64,000 bases of DNA from positions 1,116,001 through 1,180,000 of the forward strand of contig NZ_CP066218.1 of the NCBI RefSeq assembly GCF_016313185.1, read 5' to 3'. The first letter of the stretch is position 1; each line of letters opens with the position of its first letter. The DNA is from Mycolicibacterium baixiangningiae (GTDB lineage: Bacteria; Actinomycetota; Actinomycetes; Mycobacteriales; Mycobacteriaceae). Positions 1 through 64,000 of this stretch are shown here, piece after piece. The position numbers and the translations under genes are program-made. Under the pieces are notes generated by a model. The model saw only the letters and a list, made by a program, of their open reading frames with translations. It ran no database searches and was not told the DNA's origin.

Positions 1-131
1 CGACAGCCCTGGTGTCGAAACCGAGCACAAGGCGCCGGAAACCACCCCTCCCCGGGGGCGGTGAACCGGATGACGCGTTCGACTTCACCGAACCCGCCGG
101 TAGCCGCGCGCCGGTCACTACATTCGAGGTC

Positions 132-575
132 ATGGCCGTTCGCGCGTCTCGTGAAGTGGTCTTCGACGCGTCACCGGAGGCCATCCTCGACGTGCTCGCC
201 GATATCGAGTCACTGCCCGACTGGTCGTCGGTGTACAAGAAGGTCACGGTTCTCGACCGCCACCCCGACGGAAAACCGCGCCGAGTCAGGGCCACCCTGC
301 GGCTGATGGGCGTCACCGACAACGAGATCCTCGAGTACCACTGGGGCAGGCACTGGGTGGTGTGGGACGCCGAGGACACCTTCCAGCAGCGCGGACAGCA
401 CGTCGAGTACAACCTCACGCCCGAAGGTGACCGGACCCGCGTGCGGTTCGACATCATCGTCGATCCGTCCGCACCGATCCCGCAGTTCCTCGTCAAACGC
501 GCGAAGAAAATCGTGCTGCAGTCGGCGACGGAGGGACTGCGCAAACGCGTGATGGCTAAAACGCACACTGAGTGA
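132..575 (+). CDS. SRPBCC-fold (polyketide cyclase/START-like) protein
   Basis: A 147-residue protein of the SRPBCC (Bet v1/START-like) fold, which encloses a hydrophobic ligand; the ligand here is unknown. The pattern is typical: an N-terminal strand (MAVRASREVVFDAS), a helix with the LPDWSSVYKK segment, alternating strands through VEYNLTPEGDRTRVRFDIIV, and a long C-terminal helix from about residue 115. The length and neighbours match the Rv0854/Rv0856 family of M. tuberculosis, which also precedes dapC and fadAB. I chose the ATG at 132 because the conserved fold begins there. A GTG at 12 in the same frame would add 40 residues that look disordered (Arg/Pro/Gly-rich), and the frame stays open to the window edge, so a longer form cannot be excluded. 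Confidence 0.75.
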   Translation: MAVRASREVVFDASPEAILDVLADIESLPDWSSVYKKVTVLDRHPDGKPRRVRATLRLMGVTDNEILEYHWGRHWVVWDAEDTFQQRGQHVEYNLTPEGDRTRVRFDIIVDPSAPIPQFLVKRAKKIVLQSATEGLRKRVMAKTHTE

Positions 576-614
576 AAAGGAACAACGCCGGGCGGCCGCG
601 GGTTGCTCCATGAC

Positions 615-1532
615 ATGCCCACAGGACTTGTCATCCACCCGAGCCCGGACGCCGCCAACGCCGTCGACGATGCGATAGCCCAGGCCACCGCCGCCCACGA
701 CCTCGGCGTCCGGCAGATCTGGCTGGCCCAGCGCGTCGACCACGATGCGATCGCGCTGGCCGGCCTCATCGGCGCCGCGGTGCCCGGGCTGGGCGTCGGT
801 ACGTCGGTGGTGCCGATCAACCCGCGCCACCCCCTGCTGGTCGCCTCGGCCGCGCAGACCGCCCAGGCCGCCTCCCACGGCAACTTCAGCTTGGGCCTGG
901 GCCTCGGCGCCCACGAGCCGGAGCGACTGGCGTTCGGTGCAACCTGGCCGGATCCGGTGGGCCGGCTGCGCGAACACCTGACCGTGCTGCGCTCGGTGTT
1001 CGACACCGCGGCGGTGAACTTCCACGGTCAGCACCTCAGCGCCGCACCCGAGTGGGCCGTGGCGGTGCCCGGCGGCACCCCGGTCCCGATCTACGTCGCG
1101 GCCATGGGACCCAAGGCGCTTCGCGTCACCGGTGAACTCGCCGACGGCACCCTGCCCTACCTCGCGGGCCCGCGCACCATCGCCGAGTTCATCGAACCCA
1201 CCATCGGCAAGGCCGCGGCGGAGGCGGGCCGGCCCACACCGCGGATCCTCGCGGTGGTTCCGGTCCTGGTCGCCGACGATGTGGACGCGGCGCGCGACGA
1301 GGTCGCCGCCGAACTCGGCTTCTACGAGGCCATCCCGTCGTACCAGAAGATCATCGCTCGCGAAAGCGTCTCCGCGGTGGTGGATCTGGCGGCCATCGGA
1401 CCCGCCGGGGTGGTGGTCCGGCAGCTGCAGCGCTACGCCGACGCGGGAGCCACCGACGTCGTGCTCACGCCGGTCGGCCGGTCGGATGCCGGATCGCTGG
1501 CGGCGCTGCGGGAGGTGGCGGCGTCGTTCTAG
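615..1532 (+). CDS. LLM-class F420-dependent oxidoreductase
   Basis: A 305-residue TIM-barrel protein of the luciferase-like monooxygenase superfamily, subgroup using coenzyme F420. Family features include the early strand with IWLAQRVDHD, the VGTSVVPINPRHP segment, the glycine-rich FSLGLGLGAHEPE stretch that contacts the cofactor, and a late PVPIYVAAMGPKALR strand. The substrate cannot be read from sequence; mycobacteria carry dozens of paralogues. ATG 615 is preferred over TTG 603, which lies four codons upstream. It follows the SRPBCC gene by 39 bp on the same strand and its stop overlaps the convergent dapC stop (CTAG at 1529-1532). Confidence 0.85.
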   Translation: MPTGLVIHPSPDAANAVDDAIAQATAAHDLGVRQIWLAQRVDHDAIALAGLIGAAVPGLGVGTSVVPINPRHPLLVASAAQTAQAASHGNFSLGLGLGAHEPERLAFGATWPDPVGRLREHLTVLRSVFDTAAVNFHGQHLSAAPEWAVAVPGGTPVPIYVAAMGPKALRVTGELADGTLPYLAGPRTIAEFIEPTIGKAAAEAGRPTPRILAVVPVLVADDVDAARDEVAAELGFYEAIPSYQKIIARESVSAVVDLAAIGPAGVVVRQLQRYADAGATDVVLTPVGRSDAGSLAALREVAASF

Positions 1533-2698
1533 CGGCGCAGCACCTGCAGGCGGCGGATCGCCTCGTCCAGCGTGTCGTCACGTTTGCAGAACGCGAAGCG
1601 CACCAGGTGATTCCACAGGTCAATGTGTGGTGAAGCCGGATCGCAGAACGCCGACATGGGGATCGCCGCAACCCCCGCGCGCTCGGGCAGATCCGCGCAG
1701 AACGAGGTGCTGTCGCTGTAGCCCAGCGGTCGCGGGTCCGCGCACAGGAAATACGTACCCGCACTGGCGTGGACCGCGAACCCCAACTCGGTGAGCGCCG
1801 TGCCGAGCCGATCGCGCTTGTCCTGGAACGAATCCCGCAGCGCGCTCACCCACGAATCCTCGTTGTCGAGGGCATGGGCGACGGCCGGCTGGAAAGGCGC
1901 ACCGCTGACATAGGTCAGATACTGTTTGGCCGCGCGCACCCCGGCGATGAGATCGGCTGCGCCGCAGATCCATCCGATCTTCCAGCCGGTGACGTTGAAC
2001 ATCTTGGCCGCACTCGAGATGGTCACCGTCCGCCCCGACATCCCGGGGTACGCCGCCAGCGGCAGGTGCCGGTTGCCGTCGAATACCAGATGCTCGTAGA
2101 CCTCGTCGGTGATGACCAGCAGATCATGCGTGACGGCCAACTCTGCGATGCCCGCCAGTTCGGCGTCGGAGGCCACCATGCCGGTGGGGTTGTGCGGGGT
2201 GTTCACGATCAGCGCCCGGGTCCGCGGGGTAATCGCGCGACGCAGACCGTCGACGTCGATCACGAAGCCGCGGCCATGCTGGGTCATCGGCACGGCGACA
2301 CGATGGCAGCCCGCCATGGCGATCACCGGGGAGTAGGAGTCATAGAACGGCTCGATGAGGAGCACTTCGGACCCGGGTTCCACCAGTCCGAGCACCGCGG
2401 CGGCGATCGCCTCGGTGGCCCCCGCGGTCACCAGAACTTCGGTCTCCGGGTCGTAATCGACGCCGAAGGTCCGTTTGCGTTGCGCGGCAATGGCTTCCCG
2501 AAGCGGGGCGATGCCGGGTCCGGGCGGATACTGATTGACCCCGTCGGCAATCGCGTTCCGGGCCACCTCGAGCATCGACGCCGGACCGTCCTCGTCGGGA
2601 AATCCCTGCCCGAGATTCACCGCGCCGACCCGGGTGGCCAGCGCTGACATCTCGGCGAACACCGTCACCGCGTACGGCCGCAACCTCGACACCGTCAT
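1529..2698 (-). CDS. dapC: N-succinyldiaminopimelate aminotransferase DapC (class I PLP aminotransferase)
   Basis: A 389-residue fold-type I, class I aminotransferase. In M. tuberculosis the gene at this position (Rv0858c) is assigned as DapC, which makes N-succinyl-LL-2,6-diaminopimelate for lysine and peptidoglycan. PLP-site landmarks are visible: VNTPHNPTG near residues 166-174, the ITDEVYEHL strand near 197, the Schiff-base lysine K232 in SSAAKMFNVTGWK, and the substrate-binding arginine in the C-terminal LVRFAFCK. The frame stays open far upstream on this strand, but the family N-terminus (MTVSRLRPYAVTVFAEMS) fixes the start at 2698. It is divergent from the Old Yellow Enzyme gene with only 54 bp between starts. 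An activity on other keto acids cannot be excluded. Confidence 0.87.
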   Translation of the reverse strand: MTVSRLRPYAVTVFAEMSALATRVGAVNLGQGFPDEDGPASMLEVARNAIADGVNQYPPGPGIAPLREAIAAQRKRTFGVDYDPETEVLVTAGATEAIAAAVLGLVEPGSEVLLIEPFYDSYSPVIAMAGCHRVAVPMTQHGRGFVIDVDGLRRAITPRTRALIVNTPHNPTGMVASDAELAGIAELAVTHDLLVITDEVYEHLVFDGNRHLPLAAYPGMSGRTVTISSAAKMFNVTGWKIGWICGAADLIAGVRAAKQYLTYVSGAPFQPAVAHALDNEDSWVSALRDSFQDKRDRLGTALTELGFAVHASAGTYFLCADPRPLGYSDSTSFCADLPERAGVAAIPMSAFCDPASPHIDLWNHLVRFAFCKRDDTLDEAIRRLQVLRR

Positions 2699-2752
2699 GG
2701 TCCCGAGCGTAACGACGGGAATGAATCCCGGCCGCACGGCGTCTGCACCGAC

Positions 2753-3859
2753 GTGGCTTTCACATTCGACGACGACGCAGCCCTGCTCGCACCGCTCCAG
2801 GTAGGTGACACGCTCGCCGGGAACCGGCTCTTCATGGCACCGCTGACCAGATCCCGCGCGCAGGCGGACGGCACACCGTCCTACCTCGCCGCGCAGTACT
2901 ACGCGCAGCGGGCGTCGGCCGGCATCGTCATCACCGAGGCGACCGCGATCTCCAAGAGCGCCAACGGCGCCTACGTCAACACCCCGGGCATCTACACCGA
3001 CCGCCACCAGCAGAAGTGGGCGCAGGTGGCCTCCGCCGTGCACTACGAGGGTGGGCACATCTTCATGCAGCTGTGGCACGTCGGCCGGATGGGGCATCCC
3101 GACATCAGCGGTGTGCACCCCGTCGCACCGTCGGCGGTGGCCGCCGACATGACCGCACACACACCGGACGGGAAGAAGCCACTGGTGGTGCCACACGCGC
3201 TCGAGATGGAGGAGATCCCGCGGATCGTCGCGGACTTCCGGGCCGCCGCGCGCCGGGCCGTCGACGCCGGTATGGACGGGGTGGAGATCCATGGAGCCAA
3301 CGGCTACCTGCTGCACCAGTTCCAGTCCGACGTCGTCAACCAGCGCACCGACGCTTACGGCGGCACAGCCGAGAACCGCGCACGGCTGACCGTCGAGGTG
3401 GTGGAGGCGGTGGTCGACGAGATCGGGGCCGGCCGTGTCGGGTTGCGCATCTCGCCCGGCAACGGGGTCGGTGATGTGCGGGAGAACGACCCGATCGCGA
3501 CCTACGAAGCCCTGCTCGACCGGATCGCCCCGCTCGGCCTGGCGTACCTGCACGTGTTGATCGATCCGACACAGACGACCTTCGGGGTGATCCGGGCGCT
3601 GTGGTCGGGGGTGTTCGTGCTGAACACGGGACGCGAGACCGACACCGACTTCTGCCAGCTGGAGAGCTTCGCCCAGTGGGGTGCGGTCAGCGCGGTCGCC
3701 GTCGGACGGGCGTTCCTGGCCAACCCCGACCTCATCGACCGGCTCACCGTGGGCGCCGAGCTGAACGAACCCGACGTCGCCACGTTCTATTCACCCGGTC
3801 CGGTCGGCTACATCGACTACCCGACGCTCGCGGAGTTGGAGGCACGCGAGTCGGCCTGA
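2753..3859 (+). CDS. Old Yellow Enzyme family alkene reductase (NemA/OPR-like)
   Basis: A 368-residue FMN-dependent ene-reductase that would reduce the C=C bond of alpha,beta-unsaturated carbonyl compounds with NAD(P)H. Old Yellow Enzyme landmarks are MAPLTRSRA near the FMN phosphate, the ITEATAIS strand, FMQLWHVGRMGHP, the HGANGYLLHQF motif holding the His/Asn pair that binds the substrate carbonyl, the NQRTDAYGG loop, and late FMN phosphate contacts in VAVGRAFLANPDL. The length is typical (360-375). The start is a GTG at 2753. Natural substrates are unknown; the family often detoxifies quinones, nitroesters or reactive enals. Confidence 0.9.
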   Translation: MAFTFDDDAALLAPLQVGDTLAGNRLFMAPLTRSRAQADGTPSYLAAQYYAQRASAGIVITEATAISKSANGAYVNTPGIYTDRHQQKWAQVASAVHYEGGHIFMQLWHVGRMGHPDISGVHPVAPSAVAADMTAHTPDGKKPLVVPHALEMEEIPRIVADFRAAARRAVDAGMDGVEIHGANGYLLHQFQSDVVNQRTDAYGGTAENRARLTVEVVEAVVDEIGAGRVGLRISPGNGVGDVRENDPIATYEALLDRIAPLGLAYLHVLIDPTQTTFGVIRALWSGVFVLNTGRETDTDFCQLESFAQWGAVSAVAVGRAFLANPDLIDRLTVGAELNEPDVATFYSPGPVGYIDYPTLAELEARESA

Positions 3860-3874
3860 GTGCGCGGACCGGCC

Positions 3875-3890
3875 AACCAACAGGTTGGTT
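3875..3890. promoter_or_regulatory. Candidate TetR-type operator over the fadA-fadB promoter
   Basis: AACCAAC, two bases, then GTTGGTT form a 16-bp inverted repeat with perfect 7-bp arms, 20 bp before the fadA ATG. A -10-like TAGGCT at 3891-3896 follows directly, so a bound repressor would cover the promoter core. The central AAC-NN-GTT half-sites resemble operators of TetR-family lipid regulators in mycobacteria, though the flanks differ from the KstR consensus. The regulator is not identified. Confidence 0.55.
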
Positions 3891-3910
3891 TAGGCTGTTA
3901 CCCTCGGCGT

Positions 3911-5122
3911 ATGTCTGAAGAAGCCTTCATCTACGAGGCGATCCGTACGCCTCGCGGTAAGCAACGCAATGGTTCGCTGCACGAGGTCAAGCCGTTGAAC
4001 CTCGTGACCGGTCTGATCGACGAGCTGCGCCGCCGCCACCCCGACCTCGACGAGACACTGATCAGCGACGTCATCCTCGGTGTGGTGTCCCCGGTCGGTG
4101 ACCAGGGCGGTGACATCGCCCGTACCGCGGTGCTGGCCGCGGGTCTGCCCGACACCACCGGCGGCGTGCAGCTCAACCGGTTCTGCGCCTCGGGTCTGGA
4201 GGCGGTCAACACCGCCGCACAGAAGGTGCGCTCGGGTTGGGACGACCTGGTGCTGGCCGGCGGCGTGGAGTCGATGAGCCGGGTGCCGATGGGTTCCGAC
4301 GGCGGCGCCTGGGCCGCGGACCCGGAAACCAACTACCGCATCGGCTTCGTGCCTCAGGGCATCGGCGCCGACCTGATCGCCACCATCGAGGGCTTCTCGC
4401 GCGAGGACGTCGACGCCTACGCCGCGCGCTCGCAGGAGCGTGCCGCCGCAGCCTGGTCGGGCGGCTACTTCGCCAAGTCGGTCGTGCCGGTGCGCGACCA
4501 GAACGGTCTGGTCATCCTCGACCACGACGAGCACATGCGTCCCGGGTCGACGGTCGAAAGCCTGGGCAAGCTCAAGACCGCGTTCGACGGGATCGGCGCG
4601 ATGGGCGGCTTCGACGATGTGGCGCTGCAGAAGTACCACTACATCGAGAAGATCAACCACGTCCACACCGGCGGTAACAGCTCGGGCATCGTCGACGGCG
4701 CCGCGCTGGTGCTCGTCGGCAGCGAGAAAGCCGGTCAGTCCCAAGGATTGACTCCGCGGGCGCGCATCGTGGCCACAGCCACCAGCGGCGCCGACCCGGT
4801 CATCATGCTCACCGGCCCGACGCCGGCGACGCGCAAGGTGCTCGACCGCGCCGGGTTGACCGTCGACGACATCGACCTGTTCGAGCTGAACGAGGCCTTC
4901 GCGTCGGTGGTGCTGAAGTTCCAGAAGGACCTGGGCATCCCGGACGAGAAACTCAACGTCAACGGCGGCGCCATCGCGTTCGGCCACCCGCTGGGTGCGA
5001 CCGGCGCGATGATCACCGGAACCATGGTCGACGAGCTCGAACGCCGCGGTGCGCGGCGCGCGCTGATCACGCTGTGCGTGGGCGGCGGCATGGGCGTGGC
5101 CACCATCATCGAGAGGGTCTGA
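3911..5122 (+). CDS. fadA: Acetyl-CoA acetyltransferase FadA (thiolase; beta subunit of the trifunctional complex)
   Basis: A 403-residue thiolase, the length I recall for Rv0859. It cleaves 3-ketoacyl-CoA in the last step of beta-oxidation. The acyl-accepting cysteine is C92 in [12 protein letters not shown]; the catalytic histidine lies in [14 protein letters not shown] and the second cysteine in [10 protein letters not shown]. The NEAFASV segment is also present. In M. tuberculosis the FadA and FadB products form an alpha2-beta2 trifunctional enzyme, and here fadB begins 2 bp after the fadA stop, which fits one transcript and coupled translation. The ATG at 3911 matches the family start. 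An inverted repeat lies across the promoter. Confidence 0.93.
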
Positions 5123-5124
5123 GC

Positions 5125-7281
5125 ATGGCTGAGAACACCATCAAGTGGGAGCAGGACTCCGACGGCATCGTCACCCTCACGCTCGACGATCCGACCGGTT
5201 CGGCCAACGTGATGAACGACCACTACAAGTCCTCGATGCACAACGCCGTCGAACGCCTTGTGGCCGAGAAGGATTCGATCACCGGGGTCGTCATCACCAG
5301 CGCGAAGAAGACCTTCTTCGCCGGCGGTGACCTCAAGAGCATGATCAACACCGGCCCGGACGACGCGGCCGCGGTGTTCGAGAACGTCGAGGAGATCAAG
5401 GCTGACCTGCGCAAGCTGGAGACCCTCGGCAAGCCGGTGGTGGCCGCCATCAACGGCGCCGCGCTCGGCGGCGGCCTGGAGATCGCGCTCGCGTGCCATC
5501 ACCGCATCGCCGCCGACGTCAAGGGGTCGGTCATCGGCCTGCCCGAGGTCACGCTGGGTCTGCTGCCCGGAGGTGGCGGCGTGACGCGCACGGTGCGGAT
5601 GTTCGGTATCCAGAAGGCGTTCATGGAGGTGCTGAGCCAGGGCACCCGCTTCAAGCCCGCCAAGGCGCTGGAGACCGGCCTGGTCGACGAATTGGTCGGC
5701 AGCGTCGAGGAACTGGTGCCGGCCGCCAAGTCGTGGATCAAGGCCAACCCGGAGTCGCACACCCAGCCGTGGGATGTCAAGGGCTACAAGATGCCCGGCG
5801 GCACCCCGTCGTCGCCGGGTCTGGCGAGCATCCTGCCGTCGTTCCCCGCGCTGCTCAAGAAGCAGCTCAAGGGTGCGCCGATGCCGGCACCGCGCGCCAT
5901 CCTCGACGCCGCGGTCGAGGGCGCCCAGGTCGACTTCGAGTCGGCGAGCCGCATCGAGAGCCGCTACTTCGTCTCGCTGGTCACCGGACAGGTCGCCAAG
6001 AACATGATCCAGGCGTTCTTCCTGGACCTGCAGACCATCAACGGCGGCGGTTCACGTCCCGACGGCATCGCCAAGCAGGAGATCACCAAGATCGGTGTGC
6101 TCGGCGCGGGCATGATGGGCGCCGGCATCGCCTACGTCTCGGCCAAGGCCGGATACGACGTGGTGCTCAAGGACGTGTCGCTGGAGAACGCCCAGAAGGG
6201 TAAGGCGTACTCCGAGAAGATCGAGGCCAAGGCGCTCGAGCGGGGTAAGACCACGCAAGAGAAGTCCGACGCGCTGCTGGCTCGCATCACCCCGACCGGC
6301 GACCCGCAGGACCTCAAGGGCGTCGACTTCGTGATCGAAGCCGTCTTCGAGAACACCGACCTCAAGCACAAGGTGTTCCAGGAGATCGAGGACATCGTCG
6401 AGCCGAACGCGCTGCTCGGGTCGAACACCTCCACGCTGCCGATCACCGGTCTGGCGACCGGCGTGAAGCGCCAGGAGGACTTCGTCGGCATCCACTTCTT
6501 CTCTCCGGTCGACAAGATGCCGCTGGTGGAGATCATCAAGGGCGAGAAGACCTCTGACGAGGCGCTGGCCCGGGTGTTCGACTACACGCTTGCCATCGGC
6601 AAAACGCCGATCGTCGTCAACGACAGCCGCGGCTTCTTCACCAGCCGCGTCATCGGCACGTTCGTCAACGAGGCGCTGGCGATGCTCGGCGAGGGTGTGG
6701 AGCCGGCGAGCATCGAACGGGCAGGCAGCATGGCCGGCTACCCAGCGCCGCCGCTGCAGTTGTCCGACGAGCTCAACCTCGAGTTGATGCAGAAGATCGC
6801 CACCGAGAGCCGTAAAGGCGCGGAGGCCGCGGGTGGCACCTACGAGCCGCATCCCGCCGAGGCCGTGGTCAACAAGATGATCGAGATCGGCCGGCCCAGC
6901 CGTCTGAAGGGTGCCGGGTTCTACGAGTACGCCGACGGTAAGCGCACCGGCCTGTGGCCGGGCCTTCGGGAGACGTTCGAGTCCGGCAAGGCGGGATCTT
7001 CCACGATCCCATTGCAAGACATGATCGACCGGATGCTGTTCGCCGAGGCCATCGAAACCCAGAAGTGCCTCGACGAAGGCGTGCTCACCTCGACCGCCGA
7101 CGCCAACATCGGCTCGATCATGGGCATCGGCTACCCGCCCTACACCGGCGGCAGCGCGCAGTACATCGTCGGATACGAAGGGGCGCTCGGCACGGGCAAG
7201 GAGGCCTTCGTGGCCCGGGCGCGCGAGTTGGCCGAGCGTTACGGCGACCGGTTCACCCCGCCGGAGTCGCTGACGAAGTAG
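5125..7281 (+). CDS. fadB: FadB, enoyl-CoA hydratase / 3-hydroxyacyl-CoA dehydrogenase (alpha subunit)
   Basis: A 718-residue fused enzyme for the hydration and dehydrogenation steps of beta-oxidation. The N-terminal crotonase domain (about 1-310) shows the oxyanion-hole segment [18 protein letters not shown] and the catalytic-glutamate region [18 protein letters not shown]. The middle Rossmann domain starts with [16 protein letters not shown] (about 326) and holds the catalytic histidine in [17 protein letters not shown]. The C-terminal helical domains include PPYTGG near the end. The length matches Rv0860 (about 720). It is the partner of FadA directly upstream. A 60-bp inverted repeat 7 bp after the stop probably ends the fadAB message. 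Confidence 0.94.
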
Positions 7282-7288
7282 TTCCCTC

Positions 7289-7348
7289 GCGAGCAGACGT
7301 AAAGGTGCCCAAAATCCTCGGGTTTTGGGCACTTTTGCGTCTGCTCGC
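7289..7348. terminator. Long inverted repeat, probable terminator after fadB
   Basis: A 60-bp near-palindrome starts 7 bp after the fadB stop. Each arm is about 28 bases (GCGAGCAGACG... pairing with ...CGTCTGCTCGC) with two G-U-type mismatches, one bulge and a small loop around TCG. It lacks a strict U-tract but the stem is very stable. I recall similar GCGAGCAGACGCAAAA repeats between mycobacterial genes, so it may belong to a dispersed family. It separates fadAB from the acyl-CoA synthetase gene, which starts 28 bp downstream. Confidence 0.7.
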
Positions 7349-7375
7349 CACGGGCGCCGCGTTAGCCTGACCACC

Positions 7376-8842
7376 GTGAGCTTCACCGAGACATTCGCGG
7401 CGGGTTTCGCGAGTTACGGTGAGCGGCCCTGCATCGAGTTCGAGGGCCGCTGGCACAGCGGCGACGATGTCACTGGCTACGCGGCCGCCGTCGACGCAGC
7501 CCTGCGCGAGGCCGGCGTCGACGCGCGCGCGCCGATCGGTCTGGTGGTGCGCAACCGGCTGCCGCACGCGGCGGCCATCGCCGGGTCTCTCGCCGGCGGG
7601 CGGTGGGTGTCGATGATCTACTCCTTCCAGTCACCCGAGGCGATCGCCCGTGACGTCGAACGGGTTCGACCGGCCGGCGTCGTCGCCGACGCCCAGGACT
7701 GGACGGAACCGGTGATCGCCGCCACGGCCCGTTGTGGCGTTGGGGGAGTGGCGATCTCGGCGCAGGGTGCACGCGTGGTAACCCCCGGCCGCGGCGCACC
7801 GGGACCCTCGTCCCCGTCCGCGGGGCTGTCGATCCTCACCTCCGGCACCACAGGGCCGCCGAAGCGGCAGCCGATCGGCGAGGCCGTGCTGGAACGGACG
7901 GTGTTCAGCGTGACGGGCGGGTTGTTCGCATCGCCGGATGACCCGCCGGAGCTGGCGTACTGGCCGTTCGGCGGCATCGGAGTCTGTCAGCTCATCGCGG
8001 GTTTCGCCACCGGTAAGCGCCTCGTGCTGCTGGAGAGGTTCAGCGTCGACGACTGGGTGCGGGTGGTGCGCACGCACAAGATCCCGCGGGCCGGTGTCCA
8101 ACCTGCGGTCGTGCGGATGTTGCTCGACGCCGACGTACCCGCCGAGGCCCTTACGTCCCTGCAGTTCCTGACCAGCGCGTCCGGCCCACTCGACCCGGCG
8201 ACTCGCGACGAGTTCGAGCAGCGCTACCGGGTTCCCATCCGGTTGGCGTACGGCGCAACGGAATTCGCCGGATCCGTGTGCGCGTGGACGCCCGGGATGG
8301 TCGAGGAGTTCGGGGACTCCAAACGGGACAGTGTGGGCCGCCCGTTGCCCGATACACAGGTGCGCATCGTCGACCCGGTGACCGGCGCCGAAGTGCCCCC
8401 CGGCGAACAGGGGGTGCTCGAGGCGCGGATCGCTGTGCTGTCCCCGGACTGGATCCGCACTACCGACATCGCGTCGGTGGACGGCGACGGGTTCGTCACC
8501 CTGCACGGCCGGGCCGACGGCGCCATCATCCGCGGCGGGTTCAAGATCCTGCCCGAGACGGTGCGCCGAGTGCTGCTCACCCATCCCGGCGTACGCGACG
8601 CATGCGTGGTCGGTGTGCCCGACGACCGGTTGGGGCAGGTGCCGTTCGCGGCGGTGGAACCAGCACGGAGACAACCGGTTCCGGGTTCGGAGGAACTGCG
8701 GGAATGGGTGCGCGCCGCGCTGCCCGTGCACCACGTGCCCGTCGCCGTCGTCACCGTCGACGAACTGCCGCGGACGCCGTCGCTCAAGGTGCGGCTGCCC
8801 GACGTCGCGGCGCTCTACGACACCGTCCGGGAGAACAGGTAA
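7376..8842 (+). CDS. Acyl-CoA synthetase / AMP-binding enzyme (FadD-like)
   Basis: A 488-residue member of the ANL superfamily that would activate a carboxylate as acyl-AMP and load it on CoA. Motifs seen are the P-loop LSILTSGTTGPPKR, the AYGATE adenine-binding segment, the RTTDIASVDGDGF region with the ribose-binding aspartate, and the C-terminal GRADGAIIRGGFKILPETVR hinge. The expected C-terminal lysine is in RTPSLKVRLPD. At under 500 residues it is compact. The GTG at 7376 sits shortly after the inverted repeat that ends fadAB, so a separate promoter is likely. Chain length is unknown; proximity to fadAB suggests fatty-acid or related acid breakdown. Confidence 0.85.
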   Translation: MSFTETFAAGFASYGERPCIEFEGRWHSGDDVTGYAAAVDAALREAGVDARAPIGLVVRNRLPHAAAIAGSLAGGRWVSMIYSFQSPEAIARDVERVRPAGVVADAQDWTEPVIAATARCGVGGVAISAQGARVVTPGRGAPGPSSPSAGLSILTSGTTGPPKRQPIGEAVLERTVFSVTGGLFASPDDPPELAYWPFGGIGVCQLIAGFATGKRLVLLERFSVDDWVRVVRTHKIPRAGVQPAVVRMLLDADVPAEALTSLQFLTSASGPLDPATRDEFEQRYRVPIRLAYGATEFAGSVCAWTPGMVEEFGDSKRDSVGRPLPDTQVRIVDPVTGAEVPPGEQGVLEARIAVLSPDWIRTTDIASVDGDGFVTLHGRADGAIIRGGFKILPETVRRVLLTHPGVRDACVVGVPDDRLGQVPFAAVEPARRQPVPGSEELREWVRAALPVHHVPVAVVTVDELPRTPSLKVRLPDVAALYDTVRENR

Positions 8843-8877
8843 TAGCGCGCCGAACCCTTACCGCTGCGGTCCCGCCA

Positions 8878-9303
8878 TCAGAACGAGCCGAGGTCCGACG
8901 ACAACCAGTGCTGCGGACGAAGGTGGATCACCACGCTCTCGCCGTGCTCGCGGCGGGCCATCTCCAGATAGGGCTCCACCGCCTCGGGCGGCAGATAGCG
9001 TTTGGTCACCTCGACGAGATCATCGTCGGTGGCGGGTTCGATACGGCTGACCGGACCGTCTACGGCGACATAGCGCACCGACGGTTCGACACGTTCGACC
9101 ATCAGCGAGAAACAACCGGCTGCCTCGATCAACCGGTGTTTTCGTGAACCGGCGCCGGTCAGCACCCACGGCTCACCGCCGGGGGAGTACTGGTACCAGA
9201 CCGGGACGGTCAACGGGCCGCGGTCCGGTCCTGCGGACACCGAGAGCGCGGCGACATGGGGTTCGGCGAGGAACTGTTCGCGGTCGTCTTTCGATAGGGC
9301 CAT
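8878..9303 (-). CDS. Split-barrel flavin/F420-binding protein (pyridoxamine 5'-phosphate oxidase-like)
   Basis: A 141-residue single-domain split beta-barrel protein of the PNPOx-like/FDOR superfamily. Recognisable parts are the N-terminal helix MALSKDDREQFL, the strand pairs LSVSAGPDRGPLTVPVWYQY and WVLTGAGSRKHRLI, and the strand VRYVAVDGPVSRIEP. In actinobacteria such proteins commonly bind F420 (FDOR-B) rather than FMN; which one is used here is inferred only. It is divergent from an LLM-type F420 enzyme with 82 bp between the starts, so the two may share regulation. The frame is open upstream, but the family N-terminus supports the ATG at 9303. Confidence 0.78.
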   Translation of the reverse strand: MALSKDDREQFLAEPHVAALSVSAGPDRGPLTVPVWYQYSPGGEPWVLTGAGSRKHRLIEAAGCFSLMVERVEPSVRYVAVDGPVSRIEPATDDDLVEVTKRYLPPEAVEPYLEMARREHGESVVIHLRPQHWLSSDLGSF

Positions 9304-9385
9304 GTTCGCGAGGGTAATCACGCCCGCCGACACTGTCTGCGAAGTCGCCGGGAAACGCCCGGGTGCGGGTCTACAGTCGGGTGTC

Positions 9386-10375
9386 ATGCGCTTCGGACTG
9401 TTCATTCCGCAGGGTTGGCGGCTCGACCTCGTCGGTATCCCGGCGGCCGAGCACTGGCGGGTCATGTCGGACCTGGCCGCCTACGCCGACGGCACCGCGT
9501 GGGATTCGCTGTGGGTCTACGACCACTTCCACACCGTCCCGGTGCCGACCGGCGAGGCCACCCACGAAGCGTGGTCGCTGATGGCCGCCTACGCGGCGAC
9601 GACGTCGCGGATCAAACTCGGTCAGATGTGTACGGCGATGAGCTACCGCAACCCGGCCTACCTGGCCAAGGTCGCCGCCACCGTGGACGTCATCTCCGGC
9701 GGCCGGGTGCAGATGGGTATCGGCGGCGGATGGTACGAACACGAATGGCGCGCTTACGGATACGGGTTCCCTTCGGCAGGTGCCCGGCTCGGCAGGCTGG
9801 ACGAGGGCGTGCAGATCATGCGCGACGCCTGGCGTGACGGCCGGGTCACCCTCGACGGTAAGCACTACCAGGTCACCGATGCGATCGTGCAGCCGAAGCC
9901 GCTGCAGGACAACGGTATCCCACTGTGGATCGCCGGCGGCGGTGAGAAGGTCACGCTGCGTATCGCCGCGAAGTACGCGCAGTACACCAACTTCACCTCC
10001 GAACCGGCCGGATTCGAACACAAGTCGAAGGTGCTGGCCGGGCACTGCCGCGACGTCGGCACCGACTACGACGCGATCGTGCGATCGGCGAACTTCAACG
10101 CCGTGATCGGGGATTCCGACGACGACGTCGCCGCGCGGGTCAAGCGGGTCCGGGAGCGGCAGGTCGGGGTGGCCGACGAGGAGGCGGTCGATGCCATGCT
10201 GGCCAGCGTGACGGCACCCGAGTCAGCCAGTGGCACAACCGACCAGGCCATCGAGAAGCTGGCACGCATGCGTGACCTGGGCTGCGAATACGCCATCCTG
10301 TACTTTCCCGAAGCGGCCTACGACAGGTCGGGCATCGAGATGTTCGAGCAGAAGGTCATCCCGGCACTGAGCTAG
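9386..10375 (+). CDS. LLM-class F420-dependent oxidoreductase
   Basis: A 329-residue luciferase-like TIM barrel. Motifs include MRFGLFIPQGW at the first strand, the SLWVYDHFHTVP segment, the SRIKLGQMCTAMSYRNP strand typical of F420-dependent members, VDVISGGRVQMGIGGGWYEHEW around the cofactor pocket, and IPLWIAGGGEKVTLR. Substrate is unknown. A TACAGT hexamer at 9372-9377 lies 8 bp before the ATG, compatible with a leaderless transcript. The opposite strand carries the split-barrel gene reading away, so the pair shares an 82-bp promoter region. Confidence 0.87.
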   Translation: MRFGLFIPQGWRLDLVGIPAAEHWRVMSDLAAYADGTAWDSLWVYDHFHTVPVPTGEATHEAWSLMAAYAATTSRIKLGQMCTAMSYRNPAYLAKVAATVDVISGGRVQMGIGGGWYEHEWRAYGYGFPSAGARLGRLDEGVQIMRDAWRDGRVTLDGKHYQVTDAIVQPKPLQDNGIPLWIAGGGEKVTLRIAAKYAQYTNFTSEPAGFEHKSKVLAGHCRDVGTDYDAIVRSANFNAVIGDSDDDVAARVKRVRERQVGVADEEAVDAMLASVTAPESASGTTDQAIEKLARMRDLGCEYAILYFPEAAYDRSGIEMFEQKVIPALS

Positions 10376-10416
10376 CCTGGTATGCCCGCCACTCGTCCAT
10401 GACGCGGCGGACGACA

Positions 10417-11139
10417 TCAATGCCCGGCACTCTGACCACCGTCCACGTGCAGGATCTCGCCGGTGACGAACGGAGCGTTCTCCAAATAGATGACAGCGTC
10501 GACCGCGTCGTCGATCTCGCCCATGCGGCCGGTGGGGTTCAGCGTCGCCAATGCCTCGTACGAGGACGGGTCGTGCATGGGGGTGCGGATGACGCCCAAG
10601 GCAACGGCGTTGACCCGGATTCCGCGCCGGGCGTACTCCACCGCCAAGGACTTCGTCGCGGCGTTGAGGCCGCCCTTGGTCAGTGACGCGAGCGCCGAGG
10701 GCACCTGCGAGTTGGCCTGGTCCACCAGGCTGGTGGAGATGTTGACCAGATGGCCGCCCTCGCCCATCGCTGCGAGCGCGGCGCGTGACACCTCGAAGAA
10801 GCCCCGCAGGTTCACTCCGGTGACGGCGTCGAAATCGGCGTCGGTGTACTCGGTGAACGGTTTCGCGACGAAGATGCCAGCGTTGTTCACCACGGTGTCG
10901 ATGCGGCCGAACCGCTCGAGGGCGGCGTCGACGAGGCGTTGGCCCACGCCTGGCTGCGAGATATCGCCCGGCACCGTCAGCACCATCGGGTCATCGCTCG
11001 GGGCGATGCCGCGTGAGTTGGCGACGACGGCGAAACCGAGCTTTCGGTAACGCTCAAGCAGGCCGGCGCCAATTCCTTGGGACGCGCCGGTGATGAGCGC
11101 GACGCGGGTGGATGAGTGCTGCGAATGTGAAGTAGTCAT
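10417..11139 (-). CDS. Atypical short-chain dehydrogenase/reductase (catalytic Tyr absent)
   Basis: A 240-residue Rossmann-fold SDR. The dinucleotide motif TGASQGIG (about 18-24), the VNNAG motif (84-88) and the catalytic serine region NISTS (133-137) are present. The YxxxK motif is altered: lysine K155 is there in ASLTKGG, but position 151, where the tyrosine should be, is alanine. The C-terminal GEILHVDGGQ is normal for the family. The usual Tyr-based proton relay is therefore missing, so it may use another residue or have a non-catalytic role. It is divergent from a LysR regulator 92 bp away, which probably controls it. Confidence 0.83.
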   Translation of the reverse strand: MTTSHSQHSSTRVALITGASQGIGAGLLERYRKLGFAVVANSRGIAPSDDPMVLTVPGDISQPGVGQRLVDAALERFGRIDTVVNNAGIFVAKPFTEYTDADFDAVTGVNLRGFFEVSRAALAAMGEGGHLVNISTSLVDQANSQVPSALASLTKGGLNAATKSLAVEYARRGIRVNAVALGVIRTPMHDPSSYEALATLNPTGRMGEIDDAVDAVIYLENAPFVTGEILHVDGGQSAGH

Positions 11140-11231
11140 GCTCTGGTCAACAATGGCGCCGGCCAGATGATGCCGGTCTGATCGACCACTTCGCTCTCTC
11201 CTGGGAGCCTGCGCCTACTACGCTGCTGGCC

Positions 11232-12167
11232 GTGGAGCTGCGGCAGCTGCGGTACTTCGTCACCGTCGCCGACGAGTTGAACTTCGCTCGGGCAGCGGAG
11301 CGCCTGCGCATCGCGGGGCCGTCACTGTCCCAGCAGATCAAGGCCCTCGAACGCGATCTGAAGGTCACGTTGTTCGAACGGGACCGCCGATCCGTCGCAA
11401 TCACCCCGGCGGGGGCCGCCCTGCTGCCCGACGCGCGCGCACTGGTCGCGCAGGCCGATGAATTCCGCAGGCGCGCCGTGGGTTTGGCCACCTCGGACCC
11501 GGTGCGCATCGGATACGTGAACTGGTGTCCGACCGACTGGGCGCAGCGGGCTGCCGGCGTGGCCCAGCTGCGCGTCGACACCTGGGTCATGCCCTCACAC
11601 ACCCAGGCCGCCCGGGTGGCGGACGGCAGTCTCGACCTGGCGATCTGCTGGGTGCAGAACAGCGACCTGGATTCCTTGGCGCTCGAGGCCCGACTGATCG
11701 GGGTGGAGCGCTTGTACGCGCTGCAGGCAGGCGCCGACGACGCGCCTGTGGCGGCCGCCGACACCGTGGTCATGGTCGACACCGATGCGCAACGCTGGTC
11801 GTCGTGGAATCGCTACGGCGAACAGTTCGCCGCAGCGACGGGAGCGCGCGTCATGCGCACCGATGACGGCGGCGTCACCGGGCCGACCTTCTTCGAACAC
11901 GTCCGCCAACTCCGGCGCCCCGTTCTGAACAACCCGAAGGGTCAGGACGAGGCGCTGCCCAGGGGTCTGGTGCGCCGTGCGGTGGTCGATCCGTCACCGC
12001 TGTGGACGTGGTCGCTGGTGTGGCGGCGCGGCGAGGCCAACCCCGTGGTGCAGGCCGTCATCGACGAATTCACCCGCGACGCCGGCGATCTCGGGGTGGG
12101 TGACGCGTCGGTCTGGTTGCCCGCCGACGATCCGCATCACCCCCGCGACCACCGCGGCGGCGGCTAG
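11232..12167 (+). CDS. LysR-family transcriptional regulator
   Basis: A 311-residue LysR-type regulator. The N-terminal winged helix-turn-helix is clear: MELRQLRYFVTVADELNFARAAERL, then SLSQQIKALERDLKVTLFERD, which holds the recognition helix. Residues from about 90 form the periplasmic-binding-like effector domain. The start is a GTG at 11232. It is transcribed away from the SDR gene, the usual LysR arrangement for controlling the divergent neighbour, so the 92-bp gap (11140-11231) is the likely operator region; I could not pick out a convincing T-N11-A site. The inducer is unknown. Confidence 0.9.
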   Translation: MELRQLRYFVTVADELNFARAAERLRIAGPSLSQQIKALERDLKVTLFERDRRSVAITPAGAALLPDARALVAQADEFRRRAVGLATSDPVRIGYVNWCPTDWAQRAAGVAQLRVDTWVMPSHTQAARVADGSLDLAICWVQNSDLDSLALEARLIGVERLYALQAGADDAPVAAADTVVMVDTDAQRWSSWNRYGEQFAAATGARVMRTDDGGVTGPTFFEHVRQLRRPVLNNPKGQDEALPRGLVRRAVVDPSPLWTWSLVWRRGEANPVVQAVIDEFTRDAGDLGVGDASVWLPADDPHHPRDHRGGG

Positions 12168-12213
12168 CACCACCAACGGCGCCGGCCCGGGGAGCTGGCT
12201 GACCGATTCCCTC

Positions 12214-12235
12214 GCAGGTGGGAGGCTCCGCCTGC
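12214..12235 (+). terminator. Hairpin after the LysR gene
   Basis: GCAGGTGGG, loop AGGC, TCCGCCTGC forms a stem of about nine pairs (two G-U) 46 bp after the LysR stop. There is no T-run, which is common for mycobacterial terminators. It would separate lysR from the cupin gene. Confidence 0.4.
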
Positions 12236-12289
12236 CGTGATGCGGCGCTGAGCTGATTTGCCCTGGCCCGAAGGGGGAACTAGTCAGTC

Positions 12290-12634
12290 ATGGAGAAGAT
12301 CTCACTCACAGCCCTGGTCCGCGAACATCTGGAGACCGCCCGGTCCCACAGCAGCGGGCGCAGTGCCCACACCGTCTACGGCGGCCACGAGCACTCGCTG
12401 CGGCAGACGCTGATCGCGTTGGCCGCAGATCAGGACCTGCACGAGCATGAGGCACCCGAGGAAGCCACGCTGCAGGTGTTGCACGGCCGCGTCCGGCTCG
12501 ACGCCGGCGACTCAGGCTGGGAGGGCAGCGCAGGCGATCTGATCGTCATCCCCAAGACCCGCCACGGGCTGCACGCGCTGGAGGACTCCGTGGTGCTGCT
12601 GACCGTCATGAAGGCCGTCGGCCCGCACACGTAG
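12290..12634 (+). CDS. Small cupin-domain protein
   Basis: A 114-residue single-domain cupin. The first motif survives as the histidine pair and acidic cluster in QDLHEHEAPEEATLQVLHGRV, and the second as GDLIVIPKTRHGLHALED with the conserved histidine. Such proteins usually bind a divalent metal and act as small isomerases, dioxygenases or sensors; the function here is unknown. No operon partner is apparent: a convergent proline-rich protein gene ends 7 bp downstream. Confidence 0.8.
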   Translation: MEKISLTALVREHLETARSHSSGRSAHTVYGGHEHSLRQTLIALAADQDLHEHEAPEEATLQVLHGRVRLDAGDSGWEGSAGDLIVIPKTRHGLHALEDSVVLLTVMKAVGPHT

Positions 12635-12641
12635 GGGCGAG

Positions 12642-13178
12642 TCAGGGACCCGCGATGATCTTCGGCGGCGCGGGGGGCGCGGCCGGCGCGGGGGGCGGCG
12701 GCGGATCGAAGTACCCGGGCGGCGGCGGGCCGTCGAGCGGGTAGTACCCCTCGGGGAGCGGCGGACCCGTGACTTCGGGTCCCTCTGCGGGCGCCAGGGC
12801 CGGCGTCGAGGACTCGGGGGCGGTGAAGGACGAGTACCCGGGCGGCAGCGGGGGCGGCGGACCGGCTCCGGGCGGCGGCGGCGTGTACGCGGGCATCTGA
12901 TCCGGCATGCCCATCCCGTACGGGTTCTGCGCCTGATGCCAGGCATCGCGCAGGAAGCCCAGCGGACCGTCACCCGAGCCGTACACCGGGTTCTGGACCT
13001 GCGGCACCGGCGGCGGCCCGACCGGTGGCGGCGCGGGCGCAGGCACCGGCGGTGGGGCGGGTTGCGCGACAGCGGGGCCCGCCAGCGCCAGTGCGCCGAG
13101 ACCGACGGCCGCGCCGGCCAGGACCAGCTTGGCCGCGTGCGTGGTCGAGGCGGCGCGGCTGCGCTGTCGTCCGATCAT
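12642..13178 (-). CDS. Proline-rich exported protein
   Basis: A 178-residue protein with an N-terminal signal peptide: a basic start (MIGRQRSRAAS), a hydrophobic run (LVLAGAAVGLGALALAG) and a probable AVA cleavage site near residue 40. The mature part is dominated by proline and alanine with several PPPP runs, broken by a more ordered middle (YGSGDGPLGFLRDAWHQAQNPYGMGMPDQ). A short WHQAQ-like segment resembles the WHAIQTQ segment in the RpfA C-terminus of this window. No catalytic domain is visible; a cell-wall-associated role is only a guess. A longer in-frame start exists upstream, but ATG 13178 gives a proper signal peptide and has a TAG-type -10 close by, suggesting a leaderless message. 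Confidence 0.7.
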   Translation of the reverse strand: MIGRQRSRAASTTHAAKLVLAGAAVGLGALALAGPAVAQPAPPPVPAPAPPPVGPPPVPQVQNPVYGSGDGPLGFLRDAWHQAQNPYGMGMPDQMPAYTPPPPGAGPPPPLPPGYSSFTAPESSTPALAPAEGPEVTGPPLPEGYYPLDGPPPPGYFDPPPPPAPAAPPAPPKIIAGP

Positions 13179-13313
13179 GGGTGTGAGGCTAGCGTGTTCC
13201 GGCCGTCGCCGCGCCGGCACGCCGACGTTCACGGCGGCAAGACAACCAAGGGACGCACCCCACAGAGGCCCGAACCGCTGATACGACCCCGTCGCCCGGC
13301 CTAGCATCGTCAG

Positions 13314-14717
13314 GTGGACACCACGCACAGCGAGTCCAGCGAGTACCTCGCCAAACGGACGCTCAAGCAGGGCACCGCCGGCTGGGTTCTCCTTGCCGGC
13401 CTCGGCGTCGGGTACGTGATCTCCGGCGACTACTCGGGATGGAACTTCGGGCTCGCCGAGGGCGGCTTCGGTGGGCTGTTGATCGCGGGCGTGATCATCG
13501 CCGGCATGTACCTGGCGATGGTGTTGGGAATGGCAGAGATGTCCTCAGCGCTGCCTGCCGCGGGCGGCGGCTACACCTTCGCCCGCCGCGCGCTCGGACC
13601 GTGGGGCGGATTCGCCACGGGCACAGCCATTCTCATCGAGTACGCTATCGCCCCGGCCGCCATCGCCACATTCATCGGCGCCTACGTCGAATCGCTCGGA
13701 CTCTTCGGCATCACCGACGGCTGGTGGGTGTATCTGGCGGTGTACCTGTTGTTCATCGGGATCCATCTCAGCGGCGTCGGCGAAGCGCTCAAGGTCATGT
13801 TCGTCATCACGGCAATCGCGCTGGCCGGCCTGATCATCTTCGCCGTCGCGGCGGTCGGGAGATTCGACCCCGCGAACCTCACCGACATCGCGCCCACCGA
13901 CGCGGCGGGCGCCTCGTCGTTCCTGCCGTTCGGCTACCTGGGGATCTGGGCCGCCGTGCCGTTTGCGATCTGGTTCTTCCTCGCCATCGAAGGTGTGCCG
14001 CTCGCCGCCGAGGAGGCCAAGGATCCCTCGCGCAACGTGCCGCGGGGGATCCTCGCGGCGATGGCGGTGCTGTTGGTGACCGGCAGCGCCGTGCTGGTGC
14101 TGGCGGCCGGCTCCGGCGGGGCGGAGCTGATCAGCGCGTCGGGCAACCCGCTTGTGGAGGCGCTCGGCGACACGGCCATGGCCAAGGTGGTCAACTACAT
14201 CGGCCTGGCCGGGTTGATCGCGAGCTTCTTCTCGATCATCTACGCCTACTCGCGTCAACTGTTCGCGCTGTCACGTGCGGGGTATCTGCCCAAGCGGCTG
14301 TCGGTGGTCAACTCGCGCAAGGCGCCGACGCTGGCGCTGGTGGTGCCCGGCATCATCGGCTTCATCCTGTCGCTGACCGGGCAGGGCGCGATGCTGCTCA
14401 ACATGGCGGTGTTCGGCGCTGCGCTGTCCTACGTGCTGATGATGGTCAGCCACATCGCGCTGCGGGTGCGTGAACCCGACATGCCCCGGCCGTACCGCAC
14501 GCCGGGCGGCGTCGTCACCACCGGCTTCGCCCTCGTCATCGCCGCCCTGGCGGTGGTCGCGACTTTCCTCGTAGACAGCACCGCGGCCACCTGGTGCCTG
14601 GTGGTGTTCGCCGCGTTCATGGCCTACTTCGGGATCTACAGCCGCCACCACCTCGTGGCGAATTCGCCCGACGAGGAATTCGCCGCGCTGGCCGATGCGG
14701 AGAAGGACATCAGCTGA
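13314..14717 (+). CDS. APC-family permease, ethanolamine permease-like
   Basis: A 467-residue integral membrane protein of the amino acid-polyamine-organocation family with about 12 predicted membrane segments. The N-terminal GWVLLAGLGVGYVISGDYSGWNFGL is characteristic of ethanolamine permeases, and the second segment area has SALPAAGGGYTFARRALGPWGG, the APC consensus region. The acidic-residue loop FLAIEGVPLAAEEAKDPSRNVPRG is typical of the family. No ethanolamine ammonia-lyase genes are nearby, so the substrate could be another amine or amino acid. The GTG start at 13314 has TAGCAT at 13302-13307, compatible with a leaderless transcript. The gap from 13179 to 13313 is the divergent promoter shared with the proline-rich protein. 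Confidence 0.85.
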   Translation: MDTTHSESSEYLAKRTLKQGTAGWVLLAGLGVGYVISGDYSGWNFGLAEGGFGGLLIAGVIIAGMYLAMVLGMAEMSSALPAAGGGYTFARRALGPWGGFATGTAILIEYAIAPAAIATFIGAYVESLGLFGITDGWWVYLAVYLLFIGIHLSGVGEALKVMFVITAIALAGLIIFAVAAVGRFDPANLTDIAPTDAAGASSFLPFGYLGIWAAVPFAIWFFLAIEGVPLAAEEAKDPSRNVPRGILAAMAVLLVTGSAVLVLAAGSGGAELISASGNPLVEALGDTAMAKVVNYIGLAGLIASFFSIIYAYSRQLFALSRAGYLPKRLSVVNSRKAPTLALVVPGIIGFILSLTGQGAMLLNMAVFGAALSYVLMMVSHIALRVREPDMPRPYRTPGGVVTTGFALVIAALAVVATFLVDSTAATWCLVVFAAFMAYFGIYSRHHLVANSPDEEFAALADAEKDIS

Positions 14718-14744
14718 TCAGGAAACGAATGGCGCGACACGGCC

Positions 14745-16394
14745 TCAGATCGCGGGGCCCAACAGATCGTCGGCGTCCTTGATGACGTAGCCGTAGCCCT
14801 GCTCGGCGAGGAACCGCTGCCGGTGCGCGGCATACTCCGCATCGAGGCTGTCGCGCGAGACCACCGAGTAGAACACCGCGCCGCCACCGTCGTGTTTGGG
14901 CCGCAGCAGCCGGCCCAGCCGCTGCGCCTCTTCCTGGCGCGAGCCGAACGTCCCCGAAACCTGAACGGCGACAGAGGCTTCCGGAAGATCGATGGAGAAG
15001 TTCGCGACCTTGGAGACCACCAGCGTCGAGATCTCGCCGCGGCGGAACTGGTCGAACAGCAATTCGCGTTCGGCGTTCTTCGTCGACCCCTGGATCACCG
15101 GGGCGTCCAGTTCCCGGCCCAATTCCTCGAGTTGGTCGAGATAGGCGCCGATCACCAGCGTCTGCTCACCCTTGTGGCGCTCCAGGATCGATCGCACCAC
15201 CGCGATCTTCGTGTGCACGGTCGAGCACAGCTTGTAGCGCTCCTCGGGTTCGGCGACGGCGTAGAGCATGCGCTCGTTGTCCGTCATCGTCACCCGCACC
15301 TCGATGCACTCGGCCGGCGCGATCCAGCCCTGGGCCTCGATGTCCTTCCACGGGGCGTCGTACCGCTTCGGCCCGATCAGGCTGAACACGTCGCCCTCGC
15401 GGCCGTCCTCGCGGATCAGCGTGGCGGTCAACCCGAGGCGGCGGCGCGACTGGAGATCCGCCGTCATCCGGAACACCGGCGCGGGCAGCAGGTGGACCTC
15501 GTCGTAGATGATCAGCCCCCAGTCGCGGCTGTCGAACAGCTCCAGGTGGCGGTACTCACCCTTGGTGCGCCGGGTGATCACCTGATAGGTGGCGATCGTG
15601 ACGGGCCGGATCTCCTTCTTCTCGCCGGAGTACTCGCCGATCTCCTCTTCGGTCAGCGTCGTGCGCGCAATCAGTTCGCGTTTCCACTGCCGCCCCGCCA
15701 CGGTGTTCGTGACCAGGATGAGTGTGGTCGCGCCGGCCTTGGCCATCGCCGCCGCACCCACGAGTGTCTTGCCCGCCCCGCACGGCAGCACCACCACACC
15801 CGAGCCGCCCGACCAGAACGAATCGGTCGCCATCTCCTGGTAGTCGCGCAGCTCCCAGCCGTCCTGCCGCAGGTCGATCGGGTGTCGTTCACCGTCGACG
15901 TACCCGGCGAGGTCCTCGGCCGGCCAGCCGATCTTGAGCAGCATCTGCTTGACGCGGCCGCGCTCGCTCCCGTGCACGATCACCGTGTCGTCGTCGATGC
16001 GGGCCCCCAGCATCGGGGCGATCTTCTTGTTGCGGAGCACCTCTTCGAGCACCGCGCGATCCAGGCTGACCAGCACCAGCCCGTGAACCGGGCTCTTCAT
16101 CAGCTGTAGCCGGCCGTAGCGGGCCATGGTGTCGACGATGTCGACCAGCAGGGGCTGGGGGACCGCGTAGCGGGAGAAGGACACCAGGGCATCGACCACC
16201 TGCTCGGCGTCGTGACCTGCGGCGCGGGCGTTCCACAACGCCAGCGGGGTGATGCGATAGGTGTGGATGTGCTCGGGCGCGCGCTCGAGCTCGGCGAAAG
16301 GGGCGATCGCCGCGCGAGCCGCACCGGCCTGCTCGTGATCGACCTCGAGCAGCACCGTCTTGTCGGACTGCACGATCAAAGGACCGTCTGTCAT
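14745..16394 (-). CDS. XPB/ERCC3-type DNA helicase
   Basis: A 549-residue superfamily 2 helicase, the same length as I recall for Rv0861c (annotated ercc3). After an N-terminal domain (about 1-170) come the RecA-like motifs: Walker A LPCGAGKT (203-210), DEAH-type IYDEVHLL, the RLGLTATLIREDGREGD stretch containing motif III and the XPB-specific RED motif, and motif VI QEEAQRLGRLLRPK. In eukaryotes XPB opens DNA in transcription-coupled repair; bacterial homologues have ATP-dependent 3'-5' unwinding or annealing activity, but their pathway is unsettled. It lies 7 bp downstream of the Rv0862c-like gene, almost certainly co-transcribed with it. Confidence 0.93.
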   Translation of the reverse strand: MTDGPLIVQSDKTVLLEVDHEQAGAARAAIAPFAELERAPEHIHTYRITPLALWNARAAGHDAEQVVDALVSFSRYAVPQPLLVDIVDTMARYGRLQLMKSPVHGLVLVSLDRAVLEEVLRNKKIAPMLGARIDDDTVIVHGSERGRVKQMLLKIGWPAEDLAGYVDGERHPIDLRQDGWELRDYQEMATDSFWSGGSGVVVLPCGAGKTLVGAAAMAKAGATTLILVTNTVAGRQWKRELIARTTLTEEEIGEYSGEKKEIRPVTIATYQVITRRTKGEYRHLELFDSRDWGLIIYDEVHLLPAPVFRMTADLQSRRRLGLTATLIREDGREGDVFSLIGPKRYDAPWKDIEAQGWIAPAECIEVRVTMTDNERMLYAVAEPEERYKLCSTVHTKIAVVRSILERHKGEQTLVIGAYLDQLEELGRELDAPVIQGSTKNAERELLFDQFRRGEISTLVVSKVANFSIDLPEASVAVQVSGTFGSRQEEAQRLGRLLRPKHDGGGAVFYSVVSRDSLDAEYAAHRQRFLAEQGYGYVIKDADDLLGPAI

Positions 16395-16401
16395 AGCTCC
16401 A

Positions 16402-18693
16402 TTATTCGTTCTCGGCCGACACCACCGAAGTCACACGGTGAATGGCGAACTCGCGCACCCGCCCGGATGCCGGATCGTAGGCGGTCAACTGGCCGCCGCG
16501 GACGTTTACCGGCGCCACCACCCGCTGGGTGGCCACCCCGGCCGGATCGACGTAGCCGATCACCACCGAGGTCTGCTGTAGCGCCGCTTCCTGCAACTGC
16601 GTAATCGCAACGCCGGGATCGAGCCGCATGTTCCCGGTGGGCGCGGCGGCGACCTTGCGCAACACCGCCACGATCGCGCCGAGCGTCTGGGTGGTCGGCG
16701 TGGGCGCCGGCCGGTACACCCGCCGCCGACCCGGCGCGGCCACGCGCGCACCGCGGGATCGGACGTCGACGATAGCGCCGGACGAATCCTCGGCGGCGGG
16801 GGCGAGCCCCGCATTGCGCAGGGCGGCGAGCACGTCGGCGATCGGCGCCTGGGACACCGCCACCGTCGGCGCCAGCAGGCGCAGCTCCACCGCGTCGGTC
16901 GCCGGTGCGGCCACCGCCTGGGCCAGCAGCGCCGCGTCCTCACATCGCACGAACGACGCCGCGATACCGACACGCAACTGGCCGTGACGGCGCGCGACGT
17001 CGTCGATCAGATAGGTCAGACCCTGTGGCACCGGGGTTTTCGAATGCCGGCCGAAGAACGCGTGCAGTTCACTCGCGGTCCTGCCGGTGTCGAGCGCGCG
17101 GCGGATCGACGCCTCGCTGACCCGATACACCATCGCCGCACCGGCCGACTCCACGGCGGCGACGGCGGACAACTGCTCGGCGAGATCGCGTTCGAGCGGC
17201 CCGGGGACGACGACCGTGAGATCGGCCTGCACCAGGAAATGGTCGATCGGTGCGGGCAGCACCTTCGCCATGGCCGCCACGACATCCTCGGCCAGGTCGC
17301 CGGCCAGCAGTCTGCGGATGGGCGACGCGATCGCCCCGCGGCCCACCATGCCCAGCGCGTGCGCCTCGGTGAGCAGGCCGCTGACGGGCTCGGGCTGCAA
17401 CCGCACCGCCCACCGGGGTCGGCGCCAGATCATCGCCCGTGAGGCCGACGCGGCGTCCACCCCCGAGCCGGCAGGCAGGTCGGCCAGCACCGACAACAAC
17501 AGCCGGCGGTCCAGCGGAGCGGCCGTCGAGTACAGCGAATCTGAAAGCGCCGCATACGGCTTGCCGTCCGGCCCACGGCTGCCGACCAGCCCCGGCCTGC
17601 CGGGCAGATCCAGCCACGTCGAGGCGAGCAGATGCCAGCGCACCGCCGTCGGCGATTCGATGAACCGGTCGGCCGCCACCGTCGGCGCCCAGAACGTGCC
17701 CGTCCCGTCACCCGGGTCGGGGTCGGGCATCCCGGCCGCGAGCAGGCCGGCCGCCACCGCCACCTCCAGGATGAGGCCCAGCCGTCGCTCGTCGATACCC
17801 GTGGCCTTGGTGAGGCGTTTGAGGTCACGGACCCCGAGGCCGCCGCTGCGTAGTTCCGGCACCGGGGCCGCCGACAGCGCCTCGAGCACCACGTCGACCT
17901 CACGCAGCAGGTCGATGGCCGCTCCGGCCGCGACCGCGTCGACGTCGGCGATCGTCGTCGACGAGGTGACGGGATCGGGCGGGGTCAACTCCGCCGGCCC
18001 GGGGACCTCGCCGCGCAGCACCTGGCCGACCAGGCGGGGCAGGATCACGGTGTCGTCGTCGACCTGGCGGAGCAGCCCCGCGGCGAGCAGCCGCTGCACC
18101 GGCCGGTCCGCAGGTGTGCCGGGCGCCGCATCCCGGGTGCGGCCCACCGGCGAACCCTCGAGCAGCCGGTCCAACAGGTCGCGCTGTGCGGTGTCGAGTC
18201 CGGCCAGCATGCGCGCGATGTCGTCGACGCTGTGTTCAGTCATCTCCACGACGGCCTGGCCCGGGTACCACGGCAACCCCGACACGGCCTCGGCCGCCAC
18301 CCGCACCTCGTCGTCACCCCACACCAGCGCCCGCGCGCGCAGATCGTCGACCGCCGCGCTGATCGACCCTTCGTCGGCGCGCGCGCCGATCAGCTCCGAC
18401 AGCTTGGTCAACGGCACCGCCGCGGTGTCCGCATGCAGCACCAACAGCGCATCCAGCACGGCCAGCCGCAGGAAGTCGAGGTCGTCGGTGGCGGCCTTGA
18501 CCGACTGCCGCGACGTCGCTCTCGCGGCCAGCGCGGCGATGGTGCCCGGCGGCGGCTGGGTCAGGTCAGGGCGCAAATCCAGCAGCCGGATCAGCCGGTC
18601 GTCGGGTAGTTGGGCCAACCAGGCGCCCAGGGGGACGCCGGTGCTGCCCCGAGTCGCTTCGCTCCTGCCCGACGGCGGAGTGTGTGCTGTCAT
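16402..18693 (-). CDS. Helicase-associated protein (Rv0862c-like, XPB C-terminal-like domain)
   Basis: A 763-residue protein, orthologous by position and length to Rv0862c (about 756). The N-terminal half carries helical winged-helix-like repeats ([20 protein letters not shown] and similar). The C-terminal third has the helicase-associated segment ([25 protein letters not shown] followed by [26 protein letters not shown]), as in proteins grouped as XPB/Ssl2-like helicase C domain. I find no Walker A or B motif, so it is not itself an ATPase. It ends with a WYL-like strand region ([44 protein letters not shown], quoted here only in part as [10 protein letters not shown]...FAIHR). Co-transcription with the helicase suggests a regulatory or DNA-loading partner. 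Confidence 0.82.
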
Positions 18694-18758
18694 TGCTGAC
18701 CAGCGTAAAGCAGCCGCCCGACCTCGCCATGCGCCGCCGCGTTTGCCACAATGTGGAC

Positions 18759-18950
18759 GTGGCTGACAAGAAATCGAAGAAGCAGTACGTCGATCCGGGG
18801 TGGCCCGCTCACCTCGACGGTGACGAGCACGCCGTGAGCGAACTCGCCACCGACCGCGTCGGGGCGCTCTCGCCCTTCGGCGATCTGACCTTCCCGCTGC
18901 CGGCCGACGAGCTGCCGTACCTGCATCCCGTCACAGTCGTCAACAAGTAA
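18759..18950 (+). CDS. Small conserved actinobacterial protein (Rv0863-like)
   Basis: A 63-residue protein, [21 protein letters not shown] at the start and [12 protein letters not shown] at the end, with no transmembrane segment or recognised domain. It occupies the Rv0863 position. Its stop is immediately followed by the moaC start, so it heads the moaC-mog-moaE operon. The GTG at 18759 has CACAAT at 18747-18752, which fits a leaderless start; an ATG at 18729 would add ten residues. The gene is divergent from the Rv0862c-like gene with 65 bp between starts. Function unknown; a link to molybdenum cofactor synthesis is suggested only by position. Confidence 0.7.
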
Positions 18951-19436
18951 GTGACCGGCGGCTCGCAGCACGGGCTTTCGCACCTCGACGAGTCCGGCGC
19001 GGCGCACATGGTCGACGTCAGCGCGAAGGACGCCACCAGACGCACCGCCGTCGCCGCGGGCACGCTGCACACCCGGCCCGACGTCGTCGCGATGATCGCG
19101 TCCGGCGGGCTACCGAAAGGTGACGCGCTCGCGACGGCGCGGGTGGCCGGCATCATGGCCGCCAAACGCACCAGCGACCTGATCCCGCTGTGCCATCAGC
19201 TGGCGCTGACCGGCGTGGACATCGACTTCGAGATCGGCGAGAGCCACGTGCGCATCACCGCGACCGTGCGCACCACCGACCGCACCGGCGTGGAGATGGA
19301 AGCGCTGACGGCGGTCAGCGTCGCCGCGCTCACGGTGTACGACATGCTCAAGGCGGTCGACCCCGCCGCCCGCATCGACGACATCGCGGTGCTGCGCAAA
19401 GAGGGCGGAAAGACCGGCACCTGGACGCGGACGTGA
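18951..19436 (+). CDS. moaC: Cyclic pyranopterin monophosphate synthase MoaC
   Basis: A 161-residue protein for the second step of molybdenum cofactor synthesis: with MoaA it makes cyclic pyranopterin monophosphate from GTP. Family motifs are the start [49 protein letters not shown], and [23 protein letters not shown] with the MEA region. It directly abuts the upstream small gene (stop 18948-18950, GTG 18951) and overlaps mog by four bases. The partner moaA lies 3 kb away on the opposite strand beyond rpfA. Confidence 0.95.
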
Positions 19437-19912
19437 ATCGAGTCGGCCGTGTCGTCATCGCGTCCACCCGGGCCGCCGCGGCCGTCTACGAGGACCGGAC
19501 CGGCCCCCTTGTCGTCGACTGGCTGAACGCACGCGGTGTCCAGACGGCCGCTGCGGTCCTGGTGCCCGACGGCGCACCCGTCGAAGATGCCCTGCGCGCC
19601 GCGGTCACCGACGGCGTCGACGTGGTGATCACCTCCGGTGGCACCGGCATCTCGCCGACCGACGCCACCCCGCAGGCCACCGCCGCCGTCATCGACTACG
19701 AACTGCCCGGGCTGGCCGAGGCCATCCGGCGGGCGGGGCTGCCGAAGGTGCCGACCGCGGTGCTGTCGCGCGGCATCTGCGGTGTGGTCGGACGCACCCT
19801 GGTGGTGAACCTGCCCGGATCGCCCGGCGGCGTGAAGGACGGGCTGTCCGTGCTCGCCGACGTTCTCGACCACGCCCTGGATCAACTCGCCGGAAAGGAC
19901 CACCCGCGATGA
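19433..19912 (+). CDS. mog: Molybdopterin adenylyltransferase / MogA-MoaB family protein
   Basis: A 159-residue molybdopterin-binding protein of the MogA/MoaB family, which adenylylates molybdopterin before metal insertion. The core is plain: [21 protein letters not shown], then [23 protein letters not shown] with the conserved NLPGSPGG loop. The length matches Rv0865 (about 160). The GTG at 19433 gives a GTGA overlap with the moaC stop, and its own stop overlaps the moaE ATG, so the three genes are translationally coupled. Confidence 0.93.
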
Positions 19913-20337
19913 CCGCCGTCGTGCTCCGCGCCGCAGTGACCGAACAGCCGATCGACCTGGCCGAGCACGAAGAGCTGGTGGCCCACGAATCCGCCGGTGC
20001 CGTCGTGAGTTTCGCCGGTGTCGTCCGCGACCACGACGGCGGGCGCGGCGTCACGCGGCTCGAGTACTCCGCGCACCCCAGCGCCGCACAGGTCCTCGCG
20101 GAGGTCGCCGCCGAACTCGCCGCCGAAACCGATGGTGTGCGCGCGATTGCCGTCAGCCACCGGGTGGGACCCCTCGAAATAGGCGACGCCGCCCTGGTGG
20201 CCGCTGTGGCAGCGGACCATCGCAGGGCGGCGTTCGACACCTGTTCCCGGCTCGTCGACGCCGTCAAGGACCGGATACCGGTGTGGAAACACCAGTTCTT
20301 CGGCGACGGCTCCGACGAGTGGGTGAACTCGGCCTGA
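19909..20337 (+). CDS. moaE: Molybdopterin synthase catalytic subunit MoaE
   Basis: A 142-residue large subunit of molybdopterin synthase, which uses the thiocarboxylated C-terminus of MoaD to put sulfur on cyclic pyranopterin monophosphate. Motifs include [56 protein letters not shown], and the C-terminal catalytic lysine area [16 protein letters not shown]. It overlaps mog by ATGA. A MoaD-type small subunit is encoded at 22119-22394 on the other strand, so both synthase subunits are in the window. Confidence 0.95.
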
Positions 20338-20343
20338 CCCGAC

Positions 20344-21884
<1,541 letters not shown>

Positions 21885-22095
21885 CTCGGCGCTGCCGGGC
21901 GGGGCGGGCCAGATGATCTGGGTCGACTGGCCTGGGACAGAACGGTAACCGCTCACCGCGCACCCGTCACCTTTTCTCGACCTCGGCGTTTTCCGCTACA
22001 GCAAATCTTAAAAGGCCTCTAAAGGCGCAGGTTGGCTTGTTGTTTCCGCAGGTGTTCCCGACCGTGAACTACGCCATAGCCAGTTCGTGACCATT
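21885..22095 (-). promoter_or_regulatory. rpfA promoter and distal leader region
   Basis: This non-coding stretch is part of the 431-bp gap between rpfA and moaD. It is less G+C-rich than its surroundings. On the minus strand a -10-like TAAGAT (complement of 22005-22010) stands about 120 bases before the riboswitch, with a weak -35. That would give a leader of roughly 310 bases including the riboswitch. No open reading frame of note is present. Confidence 0.4.
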
Positions 22096-22118
22096 CCGTG
22101 ATGTGATATAAATCACGG
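22096..22118. promoter_or_regulatory. CRP-family binding site upstream of rpfA
   Basis: TGTGATATAAATCACG at 22102-22117 matches the CRP consensus TGTGA-N6-TCACA in all but the last base. The wider CCGTGAT...ATCACGG (22096-22118) makes a second overlapping inverted repeat. M. tuberculosis CRP (Rv3676) is established as a direct regulator of rpfA, which fits this position. The site touches the moaD stop codon at 22119. Confidence 0.82.
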
Positions 22119-22394
22119 TTATCCGCCCGCGAACGGGGGAAGTACATCGATCGTCTGCGCGTTGAGTAGCGCCATCCCCGGATTCCGGACGGCGACTCCG
22201 TCGCAGAGATACGAACACCGCGCCAGCACTCGGCTCAATTCCGGAGTGCGCGAAGCTAATTCGTCGACCAACGCCTGAACGGTGGTGCCTGGCGCAACGG
22301 TCAGCGTCTCGCCGTCGGTGCCTGCGGCCGCACGTGCGGCGGCGAAGAATCGGACCGCGACACGGATCGTCGTCGTGGTCGACACCTCACCCAC
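22119..22394 (-). CDS. moaD: Molybdopterin synthase sulfur-carrier subunit MoaD
   Basis: A 91-residue ubiquitin-like sulfur carrier. It has the beta-grasp pattern (IRVAVRFFAAARAAAGTDGETLTV... TVQALVDELASRTPEL) and ends in the obligatory Gly-Gly (PPFAGG), which is adenylated and thiocarboxylated. It pairs with MoaE of this window. The GTG at 22394 overlaps the moaA stop, so moaA-moaD are translationally coupled. GTG 22385, three codons in, is an alternative start. Confidence 0.92.
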   Translation of the reverse strand: MGEVSTTTTIRVAVRFFAAARAAAGTDGETLTVAPGTTVQALVDELASRTPELSRVLARCSYLCDGVAVRNPGMALLNAQTIDVLPPFAGG

Positions 22395-23439
22395 CGATCG
22401 CGCTCATCGGCCGGTCGGGCTGCTCGAAGCCCTCGTCGTTGATACCGTGGCCGGCAGCTTTCGTCCACATCGCGGCACGCCACGCCTGCTCGATCGCGTC
22501 GTCGTCGGCGCCGCTACGCAACAGCCGCCGCAGATCGCTCTCCTCGCGCGCGAACAGACAGTTGCGCACCTGGCCGTCGGCAGTGAGCCGGGTCCTGTCA
22601 CACGCCGCGCAGAACGCCTCGGACACCGACGCGATCACCCCGACCGTCGACGTACCGCCGTCGACCCGCCACAGCTGGGCCGGGGCCGACCCACGCGGCT
22701 TCGAGTCGGGTGTCAGCGTGAAGTGCCTGCGCAGGGCGGCCAGGATGCCGGCCGCCTCCAGCGAGCGTCCGCGCTGCCACTGATGTTCGGCGTCGAGCGG
22801 CATCTGCTCGATGATGCGCAGTTGGTAGCCGTGATCGAGGCAGAAGCGCAGCAGCGAGATCGCGTCGTCGAGGCCGGTGACGGGGTCGAGGACGGCGTTG
22901 ACCTTGACCGGTGTCAGGCCGGCCTCCTTGGCCGCGGCCAGCCCGGCGAGGACGTCGTGAAGCCGGTCGCGGCGGGTGATGCGCGCGAAGTGGGCGGCGT
23001 CGACGCTGTCGAGTGAGACGTTGACCCGGTCCAGGCCGGCGTCTTTGAGTGCCTGTGCCCGCCGCGCGAGACCGAGACCGTTGGTGGTCATCGCCATCTC
23101 CGGGCGCGGGCGCAGCGCACCGGTCGCGGCCACCACGTCCTCCAGGTGGCGCACCACCAGCGGTTCACCGCCGGTGAAGCGCACGTTGGTGATGCCAAGG
23201 CGGGTCACCGCGATGCGCAAGAGCCGGGTCAGTTCGTCGGCGCGCAGGAGTTGTTCGCCCGGCAGCCAGTTCAGGCCCTCGGCGGGCATGCAGTACGTGC
23301 AGCGCAGATTGCAGCGGTCGGTCAGCGATACGCGCAGGTCGGTGGCGATCCGGCCGAAGGTGTCGACCAGCGGTCCGGTCGTGGGCATGCCGGCGGCCGG
23401 CCGTTGGATGGTCGGGACGCCGAGCGCGGTCACGGTCAC
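22387..23439 (-). CDS. moaA: GTP 3',8-cyclase MoaA
   Basis: A 350-residue radical S-adenosylmethionine enzyme for the first committed step of molybdenum cofactor synthesis. The N-terminal cluster motif is CNLRCTYC (C43, C47, C50). RFTGGEPL follows, and the C-terminal substrate cluster is CAACDRTRLTADGQVRNC. The frame remains open far upstream, but the GTG at 23439 forms a GTGA overlap with the preceding YccF gene and gives a family-like N-terminus. The C-terminus (DRPMSAIGG) keeps the Gly-Gly tail that matters for activity in MoaA. It forms an operon with YccF upstream and moaD downstream. Confidence 0.94.
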   Translation of the reverse strand: MTVTALGVPTIQRPAAGMPTTGPLVDTFGRIATDLRVSLTDRCNLRCTYCMPAEGLNWLPGEQLLRADELTRLLRIAVTRLGITNVRFTGGEPLVVRHLEDVVAATGALRPRPEMAMTTNGLGLARRAQALKDAGLDRVNVSLDSVDAAHFARITRRDRLHDVLAGLAAAKEAGLTPVKVNAVLDPVTGLDDAISLLRFCLDHGYQLRIIEQMPLDAEHQWQRGRSLEAAGILAALRRHFTLTPDSKPRGSAPAQLWRVDGGTSTVGVIASVSEAFCAACDRTRLTADGQVRNCLFAREESDLRRLLRSGADDDAIEQAWRAAMWTKAAGHGINDEGFEQPDRPMSAIGG

Positions 23440-23840
23440 GCGGCGGCTCGCATGGCGGGCACCGGCGGGTCGACAGGGACGATCTCCTTGCCGAGCGGCA
23501 CCAGCGAGACCGGGATGAGTTTGAGGTTGGCCAGCGCGAGGGGGATGCCGATGATCGTGACGGCCATCGCCGCCGCGCTGATGATGTGGCCGATCGCGAG
23601 CCAGATGCCGAACAGCAGCACCCAGATGACGTTGCCGACGACCGCGCCCGGACGGGGACCCGGCTTCTCGACGATGGTGCGGCCGAACGGCCACAACGCG
23701 TACGACGCGATGCGGAACGCGGCGAACCCGAACGGGATGGTGATGATGAGGACGAAGCAGAGGATCCCCGCCACCGCGTAACCCAGCGCGAGCCACAGGC
23801 CTCCGAAGATCAACCAGATGACGTTGAGTAGTACTCGCAT
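23436..23840 (-). CDS. YccF-domain inner membrane protein (Rv0870c-like)
   Basis: A 134-residue protein made of two YccF repeats, each with a hydrophobic hairpin: NVIWLIFGGLWLALGYAVAG and NVIWVLLFGIWLAIGHIISA, followed by ITIPFG/IIGIPLA turns. About four membrane segments are expected. The family is of unknown function. It is the first gene of the YccF-moaA-moaD run and is divergent from cspB (153 bp between starts). Confidence 0.85.
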   Translation of the reverse strand: MRVLLNVIWLIFGGLWLALGYAVAGILCFVLIITIPFGFAAFRIASYALWPFGRTIVEKPGPRPGAVVGNVIWVLLFGIWLAIGHIISAAAMAVTIIGIPLALANLKLIPVSLVPLGKEIVPVDPPVPAMRAAA

Positions 23841-23915
23841 ATCGGGCGCACTTCTTCCTGCAGCGGTGGGACAAAGCCTACCGATAAGGGTGTGAAGGCG
23901 CGGGATGAGTCCGAG

Positions 23916-23954
23916 TAGGATCGGCGTCGACGCGTCCCGGCGCAACCGGGACGC
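23916..23954 (+). promoter_or_regulatory. cspB promoter -10 and leader hairpin
   Basis: TAGGAT at 23916-23921 is a good -10 for cspB. About ten bases later a perfect 9-bp stem (GCGTCCCGG, loop CGCAA, CCGGGACGC; 23932-23954) is followed by TTTCCTTA. If transcription starts near 23928, the hairpin stands at the very 5' end of a leader of about 65 bases. It looks like an attenuator or an RNA-stability element. Confidence 0.5.
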
Positions 23955-23993
23955 TTTCCTTATGTGGTGCGAGACGACGAGCAGGTGACGACA

Positions 23994-24413
23994 GTGCCGA
24001 CCGGCAAGGTGAAGTGGTACGACGCCGAAAAGGGCTTCGGCTTTCTGTCCCAGGAGGACGGTGAGGACGTGTACGTCCGGTCCTCGGCGTTGCCCGCGGG
24101 TGTCGAGGGGCTCAAGGCGGGCCAGCGCGTCGAGTTCGGCGTTGCCGCGGGACGGCGCGGGCCGCAGGCGCTGAGCCTCACGTTGATCGATCCGCCGCCG
24201 AGTCTGAGCAAGACCCGCCGCGAGTCAGAGCGCGCCGAGCGACCCGAGCACAAGCACAGCCCCGACGAACTGCACGGCATGATCGGCGACCTCATCACCC
24301 TGCTGGAGAGTGCGATTCAGCCGGACCTGCAGAAGGGTCGCTACCCCGACCGGAAGGTCACGCGCCGGGTGTCGGAGGTCGTGAAGGCCGTCGCCCGCGA
24401 ACTCGACGCCTGA
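23994..24413 (+). CDS. cspB: Cold-shock-domain protein CspB with C-terminal extension
   Basis: A 139-residue protein whose first 65 residues are a cold-shock OB-fold: [20 protein letters not shown] holds RNP1 (KGFGFL) and [10 protein letters not shown] covers RNP2. Unlike classical 67-residue cold-shock proteins it continues with a linker ([23 protein letters not shown]) and a conserved helical tail ending [18 protein letters not shown]. This two-part form matches Rv0871. It binds single-stranded nucleic acid and would act as an RNA chaperone. The GTG at 23994 matches the family start; a 10-residue extension is open upstream but looks unconserved. Confidence 0.9.
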
Positions 24414-24439
24414 GTCTTCGTGCCGGGCACACTCAAGCC

Positions 24440-25444
24440 ATGAGCTATGTCGCCGGCGGAGGCGAGTTCAACCGCGACACCGCCTACATCGAAACCCGCA
24501 TCACCGCCGACGGTCGCGACGGCTATCCGGTCGAACCGGGGCGGTACCGCTTGATCGTCGCGCGGGCCTGCCCGTGGGCGAACCGCACCATCATCGTCCG
24601 GCGACTGCTGGGCCTCGAGGACGTGCTGTCCATCGGCTTCTGCGGACCCACACACGACGAGCGCAGCTGGACCTTCGACCTGGACCCCGACGGCGTCGAC
24701 CCGGTGCTGAAGATCCCGCGGCTGCAGGACGCCTACTTCAAGCGGTTCCCCGACTACGCCAAGGGGATCACGGTGCCCGCGGTCGTCGAGGTGTCGACGG
24801 GCCAGGTGGTCACCAACGACTTCCCGCAGATCACCCTCGACTTCTCGACGGAGTGGACGCAGTATCACCGCGACGGTGCGCCCGACCTCTATCCCGAGAA
24901 GCATCGCGACGAGATCGACGAGGTGGCCCAGCGCATCTACACCGAGGTCAACAACGGCGTCTACCGGTGCGGTTTCGCCGGTTCACAGCGTGCGTACGAG
25001 AAGGCCTACGACCGGCTGTTCACCGCGCTGGACTGGCTGGAGGACCGACTGAGCGGTCAGCGTTTCCTCGTCGGCGACACCATCACCGAGGCCGACGTCC
25101 GGCTCTTCACGACGCTCGCGCGCTTCGACCCCGTCTACCACGGGCACTTCAAGTGCAATCGCGCCAAGTTGTCGGAGATGCCCGCGCTGTGGGGATATGC
25201 CCGTGACCTGTTCCAGACCCCGGGCTTCGGCGACACCACCGACTTCGTGCAGATCAAACAGCACTACTACATCGTGCACACCGACATCAACCCGACGAAG
25301 GTCGTGCCCAAAGGCCCCGACCTCGCCAACTGGCTGACCGCGCATGGACGGGAAGCATTGGGCGGCAGACCTTTCGGCGACGGCACTCCGCCGGGGCCGA
25401 CGCGCGAGGGCGAGCGGGTGCCCGCCGACCACACTCCGCTCTAG
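24440..25444 (+). CDS. Xi-class glutathione S-transferase-like protein (glutathionyl-hydroquinone reductase family)
   Basis: A 334-residue protein of the xi-class GST family, which uses an active-site cysteine to reduce S-thiolated hydroquinones. The thioredoxin-fold domain shows the family motif ARACPWANR with C44 as the likely catalytic cysteine, and VPAVVEVSTGQVVTNDFPQI as the cis-proline/Asn-Asp region. The helical domain begins near residue 160 (NNGVYRCGFAGSQ, then DWLEDRLSGQRFLVGDTITEADVRLF). Mycobacteria make mycothiol rather than glutathione, so the physiological thiol is uncertain. The stop overlaps the convergent DUF2771 gene by four bases (CTAG). Confidence 0.87.
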   Translation: MSYVAGGGEFNRDTAYIETRITADGRDGYPVEPGRYRLIVARACPWANRTIIVRRLLGLEDVLSIGFCGPTHDERSWTFDLDPDGVDPVLKIPRLQDAYFKRFPDYAKGITVPAVVEVSTGQVVTNDFPQITLDFSTEWTQYHRDGAPDLYPEKHRDEIDEVAQRIYTEVNNGVYRCGFAGSQRAYEKAYDRLFTALDWLEDRLSGQRFLVGDTITEADVRLFTTLARFDPVYHGHFKCNRAKLSEMPALWGYARDLFQTPGFGDTTDFVQIKQHYYIVHTDINPTKVVPKGPDLANWLTAHGREALGGRPFGDGTPPGPTREGERVPADHTPL

Positions 25445-25929
25445 CGCCACACCATGCGGATGGACCACTCCGCATGGGGAATCTCGAACACCTCGCCCGC
25501 CTCGTCCTGCACCAGCGTCACCAGCTGCACGGCGATACCGGTGAGCCGCCCACGCTGCGGGTCGACGGTCGGGATCGTGACCGCGAGCCGGGTCTCGGGC
25601 CGGAATAGCGATTCGGTGGTGTTGGCCGGGTCTTCGTACACCTGCAGCAGCCGCCACGGCGCCTCGGCGATCGCCGACGGGACCGACAGCTGCACCGGAT
25701 CGCGCTCGTCGACCTCGAGCTCACCCTGCTGGCCGGCCGGCATGCAGTCGGTGGGGTCGATGACGTCGCAGAACTGATAGGGCCCGACACGGGTCGATTC
25801 CCCGCGTGAGTAGGCGCTGATCTCCGGTAGCGCGGGCTCGTGGTCGCGGGTGAGCTGCCAGACCATCGCCGCCGTGAGCGCAGTCGCCAGCACTGCGACG
25901 GCCGCCAGCACGGCCAGGACGCGCTTCAC
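25441..25929 (-). CDS. DUF2771-type membrane-anchored/exported protein (Rv0875c-like)
   Basis: A 162-residue protein, the length I recall for Rv0875c. After a short basic start (MKRVLA) comes one hydrophobic segment (VLAAVAVLATALTAAMVWQL) that is either a signal peptide or an anchor. The extracytoplasmic part has two cysteines close together (YQFCDVIDPTDCMPAG) and a beta-rich body. No enzymatic motif is seen. The GTG at 25929 overlaps the stop of the upstream MFS gene (GTGA), so the two are coupled. Confidence 0.8.
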   Translation of the reverse strand: MKRVLAVLAAVAVLATALTAAMVWQLTRDHEPALPEISAYSRGESTRVGPYQFCDVIDPTDCMPAGQQGELEVDERDPVQLSVPSAIAEAPWRLLQVYEDPANTTESLFRPETRLAVTIPTVDPQRGRLTGIAVQLVTLVQDEAGEVFEIPHAEWSIRMVWR

Positions 25930-27611
25930 TCGTTCGTCACCCCGGCGGTGTCGGAGCGACGGCCTTCCTGTTCGGCCAGCACCGGACGGTTTCCGCCGAA
26001 CCCTGGTATCAGCGATTCGCCGCGGTAACTCACCACGGTCTGCGCCAGCCCGAGAATCAACACGGCCGTGATCGTAGTGAAGCCGATCCACAGGTCGGTG
26101 TAGATGAGCACCCCGGTCGCCCCGCCGGCGACCCAGGCGAGCTGCAGCAGCGATTCCGAACGGCCGAACGCCGAGGCCCGCGACTCCTCGGGCAGGTCGT
26201 CCTGCAGCGAGGCGTCCAGCGACGCCTTCGCGATCGCGCTCGCCCCCGAAGTGATCAGCGTGGCGACCGCAGCGACCAGCAGATTGCCGGTCACGGCGGT
26301 CAACAGGGCCGCAGCCGTCACCGCGGTGGCCGCGCGCACCACCAGTCGCGCCGGATGACCCAATTGGAGCCGCGCGCTGGTCATGTTGCCGATGAAATTG
26401 CCCACCGCGGCGGCGGCGCCGATCAGGCCGAGGATGCGCAGCTGTTCCCAGCCGGTGGCGTCGTGCGATTTCGCCACGAACGCCGGGTAGAGGAACAGGA
26501 AACCGACCATCACCTTGATCGTGCAGTTGCCCCACAGCGCCGTGATGGTGTTGCGTCCCAGCGGTTGACGGGCCTTACCGGAACGCTCCGACGGCGGATC
26601 GCGGCGCAGGCCGGTGCTGCCGCCGTGATAGCTCAGCGTCGCGGGGACCTCACCGGCGGTGACCTCCACCCACTTGGGGATCCGCATCGACAGCGCCGCC
26701 CCCGCGACGGTCGCCGCCACGAGCACGTACAGCGCCCCGGGGAGGTGGAACAGGTTGAGCAGGTATTCCGCACCGGCCGCGACACCGCCGCCGACCACGG
26801 TGCCGCCCAACAGCCCGAACGTCGTCAGCCGGGAGTTGACCCGCACCAGGTCGATGCTCGGGGGCAGCACACGCGGGGTGACGGCGCTGCGGAGCACGGA
26901 GAACGATTTCGACAGCACCATCATCCCGAGCGCACACGGGTAGAGCACCCACGACTGATAGCTGCCGGTCACGCCGTCGTAGTTCGCGATCAGCAGCACG
27001 ACCAGCGCGGTACGCGCGAGGAACGACGCGGCCAGCGCGACGCGGCGGCCGTGCTGCAACCGGTCGAGGGCCGGGCCGATGAGCGGGGCGATCACCGCGA
27101 ACGGCGCGATGGTGATCAGCAGGTAGAGCGCGACCTTGCTCTTGCTCTCCCCGCTGGCCGCGGCGAAGAACAGCGTGTTGGCCAGCGCCACCGCCATCGC
27201 GGCGTCGACGGCGAAGTTGGCCACCACCGGCCACGTCAGCGCCGTCAGCCCGGACTTGTCGGCACCGTCGGCGGTCGCGGCCCGGTGCACCAGGCCGTAC
27301 ATCTTCGACCCCATCTCGCGGCTGCGCTGTGCCGCGGCGCGGGTGACGGTGACCTTCCCCGTGCCGGCGCCCGGCGGCGGTTCGTACTGGTAGCCCGAGG
27401 GCGACGGTTCGTCCAGCGGGGGCAACCACCGGTTCGCGCTCGGCACGGACTGCCTGCGCTGACGGCCGTAGGACCCACCGTCGCTGGGGTAGTTCGCCAT
27501 CCCGGGATGGTCATGGCCCGCGGGCGGCCGGGGCGGGTAATAACGGGCGTCGCGCCGGAAATCTCCGTCACTCTCATCACGTCCGCCGGCCACGTCATGA
27601 TTCTCCCCCAT
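25926..27611 (-). CDS. MFS-type membrane transporter (Rv0876c-like)
   Basis: A 561-residue membrane protein with a long, soluble, Pro/Gly/Arg-rich N-terminus (about 1-100) followed by about 12 membrane segments. MFS-like features include the LIGPALDRLQHGRRVALAASF loop, the polar central loop with GEVPATLSYHGGSTGLRRDPP, and a second half starting around NCTIKVMVGFLFLYPAF. The substrate is unknown. The N-terminal tail (MGENHDVAGGRDESDGDFRRDARYY...) is unusual for the family and may be a regulatory or interaction region. The downstream DUF2771 gene overlaps the stop. The ATG is on the opposite strand to, and 71 bp from, the DUF3027 gene start. Confidence 0.82.
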   Translation of the reverse strand: MGENHDVAGGRDESDGDFRRDARYYPPRPPAGHDHPGMANYPSDGGSYGRQRRQSVPSANRWLPPLDEPSPSGYQYEPPPGAGTGKVTVTRAAAQRSREMGSKMYGLVHRAATADGADKSGLTALTWPVVANFAVDAAMAVALANTLFFAAASGESKSKVALYLLITIAPFAVIAPLIGPALDRLQHGRRVALAASFLARTALVVLLIANYDGVTGSYQSWVLYPCALGMMVLSKSFSVLRSAVTPRVLPPSIDLVRVNSRLTTFGLLGGTVVGGGVAAGAEYLLNLFHLPGALYVLVAATVAGAALSMRIPKWVEVTAGEVPATLSYHGGSTGLRRDPPSERSGKARQPLGRNTITALWGNCTIKVMVGFLFLYPAFVAKSHDATGWEQLRILGLIGAAAAVGNFIGNMTSARLQLGHPARLVVRAATAVTAAALLTAVTGNLLVAAVATLITSGASAIAKASLDASLQDDLPEESRASAFGRSESLLQLAWVAGGATGVLIYTDLWIGFTTITAVLILGLAQTVVSYRGESLIPGFGGNRPVLAEQEGRRSDTAGVTNE

Positions 27612-27681
27612 GGCACCGACTGCTACCCGTCAGCCGACCGGTGTGGCTTTCCGGTATCGCTCTGCGGCACTATGGGACGCG

Positions 27682-28455
27682 ATGGACAGCGTCACTGACA
27701 CCGCCGCAGAACTGGCGCAACGCCCTGCCGACCTCGAAGCGGTGCTGATGGGCGCCGTGGATCTGGCGCGCGCCGCGCTGGTGGAGCTCATCGGACACGA
27801 CACGATAGGCGAGTACCTCGGCGCCTCATTCGAGGACCCGACCTCGGCCACCCACCGATTCCTGGCCGATATGCCCGGCTACCGAGGGTGGCAGTGGGCC
27901 GTCGTCGTCGCGGCGTATCCCGGCTCGGAGCAGGCCACGATCAGCGAGCTGGTGCTGGTCCCGGGCCCGACGGCGCTGCTGGCCCCCAAGTGGGTGCCCT
28001 GGCATGAGCGGGTGCGCCCCGGAGACCTCGGCCCCGGCGATCTTCTCGCGCCACCACCCGAGGATCCCCGGCTGGTGCCCGGTTACGTCGCCACCGGCGA
28101 CCCGCAGGTCGACGAGACCGCCGCGGAAGTGGGCTTCGGCCGTCGGCAGGTTCTCAGCCGGTGGGGACGCCTCGACGCCGCGCAGCGCTGGCACGACGGC
28201 GAGTTCGGCCCCGGTTCGGCGATGGCGCGCTCGACGAAGCGGGTCTGCCGGGACTGCGGCTTCTACCTGCCGCTGTCCGGTTCGCTCGGGGTCATGTTCG
28301 GGGTGTGTGCGAACGAGATGTCGGCCGACGGCCACGTCGTCGACTCGGAGTACGGCTGCGGTGCGCATTCGGACACCCCGGCGCCCCAGGGTGCCGGTTC
28401 GCCGCTGTACGACCCGTACGACGACGGTGTCGTCGACGTCGCCGAGAAAGACTGA
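27682..28455 (+). CDS. DUF3027 protein with a C-terminal cysteine cluster (Rv0877-like)
   Basis: A 257-residue conserved actinobacterial protein of unknown function. Most of the protein is soluble (MDSVTDTAAELAQRP at the start, LGPTALLAPKWVPWHERVRPGDLGPGD in the middle, in part). The C-terminal region carries a probable metal site: CRDCGFYLPL, then GVCANEMSADG and YGCGAHSD, giving a CxxC...C...C spacing. I chose ATG 27682; an ATG at 27610 would add 24 residues but overlaps the start codon of the divergent MFS gene. The stop is directly followed by the convergent SRPBCC stop. Confidence 0.78.
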   Translation: MDSVTDTAAELAQRPADLEAVLMGAVDLARAALVELIGHDTIGEYLGASFEDPTSATHRFLADMPGYRGWQWAVVVAAYPGSEQATISELVLVPGPTALLAPKWVPWHERVRPGDLGPGDLLAPPPEDPRLVPGYVATGDPQVDETAAEVGFGRRQVLSRWGRLDAAQRWHDGEFGPGSAMARSTKRVCRDCGFYLPLSGSLGVMFGVCANEMSADGHVVDSEYGCGAHSDTPAPQGAGSPLYDPYDDGVVDVAEKD

Positions 28456-28908
28456 CTAACTCTCCGCTGCGGCCTTGATCCTGCCCAGCGATTCGTTCAT
28501 CCCCGCGACGAGTTCCTGCTCGAAACTCGGCACACCGCCCATCAGTTTGTCGACCGCCATGTTCGACACCGCGGTCACACCGTTCTCGGCGTTGCGGGTC
28601 TCGACCAGCCGGGTTCCGGTGGCCGTGGGTTCGAGTTCGTAGCTCCACACCGTCTTGTTGGCGTCCACGCGGAACGCCACCTTCTTCTCCGGGACGACCT
28701 CGGTGATGGTGCAGGTGGTCGGCCAGACCAAGCGGTTGCGCCGGTTGAGGTTGATCGTCCTGGTGCCCGGCCGCAGCGGGCCGAGCGGCTTCATGACGCG
28801 GCACTGCGGGCTCCACTGCGGCATCCGGCGCAGATCGGAGACCAGCGACCAGACCTTGGCCACCGGGGCGTCGATGTCGATCTCTGCGTGCAGCAGTGGT
28901 GCGGCCAT
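28456..28908 (-). CDS. SRPBCC-family protein
   Basis: A 150-residue START-like/SRPBCC protein: LLHAEIDIDAPVAKVWSLVSDLRRMPQWSPQCR is the classic first strand and helix, strands run through FRVDANKTVWSYELEPTATGTRLVETR, and a C-terminal helix closes the cavity (SFEQELVAGMNESLGRIKAAAES, in part). Binding of a hydrophobic small molecule is likely from the family; the ligand is unknown. The ATG at 28908 is chosen because the fold begins there. A DUF2530 gene is 38 bp upstream on the same strand. Confidence 0.82.
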   Translation of the reverse strand: MAAPLLHAEIDIDAPVAKVWSLVSDLRRMPQWSPQCRVMKPLGPLRPGTRTINLNRRNRLVWPTTCTITEVVPEKKVAFRVDANKTVWSYELEPTATGTRLVETRNAENGVTAVSNMAVDKLMGGVPSFEQELVAGMNESLGRIKAAAES

Positions 28909-28946
28909 GCGTCCTCCTACGAAGGGTCGGGCGGCTGGAGAACGGC

Positions 28947-29213
28947 CTAGCGAAGCCCGCTCTGTGCGCCGCGGGCACCGCGGCGCACAGCGTGACGTTG
29001 CCACAGGAAGATCGAAGTGCCAAGAACTCCGATCCCCAGCCCCGCGATCGTGTACGGCCGCCACTCGTACAGTGCGGCGACCGTGAACGCGAGCACGGTG
29101 GCGACCAACCATGCCGCGGCGATCACCAGGATGACGGGCCAGGGCTCGAGAAGGGCGGCCGGCAGCGCGGGAGGCTGTGGCGCTGGGCGCTCGGGAGTGT
29201 GTTCGTCGGCCAT
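28947..29213 (-). CDS. DUF2530 small membrane protein (Rv0879c-like)
   Basis: An 88-residue protein with a Pro-rich start (MADEHTPERPAPQPPALPAAL) and two hydrophobic segments, WPVILVIAAAWLVATVLAFTV (in part) and ITIAGLGIGVLGTSIFLW-like residues, then a basic tail (RHAVRRGARGAQSGLR). It matches the position and size of Rv0879c. Function unknown. The start codon faces the marR gene across a 90-bp divergent promoter region. Confidence 0.78.
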   Translation of the reverse strand: MADEHTPERPAPQPPALPAALLEPWPVILVIAAAWLVATVLAFTVAALYEWRPYTIAGLGIGVLGTSIFLWQRHAVRRGARGAQSGLR

Positions 29214-29248
29214 CAATTGCCAACCTAGCCCATCGAAAAGCGGCCGTA

Positions 29249-29296
29249 ACAACGGTTATCGTTTTGCTCGCCGCATTTCACGACCCTATGTAGTAT
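29249..29296 (+). promoter_or_regulatory. marR promoter with possible operator
   Basis: TAGTAT at 29291-29296 is 7 bp before the GTG at 29304, so the marR transcript is probably leaderless. Upstream, AACGGTTATCGTT (29249-29261) has 4-bp inverted arms around a 5-bp centre and could be an autoregulatory site. The stretch is more A+T-rich than its surroundings. Confidence 0.42.
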
Positions 29297-29303
29297 TTGC
29301 TTT

Positions 29304-29735
29304 GTGATCGACCTCGAGTCTCGGTTAGCCAGCGATTTGTCGCTCGCTGTAGTACGGCTAGCTCGCCAATTGCGCTTTCGGCGTGCCGAATCGCCGATTT
29401 CGCTGTCGCAATTATCAGCGCTGTCAACGCTGGCCAAAGAGGGTGCCATGACTCCGGGGGCATTAGCTGCGCGGGAACGGGTTCGCCCGCCGTCGATGAC
29501 TCGGGTAATCGCGTCACTCGCCGATATGGGGTTCGTCGCGCGCAACGCGCACCCCGTCGACGGACGCCAGGTGCTGGTGTCGGTGTCGCCGGCGGGGGCG
29601 GATCTGGTCGAAGCGGAGAAGCAGGCCAGCCAGGAATGGCTGCAGCGGCGGCTCGCCCAACTCGACCCCGAACAGCGCAAGACCCTGCTGATGGCCGCCG
29701 ACCTCATGTCGGCGATGGTCGAGGAGAGCGCGTAA
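29304..29735 (+). CDS. MarR-family transcriptional regulator (Rv0880-like)
   Basis: A 143-residue winged-helix regulator, the same length I recall for Rv0880. The DNA-binding core is [48 protein letters not shown] (quoted here as its ends [14 protein letters not shown] and [14 protein letters not shown]), followed by the wing [18 protein letters not shown]. Dimerisation helices form both ends. The ligand and targets are unknown; the promoter carries a small inverted repeat. It is followed 28 bp downstream by an RNA methyltransferase gene. Confidence 0.9.
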
Positions 29736-29763
29736 GCTTCGCCGCCGTGCGGAGATCGGGGCG

Positions 29764-30576
29764 GTGACCACAGTCATCGACGTCGACGACCCCGCCGACC
29801 CCCGGCTCGACGACTTCCGGGACCTCAACAGCATCGACCGCAGACCCGATCTGCCCAGCGGCAAAGGGCTGGTGATCGCCGAGGGCGTGCTGGTGGTGCA
29901 GCGCATGGTGGCCTCTCGCTTCACCCCCCGCGCGCTCCTCGGCACCGACCGGCGGCTGACCGAACTCGGCTCCGATCTCGACGCCGTCGACGCGCCGTTC
30001 TACCGGGCCGGCGCCGAGGTGATGGCCGAGGTCGTCGGATTCCACCTCAACCGCGGCGTGCTGGCATCGGCGTCGCGTCCACCTGAGCTCACCGTCACCG
30101 AAGTGCTCGACGGCGCGCGCACCGTGGCGGTGTTGGAAGGCGTCAACGACCACGAGAATCTCGGCTCCGTCTTCCGCAATGCCGCGGGCCTCGCGGTCGA
30201 TGCGGTGATCTTCGGTGCCGGGTGCGCCGACCCGCTGTATCGCCGGGCGGTGCGGGTGTCGATGGGTCACGCGCTGCTCGTGCCGTTCGCTCGCTCATCC
30301 GCCTGGCCTGAAGAGCTGGAGCTATTGCGCAGCAACGGATTTCAACTGCTCGCGATGACGCCAGATCCGACCGCCGATACACTCGCCGCGGCGATGACGG
30401 CGTTGGCCGGGGACAAGGTCGCCGTCCTCGTCGGTGCCGAGGGTCCCGGTTTGACGGAACGGGCGATGCGGGCCAGCGATCGGCGGGTGCGGATCCCGAT
30501 GTCGCGGGGCACGGATTCGCTCAACGTGGCCACCGCGGCCGCGCTGGCGTTCTACGAACGCGTGCGGTCGGGCTAG
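29764..30576 (+). CDS. SpoU-family (SPOUT) tRNA/rRNA 2'-O-methyltransferase
   Basis: A 270-residue RNA ribose methyltransferase. The N-terminal substrate-binding domain (about 1-105) includes GLVIAEGVLVVQRMVAS. The SPOUT catalytic domain shows motif 1 VNDHENLGSVFRNAAG with the catalytic arginine, motif 2 VLVGAEGPGL, and motif 3 IPMSRGTDSLNVATAAALAFYE, the knot that binds S-adenosylmethionine. The target nucleotide is unknown. The gene sits at the Rv0881 position with a GTG start at 29764. Confidence 0.92.
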   Translation: MTTVIDVDDPADPRLDDFRDLNSIDRRPDLPSGKGLVIAEGVLVVQRMVASRFTPRALLGTDRRLTELGSDLDAVDAPFYRAGAEVMAEVVGFHLNRGVLASASRPPELTVTEVLDGARTVAVLEGVNDHENLGSVFRNAAGLAVDAVIFGAGCADPLYRRAVRVSMGHALLVPFARSSAWPEELELLRSNGFQLLAMTPDPTADTLAAAMTALAGDKVAVLVGAEGPGLTERAMRASDRRVRIPMSRGTDSLNVATAAALAFYERVRSG

Positions 30577-30585
30577 GTTTCTCGT

Positions 30586-30864
30586 GTGACCGACGAATCC
30601 ACGCCCTGGGGAACGGGTTTGACGGTGGCCGCAGGAGTCGCCGCGGTGATCGCCACGGCCGTCATCGTACTGAGCCTCGGGCTGCTGCGGGTGCACCCGC
30701 TGCTTGCGGTCGGCCTCAACATGGTGGCCGTGGGTGGGTTGGCACCGACGGTGTGGGGATGGCGGACCAGGCCGGTGTGGCGGTGGTTCGCGTTCGGCGC
30801 GGGCGTCGGCGTGGCAGGCGGTTGGATCGGGCTGCTGGCGATGACTCTCAGCGGTACCGGGTAG
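30586..30864 (+). CDS. DUF2537 small membrane protein (Rv0882-like)
   Basis: A 92-residue hydrophobic protein with about three membrane segments: LTVAAGVAAVIATAVIVLSL, then LLAVGLNMVAVGGLAPTVWG, and [20 protein letters not shown]. It follows the RNA methyltransferase gene by 9 bp and is probably co-transcribed. The family is restricted to actinobacteria as far as I know; no function is assigned. Confidence 0.8.
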   Translation: MTDESTPWGTGLTVAAGVAAVIATAVIVLSLGLLRVHPLLAVGLNMVAVGGLAPTVWGWRTRPVWRWFAFGAGVGVAGGWIGLLAMTLSGTG

Positions 30865-30898
30865 AGCTAGCGCTGTAGTCGGCTCTTCGCGCGAGCGC

Positions 30899-31726
30899 TC
30901 ATCGCTGGCCGCCGGAGCGCACGCCGAGCAGGACATCCTCCCAGCCGGGAACGGTGGGCCGGGCCTTGGCCTTACGGCCCTTCGCCGGCTTGGGCGCCTC
31001 GGCTTCGGGGGCCGGCGCCGGCTCGGGTTCGGGTCGCGGCGCCGGAGCGGGCGCAGGGGCCGGGGCCGGGGGCGCTGCGGGGGCGTCGAAGTCCAGCTGC
31101 GCCAGGGGTGCGACGGGGCGCAGCGGGCGGGCGAATTCGGGATCGATCAGCTGGTAGGCGGCCTCGTCGAACGCGGTGACGGTCCCGCCGTGCGCGCCGG
31201 GGGAGAACCGGAAGTGCGCGAGGTTGTCAGAGCGCCCGGCTTTCCACGCCACCTGTACGGTCCAGCGTCCGTCCTCGTTGCGCCAGGCGTCCCACGTCGT
31301 CGCGTCGGGGTCCAGGCCGCGGCCGACGAGTACGGTGCTGACGGTTTCGAGCAGGGTGAGCACGGCGGGTCCGTCGGCCAGCACCGGATGTGCGGCGGTG
31401 GCGAGTTCGGCGGCCCGTGACCGCTCCAGCAGTACCGGATGGGCGAATCGCTCCACCCGCTCGATCGGCATCCCCGAGGCGTTGGCGACCTGCTCGACGG
31501 ACGCGCCCGCGCGGATCTTGGACTGGATATCCCTGGGACGCAGCACGTTGTGCACCTCGACATCGATCATCGTCTGGTCGGCCGATCGGTTGAACGCGGC
31601 CCGGTCCCCGCGGGCCGCGGCGCGGAACCGGTCGTCGACGCGCAGGGTGAATCGCTCACCGGAGTCGTTCTGGCAGATGACCGTCTTGCCGTCGACATCG
31701 AGTTCGACGACCTTGAGTTCCCGCAC
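30899..31726 (-). CDS. sepH: Septation protein SepH
   Basis: A 275-residue protein matching Rv0883c. The N-terminal DUF3071 region (MRELKVVELDVDGKTVICQN) contains a helix-turn-helix-like segment (IRAGASVEQVANASGMPIERVERFAHP, in part), and the C-terminal third is an Ala/Pro/Glu-rich tail ending in a basic stretch (KPAKGRKAKARPTVPGWEDVL, in part). In Streptomyces and mycobacteria SepH binds FtsZ and stimulates its assembly during division. A strong SD (GGAGGAGG, 31731-31738) suits the GTG at 31726; a GTG one codon earlier (31729) is possible. It lies 102 bp downstream of serC on the same strand. Confidence 0.88.
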   Translation of the reverse strand: MRELKVVELDVDGKTVICQNDSGERFTLRVDDRFRAAARGDRAAFNRSADQTMIDVEVHNVLRPRDIQSKIRAGASVEQVANASGMPIERVERFAHPVLLERSRAAELATAAHPVLADGPAVLTLLETVSTVLVGRGLDPDATTWDAWRNEDGRWTVQVAWKAGRSDNLAHFRFSPGAHGGTVTAFDEAAYQLIDPEFARPLRPVAPLAQLDFDAPAAPPAPAPAPAPAPRPEPEPAPAPEAEAPKPAKGRKAKARPTVPGWEDVLLGVRSGGQR

Positions 31727-31828
31727 CACGACCTCCTCCGGGCCTGTCTGCGGCGCGAAGCGCCAGCCCGATTAGCTGGTCAGCCTACTGCGTTACCTGC
31801 CCGTGACCGCGCTGACACGCGGCGTTGC

Positions 31829-33043
<1,215 letters not shown>

Positions 33044-33108
33044 CTACCCGATACCTGCGGTACTGTGTACACCAGACCGGTGAATGTAAACCCACTTGGG
33101 AGGCTCTC

Positions 33109-34125
33109 ATGGCTCGCACACGCACGGTCCGGCGGTGGCGCCGCAATATGGACGTCGCCGATGACGCGGCATACGTGAACACACTGACCACCCTGTCCGA
33201 GGGATCGGTGCGGCGGAATTTCAACCCGTACACCGACATCGAATGGGACACCCCGGAGTTCGCTGTGTTCGACGGCGACGAGCGGTGGATCCTGCCGGGA
33301 ACCGATCCGATCGGCCGCCATTCCTGGTACCGGTCGCAGCCGGTGGAGCGCCAGATCGAGATCGGCCGCTGGCGGCAGGCCAACGTCGCGAAGGTCGGCC
33401 TGCAGTTCGAGATCATCCTGATCCGCGGTCTGACGAACTACGCGTTCTGGGTTCCCAACGGATCACCCGAATACCGCTACTGCATGCACGAGACGGTCGA
33501 AGAGTGCAACCACACCATGATGTTCCAGGAGATGGTGAACCGCATCGGCGCCGACGTGCCCGGTATGCCGCGGGTGCTGCGCTGGCTGTCGCCCTTCATC
33601 CCGCTCGTGGCCGGACCGCTGCCGATCCCGTTCTTCTTCGGGGTGCTCGCCGGCGAGGAGCCGATCGACCACACCCAGAAGAACGTGCTGCGCGAAGGTA
33701 AGGCCATACACCCGATCATGGAACGGGTCATGGCCATCCACGTCGCCGAGGAAGCGCGCCACATCTCGTTTGCCCACGAATACCTGCGTAAGCGGCTGCC
33801 GCAGCTGCCGCGCCGGCAGCGATTCGTACTGTCGCTCTTCGTGCCGCTCGTGATGCGGCTGTTGTGCCAGGCCATCATCGTGCCGCCTAAGGCGTTCTGG
33901 AAGGAATTCGACATCCCGAGGTCGGTGCGCAAGGAGTTGTTCTTCCGCGCGCCGGAGTCACGGCAGTTCCTGAGGGACATGTTCGGCGACGTCCGGATGC
34001 TATGCCATGACACCGGTCTGATGAACCCGCTGGCAAAGCTCACGTGGCGGATCTGCCGGATCGACGGCCGGCCCAGCCGGTACCGCAGCGAGCCGCACCG
34101 CCAGCACGTCGCCTCGGCGGCCTAG
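33109..34125 (+). CDS. AurF-type diiron oxygenase (Rv0885-like)
   Basis: A 338-residue membrane-free helical protein of the AurF/p-aminobenzoate N-oxygenase family. The seven metal ligands of this family can be placed: E101 (LQFEIIL), E132 and H135 in EECNH, a glutamate at 183/184 (GEEPIDH), and H211-x3-E215-x2-H218 in HVAEEARH. The family oxidises amines or other substrates at a diiron centre; the substrate here is unknown. A clean SD (GGGAGG) lies six bases before the ATG. It ends 14 bp before fprB, which encodes an electron-transfer protein, suggesting that FprB is its redox partner. Confidence 0.86.
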   Translation: MARTRTVRRWRRNMDVADDAAYVNTLTTLSEGSVRRNFNPYTDIEWDTPEFAVFDGDERWILPGTDPIGRHSWYRSQPVERQIEIGRWRQANVAKVGLQFEIILIRGLTNYAFWVPNGSPEYRYCMHETVEECNHTMMFQEMVNRIGADVPGMPRVLRWLSPFIPLVAGPLPIPFFFGVLAGEEPIDHTQKNVLREGKAIHPIMERVMAIHVAEEARHISFAHEYLRKRLPQLPRRQRFVLSLFVPLVMRLLCQAIIVPPKAFWKEFDIPRSVRKELFFRAPESRQFLRDMFGDVRMLCHDTGLMNPLAKLTWRICRIDGRPSRYRSEPHRQHVASAA

Positions 34126-34139
34126 AAGGACACACGGCC

Positions 34140-35831
34140 GTGCCTCATGTGATCACCCAGTCGTGCTGCAGCGACGGGTCATGCGTCTTCGCGTGTCCGG
34201 TGAACTGCATCCACCCCACGCCCGACGAGCCGGGGTTCGCGACCGCCGAGATGCTCTACATCGATCCGGCGGCCTGCGTCGACTGCGGCGCCTGCGTCAG
34301 CGCCTGCCCCGTGGGCGCGATCGCCACCCAGGCCACGCTCACCGACACGCAGTTGCCGTTCATTGAGCTCAACGCGGCGTTCTACCCCGAGCGGCGGCCC
34401 GATGAGAAGGTGCCCCCGACCTCGAAGCTGGCGCCCGTGCCCGACGCACCCGTCGTGCACGAGCGCGGGGGCCGCCCGTTGGCGGTCGCGATCGTGGGGT
34501 CCGGCCCGGCCGCGATGTACGCCGCCGACGAACTGCTGACCCAGCGCGGTGTGCGGGTGACCATGTTCGAGCGGCTTCCCACCCCCTACGGTCTGGTGCG
34601 CGCCGGCGTGGCGCCCGACCACCAGAGCACCAAGCGGGTGACGCAGTTGTTCGACCGGGTGACAGCGCGGCGCGAACTGCGGCTCTACCTCAACGTCGAG
34701 GTCGGCACCCACGTGACCCACGCCGAACTGCTGGCACACCACGACGCGGTGCTGTACGCCGTCGGGGCGCCCCACGACCGCCGACTCGACATCGACGGTA
34801 TGGACCTACCGGGCACGGCGACAGCCACCGAGGTCGTCGCCTGGTACAACGGCCACCCCGAATACACCGACCTGCCGGTCGACCTCGGCCATCACCGGGC
34901 AATCGTCATCGGCAACGGAAACGTGGCACTCGACGTCGCCCGCATCCTGACCACCGACCCCGCCCGGTTGGCGGTCACCGACATCGCCGACCACGCGCTG
35001 GCCGCGCTGCGTGCCTCCGGTATCGACGAGGTGATGATCGCCGCCCGCCGCGGGCCCGCGCAGTCGGCGTTCACGCTGCCCGAGCTCATCGGGCTGACCA
35101 CCACCTGCGACGTCGTGCTCGACGCCGGCCCGGACATCGATGTCCACGAATGGGTGCGCCGCGACCTTGCCGACGAAACGGACCCGCTGACCCGCAACAA
35201 GCTCGAGGTGCTGTCGAAACTCGGGGATGCCTCGGCCCCCATCACCCGGCCGCGGATCCGGCTGGCCTACCGGTTGACGCCGCGACAAATCACCGGCAGC
35301 GGGCGAGCCGACGGCGTTGAGTTCACCGTCACCGGCAGCGACGATGTCCGCCGCATCGACGCCGGCCTCGTGCTGACCTCTATCGGTTACCGCGGCAAGC
35401 CCATCGCCGGGTTGCCGTTCGACGAGGTCGCCGCGACCGTGCCCAACGACGGCGGTCGCGTCGTGGACCCAGAGACGGGCCGACCCGTCGCGGGCACCTA
35501 CGTCGCGGGCTGGATCAAGCGCGGACCCACCGGGTTCATCGGTACGAACAAGTCGTGCGCCGCGCAGACCGTCCACAATCTGGTCGCGGATTACAACGCC
35601 GGCGTGCTCACCGCGCCTGGCGCCACAGGTCTGGAAACGTTGATGCGCGACCGGCAACCGGATCTGGTCGACAGCGCCGGTTGGCGCGCCATCGACGCGG
35701 CGGAGATCGCCCGCGGCGGCGAGCACCGGCCGCGGGTGAAATTCACCTCGCTCCCCGACATGATCGAGGCCGCGGCGGCCGCACCGACACCGAGTGTCGG
35801 GCGGCGCCTGCTCGCCGGGCTGCTCCGCTGA
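34140..35831 (+). CDS. fprB: Ferredoxin/ferredoxin-NADP reductase fusion FprB
   Basis: A 563-residue two-part electron-transfer protein. The N-terminal domain (about 1-105) is a 7Fe-type ferredoxin with CCSDGSCVFACPVNCIHP and CVDCGACVSACPVGAI. From about 115 follows an adrenodoxin-reductase-like flavoprotein: FAD motif VAIVGSGPAAMYAADELL, PTPYGLVRAGVAPDHQ, NADP motif VIGNGNVALDVARIL, and the late GYRGKPIAGLPFDE and KRGPTGFIGTNKSC. It would pass electrons from NADPH through FAD to its own ferredoxin and on to an acceptor. The GTG at 34140 gives the family start MPHVITQSCC. The upstream diiron oxygenase gene is 14 bp away, a plausible acceptor. Confidence 0.95.
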   Translation: MPHVITQSCCSDGSCVFACPVNCIHPTPDEPGFATAEMLYIDPAACVDCGACVSACPVGAIATQATLTDTQLPFIELNAAFYPERRPDEKVPPTSKLAPVPDAPVVHERGGRPLAVAIVGSGPAAMYAADELLTQRGVRVTMFERLPTPYGLVRAGVAPDHQSTKRVTQLFDRVTARRELRLYLNVEVGTHVTHAELLAHHDAVLYAVGAPHDRRLDIDGMDLPGTATATEVVAWYNGHPEYTDLPVDLGHHRAIVIGNGNVALDVARILTTDPARLAVTDIADHALAALRASGIDEVMIAARRGPAQSAFTLPELIGLTTTCDVVLDAGPDIDVHEWVRRDLADETDPLTRNKLEVLSKLGDASAPITRPRIRLAYRLTPRQITGSGRADGVEFTVTGSDDVRRIDAGLVLTSIGYRGKPIAGLPFDEVAATVPNDGGRVVDPETGRPVAGTYVAGWIKRGPTGFIGTNKSCAAQTVHNLVADYNAGVLTAPGATGLETLMRDRQPDLVDSAGWRAIDAAEIARGGEHRPRVKFTSLPDMIEAAAAAPTPSVGRRLLAGLLR

Positions 35832-35832
35832 C

Positions 35833-36282
35833 CTACGGTTCGCAGACCGCGGCCTGGATCTCCTCCGAACTGACCTCGCGGACGGGTTGACCCATCGACC
35901 ACAGGTGGCCGAACGGATCACGCAGGAGGCCGTAGCGATCACCCCAGAACTGCTCCTCGACCGCCATCAACACCGTGGCGCCGGCGTCGACGGCCTGCTG
36001 GAACTTCGTGTCGACGTCGGTGACCTGCAGGTGGATGGTGACTGGTGAGCCGCCCAGCGCGGTGGGTGTGGACGGCTTGCCGTCGTTGTACTCGGGAAAG
36101 TCGTCGTTGAGCATCACCATCGACCCGTTGATGTCGAGTGCGGCGTGGATCAACTTGCCGTCCTGGTTGGGTACACGCCCGTACTCGGTCGCGCCGAAGG
36201 CCTTGATGTAGAAGTCGATTGCGGCGGCGGCATCGTCGACGACGAGGTGCGGGGCGACGAGCGGTTGCACTTCGAGAGCCAT
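35833..36282 (-). CDS. Glyoxalase/VOC-superfamily protein (Rv0887c-like)
   Basis: A 149-residue two-module VOC protein: VAPHLVVDDAAAAIDFYIKAFGATEYGR starts the first beta-alpha-beta unit, and VTIHLQVTDVDTKFQQAVDAGATVLM begins the second, which ends RYGLLRDPFGHLWSMG. It resembles the PhnB-like branch that often lacks enzymatic metal ligands. The substrate is unknown. It is convergent with fprB, one base separating the stops. Confidence 0.85.
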   Translation of the reverse strand: MALEVQPLVAPHLVVDDAAAAIDFYIKAFGATEYGRVPNQDGKLIHAALDINGSMVMLNDDFPEYNDGKPSTPTALGGSPVTIHLQVTDVDTKFQQAVDAGATVLMAVEEQFWGDRYGLLRDPFGHLWSMGQPVREVSSEEIQAAVCEP

Positions 36283-36345
36283 GGGATCTCCTCGGTAGGT
36301 GGATGGTCTCCATGCTGACCACGCCCACCGACAAATCTCATCGCT

Positions 36346-36951
36346 TCACACAATCGAGAACGACGGCGGCAGCGCCACCCTGCCGGTCAGCGCCAACAGG
36401 ACCTGCGCGCCGCGGCCGGTGGTGACGGCGACATCCGCGGCCAGCCGCACGGCGTCGGTCAGCACGTCAGGCGGCGGCGCCCAGTCGACGCCCGCCGCCC
36501 GGGCGATGTCCAGACCGTGCACGGCCAGTTCGAACGTCCGCGTCGGCAGGTACGTCCGCAACCGCATCCCGAGGCCGCCGATCACCAGGATCAGCGGATC
36601 GCCCGCCGCGTCCACGTCGGCGAGCGCCCGCGCGGCCAGCGTCGTGACGGTGGCCGCCGGGTCCTCACCGAGGTCGCGGCCGGCCTGACGGCCCCGCTCG
36701 GCGACCGCGGCCGGGTCGATCCCGAGGGCCGCCGGGGTCACCCGCAGGTAGTACTCGGCGGCGCTGGTGACGTCTTCGCGCTCAGCGGTCGTCTGCAGGT
36801 AGGTGCCGACGGTGATCAACGAACGCGAGGTGTGGCCGACCAGCGCCCGCAGATCCCATTCGCCCAACCCCGGTCCGTCCAACGCCGCGGTGGGAATCTT
36901 GCCCACCAATTCGACGAAACTGTTTGCGGCGGAGGCGAATACGGTGCTCAC
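36346..36951 (-). CDS. DinB-like, MDMPI-domain protein (mycothiol-dependent maleylpyruvate isomerase family)
   Basis: A 201-residue protein of the maleylpyruvate isomerase N-terminal (DinB-like) family. It shows the usual early LGEWDLRALVGHTSRSL segment with a conserved histidine and the later FELAVHGLDIARAAG with another; such histidines bind a metal in mycothiol-dependent enzymes. No C-terminal sterol-carrier domain is evident. The GTG at 36951 overlaps the citA stop by four bases (GTGA), so the gene is coupled to citA. The function is not known beyond the family. Confidence 0.8.
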   Translation of the reverse strand: MSTVFASAANSFVELVGKIPTAALDGPGLGEWDLRALVGHTSRSLITVGTYLQTTAEREDVTSAAEYYLRVTPAALGIDPAAVAERGRQAGRDLGEDPAATVTTLAARALADVDAAGDPLILVIGGLGMRLRTYLPTRTFELAVHGLDIARAAGVDWAPPPDVLTDAVRLAADVAVTTGRGAQVLLALTGRVALPPSFSIV

Positions 36952-38090
36952 GGTACGGTGACCCGGTCCCAGCCCTCGACGGACTCCACGCTGCGGGGGT
37001 CGGGTCCGACGTAGATCGCCGACGGGCGCACCAGCTTGCCCAGTCGCTTCTGTTCGAGGATGTGGGCACACCACCCGGCCGTGCGCCCGCACGTGAACAT
37101 CGCCGGCATCATCGAGGCGGGCACCCGGGCGAAATCGAGGATCACCGCGGCCCAGAACTCGACGTTCGTCTCGATCGCGCGGTCGGGGCGGCGCTCTCGC
37201 AGTTCGGCCAGCGCCGCCTGCTCCAGCGCGGCGGCGACCTCGTAGCGGGGCGCTTCGAGTCGTTGCGCGGTGGCGCGCAGCACGCGTGCCCGCGGATCCT
37301 CGGCGCGGTACACCCGGTGGCCGAAGCCCATCAGCTTGTCCTTGCGGTCGAGGATGTCCTTGACCACGGCACGGGCGTCACCGGTGCGTTCGACATCGTC
37401 GAGCATCGGCAGCACCCGCGCGGGCGCACCGCCGTGCAGCGGACCGCTCATGGCGCCGACGGCGCCGGACAGCGCGGCCGCGACGTCGGCACCGGTGGAG
37501 GCGATCACCCGGGCGGTGAACGTCGAGGCGTTCATCCCGTGTTCGGCGGCGGTCACCCAGTAGGCGTCGATGGCCTCGACGTGTTTCGGGTCCGGATCGC
37601 CGTGCCAGCGGGTCATGAAACGTGAGGTGACCGTGGTGCATTCGTCGATCGACCGCTGCGGAACGGCGGGCTGGTGGATGCCGCGCGCGGACTGCGCGAC
37701 GTAGGACAACGCCATCACCGAAGCGCGCGCGAGTTGGGCGCGGGCGGTCTCGTCGTCGATGTCGAGGATCGGCTTGTAACCCCAGATGGGTGCGAGCATC
37801 GCCAGCCCGGCCTGCACGTCGACGCGGACGTCGCCGCTGTGGATCGGCAGCGGAAAGGGTTCGGCCGGCTGCAGGGCGTCGCCGAATCTCCCGTCGACCA
37901 GCAGCGCCCATACGTCGCCGAACGTCACCCGCCGGGAGACCAGGTCCTCGATGTCCACGCCGCGGTAGCGCAACGCCCCGCCGTCCTTGTCCGGTTCCGC
38001 GATCTGGGTGGTGAAGGCGACCACGCCCTCGAGCCCCTCGACGATGTCCTCCGGGGCGTGCTCCGGCATCGAAGGCGACGTCTGAGTCAT
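36948..38090 (-). CDS. citA: Citrate synthase 2 (CitA)
   Basis: A 380-residue type I-like citrate synthase family protein at the Rv0889c position. The two catalytic histidines are in [13 protein letters not shown] and [16 protein letters not shown]. The segment that holds the third catalytic residue reads [12 protein letters not shown], so a glutamate stands where GltA2 of this window has aspartate (NVDFYTG). The N-terminal [33 protein letters not shown] (in part) is typical. Two citrate synthases in one window, 3 kb apart, mirrors M. tuberculosis. It may use another acyl-CoA or have altered kinetics. Confidence 0.88.
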
Positions 38091-38150
38091 GAGCCGATTC
38101 TCGCACCCGGGGCAACACCCGGACGTACCGGTCGGCGTAGCGTTGGCGCG

Positions 38151-38813
38151 GTGACGGAGGCCGACGACGGGCGCTTGGCGAGGATGCGGGTGGAGTACGG
38201 ATCGGTGGAGAAAGACGGCAGTCCCGACCTCGACGCCGACTGGCTCGCCGACGGCTGGGTTCCCCTGTTGCGCAGGTGGTTAGCCGACGCCGAGACGGCC
38301 GGGTTGCCGGAGCCGAACGCGATCGTGCTCGGCACCGTCGACGCCGGGGGGAGACCCGTCACCCGCACGGTGCTGTGCAAGAGCGTCGACGACACCGGCA
38401 TCACGTTCTTCAGCAACTACGGCTCCGCCAAAGGCGAGAACCTCGCCACCACGCCGTATGCGTCGGCGACCTTCCCGTGGTTCGCGCTGGGCCGCCAGGT
38501 CCACGTCCGCGGCCCGGTGACCAAAGTGTCGGCGGAGGAGACCGCTGACTACTGGTCGAAACGGCCCCGCGGTTCGCAGCTCGGCGCATGGGCGTCGCTG
38601 CAGTCCCGGCCGATCGCCTCGCGGGCGGCGCTGATGGATCAGCTCGCCGAGGTGACGGAGCGGTTCGCCGACCAGGACACGGTCCCGGTACCGCCGGAAT
38701 GGGGCGGCTATCGCATCGCCCCGGACGTCGTCGAGTTCTGGCAGGGCCGGGAGAACCGGGTACACAACAGGATTCGCCTATACGACGGCCGCGTCGAGCG
38801 GTTGCAGCCTTAA
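38151..38813 (+). CDS. pdxH: Pyridoxamine 5'-phosphate oxidase PdxH
   Basis: A 220-residue FMN enzyme that oxidises pyridoxine or pyridoxamine 5'-phosphate to pyridoxal 5'-phosphate. Family features are MRVEYGS near the N-terminus, [27 protein letters not shown] (in part) around the FMN site, [33 protein letters not shown] (in part) and the C-terminal [15 protein letters not shown]. The GTG at 38151 begins 60 bp from the divergent citA start. The downstream MFS gene starts 3 bp after the stop and is likely co-transcribed. Confidence 0.93.
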
Positions 38814-38816
38814 CGG

Positions 38817-40133
38817 ATGGCCCCTCGGCTGTTCGCCGACACCACACCCCTGCGGACGCGGGACTTCCGCCGGTTGTGGGTGGCCGGTATCCCCACTGTC
38901 ATCGGCGCGAACCTCACCATCTTCGCGGTGCCGGTGCAGCTGTACGCGCTCACGCAGAACTCCGCCTACGTCGGGCTGGCCGGCGTGTTCGCCCTGGTGC
39001 CGTTGATCGTCTTCGGCCTCTGGGGCGGCGCCCTCGCCGACGCCATGGACCGGCGGGTGCTGCTCATCATCGCGTCGTGCGGGTTGGCCGTCGCCTCGGT
39101 GCTGCTGTGGCTGCAGTCCGCGCTGGCGCTGAACAACGTCTGGGTGGTGTTGTGTCTGCTCGCCGTGCAGCAGGCGTTCTACGCCGTCAACTCACCGACG
39201 CGGGCGGCTGCCATCCCCAGGATGGTGCCCGCACACCAACTGGCGGCGGCGAATTCGCTCAACATGACGGTGACCCAGGTCGGTGCCATCGTCGGCCCGC
39301 TGCTCGCCGGTGTAATGCTGCGCTGGGTCGACCTGTCCACGCTGTACCTGATCGACGCGCTCACCTGTCTGGTGCCGATCCTGGCCACCATCCGGCTCTC
39401 ACCGATCCCGCCCACCAGCACCGAAAGCGGTGCGTCCCGCTGGGGGATCGCCGCGGTCTTCGACGGATTCCGCGCTCTGGCCGGCAACCAGGTGGTGCTG
39501 ATGTCGTTCGTCGTCGACCTGATCGCGATGATCTTCGGCATGCCGCGGGCCCTGTTCCCGCAGCTGGCGCACGAGAGCTTCGGCGGTCCCGTCGCGGGCG
39601 GGACCACGATGGCGCTGCTCGCGGCGGCCATGTCGGTGGGCGCCGTCGCGGGCGGAGTGTTCTCCGGGTGGCTGCCGCGGGTGCGCAGACAGGGGCTGGC
39701 GGTGGTCGGCGCGATCGTCGTGTGGGGGCTGGCTATGGTCGGCTTCGGGATCGCCTGCGGGGTGGCCGGCGGGCACACCGGGGCCGTGCTGTGGATCGCG
39801 CTGACCTTCCTGGCGGTCGGCGGCGCGGCTGACATGGTGTCGGCGGCGTTCCGGTCGACGATCCTGCAGGAGGCCGCCGCCGACGACGTGCGCGGACGGT
39901 TGCAGGGTGTGTTCATCGTGGTGGTGGCCGGCGGGCCGCGGGTGGCCGACGTCCTGCACGGCGCCGCGGCGGCGGCGGTGGGCACCACGATCGCCGCGGC
40001 CGGGGGAGGCGGGCTGGTGGTGGTGGGTGTACTCGTCGCAGCGGCGCTCGCGCCGGCCTTCGTGCGGTACCGCGTGGGATCCGAACGGCCCGAACCGGAT
40101 CCGGAGATGTCGTCCGAGGACGACAAAGTGTGA
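38817..40133 (+). CDS. MFS exporter (EntS-like)
   Basis: A 438-residue major facilitator with about 12 membrane segments. The N-terminus (LRTRDFRRLWVAGIPTVIGANLTIFAVPVQLYALT, in part) and the loop GLWGGALADAMDRRVLLIIA are typical of the EntS/MFS_3 group that exports siderophores or drugs. The segment LAAANSLNMTVTQVGAIVGPLLAG is a further match. The substrate is unknown. It follows pdxH directly (3 bp) with ATG 38817. A TetR gene lies 69 bp downstream and could regulate it. Confidence 0.85.
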   Translation: MAPRLFADTTPLRTRDFRRLWVAGIPTVIGANLTIFAVPVQLYALTQNSAYVGLAGVFALVPLIVFGLWGGALADAMDRRVLLIIASCGLAVASVLLWLQSALALNNVWVVLCLLAVQQAFYAVNSPTRAAAIPRMVPAHQLAAANSLNMTVTQVGAIVGPLLAGVMLRWVDLSTLYLIDALTCLVPILATIRLSPIPPTSTESGASRWGIAAVFDGFRALAGNQVVLMSFVVDLIAMIFGMPRALFPQLAHESFGGPVAGGTTMALLAAAMSVGAVAGGVFSGWLPRVRRQGLAVVGAIVVWGLAMVGFGIACGVAGGHTGAVLWIALTFLAVGGAADMVSAAFRSTILQEAAADDVRGRLQGVFIVVVAGGPRVADVLHGAAAAAVGTTIAAAGGGGLVVVGVLVAAALAPAFVRYRVGSERPEPDPEMSSEDDKV

Positions 40134-40202
40134 GCACCGGCAAGTTGCACCGGATGTCAAGATCAACGGAAATTTGCCGCCGGTGGGGCTAGCATCCGAA
40201 TC

Positions 40203-40850
40203 GTGGCTGATCTGGACGGCGCACCGGCCCTGGGGCTGCGTGAACGCAAGAAACAGCGCACTCGCAGCACCCTGATCAACGCCGCCGTCGAACTGTGCGA
40301 CCGGCAGGGATTCGAGAACACCACCGTCGACCAGATCGCCGCGGTCGCCGACGTCTCGCCGCGCACCTTCAGCCGGTACTTCGCGACCAAGGAAGCCGTG
40401 GTGCTGGCCGTCATCGACGACATCATCGAGATCGTCGCCGTCGAACTCCGTAAGCAACCGCCCGACATCAGACACCTCGACGCCCTCTTCCACAGCCACG
40501 TGAGTGCGTTCAGCAGTACCAAGACCGCGCCGCCGACGGGCCTGACCGACGAACGGCTGCTCGCCTCGGCGCGCATCGTGACGTCGTCGCAGTCGCTCAT
40601 GCAAGCATCGACCCGCTTCCGGGTGGACGCGGTGAACTCGGCACTCGTCGACCGGATGGGCACCGCGCCCGACGACCGGCGGCTGCAACTGGTGGCGGCG
40701 GTATGGGGGGCGATCATCATGACCGCGCTCGCCGACCTCGGGCCGAGTATCGACTGGGACACCATGACCGTCGATGCCATCGTGTCCCGGATCGAGGCGG
40801 CCTACGCCCAGTTCCTCGACGTGACCGCCGACGTCAAGCAGCCGGTCTGA
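40203..40850 (+). CDS. TetR-family transcriptional regulator
   Basis: A 215-residue TetR regulator. The N-terminal helix-turn-helix is standard: [27 protein letters not shown] and [26 protein letters not shown] (shown in part). The C-terminal ligand domain is not assignable. TAGCAT at 40190-40195 lies 7 bp before the GTG, so the transcript is probably leaderless. It stands between the MFS exporter gene and gltA on the same strand; the exporter is the more likely target, but this is an inference from position. Confidence 0.88.
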
Positions 40851-40945
40851 GCAACTGCCCGCCCCCCGCAAGCACGTCCGTCACGATGGGGCTACCTTTT
40901 GTAGACGAGGGTCTGCACCTGCGGAGCGACGATGAAGGGATTCCC

Positions 40946-42250
<1,305 letters not shown>

Positions 42251-42270
42251 CCCGCCTTCCCGCGACCGCA

Positions 42271-42289
42271 CGTGTCTGTACGCGACACG
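42271..42289 (+). terminator. Hairpin after gltA
   Basis: CGTGTC, seven-base loop, GACACG stands 20 bp after the gltA stop. No T-run follows. I recall similar CGTGTCTGTACGCGACACG sequences in other mycobacterial intergenic regions, so it may be a dispersed element. Confidence 0.45.
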
Positions 42290-42330
42290 CCGTAGGAACC
42301 TGTACAACGATGAGCGCTCGGCAGAGGGAT

Positions 42331-42360
42331 TTGCCACGCGGACAGTTGTAGTTTCACAAT
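42331..42360 (+). promoter_or_regulatory. Promoter of the drug-efflux MFS gene
   Basis: TTGCCA (42331-42336) and CACAAT (42355-42360) are spaced 18 bp. A start point about seven bases downstream falls on the GTG at 42367, so this message would be leaderless. Confidence 0.42.
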
Positions 42361-42366
42361 GGTTGG

Positions 42367-43809
42367 GTGATTGACACCGTCGGCATGAGCGCACGGCGCA
42401 AGACCATCATCCTGGTGTCCTGCTGCCTGAGCCTGCTGATCGTTTCGATGGACGCGACGATCGTCAACGTCGCCATCCCGGCGATCCGCACCGATCTGCA
42501 CGCGTCGCCCTCGCAGTTGCAGTGGGTGGTCGACGTCTACACCCTGCTGCTGGCGTCGCTGCTGATCCTGGCCGGCGCGACAGGAGACCGGTTCGGGCGG
42601 CGCCGGGTGTTCCAGATCGGGCTGACGGTCTTCGCGTTCGGGTCGCTGCTGTGCAGCCTCGCGCCCAACATCGAGACCTTGATCGTGGCGCGGCTGCTGC
42701 AGGCCGTCGGCGGATCGATGATGAATCCCGTTGCGCTGTCGATCGTCTCGCAGATCTTCACCGGACGGGTGGAACGCGCCAGGGCGCTGGGCATCTGGGG
42801 TTCGGTGGTGGGCATCGCGATGTCGCTGGGTCCGATCGTCGGGGGGCTGCTCATCGAGACGGTCGGCTGGCGGGCGGTGTTCTGGATCAACCTGCCGATC
42901 TGCGCGGCGGCGATCATCCTCACCGCGGTGTTCGTGCCCGAGACCAAGTCGACGACGATGCGCAACATCGACCCGATCGGTCAGGTGCTGGCCGTGCTGT
43001 TCCTCTTCGGGATCGTGTTCGCGCTGATCGAGGGGCCCGGTCTGGGCTGGACCCACCCGCTCACGCTGACCGCCGCGGTGGTCGCGGTGGTGGCATTCGT
43101 GCTCTTCCTCCGCTACGAGGCCCGCCGTCGCGACCCGTTCATCGACCTGCGCTTCTTCCGCAGCATCCCGTTCAGCGCGGCGACGGTGACGGCGGTGTCC
43201 GCGTTCGCCGGCTGGGGTGCATTCCTGTTCATGATGTCGCTGTACCTGCAGGGCGAACGCGGTTACTCCGCGATGGACACCGGCCTGATCTACCTGCCCA
43301 TCGCGATCGGCGCGCTGCTCTTCTCCCCGCTGTCGGGCCGGTTGGTCGGGCGGTTCGGTGCCCGGCCGTCGCTGCTGATCGCCGGTGTGCTGATCACGGT
43401 CGCATCGGCGATGCTGTCGTTCCTCACCGCGACCACCCCGGTCTGGGAACTGCTCGTCGTCTTCGCGGTCTTCGGTATCGGTTTCTCGATGGTCAACGCG
43501 CCGATCACCAACGCCGCGGTGAGCGGGATGCCGCTCGAGCGGGCCGGCGCGGCGTCGGCGGTGACGTCGACCAGCAGGCAGATCGGGGTGAGTATCGGTG
43601 TGGCGCTGTGCGGTTCGGTGGCGGGTGGAGCCCTGGCCGGCACGTCGACGGACTTCGCCGCGGCGGCACGGCCGCTGTGGTTCGTGTGTGTGGCCTTCGG
43701 CGTCGTCATCACGGTGCTGGCGCTGTACTCGACATCGTCCCGGGCACTGCGGTCGGCTGACCGGCTGGCGCCGCTGATCGCCGGGGAGGTGGCGACCCGT
43801 GCCGCATGA
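42367..43809 (+). CDS. DHA2-family multidrug MFS transporter (14 TMS)
   Basis: A 480-residue MFS drug:H+ antiporter of the 14-segment DHA2 group (EmrB/QacA-like). Signature segments are MDATIVNVAIPAIRTDL in segment 1, LILAGATGDRFGRRRVFQIG between segments 2 and 3, and the motif C-like GIAMSLGPIVGGLLIETVGWRAVFWINLP (in part). The regulator gene downstream overlaps the 3' end by 11 bases. The GTG at 42367 fits the promoter spacing; ATG 42385 is an alternative. The drug substrate is unknown. Confidence 0.9.
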   Translation: MIDTVGMSARRKTIILVSCCLSLLIVSMDATIVNVAIPAIRTDLHASPSQLQWVVDVYTLLLASLLILAGATGDRFGRRRVFQIGLTVFAFGSLLCSLAPNIETLIVARLLQAVGGSMMNPVALSIVSQIFTGRVERARALGIWGSVVGIAMSLGPIVGGLLIETVGWRAVFWINLPICAAAIILTAVFVPETKSTTMRNIDPIGQVLAVLFLFGIVFALIEGPGLGWTHPLTLTAAVVAVVAFVLFLRYEARRRDPFIDLRFFRSIPFSAATVTAVSAFAGWGAFLFMMSLYLQGERGYSAMDTGLIYLPIAIGALLFSPLSGRLVGRFGARPSLLIAGVLITVASAMLSFLTATTPVWELLVVFAVFGIGFSMVNAPITNAAVSGMPLERAGAASAVTSTSRQIGVSIGVALCGSVAGGALAGTSTDFAAAARPLWFVCVAFGVVITVLALYSTSSRALRSADRLAPLIAGEVATRAA

Positions 43810-44218
43810 CCCGCTCGCCGATGAGGTGTGGGGGGCGCTGACGGCTCTGGTGTTCGACAACCGCGACAGCTGGCGACGCGCGGTGGTCGAGGCCACCGGA
43901 CTGCCGTTCAGCCGGGTTCGGGTGCTGCGCCGGTTGGGCCGCGCGCCGATGACGGTCAAACAGGTGGCGCAGGCGGCCACACTGGATGCCCCGGCGGCCA
44001 CGGTCGCCGTCAACGATCTGGAGCAGCGCGGGCTGGTGGTGCGCGAGGTCGATCCGGCGAACCGGCGCTGCAAGACGGTGTCGCTGACCGACGCCGGGCG
44101 CGCGATGCTGACGACCATCGAGGCGGTCGACGATCCCGCCCCTGAAGCGCTCACCGCGCTCGACGACGACGAATTGCGCACGCTGCGGGCGACTCTGGCC
44201 AAGCTGACCGGCCGCTGA
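43799..44218 (+). CDS. MarR-family regulator, coupled to the MFS efflux gene
   Basis: A 139-residue MarR-like winged helix protein: LPFSRVRVLRRLGRAPMTVKQVAQAATLDAPAATVAVNDLEQRGLVVRE (ends shown as LPFSRVRVLRRLG and LEQRGLVVRE) covers the recognition helix and VDPANRRCKTVSLTDAGR is the wing. Its GTG overlaps the end of the MFS gene by 11 bases, so regulator and pump are made together, a common autoregulated efflux arrangement. The inducer is unknown. Confidence 0.88.
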   Translation: MPHDPLADEVWGALTALVFDNRDSWRRAVVEATGLPFSRVRVLRRLGRAPMTVKQVAQAATLDAPAATVAVNDLEQRGLVVREVDPANRRCKTVSLTDAGRAMLTTIEAVDDPAPEALTALDDDELRTLRATLAKLTGR

Positions 44219-44297
44219 GGACCTGCGGCCCCAGGCCCGGTACCCGCAGCGGCACCCGAGCGCCATATGACGAACACGTTAAGTCTGGCCGCAGAAT

Positions 44298-44326
44298 TTG
44301 ACGGATCTGATTACTTTCAGAAATAT
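44298..44326 (+). promoter_or_regulatory. Promoter of the peptide-transport operon, with leader hairpin downstream
   Basis: TTGACG (44298-44303) and AAATAT (44321-44326) are spaced 17 bp in a notably A+T-rich patch of the 224-bp gap after marR. A start near 44333 would give a leader of about 110 bases that includes the hairpin GCCTCG-TGACG-CGAGGC at 44397-44413. No other element was identified in the gap. Confidence 0.5.
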
Positions 44327-44442
44327 CTACTCCCAGTGGCCTCAGTTTACCTATGGTGGCCGTAGTGTCGCCGGTAGTGACGGCAGATTGAGTCCAGCCT
44401 CGTGACGCGAGGCCGAGATCGTAGACGCCAGTGAGGATCTTT

Positions 44443-46134
44443 TTGTCCGACAGTGACTGTCGCAGCGCTGACCTGGGCGAGGCGACCCGAGATTCCGTTC
44501 TGTCCTTTGCCGATGTGTCGGTCGACTTCACGACCGAGCGGGGGACCGTGGCGGCCGTCCGGGGTTTCGATCTCGACGTCCGCGAAGGGGAGATCGTCGC
44601 GGTCGTCGGGGAATCGGGCTCAGGAAAGAGCGTGTCGATGCGCGCCGCCATGGGCCTGCTGCCACCGTCGGCGACGGTGAGGGGCCAGATCCGGTTCGGC
44701 GACACCGACCTCGTCGGCCTGGACGAGTCGCGCTTCTCGACGCTGCGGGGCAAGGACCTCGCGATGATCTTCCAGGAGCCGTCCGTCGCGTTGAGCCCGG
44801 TCTACTCGATCGGCCAGCAGCTCGTGGAGACCTTCCGCCTGCACCAGGACATGAGCCGGAGCGAAAGTCGTGCGTACGCAGTCGAGATGCTCGAATCTGT
44901 GGGACTGCCCGATGCCGAAAAACGACTGAAATCGTTTCCGCACCAGCTCAGCGGCGGACAGAAACAGCGGGTCACGATCGCCATGGCGCTCGCCATGCGC
45001 CCGAAGGTGATCATCGCCGACGAACCGACCACCGCGCTCGACGTCACCGTCCAGGCCGCCGTCCTCGACCTGCTGCGTGAATGCCGGGATCAGCACGGCT
45101 CCACCATCGTCCTGATCACCCACAACATGGGCGTCGTCGCGGATCTCGCCGACCGCGTCGTGGTGATGAAAGACGGACGCATCATCGAGCACGGCTACAC
45201 CGAGCAGATCTTCGCCGCCCCCACCGAGCAGTACACGCGGGAGCTGATCGCCGCCGTACCCACGATCCCCGAGCCGTCTTCGGTGAAGGCCGCCGAACCG
45301 GATCCGAAAACACCGGCGACGCCGGTTCTTTCGGTCGATAACCTGCGAGTGACGTACGGTTCGGGACGCCATGCGGTCACCGCCGTCGACGGTGTGTCGT
45401 TCGCGCTGGCACCGGGCCGCCTCCTCGGTCTCGTCGGCGAGTCGGGATCGGGGAAGTCGACGATCGCGCAGTGCCTCACCGGGCTGCTGACACCGACGGA
45501 CGGGACGATCACCCTTCTCGGGCAGGATCTCGCGAGGGTGAAAGGCCGAGCCCGCCGGCAGCTGACCGGGTCGTTGGGCGTCGTCTTCCAGGATCCCCGG
45601 GCCTCGATCTACCCGCGGCGCACGGTGGCCGAAGCCATCCGTGAACCTCTCGACATCCACCACGTCGGCACGGCGAAGTCACGTGCCGAACGGGTCGCGA
45701 CGATGCTCGACGCCGTCCACCTCCCGACGTCGTTCGCCGAGCGGTTCCCGCACGAGCTCTCCGGCGGCCAGCGTCAGCGTGTCGCCATCGCCCGGGCGCT
45801 GGCCATGGACCCCGCCCTGGTGATCGCCGACGAACCGACCTCAGCGCTCGACGTCTCCGTCCAGGCGCACGTGATCGAGCTGCTGCGAGAACTGATCGGC
45901 GAGCTGGGGTTCGGATGCGTGCTGATCTCCCACGACCTGGGCGTCGTCGCCACGGTCGCCGACGACATCGTCGTGCTCCAGTCGGGGTCGGTCGCCGAAT
46001 CCGGCCGCGCCCGCGACGTGCTCACCAATCCCGCAAGCCCTTACACCCAACAGCTGGTTGCGTCGGTACCCGTCCCGGATCCGATCGTCCAACGGCGGCG
46101 GCGGTCCGAACGGCTGATCGGCGCGTCGGCCTGA
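44443..46134 (+). CDS. Fused dual-ATPase subunit of a Dpp/Opp-type peptide ABC transporter
   Basis: A 563-residue protein with two ATPase domains, equivalent to DppD and DppF joined. Domain 1 (about 15-275) has Walker [10 protein letters not shown], signature [16 protein letters not shown] and Walker [13 protein letters not shown]. Domain 2 (about 290-545) has [26 protein letters not shown] and [12 protein letters not shown], with the family C-terminal HPYTQQL-like [15 protein letters not shown]. It powers the permeases encoded downstream. I start it at TTG 44443, which has the SD GAGGA (44433-44437) five bases upstream; a GTG at 44431 in the same frame has no good SD. Confidence 0.9.
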
Positions 46135-46187
46135 ACATGAACAACCACAAGCAGTTCCGCAAAGCACACAATGTACGAGGAGGTCAG

Positions 46188-47783
46188 GTGACCCAGGTCC
46201 AGGGAGTTCTCCGGTCAGGCGGGAGGCTTCGGCGCCCATGCGCCGCAGCGTTGAAGGGAGGGGCCGCAGCGCTTGTCGCCGCACTCGCGGTCACCGCCTG
46301 CAGCCCCGCGCCCGGCGGTCCGCCGCCGGCCGGCGACGGTTCGGGCGGATCGATCACCTTCCTGTCCGCCGAGAACCTGGCCGGCCGGTGGGATCCCTTC
46401 GACCACACGCTGCTGAGCCAGGACCGCCTCCAGCAGATGGCCTACGAGGGCCTGCTGACCCTCGACGACAACCTCGAGTACCAGCCGGGCCTGGCCACCG
46501 AGTGGTCGAACCCGTCCCCGGAGATCTGGGAGTTCAAGCTCCGCGAGGGGGTGACGTTCCACGACGGAACACCGTTCACCGCGAAGGACGTCAAGGCCTC
46601 CATCGAGTACGTCTCCAAACCCGAAGTGACGGGATCGTTCGCGTTCCCGAACCCGTTCACCGCCGAGGTGGTCGACGACCACACGGTGCGGATCAACACC
46701 GGTAAGCCGTTCGCCGCGACCCTGGCGCTGCTCGCGAGCGGGGTGTCCGCAGTCGTCGCACCCGCTCATCTGATCGAGTCGGGGAAGCTGGACGAGAAGA
46801 TGGTCGGCACCGGTCCCTACATGTGGGGCTCCTACGACGGTGAAGAGGCCGGCGTCAAGCTCACCGCCTACCCCGACTACTGGGGTGACGCGCCGAAGGT
46901 CAAGGACTTCACCTTCCGCTTCGTCGGCGACAGCCAGACCCGGCTCGCGGCGCTGCAGTCGGGGCAGGCCCAGATCATCGACCGCGTCGAGCCCGACCAG
47001 ATTCCGGTCATCGAGGCCTCGCCCGATCTCAAGGTGGCGCGCACGCCGACCGTGGAGTCGAAGTGGACCGCCTTCCGCATCGAGAAGGCGCCCATGGACA
47101 ACGTCAAGCTGCGCCAGGCGATCGCGCACGCCATCGACGTGCCGACGATCGTCGAGAACATCATGATGGGCAGCGGCGAGGTCAACACCAGCTTCCTGAC
47201 CTCCATGCAGGAGTTCTCGGAGAAGAGCCCGACCTTCCCGAAGTTCGACCCCGTGAAGGCCAAACAGCTTCTCGCCGAGGCCGGTTACCCAGGAGGCGCC
47301 GGCCTGCGCCCGCTCGAGTACTGCGTCTCGGTCGGCTTCTATCCGAAGACGAAGGAGTACGGCGAGTTCATCGTCCAGAACCTGGCCGACGTCGGCATCA
47401 ACGCGCGCCTGCAGACGCTCGAGGTGGCCCGCTACAACCAGCTGCTCTTCGACCCGCAGGCGTGTGACCTCTACGACCACGGCTGGTTCATCGCGTCGAA
47501 AGACCCTGAGGTGATGCTGCTTTCGCTGTTCCGCAACGCCCTGGTGACGGGTAAGCCGATCCCGTCGGTGGCCGCCGTGCTGGAGAAGGAGGCCGCCACC
47601 ATGAACCCGCAGCAGCGGGCCGAGGTCTTCCGCACCGATGTACTGCCGACCATCGAGACGGAGCTTCCGGAGTTCCCGATGTTCGCCAGTGAGTTGGCGA
47701 CGGCGTACAGCTCGACGTTGGAGAACTTCGAGGTCTGGCCGAACTCCTACTTCCGCATCCAGGACGTGACCATCGCGCAGTGA
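46188..47783 (+). CDS. Peptide-binding lipoprotein (SBP family 5, DppA/OppA-like)
   Basis: A 531-residue extracytoplasmic solute-binding protein. The N-terminus has a lipoprotein signal: basic region, hydrophobic GGAAALVAALAVTAC with the lipobox cysteine. The mature protein carries the family 5 start (FLSAENLAGRWDPFDHTLL), YEGLLTLDDNLEYQPGLATEW and GVTFHDGTPFTAKDVKAS. The GTG at 46188 has the strong SD GAGGAGG four bases upstream and puts the signal peptide at the N-terminus; an ATG at 46137 would add 17 residues before it. The bound peptide or compound is unknown. A hairpin lies between it and the next gene. Confidence 0.9.
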   Translation: MTQVQGVLRSGGRLRRPCAAALKGGAAALVAALAVTACSPAPGGPPPAGDGSGGSITFLSAENLAGRWDPFDHTLLSQDRLQQMAYEGLLTLDDNLEYQPGLATEWSNPSPEIWEFKLREGVTFHDGTPFTAKDVKASIEYVSKPEVTGSFAFPNPFTAEVVDDHTVRINTGKPFAATLALLASGVSAVVAPAHLIESGKLDEKMVGTGPYMWGSYDGEEAGVKLTAYPDYWGDAPKVKDFTFRFVGDSQTRLAALQSGQAQIIDRVEPDQIPVIEASPDLKVARTPTVESKWTAFRIEKAPMDNVKLRQAIAHAIDVPTIVENIMMGSGEVNTSFLTSMQEFSEKSPTFPKFDPVKAKQLLAEAGYPGGAGLRPLEYCVSVGFYPKTKEYGEFIVQNLADVGINARLQTLEVARYNQLLFDPQACDLYDHGWFIASKDPEVMLLSLFRNALVTGKPIPSVAAVLEKEAATMNPQQRAEVFRTDVLPTIETELPEFPMFASELATAYSSTLENFEVWPNSYFRIQDVTIAQ

Positions 47784-47790
47784 CGCTCGT

Positions 47791-47826
47791 GATGTGGGGC
47801 AGGCGCCCAACCGCCTGCCCCACATC
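47791..47826 (+). terminator. Intra-operon hairpin between binding protein and permease genes
   Basis: GATGTGGGGCAGGCG, loop CCCAAC, CGCCTGCCCCACATC is a perfect 15-bp stem 7 bp after the binding-protein stop and 36 bp before the permease ATG. It has no T-run. Such stems often stabilise the upstream message or let only part of the transcripts continue, so binding protein exceeds permease. Confidence 0.7.
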
Positions 47827-47862
47827 GTCATTCGCGCCTTGCACGAACCAGAAAGCCAACCG

Positions 47863-48852
47863 ATGACCTACCTGCTGCGCAAGATCATCCAGACGTTGAT
47901 CGTCCTCGTCGGCGTCGTCACGCTGGTCTTCTTCATGCTGCGCCTCATCCCGGGCGATCCGGTGCGGGTGATCGCGCCGACGGCCAACGAGACCGCCGCA
48001 GCGCAGATCCGCGCCGAACTCGGACTCGACCGGCCGCTGCTCAGCCAATACTGGGGGTTCCTGCAGCAGATGGTCCGCGGCGACTTCGGCGACTCCTACT
48101 TCTTCCAGGGTGGCGCCTTCGACCTCGTCGTCAAGGCGTTGCCCTACACCGCGCTGCTGGCGCTGACCGCCCTCGTCCTGAGCCTGCTGGCAGGAATCTC
48201 GCTGGGCGTCTTCTCGGCCCGCCGCGAGGACAAGTGGTCGGACCGGACCATCAACGTCGTCACGATCATCCTGCAGTCGATGCCCAACTTCTGGGTGGCG
48301 ATCATGCTGGGATCGTTCGTCGCGGTGAAGTCGGGCATCTTCCCGACCGTCGGATATGTCGGGCCTATTTCGGTGGTGCTGCCCAGTGTGGCGCTGGCGG
48401 TGCCGCTGACCGCGGTGATCGCGAATGTGGTGCGCACCAACATGGCCGACACGCTGCGCAGTGAGATGGCGGTGGCGCTGCGGGCCAGAGGCCTGTCGCC
48501 GACGCGCATCGCGTGGCGGCATGCGTTGCGGCTCACCGGAGTCCCGTTGCTGACCGTGATGGGTGCGCAGTTCGGCTACCTGCTGGGCGGCGCCGTCGTC
48601 GTCGAGTACATCTTCAACTATCCGGGGATGGGGCTGCTCACCCTCAACACCGTGCTGCGCCGCGACTATCCGCTCATGCAGGTCATCACCCTGGTGACCG
48701 CGCTGATCTTCCTGGTGCTCAACCTGTTGATCGATCTCTCCTACGGCCGCATCGACCGCCGGATGGCGATCGACAACCGCGCGGGCACCCGCGCGAAGCG
48801 CTCGATGCCGGGGTGGTTCCCCCGATTCGCGCTGAAGGGAGCGCAAGCGTGA
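47863..48852 (+). CDS. Peptide ABC transporter permease (DppB-like)
   Basis: A 329-residue permease of the BPD_transp_1 family with six membrane segments. The DppB-type N-terminus TYLLRKIIQTLIVLVGVVTLVFFMLRLIPGDP (in part) and the cytoplasmic EAA-like loop ALRARGLSPTRIAWRHALR, which contacts the ATPases, are clear. VVEYIFNYPGMGLL is also typical. ATG 47863 is the family-like start. The stop overlaps the next gene by four bases (GTGA). Confidence 0.93.
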   Translation: MTYLLRKIIQTLIVLVGVVTLVFFMLRLIPGDPVRVIAPTANETAAAQIRAELGLDRPLLSQYWGFLQQMVRGDFGDSYFFQGGAFDLVVKALPYTALLALTALVLSLLAGISLGVFSARREDKWSDRTINVVTIILQSMPNFWVAIMLGSFVAVKSGIFPTVGYVGPISVVLPSVALAVPLTAVIANVVRTNMADTLRSEMAVALRARGLSPTRIAWRHALRLTGVPLLTVMGAQFGYLLGGAVVVEYIFNYPGMGLLTLNTVLRRDYPLMQVITLVTALIFLVLNLLIDLSYGRIDRRMAIDNRAGTRAKRSMPGWFPRFALKGAQA

Positions 48853-49739
48853 CAACGGTTCCGCCAGAGCACGAGATCGACGATGTGGCAGTCCCGTTGG
48901 CGCCCTCCGGGCAACGGTTCGCGTGGTTTCCGCGGACGGCCACCATGTACGCCGGGCTGGCGATCGTCGTGTTCGCCGCCCTGACGTCCATCCTGCTGCC
49001 GCTGCTTGCGCCCGCATCGGACACCGTGGTCGATCCCAAGCGCGCGTACCTGCCACCGTTCTCGGCGGGCCACCTCCTGGGCACCGACCAGGTCGGCCGT
49101 GACATGGCGGTCCGGATCGCGCTCGGGCTGCGCACGTCGTTCACCATCGCCATCACGGTCATCGCGATCGCGATCGTGGTCGGGTTCCTGGTAGGGCTGC
49201 TCTCCGGCTACTTCGGCGGGTTCCTCGACACGGTGCTCATGCGGCTGACCGACGTGCAGATGGCGCTGCCGTTCATCGTGCTGGCTGTCGCGGTGCTCTC
49301 GGTGTCCGAGCCGTCGTTCTGGTCGCTGACGGCGGTGCTGACCCTGGCGATGTGGCCGACCTACGCCCGGGTCGTGCGCAGCGCCACCCAACTCGAGAAA
49401 TCGACGGACTACGTCCGCGCCTCGGTCGCGATGGGCGCCCGACCCGGCCGCATCATCCGCAGATACCTGCTGCGGTCCAACATCTCGGCCGTCCTCGTGC
49501 TGGCCGCCCTCGACATCGCTGCGGTGATCGTCTACGAATCGACACTGGGCTTCCTGGGAATCGGCGCGCCGCCGGACATGCCGTCGCTCGGATCGATCAT
49601 GGCCGACGGTAAGCAGTACATCCTGGTCTACTGGTGGATCACCGTGGTGCCGGGTATCGCCCTGATCATCACCACCGTGGGCCTCAACCTCGTGGGTATC
49701 GCACTGCGGAGCCGGGCCAAGACCCGTGGTGTCGCGTGA
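48849..49739 (+). CDS. Peptide ABC transporter permease (DppC-like)
   Basis: A 296-residue second permease. It has the longer DppC N-terminus with a cytoplasmic head (MTTVPPEHEIDDVAVPLAPS), the LGTDQVGRDMAVRIALGLRTS segment, and the ATPase-contact loop KSTDYVRASVAMGARPGRIIRRYLL (in part). YESTLGFLGIGAPPDMPSLG is the DppC signature near the C-terminus. The GTG at 48849 overlaps the upstream stop. Together with the previous gene it forms the heterodimeric channel. Confidence 0.93.
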   Translation: MTTVPPEHEIDDVAVPLAPSGQRFAWFPRTATMYAGLAIVVFAALTSILLPLLAPASDTVVDPKRAYLPPFSAGHLLGTDQVGRDMAVRIALGLRTSFTIAITVIAIAIVVGFLVGLLSGYFGGFLDTVLMRLTDVQMALPFIVLAVAVLSVSEPSFWSLTAVLTLAMWPTYARVVRSATQLEKSTDYVRASVAMGARPGRIIRRYLLRSNISAVLVLAALDIAAVIVYESTLGFLGIGAPPDMPSLGSIMADGKQYILVYWWITVVPGIALIITTVGLNLVGIALRSRAKTRGVA

Positions 49740-49780
49740 CCACACCCCAACCCCTTCCGTCCGAAAACGAAAGCGACACC

Positions 49781-51196
49781 ATGTATTCAGACATCCGGGC
49801 AGCCAGTTGCGACACCATGGTCGCGATCGGCGACGCGACCGCGTCGGGCCGTACGATCCTGGCCAAGAACAGCGACCGCAACCCGAACGAGGCGCAGTAT
49901 CTGTACCGCGCGCAGGCCGCCACCCACGAACCGGGTGCGGTGGTGCGGGCGACGTACATCAGCATCCCTCAGGTGCAAGCCACCCACGCCGTCATCGGTT
50001 CGCGACCCTGGTGGATATGGGGTTTCGAACACGGTGTGAACGAGCACGGCGTCGGCGTCGGCAACGAGGCGCTGTGGTCGCGGGAGGAGGCCTCGGCCGA
50101 GCCCGGCCTGCTCGGCATGGACCTGTTGCGACTGGTGCTCGAGCGCGCGGCGACCGCGGACGAGGGTCTGCAGGTGCTCATCGGCCTGCTCGAGGAGCAC
50201 GGCCAGTCGGGTACGACCAATCTGGTGGTCGACCAGACCTACCACAACGGCTTCCTCATCGCCGACCCGTCGACCGCCTGGGTGATCGAAACCGCGAACA
50301 AGCACTGGGCGGCCAAGCGGGTGACAACGGTGGCCACCATTTCCAACGCATACTCGATCGGTTCGGACTACGACCTGATCTCCGCCGATGCGGAGTCCTA
50401 CGCGGTCGAGCGCGGCTGGTGGGATCCCGCCACCGGCGGCCGGTTCGACTTCGGTGCGGCCTACGCCGACCCCGAACTGCCGTTCCTGGCTTCCTGCACC
50501 GCCCGGCTCGGCCGGTCCGGTCAGGTCATGAAAGCCCATGCCGACCGGGGCAAGGTGAGCATCGAGGACATGTGGGCGGTGCTGCGCGATATCGGGGAGA
50601 CCGCCGCCGACTGGCGACCCGGCATCAAATCGGAGTCGATGATCTGCATGCACGCCGAGGACACGAAGGGACATGAGACCGCCGCCAGCATCGTCACCGA
50701 ACTCTCGGATGACCCGATGATCCTGGCCTCGCTCGCGTCACCGCGGCTGTCGTCGTTCGTGCCGGTCTGGTTCGATTCGACGACGCTGCCGTGGCAACAG
50801 CCGGATTCCGCCGAGCCGGAGGACGATTGGTGGGCCACCGAGAACCTGCAGCGGCTGATCGAGCGTGACTACGGGGCGCTCGGCGCGGCGCCGGAGGCGC
50901 TGTTCGACCAGGCGGATGTCCGGACACTGGCGGCGGTGCGGGCGTTGAGCCCGTCGGCGTCGACCGAGGAGCGCGATACGGTGACCGCCGAGGCGCTGCA
51001 GCGGCGTTCGCGAATCCTCGCGCACTGCTGCGCGATGGTCACCGAGCTCGCCGACGTGCTGGCGGACCCGGCTACGGTCGATCCGCGGGGGACCTACCTC
51101 GCTGACATCGAGGCGCTTCGGGCACCGACCCACCGCGCCGCGATCCCCGCGCATCTGGCCTGGGCGCACGACGCACTGGTCGACGCGTCGAGCTGA
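49781..51196 (+). CDS. C69-family Ntn-hydrolase (dipeptidase/secernin-like)
   Basis: A 471-residue member of peptidase family C69. Its start MYSDIRAASCDTMVAIGDAT puts cysteine C10 near the N-terminus; after autoprocessing such a cysteine is the nucleophile. TILAKNSDRNPNEAQ and EHGVNEHGVGVGNEALW follow, as in secernin-type members. It has no signal peptide, so it acts in the cytoplasm on imported substrates. It follows the DppC gene; a GTG at 49736 overlapping the dppC stop would add 15 residues, so the start is uncertain. Position after the peptide transporter suggests it cleaves the imported peptides or amides. Confidence 0.85.
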   Translation: MYSDIRAASCDTMVAIGDATASGRTILAKNSDRNPNEAQYLYRAQAATHEPGAVVRATYISIPQVQATHAVIGSRPWWIWGFEHGVNEHGVGVGNEALWSREEASAEPGLLGMDLLRLVLERAATADEGLQVLIGLLEEHGQSGTTNLVVDQTYHNGFLIADPSTAWVIETANKHWAAKRVTTVATISNAYSIGSDYDLISADAESYAVERGWWDPATGGRFDFGAAYADPELPFLASCTARLGRSGQVMKAHADRGKVSIEDMWAVLRDIGETAADWRPGIKSESMICMHAEDTKGHETAASIVTELSDDPMILASLASPRLSSFVPVWFDSTTLPWQQPDSAEPEDDWWATENLQRLIERDYGALGAAPEALFDQADVRTLAAVRALSPSASTEERDTVTAEALQRRSRILAHCCAMVTELADVLADPATVDPRGTYLADIEALRAPTHRAAIPAHLAWAHDALVDASS

Positions 51197-51200
51197 GGGC

Positions 51201-51569
51201 TCAGACCCGTGTCAGCGTGACGTTGTAGAGACGCACACCGGCATCGGCGGGCAGGACGTCGACGAACGTCGGCACGTCGCGGATGGCGTCGCCCTTGGCG
51301 AGGACATTGCCGCCGACCTCGATCGCGCACGGGAAACCGCTGCAGCGCAACCAGAAACCGGGTGCGCTCTGGTAGGGCGGCATGCTCGGCGCCTGGTCGA
51401 CGCGGTAACGCCCCGGCGGGATGAACGAGGTGGCCCACCCCTGTGAGGCCCGCTCGTCGACACCGAAGAGCCCGTTGCTGCCGAAACTCGGCGATGCGGA
51501 TGCGGGCGCGGCGAGCACGAGGCCGGCCAGCACCGCGGCGGTGGCGGACGTCGCACGGATGGCGTTCAC
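51201..51569 (-). CDS. Small exported protein of unknown function
   Basis: A 122-residue protein with a signal peptide (MNAIRATSATAAVLAGLVLAAPASA, in part, cleaved near ASA-SP). The mature part of about 95 residues begins SPSFGSNGLFGVDERASQGW and contains two cysteines four residues apart (LRCSGFPC), likely a disulfide, with beta-rich sequence. I do not recognise a family beyond similar mycobacterial secreted proteins. The GTG start at 51569 sits at the beginning of the signal peptide. It is convergent with the C69 gene (four bases apart). Confidence 0.75.
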   Translation of the reverse strand: MNAIRATSATAAVLAGLVLAAPASASPSFGSNGLFGVDERASQGWATSFIPPGRYRVDQAPSMPPYQSAPGFWLRCSGFPCAIEVGGNVLAKGDAIRDVPTFVDVLPADAGVRLYNVTLTRV

Positions 51570-51585
51570 GCAGGCCAGCGTACGC

Positions 51586-53154
51586 TCAGCCGGCCAGAAC
51601 AGCCATGGCCGCATTGTGCCCGCCGATCCCGGACACCCCGCCGCCGCGTCGAGATCCTGAGCCGCACAGCAGGATTCGCGGGTGCCGGGTCGCCACGCCC
51701 CAGCGCGCAGCAGCGGTGTCCAGCGGATCGTCGTCCTCGGCGAACGGCCACTGCAGACCGCCGTGGAAGATGTTGCCGCCGGTCATGTTCAGGCTTCGTT
51801 CGAGGTCGCCGGTGGTCTTCGTCTCGATGCACAGCCGGCCCGCGGCATCCTCGAGTACCACATCGTGAATCGGTTCGGCGAGAACGGAATTGAGGGAAGT
51901 GAGGACGGCGGAGGTCAGCGTGTTGCGCATTCGCTCGTCATCGCCGTGGGCCAGCAGTGAGTGCGGGGTGTGCAGCCCGAACACGGTCAGCGTGTGCGCA
52001 CCCGCGGCGCGGAGGTCGTCGGAGAGGATCGACGGGTCGTTCAGCGAGTGACAGTAGATCTCACACGGCAGCGGGTTCGGCACCTCGCCGGCCGCGGCCC
52101 GGTCGTGTGCGGCGTCGAGCTGGCGCAGCGTCTCGTTGATGTGGAACGTCCCGCCGAATGCCTGCTCGGCTGTCACGGTGGCGTCGCGCAGGCGGGGCAA
52201 CCGGCGCAGCATCAGGTTGACCTTCACCTGGGAGCCCGGTGCCGACGGCGGCGCAGGCTCGCCCAGCAGGTCGGCCAGCACCGCCGGGGTGACATTGGCC
52301 AGCACGAAGTGGGCGCCCATCCGGTGCTCCCGTCCGCCCTCCCGATAGGTGACCTCGCCGTCCGGCGTGATCGCCGTGACCTCGGCCCCCGTGGTGATCT
52401 CGGCGCCGAAGCCGGCCGCGGCGGCCGCGAGCGCACCGCTGACCGCGCCCATCCCGCCGACCGGTACGTCCCAGTCGCCCGTCCCGCTGCCGAGCAGGTG
52501 GTACAGAAAGCAGATGTTCTGCACCAGTGACGGATCGTCCGTGCGCGCGAACGTGCCGATCAGCGCGTCGGTGGCCAGCACTCCGCGCACCAGGTCGCTG
52601 CGCACCGCCGCGGTGATGGCCTCACCGATCGGCGTCTGGGTGAGCACCGTCCACGCGTCGTCGGCGCCCTCGACGCCGCCGGCCAGCACGTGGCGGCGGG
52701 CCTGCTCGCGCGTCATCAGCGGTGCGGTCAGCGTCGGCCACAGCCGTTCGGTGACAGTGCGGCAGCGACGGTAGAAGTCGTCGAACCCGGCCTCGTCCGC
52801 GGCGGCGTCGACAGCGCCGAACGTGCTCGTCGGCCCGATGAGCAGGCCCGTGCGACCACCGGTGCCCGGGTCGGGGGTGTAGGAGGAGTAGCGCCGTTTG
52901 ATCAGGCGAATCCGCGCGCCGAGATCGTCGACGATGCGTTTGGGGAGCAGGCTGACCAGATACGAATAACGCGACAGCCGGGCGTCGACGCCGTCGAACG
53001 CGTGCGCCGACACCGCCGCCCCGCCGACGTGGTCGAGCCGTTCGAGCACCTGAACGCGACGGCCGGCGCGCGCAAGGTAGGCCGCGGCGACCAACCCGTT
53101 GTGGCCGCCGCCGACGATGACGACATCGACCGTCGCCGACCTGGCAGCGCTCAG
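51586..53154 (-). CDS. FAD-dependent oxidoreductase, phytoene desaturase-like (Rv0897c-like)
   Basis: A 522-residue flavoprotein of the carotenoid desaturase/amine oxidase type. The FAD motif is VDVVIVGGGHNGLVAAAYLARAG (in part) and VLERLDHVGGAAVS follows; the C-terminal FAD-binding end is ILLCGSGSRRGGGVSGIGGHNAA (in part). Substrate unknown. No ATG, GTG or TTG is near the FAD motif: the nearest candidate is a CTG at 53154, overlapping the upstream stop as CTGA, with the SD-like GGAGGG nine bases before it. The next canonical starts lie about 120 bases upstream inside the DUF2630 gene. I therefore annotate from the CTG. Confidence 0.8.
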   Translation of the reverse strand: MSAARSATVDVVIVGGGHNGLVAAAYLARAGRRVQVLERLDHVGGAAVSAHAFDGVDARLSRYSYLVSLLPKRIVDDLGARIRLIKRRYSSYTPDPGTGGRTGLLIGPTSTFGAVDAAADEAGFDDFYRRCRTVTERLWPTLTAPLMTREQARRHVLAGGVEGADDAWTVLTQTPIGEAITAAVRSDLVRGVLATDALIGTFARTDDPSLVQNICFLYHLLGSGTGDWDVPVGGMGAVSGALAAAAAGFGAEITTGAEVTAITPDGEVTYREGGREHRMGAHFVLANVTPAVLADLLGEPAPPSAPGSQVKVNLMLRRLPRLRDATVTAEQAFGGTFHINETLRQLDAAHDRAAAGEVPNPLPCEIYCHSLNDPSILSDDLRAAGAHTLTVFGLHTPHSLLAHGDDERMRNTLTSAVLTSLNSVLAEPIHDVVLEDAAGRLCIETKTTGDLERSLNMTGGNIFHGGLQWPFAEDDDPLDTAAARWGVATRHPRILLCGSGSRRGGGVSGIGGHNAAMAVLAG

Positions 53155-53399
53155 TTCAGGTAACCCTCCACCTCGTCGGCAGGGCGCACCTCCGCCTCCC
53201 GCGGGTCCTTGCCGCTGTCGCGCAGCGCGCGCCGCTGCCGCAGCAGATCCCAACACTGGTCGAGCTGGACTTCGACGGCGCGGAGCCGTTGGTGCTCTTC
53301 GCTCTCGTCGATCTCCCCTTGCTGCAGCGCATCGCGGAGCTGCTGTTCCTCGGCGACGAGCTTGTTCACCTGAGCGAGGATGTCTTGATCTGATGTCAC
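53151..53399 (-). CDS. DUF2630 small protein (Rv0898c-like)
   Basis: An 82-residue, charged, helical protein (MTSDQDILAQVNKLVAEEQQ, later QRLRAVEVQLDQCWDLLRQRR) with heptad-like spacing that suggests a coiled coil. It matches the DUF2630 family and the Rv0898c position. Function unknown. GTG 53399 is the start; its stop overlaps the apparent CTG start of the flavoprotein gene. It is divergent from the FKBP gene (30 bp between starts). Confidence 0.85.
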   Translation of the reverse strand: MTSDQDILAQVNKLVAEEQQLRDALQQGEIDESEEHQRLRAVEVQLDQCWDLLRQRRALRDSGKDPREAEVRPADEVEGYLN

Positions 53400-53429
53400 T
53401 GGCCCAGTCTGCCCGACTACCGTGGGGAT

Positions 53430-53804
53430 GTGACTGTGAACCCAGGACAGAAGCCCGAGATCGAATTTCCCGACGGTCCGCCACCCGCCGATCTGGTCAT
53501 CGAGGACGTGATCGTCGGCGAGGGACCCGAAGCCGTTCCCGGCGCCAACGTCGAAGTGCACTACGTGGGCGTCGAATACGACACCGGTGAAGAGTTCGAC
53601 AGCTCGTGGAACCGGGGCCAGTCGATCGAGTTCCCGCTGCAGGGGCTGATCCAGGGCTGGCAGGACGGCATCCCGGGGATGAAGGTCGGCGGCCGTCGCA
53701 AGCTGACGATTCCGCCCGCGCAGGCCTACGGTCCCGCCGACGGTGGTCACCGGCTGTCGGGCAAAACGCTCATCTTCGTGATCGACCTGCTGGCGACCCG
53801 CTAG
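53430..53804 (+). CDS. FKBP-type peptidyl-prolyl cis-trans isomerase
   Basis: A 124-residue single-domain FKBP. The core is clear: GANVEVHYVGVEYDTGEEFDSSWNRGQSIEFPL (shown as GANVEVHYVGV and EFDSSWNRGQ), then VIQGWQDGIPGMKVGGRRKLTIPP with the conserved pocket residues (here LIQGWQDG), and the final LIFVIDLLATR. There is no signal peptide, so it acts in the cytoplasm. A GTG start at 53430 follows a GGGGAT SD-like sequence. The transcript ends at a long inverted repeat just after the stop. Confidence 0.93.
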   Translation: MTVNPGQKPEIEFPDGPPPADLVIEDVIVGEGPEAVPGANVEVHYVGVEYDTGEEFDSSWNRGQSIEFPLQGLIQGWQDGIPGMKVGGRRKLTIPPAQAYGPADGGHRLSGKTLIFVIDLLATR

Positions 53805-53814
53805 CTGTACTTGC

Positions 53815-53871
53815 CGAACGTGAGCTTATGAGCGAGAAATCGCCGGAACTTCGCGCACAAGTTCACGTTCG
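53815..53871. terminator. Long inverted repeat between FKBP and prrB (bidirectional terminator)
   Basis: A 57-bp imperfect palindrome: CGAACGTGAGCTTATGAGCG near the left end pairs with CGCGCACAAGTTCACGTTCG at the right. It stands 10 bp after the FKBP stop and 7 bp from the prrB stop on the other strand, so it would serve both convergent genes. Similar CGAACGTGAACTTGTGCGCG repeats are, from memory, common between mycobacterial genes. Confidence 0.7.
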
Positions 53872-53878
53872 CGCCGGG

Positions 53879-55222
53879 TCATCGCGGTCCGGGTAGGCGC
53901 AGCAGCAGCCGCGCCCCGCCCAGCGGGCTGGACTCCAGCGTCGCGGTACCGCCGTGCAATTCGGCCTGCTGCGCCACCAGCGCCAACCCCAGACCCGAGC
54001 CGGAATGCGAGGCGGTAGACCCGCGGGAGAATCGCTCGAACACCCGGGCGCGTTCCTCCTCGGGCACCCCGACGCCGTCGTCGTCGATCGCGATCTCCAC
54101 ACCCGCGCGGGAACTGACCGCGGACAGCTGCACCCGGGTGGCGCCGCCGTGTTTGACGGCGTTGGCGATCGCGTTGTCGACGGCCAGCCGCAGCCCGGCG
54201 GGTAGGCCGACGATGATCACCGTCGGCGCGGGCACCAGCGTCACGTCGAGTTCCGGGTACACGCGCATCGCGTCGTGAGCGGCGCGGTCGAGCAGTTCGG
54301 TGATGTCGACGGGGACGTGGTCATCGGACGTGGACAGCTCACCCTGGGCGAGGCGCTCCAGCGCCGACAGCGTCGCCTCGATGCGCGACTGCGTGCGGAT
54401 GACGTCGTTGACCACCTCTTTGCGCTGGTCGTCGGCGAGGTCGAGGGTGGCGAGCACCTCGAGGTTGGTGCGCATCGCGGTCAGCGGCGTGCGCAGTTCG
54501 TGCGCCGAGACCGACGCGAAGTCGCGTGCGGAGGTCAGCGCGGCCTTGGTGCGGTCCTGCTCGGACCAGATGCGTTCGAGCATGCCCTTGACGGCCTCGG
54601 CGATCTCGACGGCCTCCGACGCGCCACGCACTTCGACATCGGGCGCTTCGTCACCGGCGTCGATCTGGCGGGTCTGCTGGGCGAGGCGTTTGAGCGGGCG
54701 TACCGCGAACGCCGCCAGTAGCCACCCCAGCAGGGTGGCAGCCCCGACGGCCAGCGCGCAGATGACGATCACTCGGCGGTGCAGGTTGTTGGTGTCGGCG
54801 ACGGTCGCGTCATAGGTGGCGCCGACCTCCACCGACATCGGTTCGGGGAAGCGGATGTCGACGGTGCGCACCCGGTAGCGCACCCCGTCGACGTAGGTGT
54901 CGGCGTAGCCCGCGGGGGCCTCGGGCAGCACGACATCGGAGTTGGAGGTGACCTCGCCGTCCGGTTTGCGAACCGTTATGACGACATCCTGATTGTTCGG
55001 CGACTTCGGGATGGTGTCGAGTCCGCGGGGCAGGAACGGGATCGCGAAGCCGGCGGCCTCGTCGAGCCGGCGGTCGAGGCGTTCCTTGCGGTCGTTGGTG
55101 ATGCCGACCCACACCACGGCCCCGACGATGATCACGACGATGGCCGCGCCGATCGCTGTCGCGAACGCCACCCTGGTCCGCAGGGACGGGGTGCGGCGGA
55201 AGATCCGCGACAGCGCGCTCAT
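53879..55222 (-). CDS. prrB: Sensor histidine kinase PrrB
   Basis: A 447-residue membrane kinase, one residue longer than I recall for Rv0902c. TM1 is near residues 20-42 (FATAIGAAIVVIIVGAVVWV), the sensor loop covers about 43-150, TM2 is VIVICALAVGAATLLGWLLA (151-170), and a HAMP region follows. The H-box is SVSAHELRTPLTAMRTN with phosphorylated H241; the N-box is LAVDNAIANAVKHGG and the G boxes are DDDGVGVPEEER and GSGLGLALVAQQ. The signal is not known here; in mycobacteria PrrAB affects respiration, lipid genes and early intracellular growth. It follows prrA by 2 bp. Confidence 0.94.
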   Translation of the reverse strand: MSALSRIFRRTPSLRTRVAFATAIGAAIVVIIVGAVVWVGITNDRKERLDRRLDEAAGFAIPFLPRGLDTIPKSPNNQDVVITVRKPDGEVTSNSDVVLPEAPAGYADTYVDGVRYRVRTVDIRFPEPMSVEVGATYDATVADTNNLHRRVIVICALAVGAATLLGWLLAAFAVRPLKRLAQQTRQIDAGDEAPDVEVRGASEAVEIAEAVKGMLERIWSEQDRTKAALTSARDFASVSAHELRTPLTAMRTNLEVLATLDLADDQRKEVVNDVIRTQSRIEATLSALERLAQGELSTSDDHVPVDITELLDRAAHDAMRVYPELDVTLVPAPTVIIVGLPAGLRLAVDNAIANAVKHGGATRVQLSAVSSRAGVEIAIDDDGVGVPEEERARVFERFSRGSTASHSGSGLGLALVAQQAELHGGTATLESSPLGGARLLLRLPGPR

Positions 55223-55224
55223 CG

Positions 55225-55926
55225 CTATTGAGTCCGGAGCACGAATCCCACACCGCGCACGGTGTGCAGCAGGCGGGGCGCACCGCCGGCTTCCAGCTTG
55301 CGGCGCAGGTATCCGATGAACACGTCGACGACGTTGGTGTCGGCGGCGAAGTCGTAGCCCCACACCAGTTCCAGTAACTGCGCGCGCGAGAGCACTGCGG
55401 TCTTGTGTTCGGCCAGCACGGCCAGCAGGTCGAATTCGCGTTTGGTCAGATCGACGTCGACGCCGTTGACCCGGGCCCGCCGGCCCGGGATGTCGACCTC
55501 GAGCGGACCGACCTGGATGGTCTCCGACGAGAACGTCGCCGACGAGCCGCGCCGGCGGAGCAGGGCTTTGACCCGCGCCACCAGTTCGGCCAGCACGAAG
55601 GGTTTGACGAGGTAGTCGTCGGCGCCTGCCTCCAGGCCGGCCACCCGGTCGTCGACACTGCTGCGTGCGCTCAACACACAGACGGGCACGTCGTTGTCCA
55701 TCGCACGCAGCGCGGTGACCACGCTGACGCCGTCGAGCACCGGCATGTTGATGTCGAGCACGATCGCGTCGGGGCGCGTCTCGGTCGCACTGCGCAACGC
55801 CTCGGCGCCGTCCACCGCGGTGGACACGTCGAATCCGGACAGCCGGAGCCCGCGCTCCAGCGACGCCAGCACGTCAGGGTCGTCGTCGACCACCAGCACC
55901 CGGGGCGATCCCACACCACTGTCCAT
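55225..55926 (-). CDS. prrA: Response regulator PrrA (OmpR family)
   Basis: A 233-residue response regulator. The receiver domain has the acidic pair VVDDDPDV, the phosphorylation aspartate D58 in [10 protein letters not shown], and the conserved lysine in [13 protein letters not shown]. The C-terminal OmpR-type winged helix contains [16 protein letters not shown] and [32 protein letters not shown] (in part). It forms an operon with prrB. The ATG at 55926 opens onto a 125-bp gap (55927-56051) shared with the divergent ABC exporter gene, which could be a PrrA target. Confidence 0.95.
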
Positions 55927-56014
55927 GGCAGCAATCTTGCCTGATGTAGAGGTCAGGCTGGGGGAGGCTGCCGGTGGGCCGCGTGATTGACCCGCCCGGA
56001 CAGGCCCGGAACAT

Positions 56015-56045
56015 TTGACCTCACCTTTCGTTGAGGTTCTACGGT
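56015..56045 (+). promoter_or_regulatory. Promoter and possible operator of the ABC exporter cluster
   Basis: TTGACC (56015-56020) and TACGGT (56040-56045), spacer 19, place the start point near the ATG at 56052, so the transcript is probably leaderless. Between them ACCTCA (56018-56023) and TGAGGT (56032-56037) form an inverted repeat suited to a repressor. Confidence 0.42.
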
Positions 56046-56051
56046 GAATTC

Positions 56052-57938
56052 ATGAGCATCGAAACGGTCGCCCGGCAGACCCTCTACCGCCAGGCGCACG
56101 CCCGCGGCGGGGATCTGCACTCGCTGGCCGACCGTGCGCTGCTCCGTCGCATCTGGCGCTTCGCCGAACGCCATCACCGCAGGCTCGCCGCCTTCGTGGC
56201 GGTCAGCGTGGTCAGCGCGGCGCTGGCGGTCGCCACGCCGGTGCTCGCCGGCCGGGTGGTCGACGTGATCACCCGCGGCGGCGCACCGTCGATCGTGGTC
56301 GGGCTGGCGCTGGTCATCGCGACCGTCGCGCTCGCCGAGGCGGCCATGTCGCTGCTGACCCGCTGGCTGTCCTCGAACATCGGTGAGGGCCTGATCTTCG
56401 ACCTGCGGACCGCCGTGTTCGACCACGTGCAGAAGATGCCGGTGGCGTTCTTCATGCGCACCCGCACCGGCGCGCTGGTCAGCCGCCTGGGCAATGACGT
56501 GCTCGGCGCGCAGCGCGCGTTCTCCGACACGCTCTCCGGTGTCGTCTCCAACCTCGTCACGCTGACCCTGACGCTGGCGGTGATGCTCGCGATCTCCTGG
56601 CAGATCACCGTCGTGGCGCTGGTGCTGGTGCCGGTGTTCGTGCTGCCGGCCCGGCGGATCGGCGCCAAGATGGCGTTCCTGTCACGGGAAAGCGCCATCC
56701 ACAACGCGACGATGAACACCCAGATGACCGAACGGTTCTCGGCGCCGGGCGCCACGCTGGTCAAGCTGTTCGGCCGGCCCGCCGCCGAATCGCACGAATT
56801 CGCCGTCCGCGCCGATCGGGTACGGGACATCGGGGTGCGCTCGGCGATGTTGCAGTCGACGTTCATGAACTCGCTGACGTTGATGTCGGCGCTCGCGCTG
56901 GCGCTGGTCTACGGGCTCGGCGGGGTGATCGCGCTCGGTGGACACCTGCAGGCCGGGGCCATCGTGTCGTTGGCGTTGCTTCTCACCCGGCTCTACGCGC
57001 CCCTGACCGCGCTGGCCAATGCGAGGGTCGAGATCGCCAGTGCGCTGGTGTCCTTCGAGCGGGTCTTCGAGGTGCTCGACCTGGAGCCGCTGATCCGGGA
57101 GGAGCCCGACGCCATCGCGGTCCCCGACGGTCCGGTCCGCGTGGAATTCGATCAGGTGCGGTTCTCATACCCGACGGCCGGCAAGGTCTCGCTGGCCTCC
57201 CTGGAAGAGGTCGCGGTCCTCGACGACCGTGACGGCGGTGAGGTCCTGCACGGCATCTCCTTCACCGCCGAGCCGGGACAGCTGGTGGCGCTCGTCGGAT
57301 CCTCCGGCGCCGGGAAGTCGACGATCGCGGCGCTGCTGGCCCGGCTTTACGACGTCGGCTCCGGCGCGGTGCGGCTGGCCGGAACCGATGTGCGCGATCT
57401 GACGTTCGCGTCGCTGCGCGACACCATCGGCATGGTGACCCAGGACGGGCACCTGTTCCACGAGTCGATCCGGTCCAACCTGCTGCTCGCGGCGCCCGAG
57501 GCCACCGACGATGAACTCTGGGATGCGCTGCGCCGGGCCCGGCTGGCCGACGTGGTCGCCGAGATGCCCGACGGGCTCGACACGGTTGTCGGTGAGCGCG
57601 GCTACCGTCTGTCCGGCGGGCAGCGGCAGCGGCTGACCATCGCCCGCCTGCTGTTGGGGAGGTCACGGGTGGTAGTGCTCGACGAGGCGACGGCGGCGCT
57701 GGACTCATCCTCGGAGGCCGCCGTGCAGCAGGCCCTCGGCGAGGCGCTGGCGGGACGGACGTCGCTGGTCATCGCCCACCGGTTGTCGACCGTGCGGACG
57801 GCCGACGTCATCCTGGTGGTCGAAGGCGGCCGGATCGTCGAGCGCGGGACACACCACCAGCTGATCGACCGCGGCGGCCGGTACGCCGAGCTGTACGAGA
57901 CGCAGTTCGGTCCGCAGGAGTCCGAGGCGGTCGCGTGA
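56052..57938 (+). CDS. ABC exporter half-transporter, canonical (ATP-binding/permease fusion)
   Basis: A 628-residue type IV ABC exporter: six membrane segments in about 45-330, then one ATPase domain. The catalytic motifs are complete: Walker A LVGSSGAGKST, Q-loop MVTQDGHLF, signature LSGGQRQR, Walker B VVVLDEATAALD and switch IAHRLST. A site with all residues intact can work as a homodimer. An insertion (SLASLEEVAVLDDRDGGEV, in part) just before the Walker A region is longer than usual. It is the first of three exporter genes; the substrate is unknown. The 51-bp gap to the next gene suggests co-transcription. Confidence 0.92.
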   Translation: MSIETVARQTLYRQAHARGGDLHSLADRALLRRIWRFAERHHRRLAAFVAVSVVSAALAVATPVLAGRVVDVITRGGAPSIVVGLALVIATVALAEAAMSLLTRWLSSNIGEGLIFDLRTAVFDHVQKMPVAFFMRTRTGALVSRLGNDVLGAQRAFSDTLSGVVSNLVTLTLTLAVMLAISWQITVVALVLVPVFVLPARRIGAKMAFLSRESAIHNATMNTQMTERFSAPGATLVKLFGRPAAESHEFAVRADRVRDIGVRSAMLQSTFMNSLTLMSALALALVYGLGGVIALGGHLQAGAIVSLALLLTRLYAPLTALANARVEIASALVSFERVFEVLDLEPLIREEPDAIAVPDGPVRVEFDQVRFSYPTAGKVSLASLEEVAVLDDRDGGEVLHGISFTAEPGQLVALVGSSGAGKSTIAALLARLYDVGSGAVRLAGTDVRDLTFASLRDTIGMVTQDGHLFHESIRSNLLLAAPEATDDELWDALRRARLADVVAEMPDGLDTVVGERGYRLSGGQRQRLTIARLLLGRSRVVVLDEATAALDSSSEAAVQQALGEALAGRTSLVIAHRLSTVRTADVILVVEGGRIVERGTHHQLIDRGGRYAELYETQFGPQESEAVA

Positions 57939-57989
57939 CGTTTTCCGCCTCGACGTTATTGGCTTGCCCCCGATGGGAAGATTGACTAA

Positions 57990-59915
57990 GTGGCCAATCC
58001 CGACTCCCGCGCCCTGATTTCGGCGCCCGCGATCGCTGCTCGGCGGGCGCAGCCGAGAGCCAGCTCCGACCTGTGGCGGCTGCTCCCGTACCTGATGCCC
58101 TACCGGGTGCGCTGGATCGCCATGCTCGTCGTCGCGGTCGCGAGCCTCGGCGCGACGATCTCCATCCCCCTGATGACCAAGGCGGTCATCGACGGGCCGG
58201 TGCGCCACCAGGATCAGCACGGGCTGTGGGTGCTCGGCGCCGCGGCGATGGGCGTCGGCATCACCGAGGCCGTGCTGTGGTTCATCCGCCGGTGGTTGGT
58301 CTCGCGCGCCACCATGGGCGTCGAGGCGGACATCCGCAAGGACCTCTACGCGCGGCTGCAGATCCTGCCGATGAGTTTCCACGGCCGCTGGCAGTCCGGT
58401 CAGTTGTTGTCGCGGATGATGAACGATCTGTCCACGATCCGTCGGTTCATGTCGTTCGGCCTGGTGTTCCTCATCCTCAACGGCCTGCAGATCGTCGTCG
58501 TCACCGCGATCCTGCTGGCGATGTACTGGCCGCTGGGCGTGGTCGTGCTGGTGTCGATCGTGCCGATCACGTTGACCGTGCTGCACTTCCAGCGGGAGTA
58601 CACCCGGCTGTCGCGGCTGGCGCAGGATCAGTCCGGCCATGTCGCCACCCACGTCGAGGAGTCGGCGCTGGGCCTGCGGGTGGTGAAGTCCTTCGGCCGC
58701 GAGCAGTACGTCTACGACCGGTTCGACGAGCAGCTGACTGACCTCTACGACACCCAGGTCGCCCGGGTGTCGGTGTCGGCGAAGTTCTGGACCCTGTTGG
58801 AGGTCATCCCGAACCTGACGCTGATCGTGGTGCTCGGGTTCGGCGCGTACGCCGCCGGCCACGGGTACGTCACCCTGGGCACGCTGGTCGCCTTCATCAC
58901 GATGATGTTGTCGCTGGTGTGGCCGATCGCGTCGCTGGGTTTCCTGCTGTCGATGATGCAGGAGTCCTACACCGCGGCCAACCGCATCGCCGAGATCTTC
59001 GACGCGCCACGGGAGATCACCGATGGCCCCCGCAACGACACCCCGCGGGGCGGGCGCCTGGAACTCGTCGACGTCGGCTTCAGATTCCCCGACAGCGAGG
59101 AGTGGGCGCTCCGGCACGTCAGCATGACGGTCGAACCGGGGGAGACGCTGGCACTGGTCGGTGCGACCGGGTCGGGAAAGTCGGTGCTGACGGCGCTGCT
59201 GTCCCGGCTCTACGACGTCACCGAGGGTTCGATCCGCATCGACGGCGTGGACATCCGGGAGCTGTCGCTGCCCGCGCTGCGCCAGGCCGTCGCGACCGCG
59301 TTCGAGGACCCGACGCTGTTCTCGATGTCGGTCGCGGAGAACCTGCGGCTCGGCCGGCCCGACGCGTCCGAGGCGCAACTCGCCCAAGCCATCGAGGTGG
59401 CCGCCGCGCAATTCGTCTACGACCTGCCGTTCGGGCTGGACACCCGCATCGGCGAGCAGGGGATGAGCCTGTCCGGCGGTCAGCGGCAACGTCTTTCGCT
59501 GGCCCGCGCGATCCTCGCCGCCCCGAGGATCCTCGTCCTCGACGACACGCTGTCCGCGCTCGACGTGCACACCGAGGCGGTCGTGGAGGAGGCGCTGCGC
59601 CGGGTACTGCATGCGGTGACGGGCATCGTCGTCGCGCACCGGGCGTCGACGGTGCTGCTCGCGGACAAGGTCGCGCTGCTCGAGAACGGCACGGTCACCC
59701 ACGTCGGCACCCACGCGCAGCTGCTCGCCGGCGTGCCGCAGTACCGCTACCTGCTGGCCGCTGACGACGAACTCGACGACGGCGCCGAACGCGTCGGCGC
59801 CTGGGAGGACGACGACGCCCGCGAGCGCCTCGACCACACCTACGCCGAGCGGGAGGCGGCCGACGAGGCCTGCGCCGATCCCCGGTTCGTGACCTCGGAG
59901 GCCGAACGCCGATGA
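57990..59915 (+). CDS. ABC exporter half-transporter with degenerate ATP site
   Basis: A 641-residue ABC exporter with six membrane segments (about 40-320) and an ATPase domain. Walker A LVGATGSGKSV, signature LSGGQRQR and switch VAHRAST are intact, but Walker B reads ILVLDDTLSALD, so the catalytic glutamate is aspartate, and the Q-loop reads TAFEDPTLF, with glutamate for glutamine. The acidic C-terminal tail (DDELDDGAERVGAWEDDDAR, in part) is extra. This pattern is known for the non-catalytic side of heterodimeric exporters. The next gene overlaps it (ATGA) and supplies the partner. GTG 57990 is the start. Confidence 0.92.
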   Translation: MANPDSRALISAPAIAARRAQPRASSDLWRLLPYLMPYRVRWIAMLVVAVASLGATISIPLMTKAVIDGPVRHQDQHGLWVLGAAAMGVGITEAVLWFIRRWLVSRATMGVEADIRKDLYARLQILPMSFHGRWQSGQLLSRMMNDLSTIRRFMSFGLVFLILNGLQIVVVTAILLAMYWPLGVVVLVSIVPITLTVLHFQREYTRLSRLAQDQSGHVATHVEESALGLRVVKSFGREQYVYDRFDEQLTDLYDTQVARVSVSAKFWTLLEVIPNLTLIVVLGFGAYAAGHGYVTLGTLVAFITMMLSLVWPIASLGFLLSMMQESYTAANRIAEIFDAPREITDGPRNDTPRGGRLELVDVGFRFPDSEEWALRHVSMTVEPGETLALVGATGSGKSVLTALLSRLYDVTEGSIRIDGVDIRELSLPALRQAVATAFEDPTLFSMSVAENLRLGRPDASEAQLAQAIEVAAAQFVYDLPFGLDTRIGEQGMSLSGGQRQRLSLARAILAAPRILVLDDTLSALDVHTEAVVEEALRRVLHAVTGIVVAHRASTVLLADKVALLENGTVTHVGTHAQLLAGVPQYRYLLAADDELDDGAERVGAWEDDDARERLDHTYAEREAADEACADPRFVTSEAERR

Positions 59916-61738
59916 GCGTCACCGACTGGCGCGGACGCGTCAAAGAGCAAGACGGGGACGACGACCTCCCGATCGACGAGAGCGTGCCGCGTCGCCGCGA
60001 GGCCCGGGCGCTGCTGTGGAACCTGCTCAAGCCCTACCGGGTCACGGTGTTCCTGCTCGCGCTCGTTGTGGTGGTGGAGAACGTCGCGCGGCTGTCGGTT
60101 CCCCTGCTGGTGCAGCGCGGGATCGACCACGGCATCCCCCCGCTGCTCGAGGGCGGGCCGGCGCGTGAGCTGATGCTGATCGTCGGCGCGTTGTGCGGGG
60201 TCGTGGTGGTCCAGGCACTCAGCCGGATGTTCTTCCTGCGCCGATCCGGCCGGATCGGGCAGAAGGTGCTGCTGGAGTTGCGCCGCAGGGTGTTCCGGCA
60301 TTTTCAGCGCCTCGACATCGCCTTCCACGACCGGTACACCTCAGGCCGGGTGGTCAGCCGATCGACCAACGACGTCGAAGCCATCCAGGACATGCTGGAG
60401 ACCGGTTTCGACAGCCTGATCACCGCGGTGCTCACGCTGGTCGGCACGTCGATCCTGCTGGTGACGCTCGACGTGAAGCTGGGGCTGATGTGCCTGGCCG
60501 CGGTCCCGATCCTGGTGGCGCTGGTGTGGTGGTTCCGCACCGAATCGGCCAAGACGTACCGCAAGGTGCGCGAGAGTGCCGCGCTGGTGATCGTGCAGTT
60601 CGTCGAGACGATGACCGGCATCAAGGCCGTGCAGGCGTACCGCCGCGAACCGCGCAACCAGGAGATCTTCGAAGACATCGCCGACGAGTACCGCCAGATC
60701 AACGAGCGGACGTTCCGGCTGCTGGCCATTTTCATGCCCGGTGTGAAGCTGGTCGGCAACATCACCACAGGGGTGGTGCTGCTCTACGGCGGCTCGCTGG
60801 CGCTGCAGGGTGAGATGACGATCGGCACCCTGACCGCGTTCCTGCTCTACCTGCGGATGTTCTTCGAACCGATGCAGGAGATCTCCCAGTTCTTCAACAC
60901 TTTTCAGTCGGCGTCCTCGGCGCTGGAGAAGCTGGCCGGGGTGCTCGCCGAGAAGCCGGGCATCCAGGACCCCGACGATCCGGTGGAGCTGACGTCGGTG
61001 CGGGGCGAGGTCGCCTTCCACGACGTGACGTTCGGCTACTCGCCGGACCGCCCGGTGCTGCCTGACCTGTCGCTGACGGTCCCGGCCGGCCAGACCGTCG
61101 CGCTGGTCGGCACGACCGGTGCCGGCAAGACGACGATCGCCAAGTTGATCGCCCGGTTCTACGATCCGATATCCGGGTCGGTGACGCTCGACGGGACCGA
61201 TCTGCGCCGGCTGTCGCAGAGCGAACTGCGCAGGCATGTCGTGATGGTGACGCAGGAGAACTTCATGTTCGAGGGCACGGTCGCCGACAACATCCGGTTC
61301 GGCAAACCCGACGCCACCGACGACGAGGTGCGTGCGGCCGCGGAGGCCGTTGGCGCCGACCGGTTCATCGACTCGCTACCGGAGGGGTATGACACCGACG
61401 TCGCCAAGCGCGGCGGCCGACTGTCGGCGGGGCAGCGCCAGCTCGTCGCGTTCGCGCGGGCGTTCCTGGCGGATCCCGCGGTGCTGATCCTCGACGAGGC
61501 GACGTCGTCGCTGGACATCCCGAGCGAGCGAATGGTGCAGCGGGCGTTGGAGACGGTGCTGTCCGACCGCACCGCGCTGGTGATCGCGCACCGCCTGTCG
61601 ACGGTAGCGATCGCCGACCGGGTGCTGGTGCTCGAGGGCGGTCGCATCGTCGAGGACGGCGCTCCCGCGGAGCTGACCGGGCGCGACGGCGGCAGGTATG
61701 CGGCACTGAACCGGGCGTGGGAGCAGTCGCTGGCCTAG
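59912..61738 (+). CDS. ABC exporter half-transporter, heterodimer partner
   Basis: A 608-residue exporter with six membrane segments (about 40-320) and an ATPase domain. Walker A LVGTTGAGKTT, Q-loop MVTQENFMF, Walker B VLILDEATSSLD with the catalytic glutamate, and IAHRLST are intact, but the signature reads RLSAGQRQL rather than LSGGQ. The altered signature would face the degenerate Walker site of the preceding protein, while its own good Walker site meets that protein's normal LSGGQ. Start ATG 59912 overlaps the upstream stop (ATGA). The substrate is unknown; lipids or drugs are typical. Confidence 0.93.
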   Translation: MSVTDWRGRVKEQDGDDDLPIDESVPRRREARALLWNLLKPYRVTVFLLALVVVVENVARLSVPLLVQRGIDHGIPPLLEGGPARELMLIVGALCGVVVVQALSRMFFLRRSGRIGQKVLLELRRRVFRHFQRLDIAFHDRYTSGRVVSRSTNDVEAIQDMLETGFDSLITAVLTLVGTSILLVTLDVKLGLMCLAAVPILVALVWWFRTESAKTYRKVRESAALVIVQFVETMTGIKAVQAYRREPRNQEIFEDIADEYRQINERTFRLLAIFMPGVKLVGNITTGVVLLYGGSLALQGEMTIGTLTAFLLYLRMFFEPMQEISQFFNTFQSASSALEKLAGVLAEKPGIQDPDDPVELTSVRGEVAFHDVTFGYSPDRPVLPDLSLTVPAGQTVALVGTTGAGKTTIAKLIARFYDPISGSVTLDGTDLRRLSQSELRRHVVMVTQENFMFEGTVADNIRFGKPDATDDEVRAAAEAVGADRFIDSLPEGYDTDVAKRGGRLSAGQRQLVAFARAFLADPAVLILDEATSSLDIPSERMVQRALETVLSDRTALVIAHRLSTVAIADRVLVLEGGRIVEDGAPAELTGRDGGRYAALNRAWEQSLA

Positions 61739-61796
61739 CGCGTGACGCGTCGCGGCGCGTTGCGGCGCCGCGACATTGCACTCACGCAGGCCGCTC

Positions 61797-61828
61797 CTCG
61801 CACTTTCGCTGCGTGTGTTCAGTTTCGC
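61797..61828. repeat. Upstream copy of a 32-bp repeat flanking the nuclease-like gene
   Basis: CTCGCACTTTCGCTGCGT plus a 14-base tail ending TTTCGC. The same core recurs at 62718-62749 and 62845-62876 with a few changes in the tail. It lies in the 123-bp gap after the ABC exporter gene. Confidence 0.7.
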
Positions 61829-61861
61829 CAGCTTGTCGGTGCGCGGTGCCAGGATCCCGTC

Positions 61862-62737
61862 ATGGGGAGGATCTTCATCGGCACGGAGGCGTTGGCGAGC
61901 GGCGCCGTCACACGGCATGAGCTGGCGCGCTGGCACCTACGCATCTATCCGGACGTGTATTGCCCTAGGCAGTTGGAGCTGTCGCTGAAGGACAGGATCT
62001 ACGCGGCCTGGCTGTGGTCGCGGCGGCGCGCGGTGATCGGTGGACTGTCGGCCGCCGCGATGCAGGGTGCGCCGTGGATCGACGACGACATTCCGATCGA
62101 ATTGATCTGGAACAACGGACGCGCACCCGACGGCCTGCTCGTCCGCAACGACACGCTGGCCGCCGATGAGGTCGACCGCTTCGGTCGGCTACCCGTGACG
62201 AATTGCGCGCGAACGGCTTTCGATCTCGGTCGACGGCTGCCACGCGACGACGCTGTCGCCCGGATCGATGCGCTGATGTGGGCGCAGCGCTTCGCCCGCG
62301 ACGACGTCGTCTCGTTGGCAACGCGATATCCGCGGGCGCGCGGACTGAAAGCCCTCCGCGTCGCCGTGCCGCTCATCGACGCCGGCGCGGCTTCGCCGAA
62401 GGAGACCTGGCTGCGGCTGCTTCTGATCGACAACGGGTACCACTCGCTGACCACGCAGATCCCGGTCTTCGACCGCGAAGGCTTGATCGGCGTCGCGGAT
62501 ATGGGTTGGCCCGAGCTGAGGATTGCGGTCGAGTACGACGGCGACTACCACCGGACGAATCGCAGGCGCTACGTGATGGATCAGCGCAAGTTGCGCCGGC
62601 TCGGGGCGCTCGGCTGGATCGTCGTCCGGGTGATCGCCGAGGACGACGAGGCGGACATTCTTGCGCGGGTCGAACAGGCGCGCAGTGTTCGCGAGATCGA
62701 ACTGGCGCAGGGGCCCTCTCGCACTTTCGCTGCGTAG
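61862..62737 (+). CDS. AbiEi-like N-terminus plus DUF559/Vsr-like nuclease-fold protein
   Basis: A 291-residue protein of a family that is abundant in mycobacteria and other actinobacteria but functionally unassigned. The first 50 residues resemble the winged-helix start of AbiEi-type proteins (VTRHELARWHLRIYPDVYCPR, in part). The C-terminal 90 residues match a Vsr/DUF559-type PD-(D/E)XK fold: VADMGWPELRIAVEYDGDYH followed by RRRYVMDQRKLRRLGALGWIVVRV (in part), with the expected acidic residues. ATG 61862 is the best start; the frame is open 40 codons further upstream through a repeat copy. The last eleven codons (LAQGPSRTFAA) lie inside the downstream repeat. It may bind or nick DNA, or act in defence; neither is shown. 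Confidence 0.72.
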   Translation: MGRIFIGTEALASGAVTRHELARWHLRIYPDVYCPRQLELSLKDRIYAAWLWSRRRAVIGGLSAAAMQGAPWIDDDIPIELIWNNGRAPDGLLVRNDTLAADEVDRFGRLPVTNCARTAFDLGRRLPRDDAVARIDALMWAQRFARDDVVSLATRYPRARGLKALRVAVPLIDAGAASPKETWLRLLLIDNGYHSLTTQIPVFDREGLIGVADMGWPELRIAVEYDGDYHRTNRRRYVMDQRKLRRLGALGWIVVRVIAEDDEADILARVEQARSVREIELAQGPSRTFAA

Positions 62738-62747
62738 GTTCAGTCTC
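62637..62747. repeat. First copy of a 111-bp direct duplication
   Basis: The copy covers the last 33 codons and stop of the nuclease-like gene and 10 bp beyond. It matches 62764-62874 at all but three positions. The 32-bp core repeat is inside it (62718-62749). Confidence 0.92.
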
Positions 62748-62763
62748 ACGTTGTAACGCGACC

Positions 62764-62874
62764 CCGAGGACGACGAGGCGGACATTCTTGCGCGGGTCGA
62801 ACAGGCGCGCAGTGTTCGCGAGATTGAACTGGCGCAGGGGCCCTCTCGCACTTTCGCTGCGTAGCTTCAATCTC
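62764..62874. pseudogene. Second copy of the 111-bp duplication: gene-end remnant
   Basis: A near-identical copy of the nuclease-like gene's 3' end, 127 bp downstream of the first. It still reads GluAspAspGluAla... through the stop in one frame but has no start of its own, so it is a non-functional gene fragment. It contains a core repeat (62845-62876) and, on the other strand, the stop codon of the GGDEF gene at 62867-62869. Confidence 0.85.
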
Positions 62875-63949
62875 GCGCGGTGCAGTGGTGGTGGAACTTG
62901 TTGCCGCCGGCCCGTTTCGCCTCGTACATCGCGGCGTCGGCGGCGCAGACGAGGTGTTCGAGCGTGGACTGGTGAACGCCGCGCGTCGACGTCAGCGCCG
63001 TACATGCCGTGCCCACGCTCGCCGTGACGGGTTCGGGTAGCGCGGCGATCTCTTCGCAGATCCGCTTCGCCAGCGGTGTGGGATCGGCGGTTTCCCACAC
63101 GGTGGCGACGACGAACTCTTCGCCACCGCTTCGACCGATCGCCGCCGAGGCGCCGACCACCGCCCGCGACAGGGCGCGTCCCACCGCCATGAGCGTCTCA
63201 TCGCCGACCTGATGCCCGTATGTGTCGTTGATTCGTTTGAAGTCGTCGAGATCCACCACCACGACGACCAGGTGCCAGTCGGCGTGTGCCGGCCCGGCGA
63301 CGCGCAACTTCGCGCTCTGTGCGTAGAAGGCCCGCCTGTTGAGCAGTCCGGTGAGCGGATCGCGATCGGCCTGCGCCAGATCGACGCCGAGCGCCCGCAC
63401 CAGAACGTGGATCGCCACCGGCATGGCGATGTTGATCTGCAGCACGATGAACAGGTCGACGACGGCCATTGCCGTATGGCCCGACAGCGCAAGTCGGGTC
63501 GCGGCGGCCACACCGACAGCGGTGGTTAGGGCGAAGTTGAACAGCACCAGGGCCGTCGAGTGGAAGAACGCGATGTAGGCGGCGATGGTGGCGAAGGAGA
63601 TGCAACCGATGAGCGCCCCAGCCGGGTGCGGGTAGGCCAGGCACGACAACGCTATGGAGGCGCTGGACACCAGAGCGAAGGCGACCGATTGGGCGTGTGT
63701 CGGCCAGCGCCACGTCCATAGCGCCACGCCGGCGATCCCCCCGCCGACCGCGAGCCATGTCATGGCGGTCGGCACGACCGCCTCCGGCCCGTCGAAATAC
63801 AGTAAGACCAGAAGACAGATCGACAACGACGCCGCGATACCGGCCATCATGAACCTGACCGCCCCGGTCATCCCGCGAGCGGCCAGGTAGTCGGTCATCC
63901 ACTCATAGTGGTGGGGATGTGACCACCACTTGTTCGACAACGCTGCCAT
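62867..63949 (-). CDS. Membrane-bound diguanylate cyclase (GGDEF protein)
   Basis: A 360-residue protein with about six membrane segments in residues 30-190 and a C-terminal GGDEF domain (about 195-355). The domain shows DPLTGLLNRRAF, the metal-binding VVVDLDDFKRINDTYGHQVGD (in part) and the active loop SGGEEF (275-279). No RxxD inhibitory site precedes the loop. It would make cyclic di-GMP from GTP; the membrane part may sense a signal. ATG 63949 is chosen; M18 and M27 are alternatives. The C-terminal residues and stop lie in the duplicated 111-bp segment, so the original 3' end may have been replaced. Confidence 0.9.
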   Translation of the reverse strand: MAALSNKWWSHPHHYEWMTDYLAARGMTGAVRFMMAGIAASLSICLLVLLYFDGPEAVVPTAMTWLAVGGGIAGVALWTWRWPTHAQSVAFALVSSASIALSCLAYPHPAGALIGCISFATIAAYIAFFHSTALVLFNFALTTAVGVAAATRLALSGHTAMAVVDLFIVLQINIAMPVAIHVLVRALGVDLAQADRDPLTGLLNRRAFYAQSAKLRVAGPAHADWHLVVVVVDLDDFKRINDTYGHQVGDETLMAVGRALSRAVVGASAAIGRSGGEEFVVATVWETADPTPLAKRICEEIAALPEPVTASVGTACTALTSTRGVHQSTLEHLVCAADAAMYEAKRAGGNKFHHHCTARD

Positions 63950-64000
63950 CTTCGCCGCCCCCGGATCGCAGCTGATCGTGATCTTCCCGTTTTTGCTTGC
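63950..64000. other. Window end, no feature seen
   Basis: The last 51 bases lie upstream of the GGDEF gene. No complete gene, promoter motif or repeat was recognised in this short stretch. Confidence 0.5.

Follow-up and report, generated by a model that had tools for sequence, protein, structure and literature searches.

Two adjacent genes on the forward strand of the window (the whole stretch of 64,000 nucleotides of Mycolicibacterium baixiangningiae that was analysed) encode an AurF-family diiron protein and FprB, a ferredoxin fused to an NADPH-ferredoxin reductase. The neighbours of the pair are serC, a gene for a VOC protein and a gene that we take to be citA. The features of the locus, numbered by their position in the window, are listed below.

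32942..33108, no strand assigned: divergent promoter region between serC and the AurF-family gene, without a detected counterpart of the CRP-like site seen in other mycobacteria
33109..34125, + strand: AurF-family (PF11583) ferritin-like diiron protein of clade I, probable Rv0885 ortholog, ORF of 338 aa
33409..33411, + strand: codon of ligand E101, invariant in 38 of 38 aligned relatives
33502..33513, + strand: ligand motif E132-x2-H135, invariant
33655..33657, + strand: codon of ligand E183, invariant
33739..33762, + strand: ligand motif H211-x3-E215-x2-H218 with the seventh ligand His H211, invariant
34126..34139, + strand: gap of 14 bp with the ribosome-site-like sequence AAGGA at 34126-34130
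34140..35831, + strand: FprB, ferredoxin fused to NADPH-ferredoxin reductase, probable Rv0886 ortholog, 563 aa with GTG start, Pfam Fer4 domains and Pyr_redox_2
34140..34337, + strand: ferredoxin domain, CC-x-D-x2-C-x3-CP plus C-x2-C-x2-C-x3-CP, with the residues kept among the partners
34473..35768, + strand: FAD and NADPH domain like FprA/adrenodoxin reductase, residues 112-543, matching PDB 1lqt

The two proteins and their conserved residues

The ORF at 33109-34125 matched the PF11583 (AurF) profile with 372.7 bits (E 1.3e-111) over residues 20-303, exceeding the cut-off of 29.6 bits and covering positions 2-282 of the 282 in the profile. The AF2 model of the protein had a mean pLDDT of 90.8. 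E101, E132, H135, E183, H211, E215 and H218 were all unchanged in the 38 aligned relatives, which bears out the AurF-type oxygenase with complete metal ligands of the preliminary description; that description had left the choice between E183 and E184, and the invariant ligand is E183, with E184 replaced by Asp in 9 of 50 unpaired copies (AurF-family genes without a neighbouring fusion). The complete set was present in 106/106 paired copies of clade I, the AurF clade of the window protein, in 17/18 rows of a second clade, clade II (the exception, L285, is a cut-off fragment), and in 50/50 unpaired copies, and therefore it marks the AurF family and not the pairing.

The oxygenase gene ends 14 bp before the reductase gene, as described earlier, and the AAGGA sequence sits 9 nt upstream of the GTG start of FprB. 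The gap is too short for a separate FprB promoter within it. Between 32900 and 36000, promoter-like and terminator-like matches numbered 0 and 0, against 0.2 and 1.2 in shuffled sequences.

Residues 112-543 of FprB matched M. tuberculosis FprA (PDB 1lqt, E 2.2e-92) and its N-terminus matched 7Fe ferredoxins (1bc6, E 8.6e-12). An N-terminal two-cluster ferredoxin and an FprA-like reductase are thus combined in one ORF, and the Fer4 and Pyr_redox_2 domains agree with the fusion proposed at the outset. The building blocks are the same as those of FprA and the ferredoxin FdxA, but FprA and FdxA are separate proteins, whereas in FprB the two are fused and the ferredoxin is of the CC-x-D-x2-C kind. 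The first cluster motif (C9-C10-x-D12-x2-C15-x3-C19-P) differs from the classical C-x7-C-x3-C, and the second is C46-x2-C49-x2-C52-x3-C56-P. Residues C9, C10, D12, C15, C19, C46, C49, C52 and C56 were kept in 106/106 clade I partners and in 20/20 clade II partner rows, and C23 in 104/106 and 20/20, respectively; the 20 rows represent 18 different genes (duplicates L269/L285 and L277/L284), and row L278, a clade II locus with the same gene as L258, was labelled 'other' in this count. We take CC-x-D-x2-C, with Asp where 8Fe ferredoxins have Cys, to be the 3Fe/7Fe-type pattern. Because this Asp fits a 3Fe cluster, a 7Fe ferredoxin with a 3Fe first cluster is plausible for FprB.

Conservation of the gene pair and its recurrence in a second AurF clade

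AurF-family genes were found in 59 and FprB (E 1e-100) in 57 of the 60 Mycobacterium genomes drawn, and the best AurF match and FprB were adjacent on one strand in all 57 genomes holding both. The three genomes without FprB are G026 (99% complete, one contig) and G008 (70% complete), which have only a B-type AurF, and G025 (80% complete), which gave no AurF match. In G026, sepH, serC, citA and pdxH are still in order and the clade I AurF and FprB genes are absent; this joint loss is weak evidence because two further neighbours, corresponding to window 35833-36282 and 36346-37092, are absent there too. G025 has the same order as G026 and, like G008, is an incomplete genome. A separate search for the VOC gene gave no match, a result without weight of its own.

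In the family, 104 of 151 genomes had an AurF match at E 1e-60. Regions around AurF matches were fetched by hand from 116 genomes, and an FprB-type sequence lay directly downstream of AurF on the same strand in 104 of them, giving 106 pairs with gaps of -1 to 198 bp. Of these 104, two are Mycobacterium, eight belong to another order (family code f27) and 94 are the non-Mycobacterium members of the family with an AurF match, every one of which has the pair. The partner was a full-length fusion in 105/106 pairs, with a match starting at or before residue 10 and reaching residue 480 or beyond. No pair was seen in the remaining 12 genomes: six of family f17, and G071, G195, G080, G013, G019 and G026. 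The AurFs of f17, G071, G195 and G080 are more distant, and in G080 a clade II pair is present at another locus. For G013, G019 and G026 the fetched sequence covered the B-type copy alone; G013 and G019 do have the pair in the survey of 60 genomes. Among named public genomes, 70 of the best 80 loci (of 410) were paired. The ten others were L354, L361-L367, L373 and L385; the assemblies of L365, L366 and L373 also gave a paired locus (L331, L314 and L369), and L354 is 76% identical to the query with no serC nearby. The two genes were therefore together both in the genus (57/57) and in the wider set (104/116), and the outcome that the preliminary description had named as refuting the pairing, genes usually apart in other genomes, did not occur.

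Some loci departed from the common arrangement. In L221 (G346), AurF is followed after 8 bp by an ORF for the ferredoxin, with the reductase encoded in an ORF of its own, owing either to split genes or to a frame error. In L281 (G295), ferredoxin and FprA-like parts come after AurF without forming a single matching ORF. At both loci the chain may be present in unfused form, or the reading frame may contain errors. A fusion of all parts was considered as proof of the pairing and rejected: P0125 and P0063, taken from the best 120 matches of the joined-protein and plain AurF searches, hold AurF and ferredoxin domains, but their reductase sequence is garbled in the manner of a frame error.

When neighbouring ORFs were compared all against all, the AurF and FprB families stood at offsets 0 and +1 in 100 genomes (4/106 pairs were lost in neighbour gene calling). 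The next commonest family, SDR, was seen in 24 genomes at varying positions, and no other family in more than 17. The flanking families were SDR, ABC transporter, TetR, HSP70-like, LigD primase, Na/H exchanger and others without a Pfam match. The linkage is thus kept while the surroundings change, the pattern expected of a dedicated reductase, and linkage that survives such flank turnover would be the usual sign of functional coupling. The neighbours were also searched for a clue to the substrate and gave none, the flanking families not being widely shared.

A second, deeply separate AurF clade (clade II) is also followed by an FprB-type fusion. Four of 18 hand-picked FprB-type fusion loci outside clade I adjoin another AurF-family gene, and a class-wide search with one non-clade-I AurF gave 81 rows. 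Fifteen of these (14 Mycobacterium and one G293 copy) were left out as far from any listed fusion by coordinates, and 17 of the 66 script-matched rows were paired; all paired rows were at least 54% identical to the query, and two rows at 52% and all lower ones were unpaired. Among the 57 full-length fusions listed from 246 actinobacterial genomes, with up to five candidates scored per genome, 44 have an AurF-family gene immediately upstream (28 in clade I and 16 in clade II). A 17th clade II partner (G295), whose match begins at residue 112, is not full length and was not counted in the 16. By a rough estimate, the chance expectation for 44 of 57 listed fusions next to AurF would be far below one.

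Clades I and II fell into two halves of the AurF tree, with long, fully supported branches between them and unpaired sister lineages in each half. In the FprB tree, the 27 clade I partners grouped together with support 98, and a further group contained 17 of the 18 clade II partners; the clade II partner of G316 was placed elsewhere, as were the FprBs of G013 and G019, and the partner reductases occupy four places in all. Both trees were built by a quick method with SH-aLRT support only and with the clade I rows thinned to every fourth pair; the AurF tree excludes the L285 fragment, and the FprB tree places L281 and L287 on long branches. As judged from sequence, the pairing may have arisen several times or may be old and often lost.

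Either gene also occurs alone. In the fetched set, 37 AurF-family copies had no neighbouring fusion, 25 of them in genomes also holding a pair, and together with the 10/80 unpaired named loci these copies indicate that AurF proteins can do without a nearby fusion. Thirteen of the 57 fusions listed are not next to AurF, and two of the 18 hand-picked loci outside clade I adjoin a P450 gene, L265 being divergent from it and L266 directly downstream of it; FprB may therefore serve other enzymes too. The FprB-type fusion is not exclusive to AurF-family enzymes.

Further AurF-family copies were observed in these genomes. A B-type paralogue lies beside a DUF4873 protein at L187:5953-6855 on the minus strand (about 1287353-1288174 in the window's own genome) and also in L249, and search scores place a B-type AurF in most of the 60 Mycobacterium genomes. 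The gene order in G013 and G019 (L255 and L256) is AurF-B, DUF4873, FprB-type fusion. The window's own genome has a third AurF-family copy (G000, about 4307280-4308104, L188) without an FprB neighbour, and a histidine kinase gene about 370 bp beyond it. Seven AurF-family copies were found in a single Mycobacterium genome, G050.

Regulation and the probable M. tuberculosis counterpart

We take Rv0885-Rv0886 of M. tuberculosis to be the probable orthologs of the window pair, from the literature, the shared serC neighbour and general knowledge. By locus numbers and the accessible parts of the literature, the same pair stands beside serC in that species, with Rv0885 as the gene divergent from serC (PMC7938724) and Rv0886 (FprB) as a ferredoxin-reductase fusion (PMC6469627). 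The accessible text of the latter source describes FprB as non-essential in M. tuberculosis and its electron-transfer abilities as awaiting characterisation (PMC6469627). The accessible table of another study includes a transposon mutant in MAP_0824/aurF of M. avium paratuberculosis, which may be an ortholog of the window gene (PMC7601679).

In M. tuberculosis, CRP binds the serC/Rv0885 region, consistent with activation of both genes, according to the accessible parts of two papers (PMC4117774, PMC7938724). A site like TGTGA-N6-TCACA (at least 8 of 10 positions) was present in 32 of the 43 mycobacterial intergenic regions examined, the window included, and was not found upstream of the AurF gene in the window species and ten others. 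The best match to the CRP-like site in 32942-33108 was 7 of 10 (shuffle p 0.315). Since the site reported upstream of Rv0885 was not found in the window species, CRP regulation cannot be transferred to it, and this candidate was rejected.

Rv0885 is listed among hypoxia-repressed, reaeration-induced genes in one source (PMC2905415) and as up-regulated under hypoxia in another (PMC4916473), and two columns of a table on stress conditions mark fprB as up (PMC6469627). As far as the accessible parts of these sources extend, the expression data do not show Rv0885 and fprB moving together, which counts against the pairing. The suggestion that the pair had possibly been overlooked stands in part: CRP regulation and hypoxia data do exist, and no paper joining Rv0885 and Rv0886 was found. 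The literature search, mostly outside subscription journals, likewise found no description of FprB together with a diiron protein, and none of the window pair when AurF was sought together with ferredoxin.

A putative NADPH-driven diiron oxygenase and its reaction

The gene structure, the domains, the ligand set and a very strong conserved linkage are directly established; functional pairing of the AurF-family gene and FprB is strongly supported and wider than first claimed. Judging from the sequences, the two genes probably form a two-cistron operon for an NADPH-driven two-component diiron oxygenase with FprB as its native electron donor, and a self-contained NADPH-to-diiron chain would fit the domain make-up. 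We infer cotranscription, electron transfer, O2 chemistry and substrate oxidation along the following route. The FAD of FprB would take hydride from NADPH, and its ferredoxin domain would pass electrons one at a time to the diferric centre of the AurF-family protein. Once diferrous, this centre would bind O2 as a peroxo species, which would oxidise the substrate, with N-oxygenation of an amine or similar nitrogen as the leading, still tentative guess.

AurF and CmlI, ferritin-like diiron arylamine N-oxygenases, have PF11583, the seven-residue 3-His/4-carboxylate pattern with the extra His H211 and, by Foldseek ranking, apparently the fold in common with the window protein. By sequence the window protein appears remote from both: a phmmer single-sequence search gave no match to AurF or CmlI at E 1, and the profile reached 3chh with E 0.1. 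AurF and CmlI were the top Foldseek matches to the AF2 model, none of them at E 0.001 or below, and in a structure comparison by Z, which covered listed fold families only and leaves room for others, AurF/CmlI tied with R2lox and RNR R2. AurF has Asp at the two second-shell positions, whereas the window protein has Glu at both (by motif position, residue 131 where AurF has Asp135 and residue 214 where AurF has Asp226). The window protein also differs from them in having a linked reductase and no conserved biosynthetic neighbours.

The oxygenase may instead be another ferritin-like diiron oxidase (C-H hydroxylase, desaturase or R2lox-like) fed by FprB and not an N-oxygenase, a serious possibility with a nearly balanced case. 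We take the R2-like ligand-binding oxidases to have a ligand set with two His and without the extra His, and R2lox membership was set aside because H211 is present and invariant. This third His also argues against the other oxidases more generally: in the accessible parts of two papers, the seventh ligand His is characteristic of the N-oxygenases of this fold (PMC13061610) and the 3-His/4-carboxylate set is largely unique to N-oxygenases (PMC12101540). The Foldseek ranking points the same way, with weak E-values.

An unlikely role for the pair is the detoxification or turnover of small nitrogen compounds, on the model of the Dirammox system of Alcaligenes, where DnfA acts on hydroxylamine and has DnfB as its neighbour. 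There an AurF homologue is encoded beside a reductase, as in the window; DnfA has the same seven-ligand set and its neighbour DnfB is an FNR-like reductase (PMC9478400, accessible part), and the missing conserved flanking set and the window neighbours (serC, the VOC protein and presumed citA) would fit this reading. DnfB, however, is of another build, an FNR-like plus a 2Fe-2S domain in place of the two-cluster ferredoxin fused to an FprA-like reductase, and the accessible text reports that DnfB did not significantly change DnfA activity in vitro (PMC9478400). Nor did the sequence at the window pair give evidence for such a substrate.

Quite improbable is a general NADPH-ferredoxin reductase mainly for P450s, placed behind AurF by shared regulation or history: it would account for the two fusions adjoining P450 genes, for FprB-type matches in 137/151 genomes of the family (E 1e-105) against clade I AurF in 104/151 (E 1e-60, at which clade II AurFs would be missed) and for the accessible mention of FprB as a possible, uncharacterised P450 partner in a P450 review (PMC6469627), but 44 of the 57 listed full-length fusions follow an AurF-family gene, and the linkage outlives flank turnover and recurs in distinct FprB clades.

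We return to the reading of FprB as the electron donor of the AurF-family protein. Since a second AurF clade is also paired, FprB-type fusions look like a usual dedicated AurF-family reductase in the class. With moderate confidence, the Actinomycetota fusion of a CC-x-D-x2-C ferredoxin with FprA may be regarded as a dedicated AurF-type reductase family, joined to AurF genes at least three times (counting clade I, clade II and isolated cases, among them L274 and the AurF-B/DUF4873/FprB trio) and powering a genus-wide mycobacterial oxidation.

AurF itself has been assayed with artificial reductants. Its relative Dob3 was assayed with PMS and NADPH in a 2026 paper, whose accessible part considers the native redox partner to be probably encoded elsewhere in the genome (PMC13061610). 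For AurF-type enzymes studied in this way, a conserved partner would offer a working redox system to try. The pairing suggests a role for FprB and points to an oxidation kept in 57/60 of the mycobacterial genomes sampled. As it recurs in other actinobacteria, the missing electron donor of the AurF family becomes testable.
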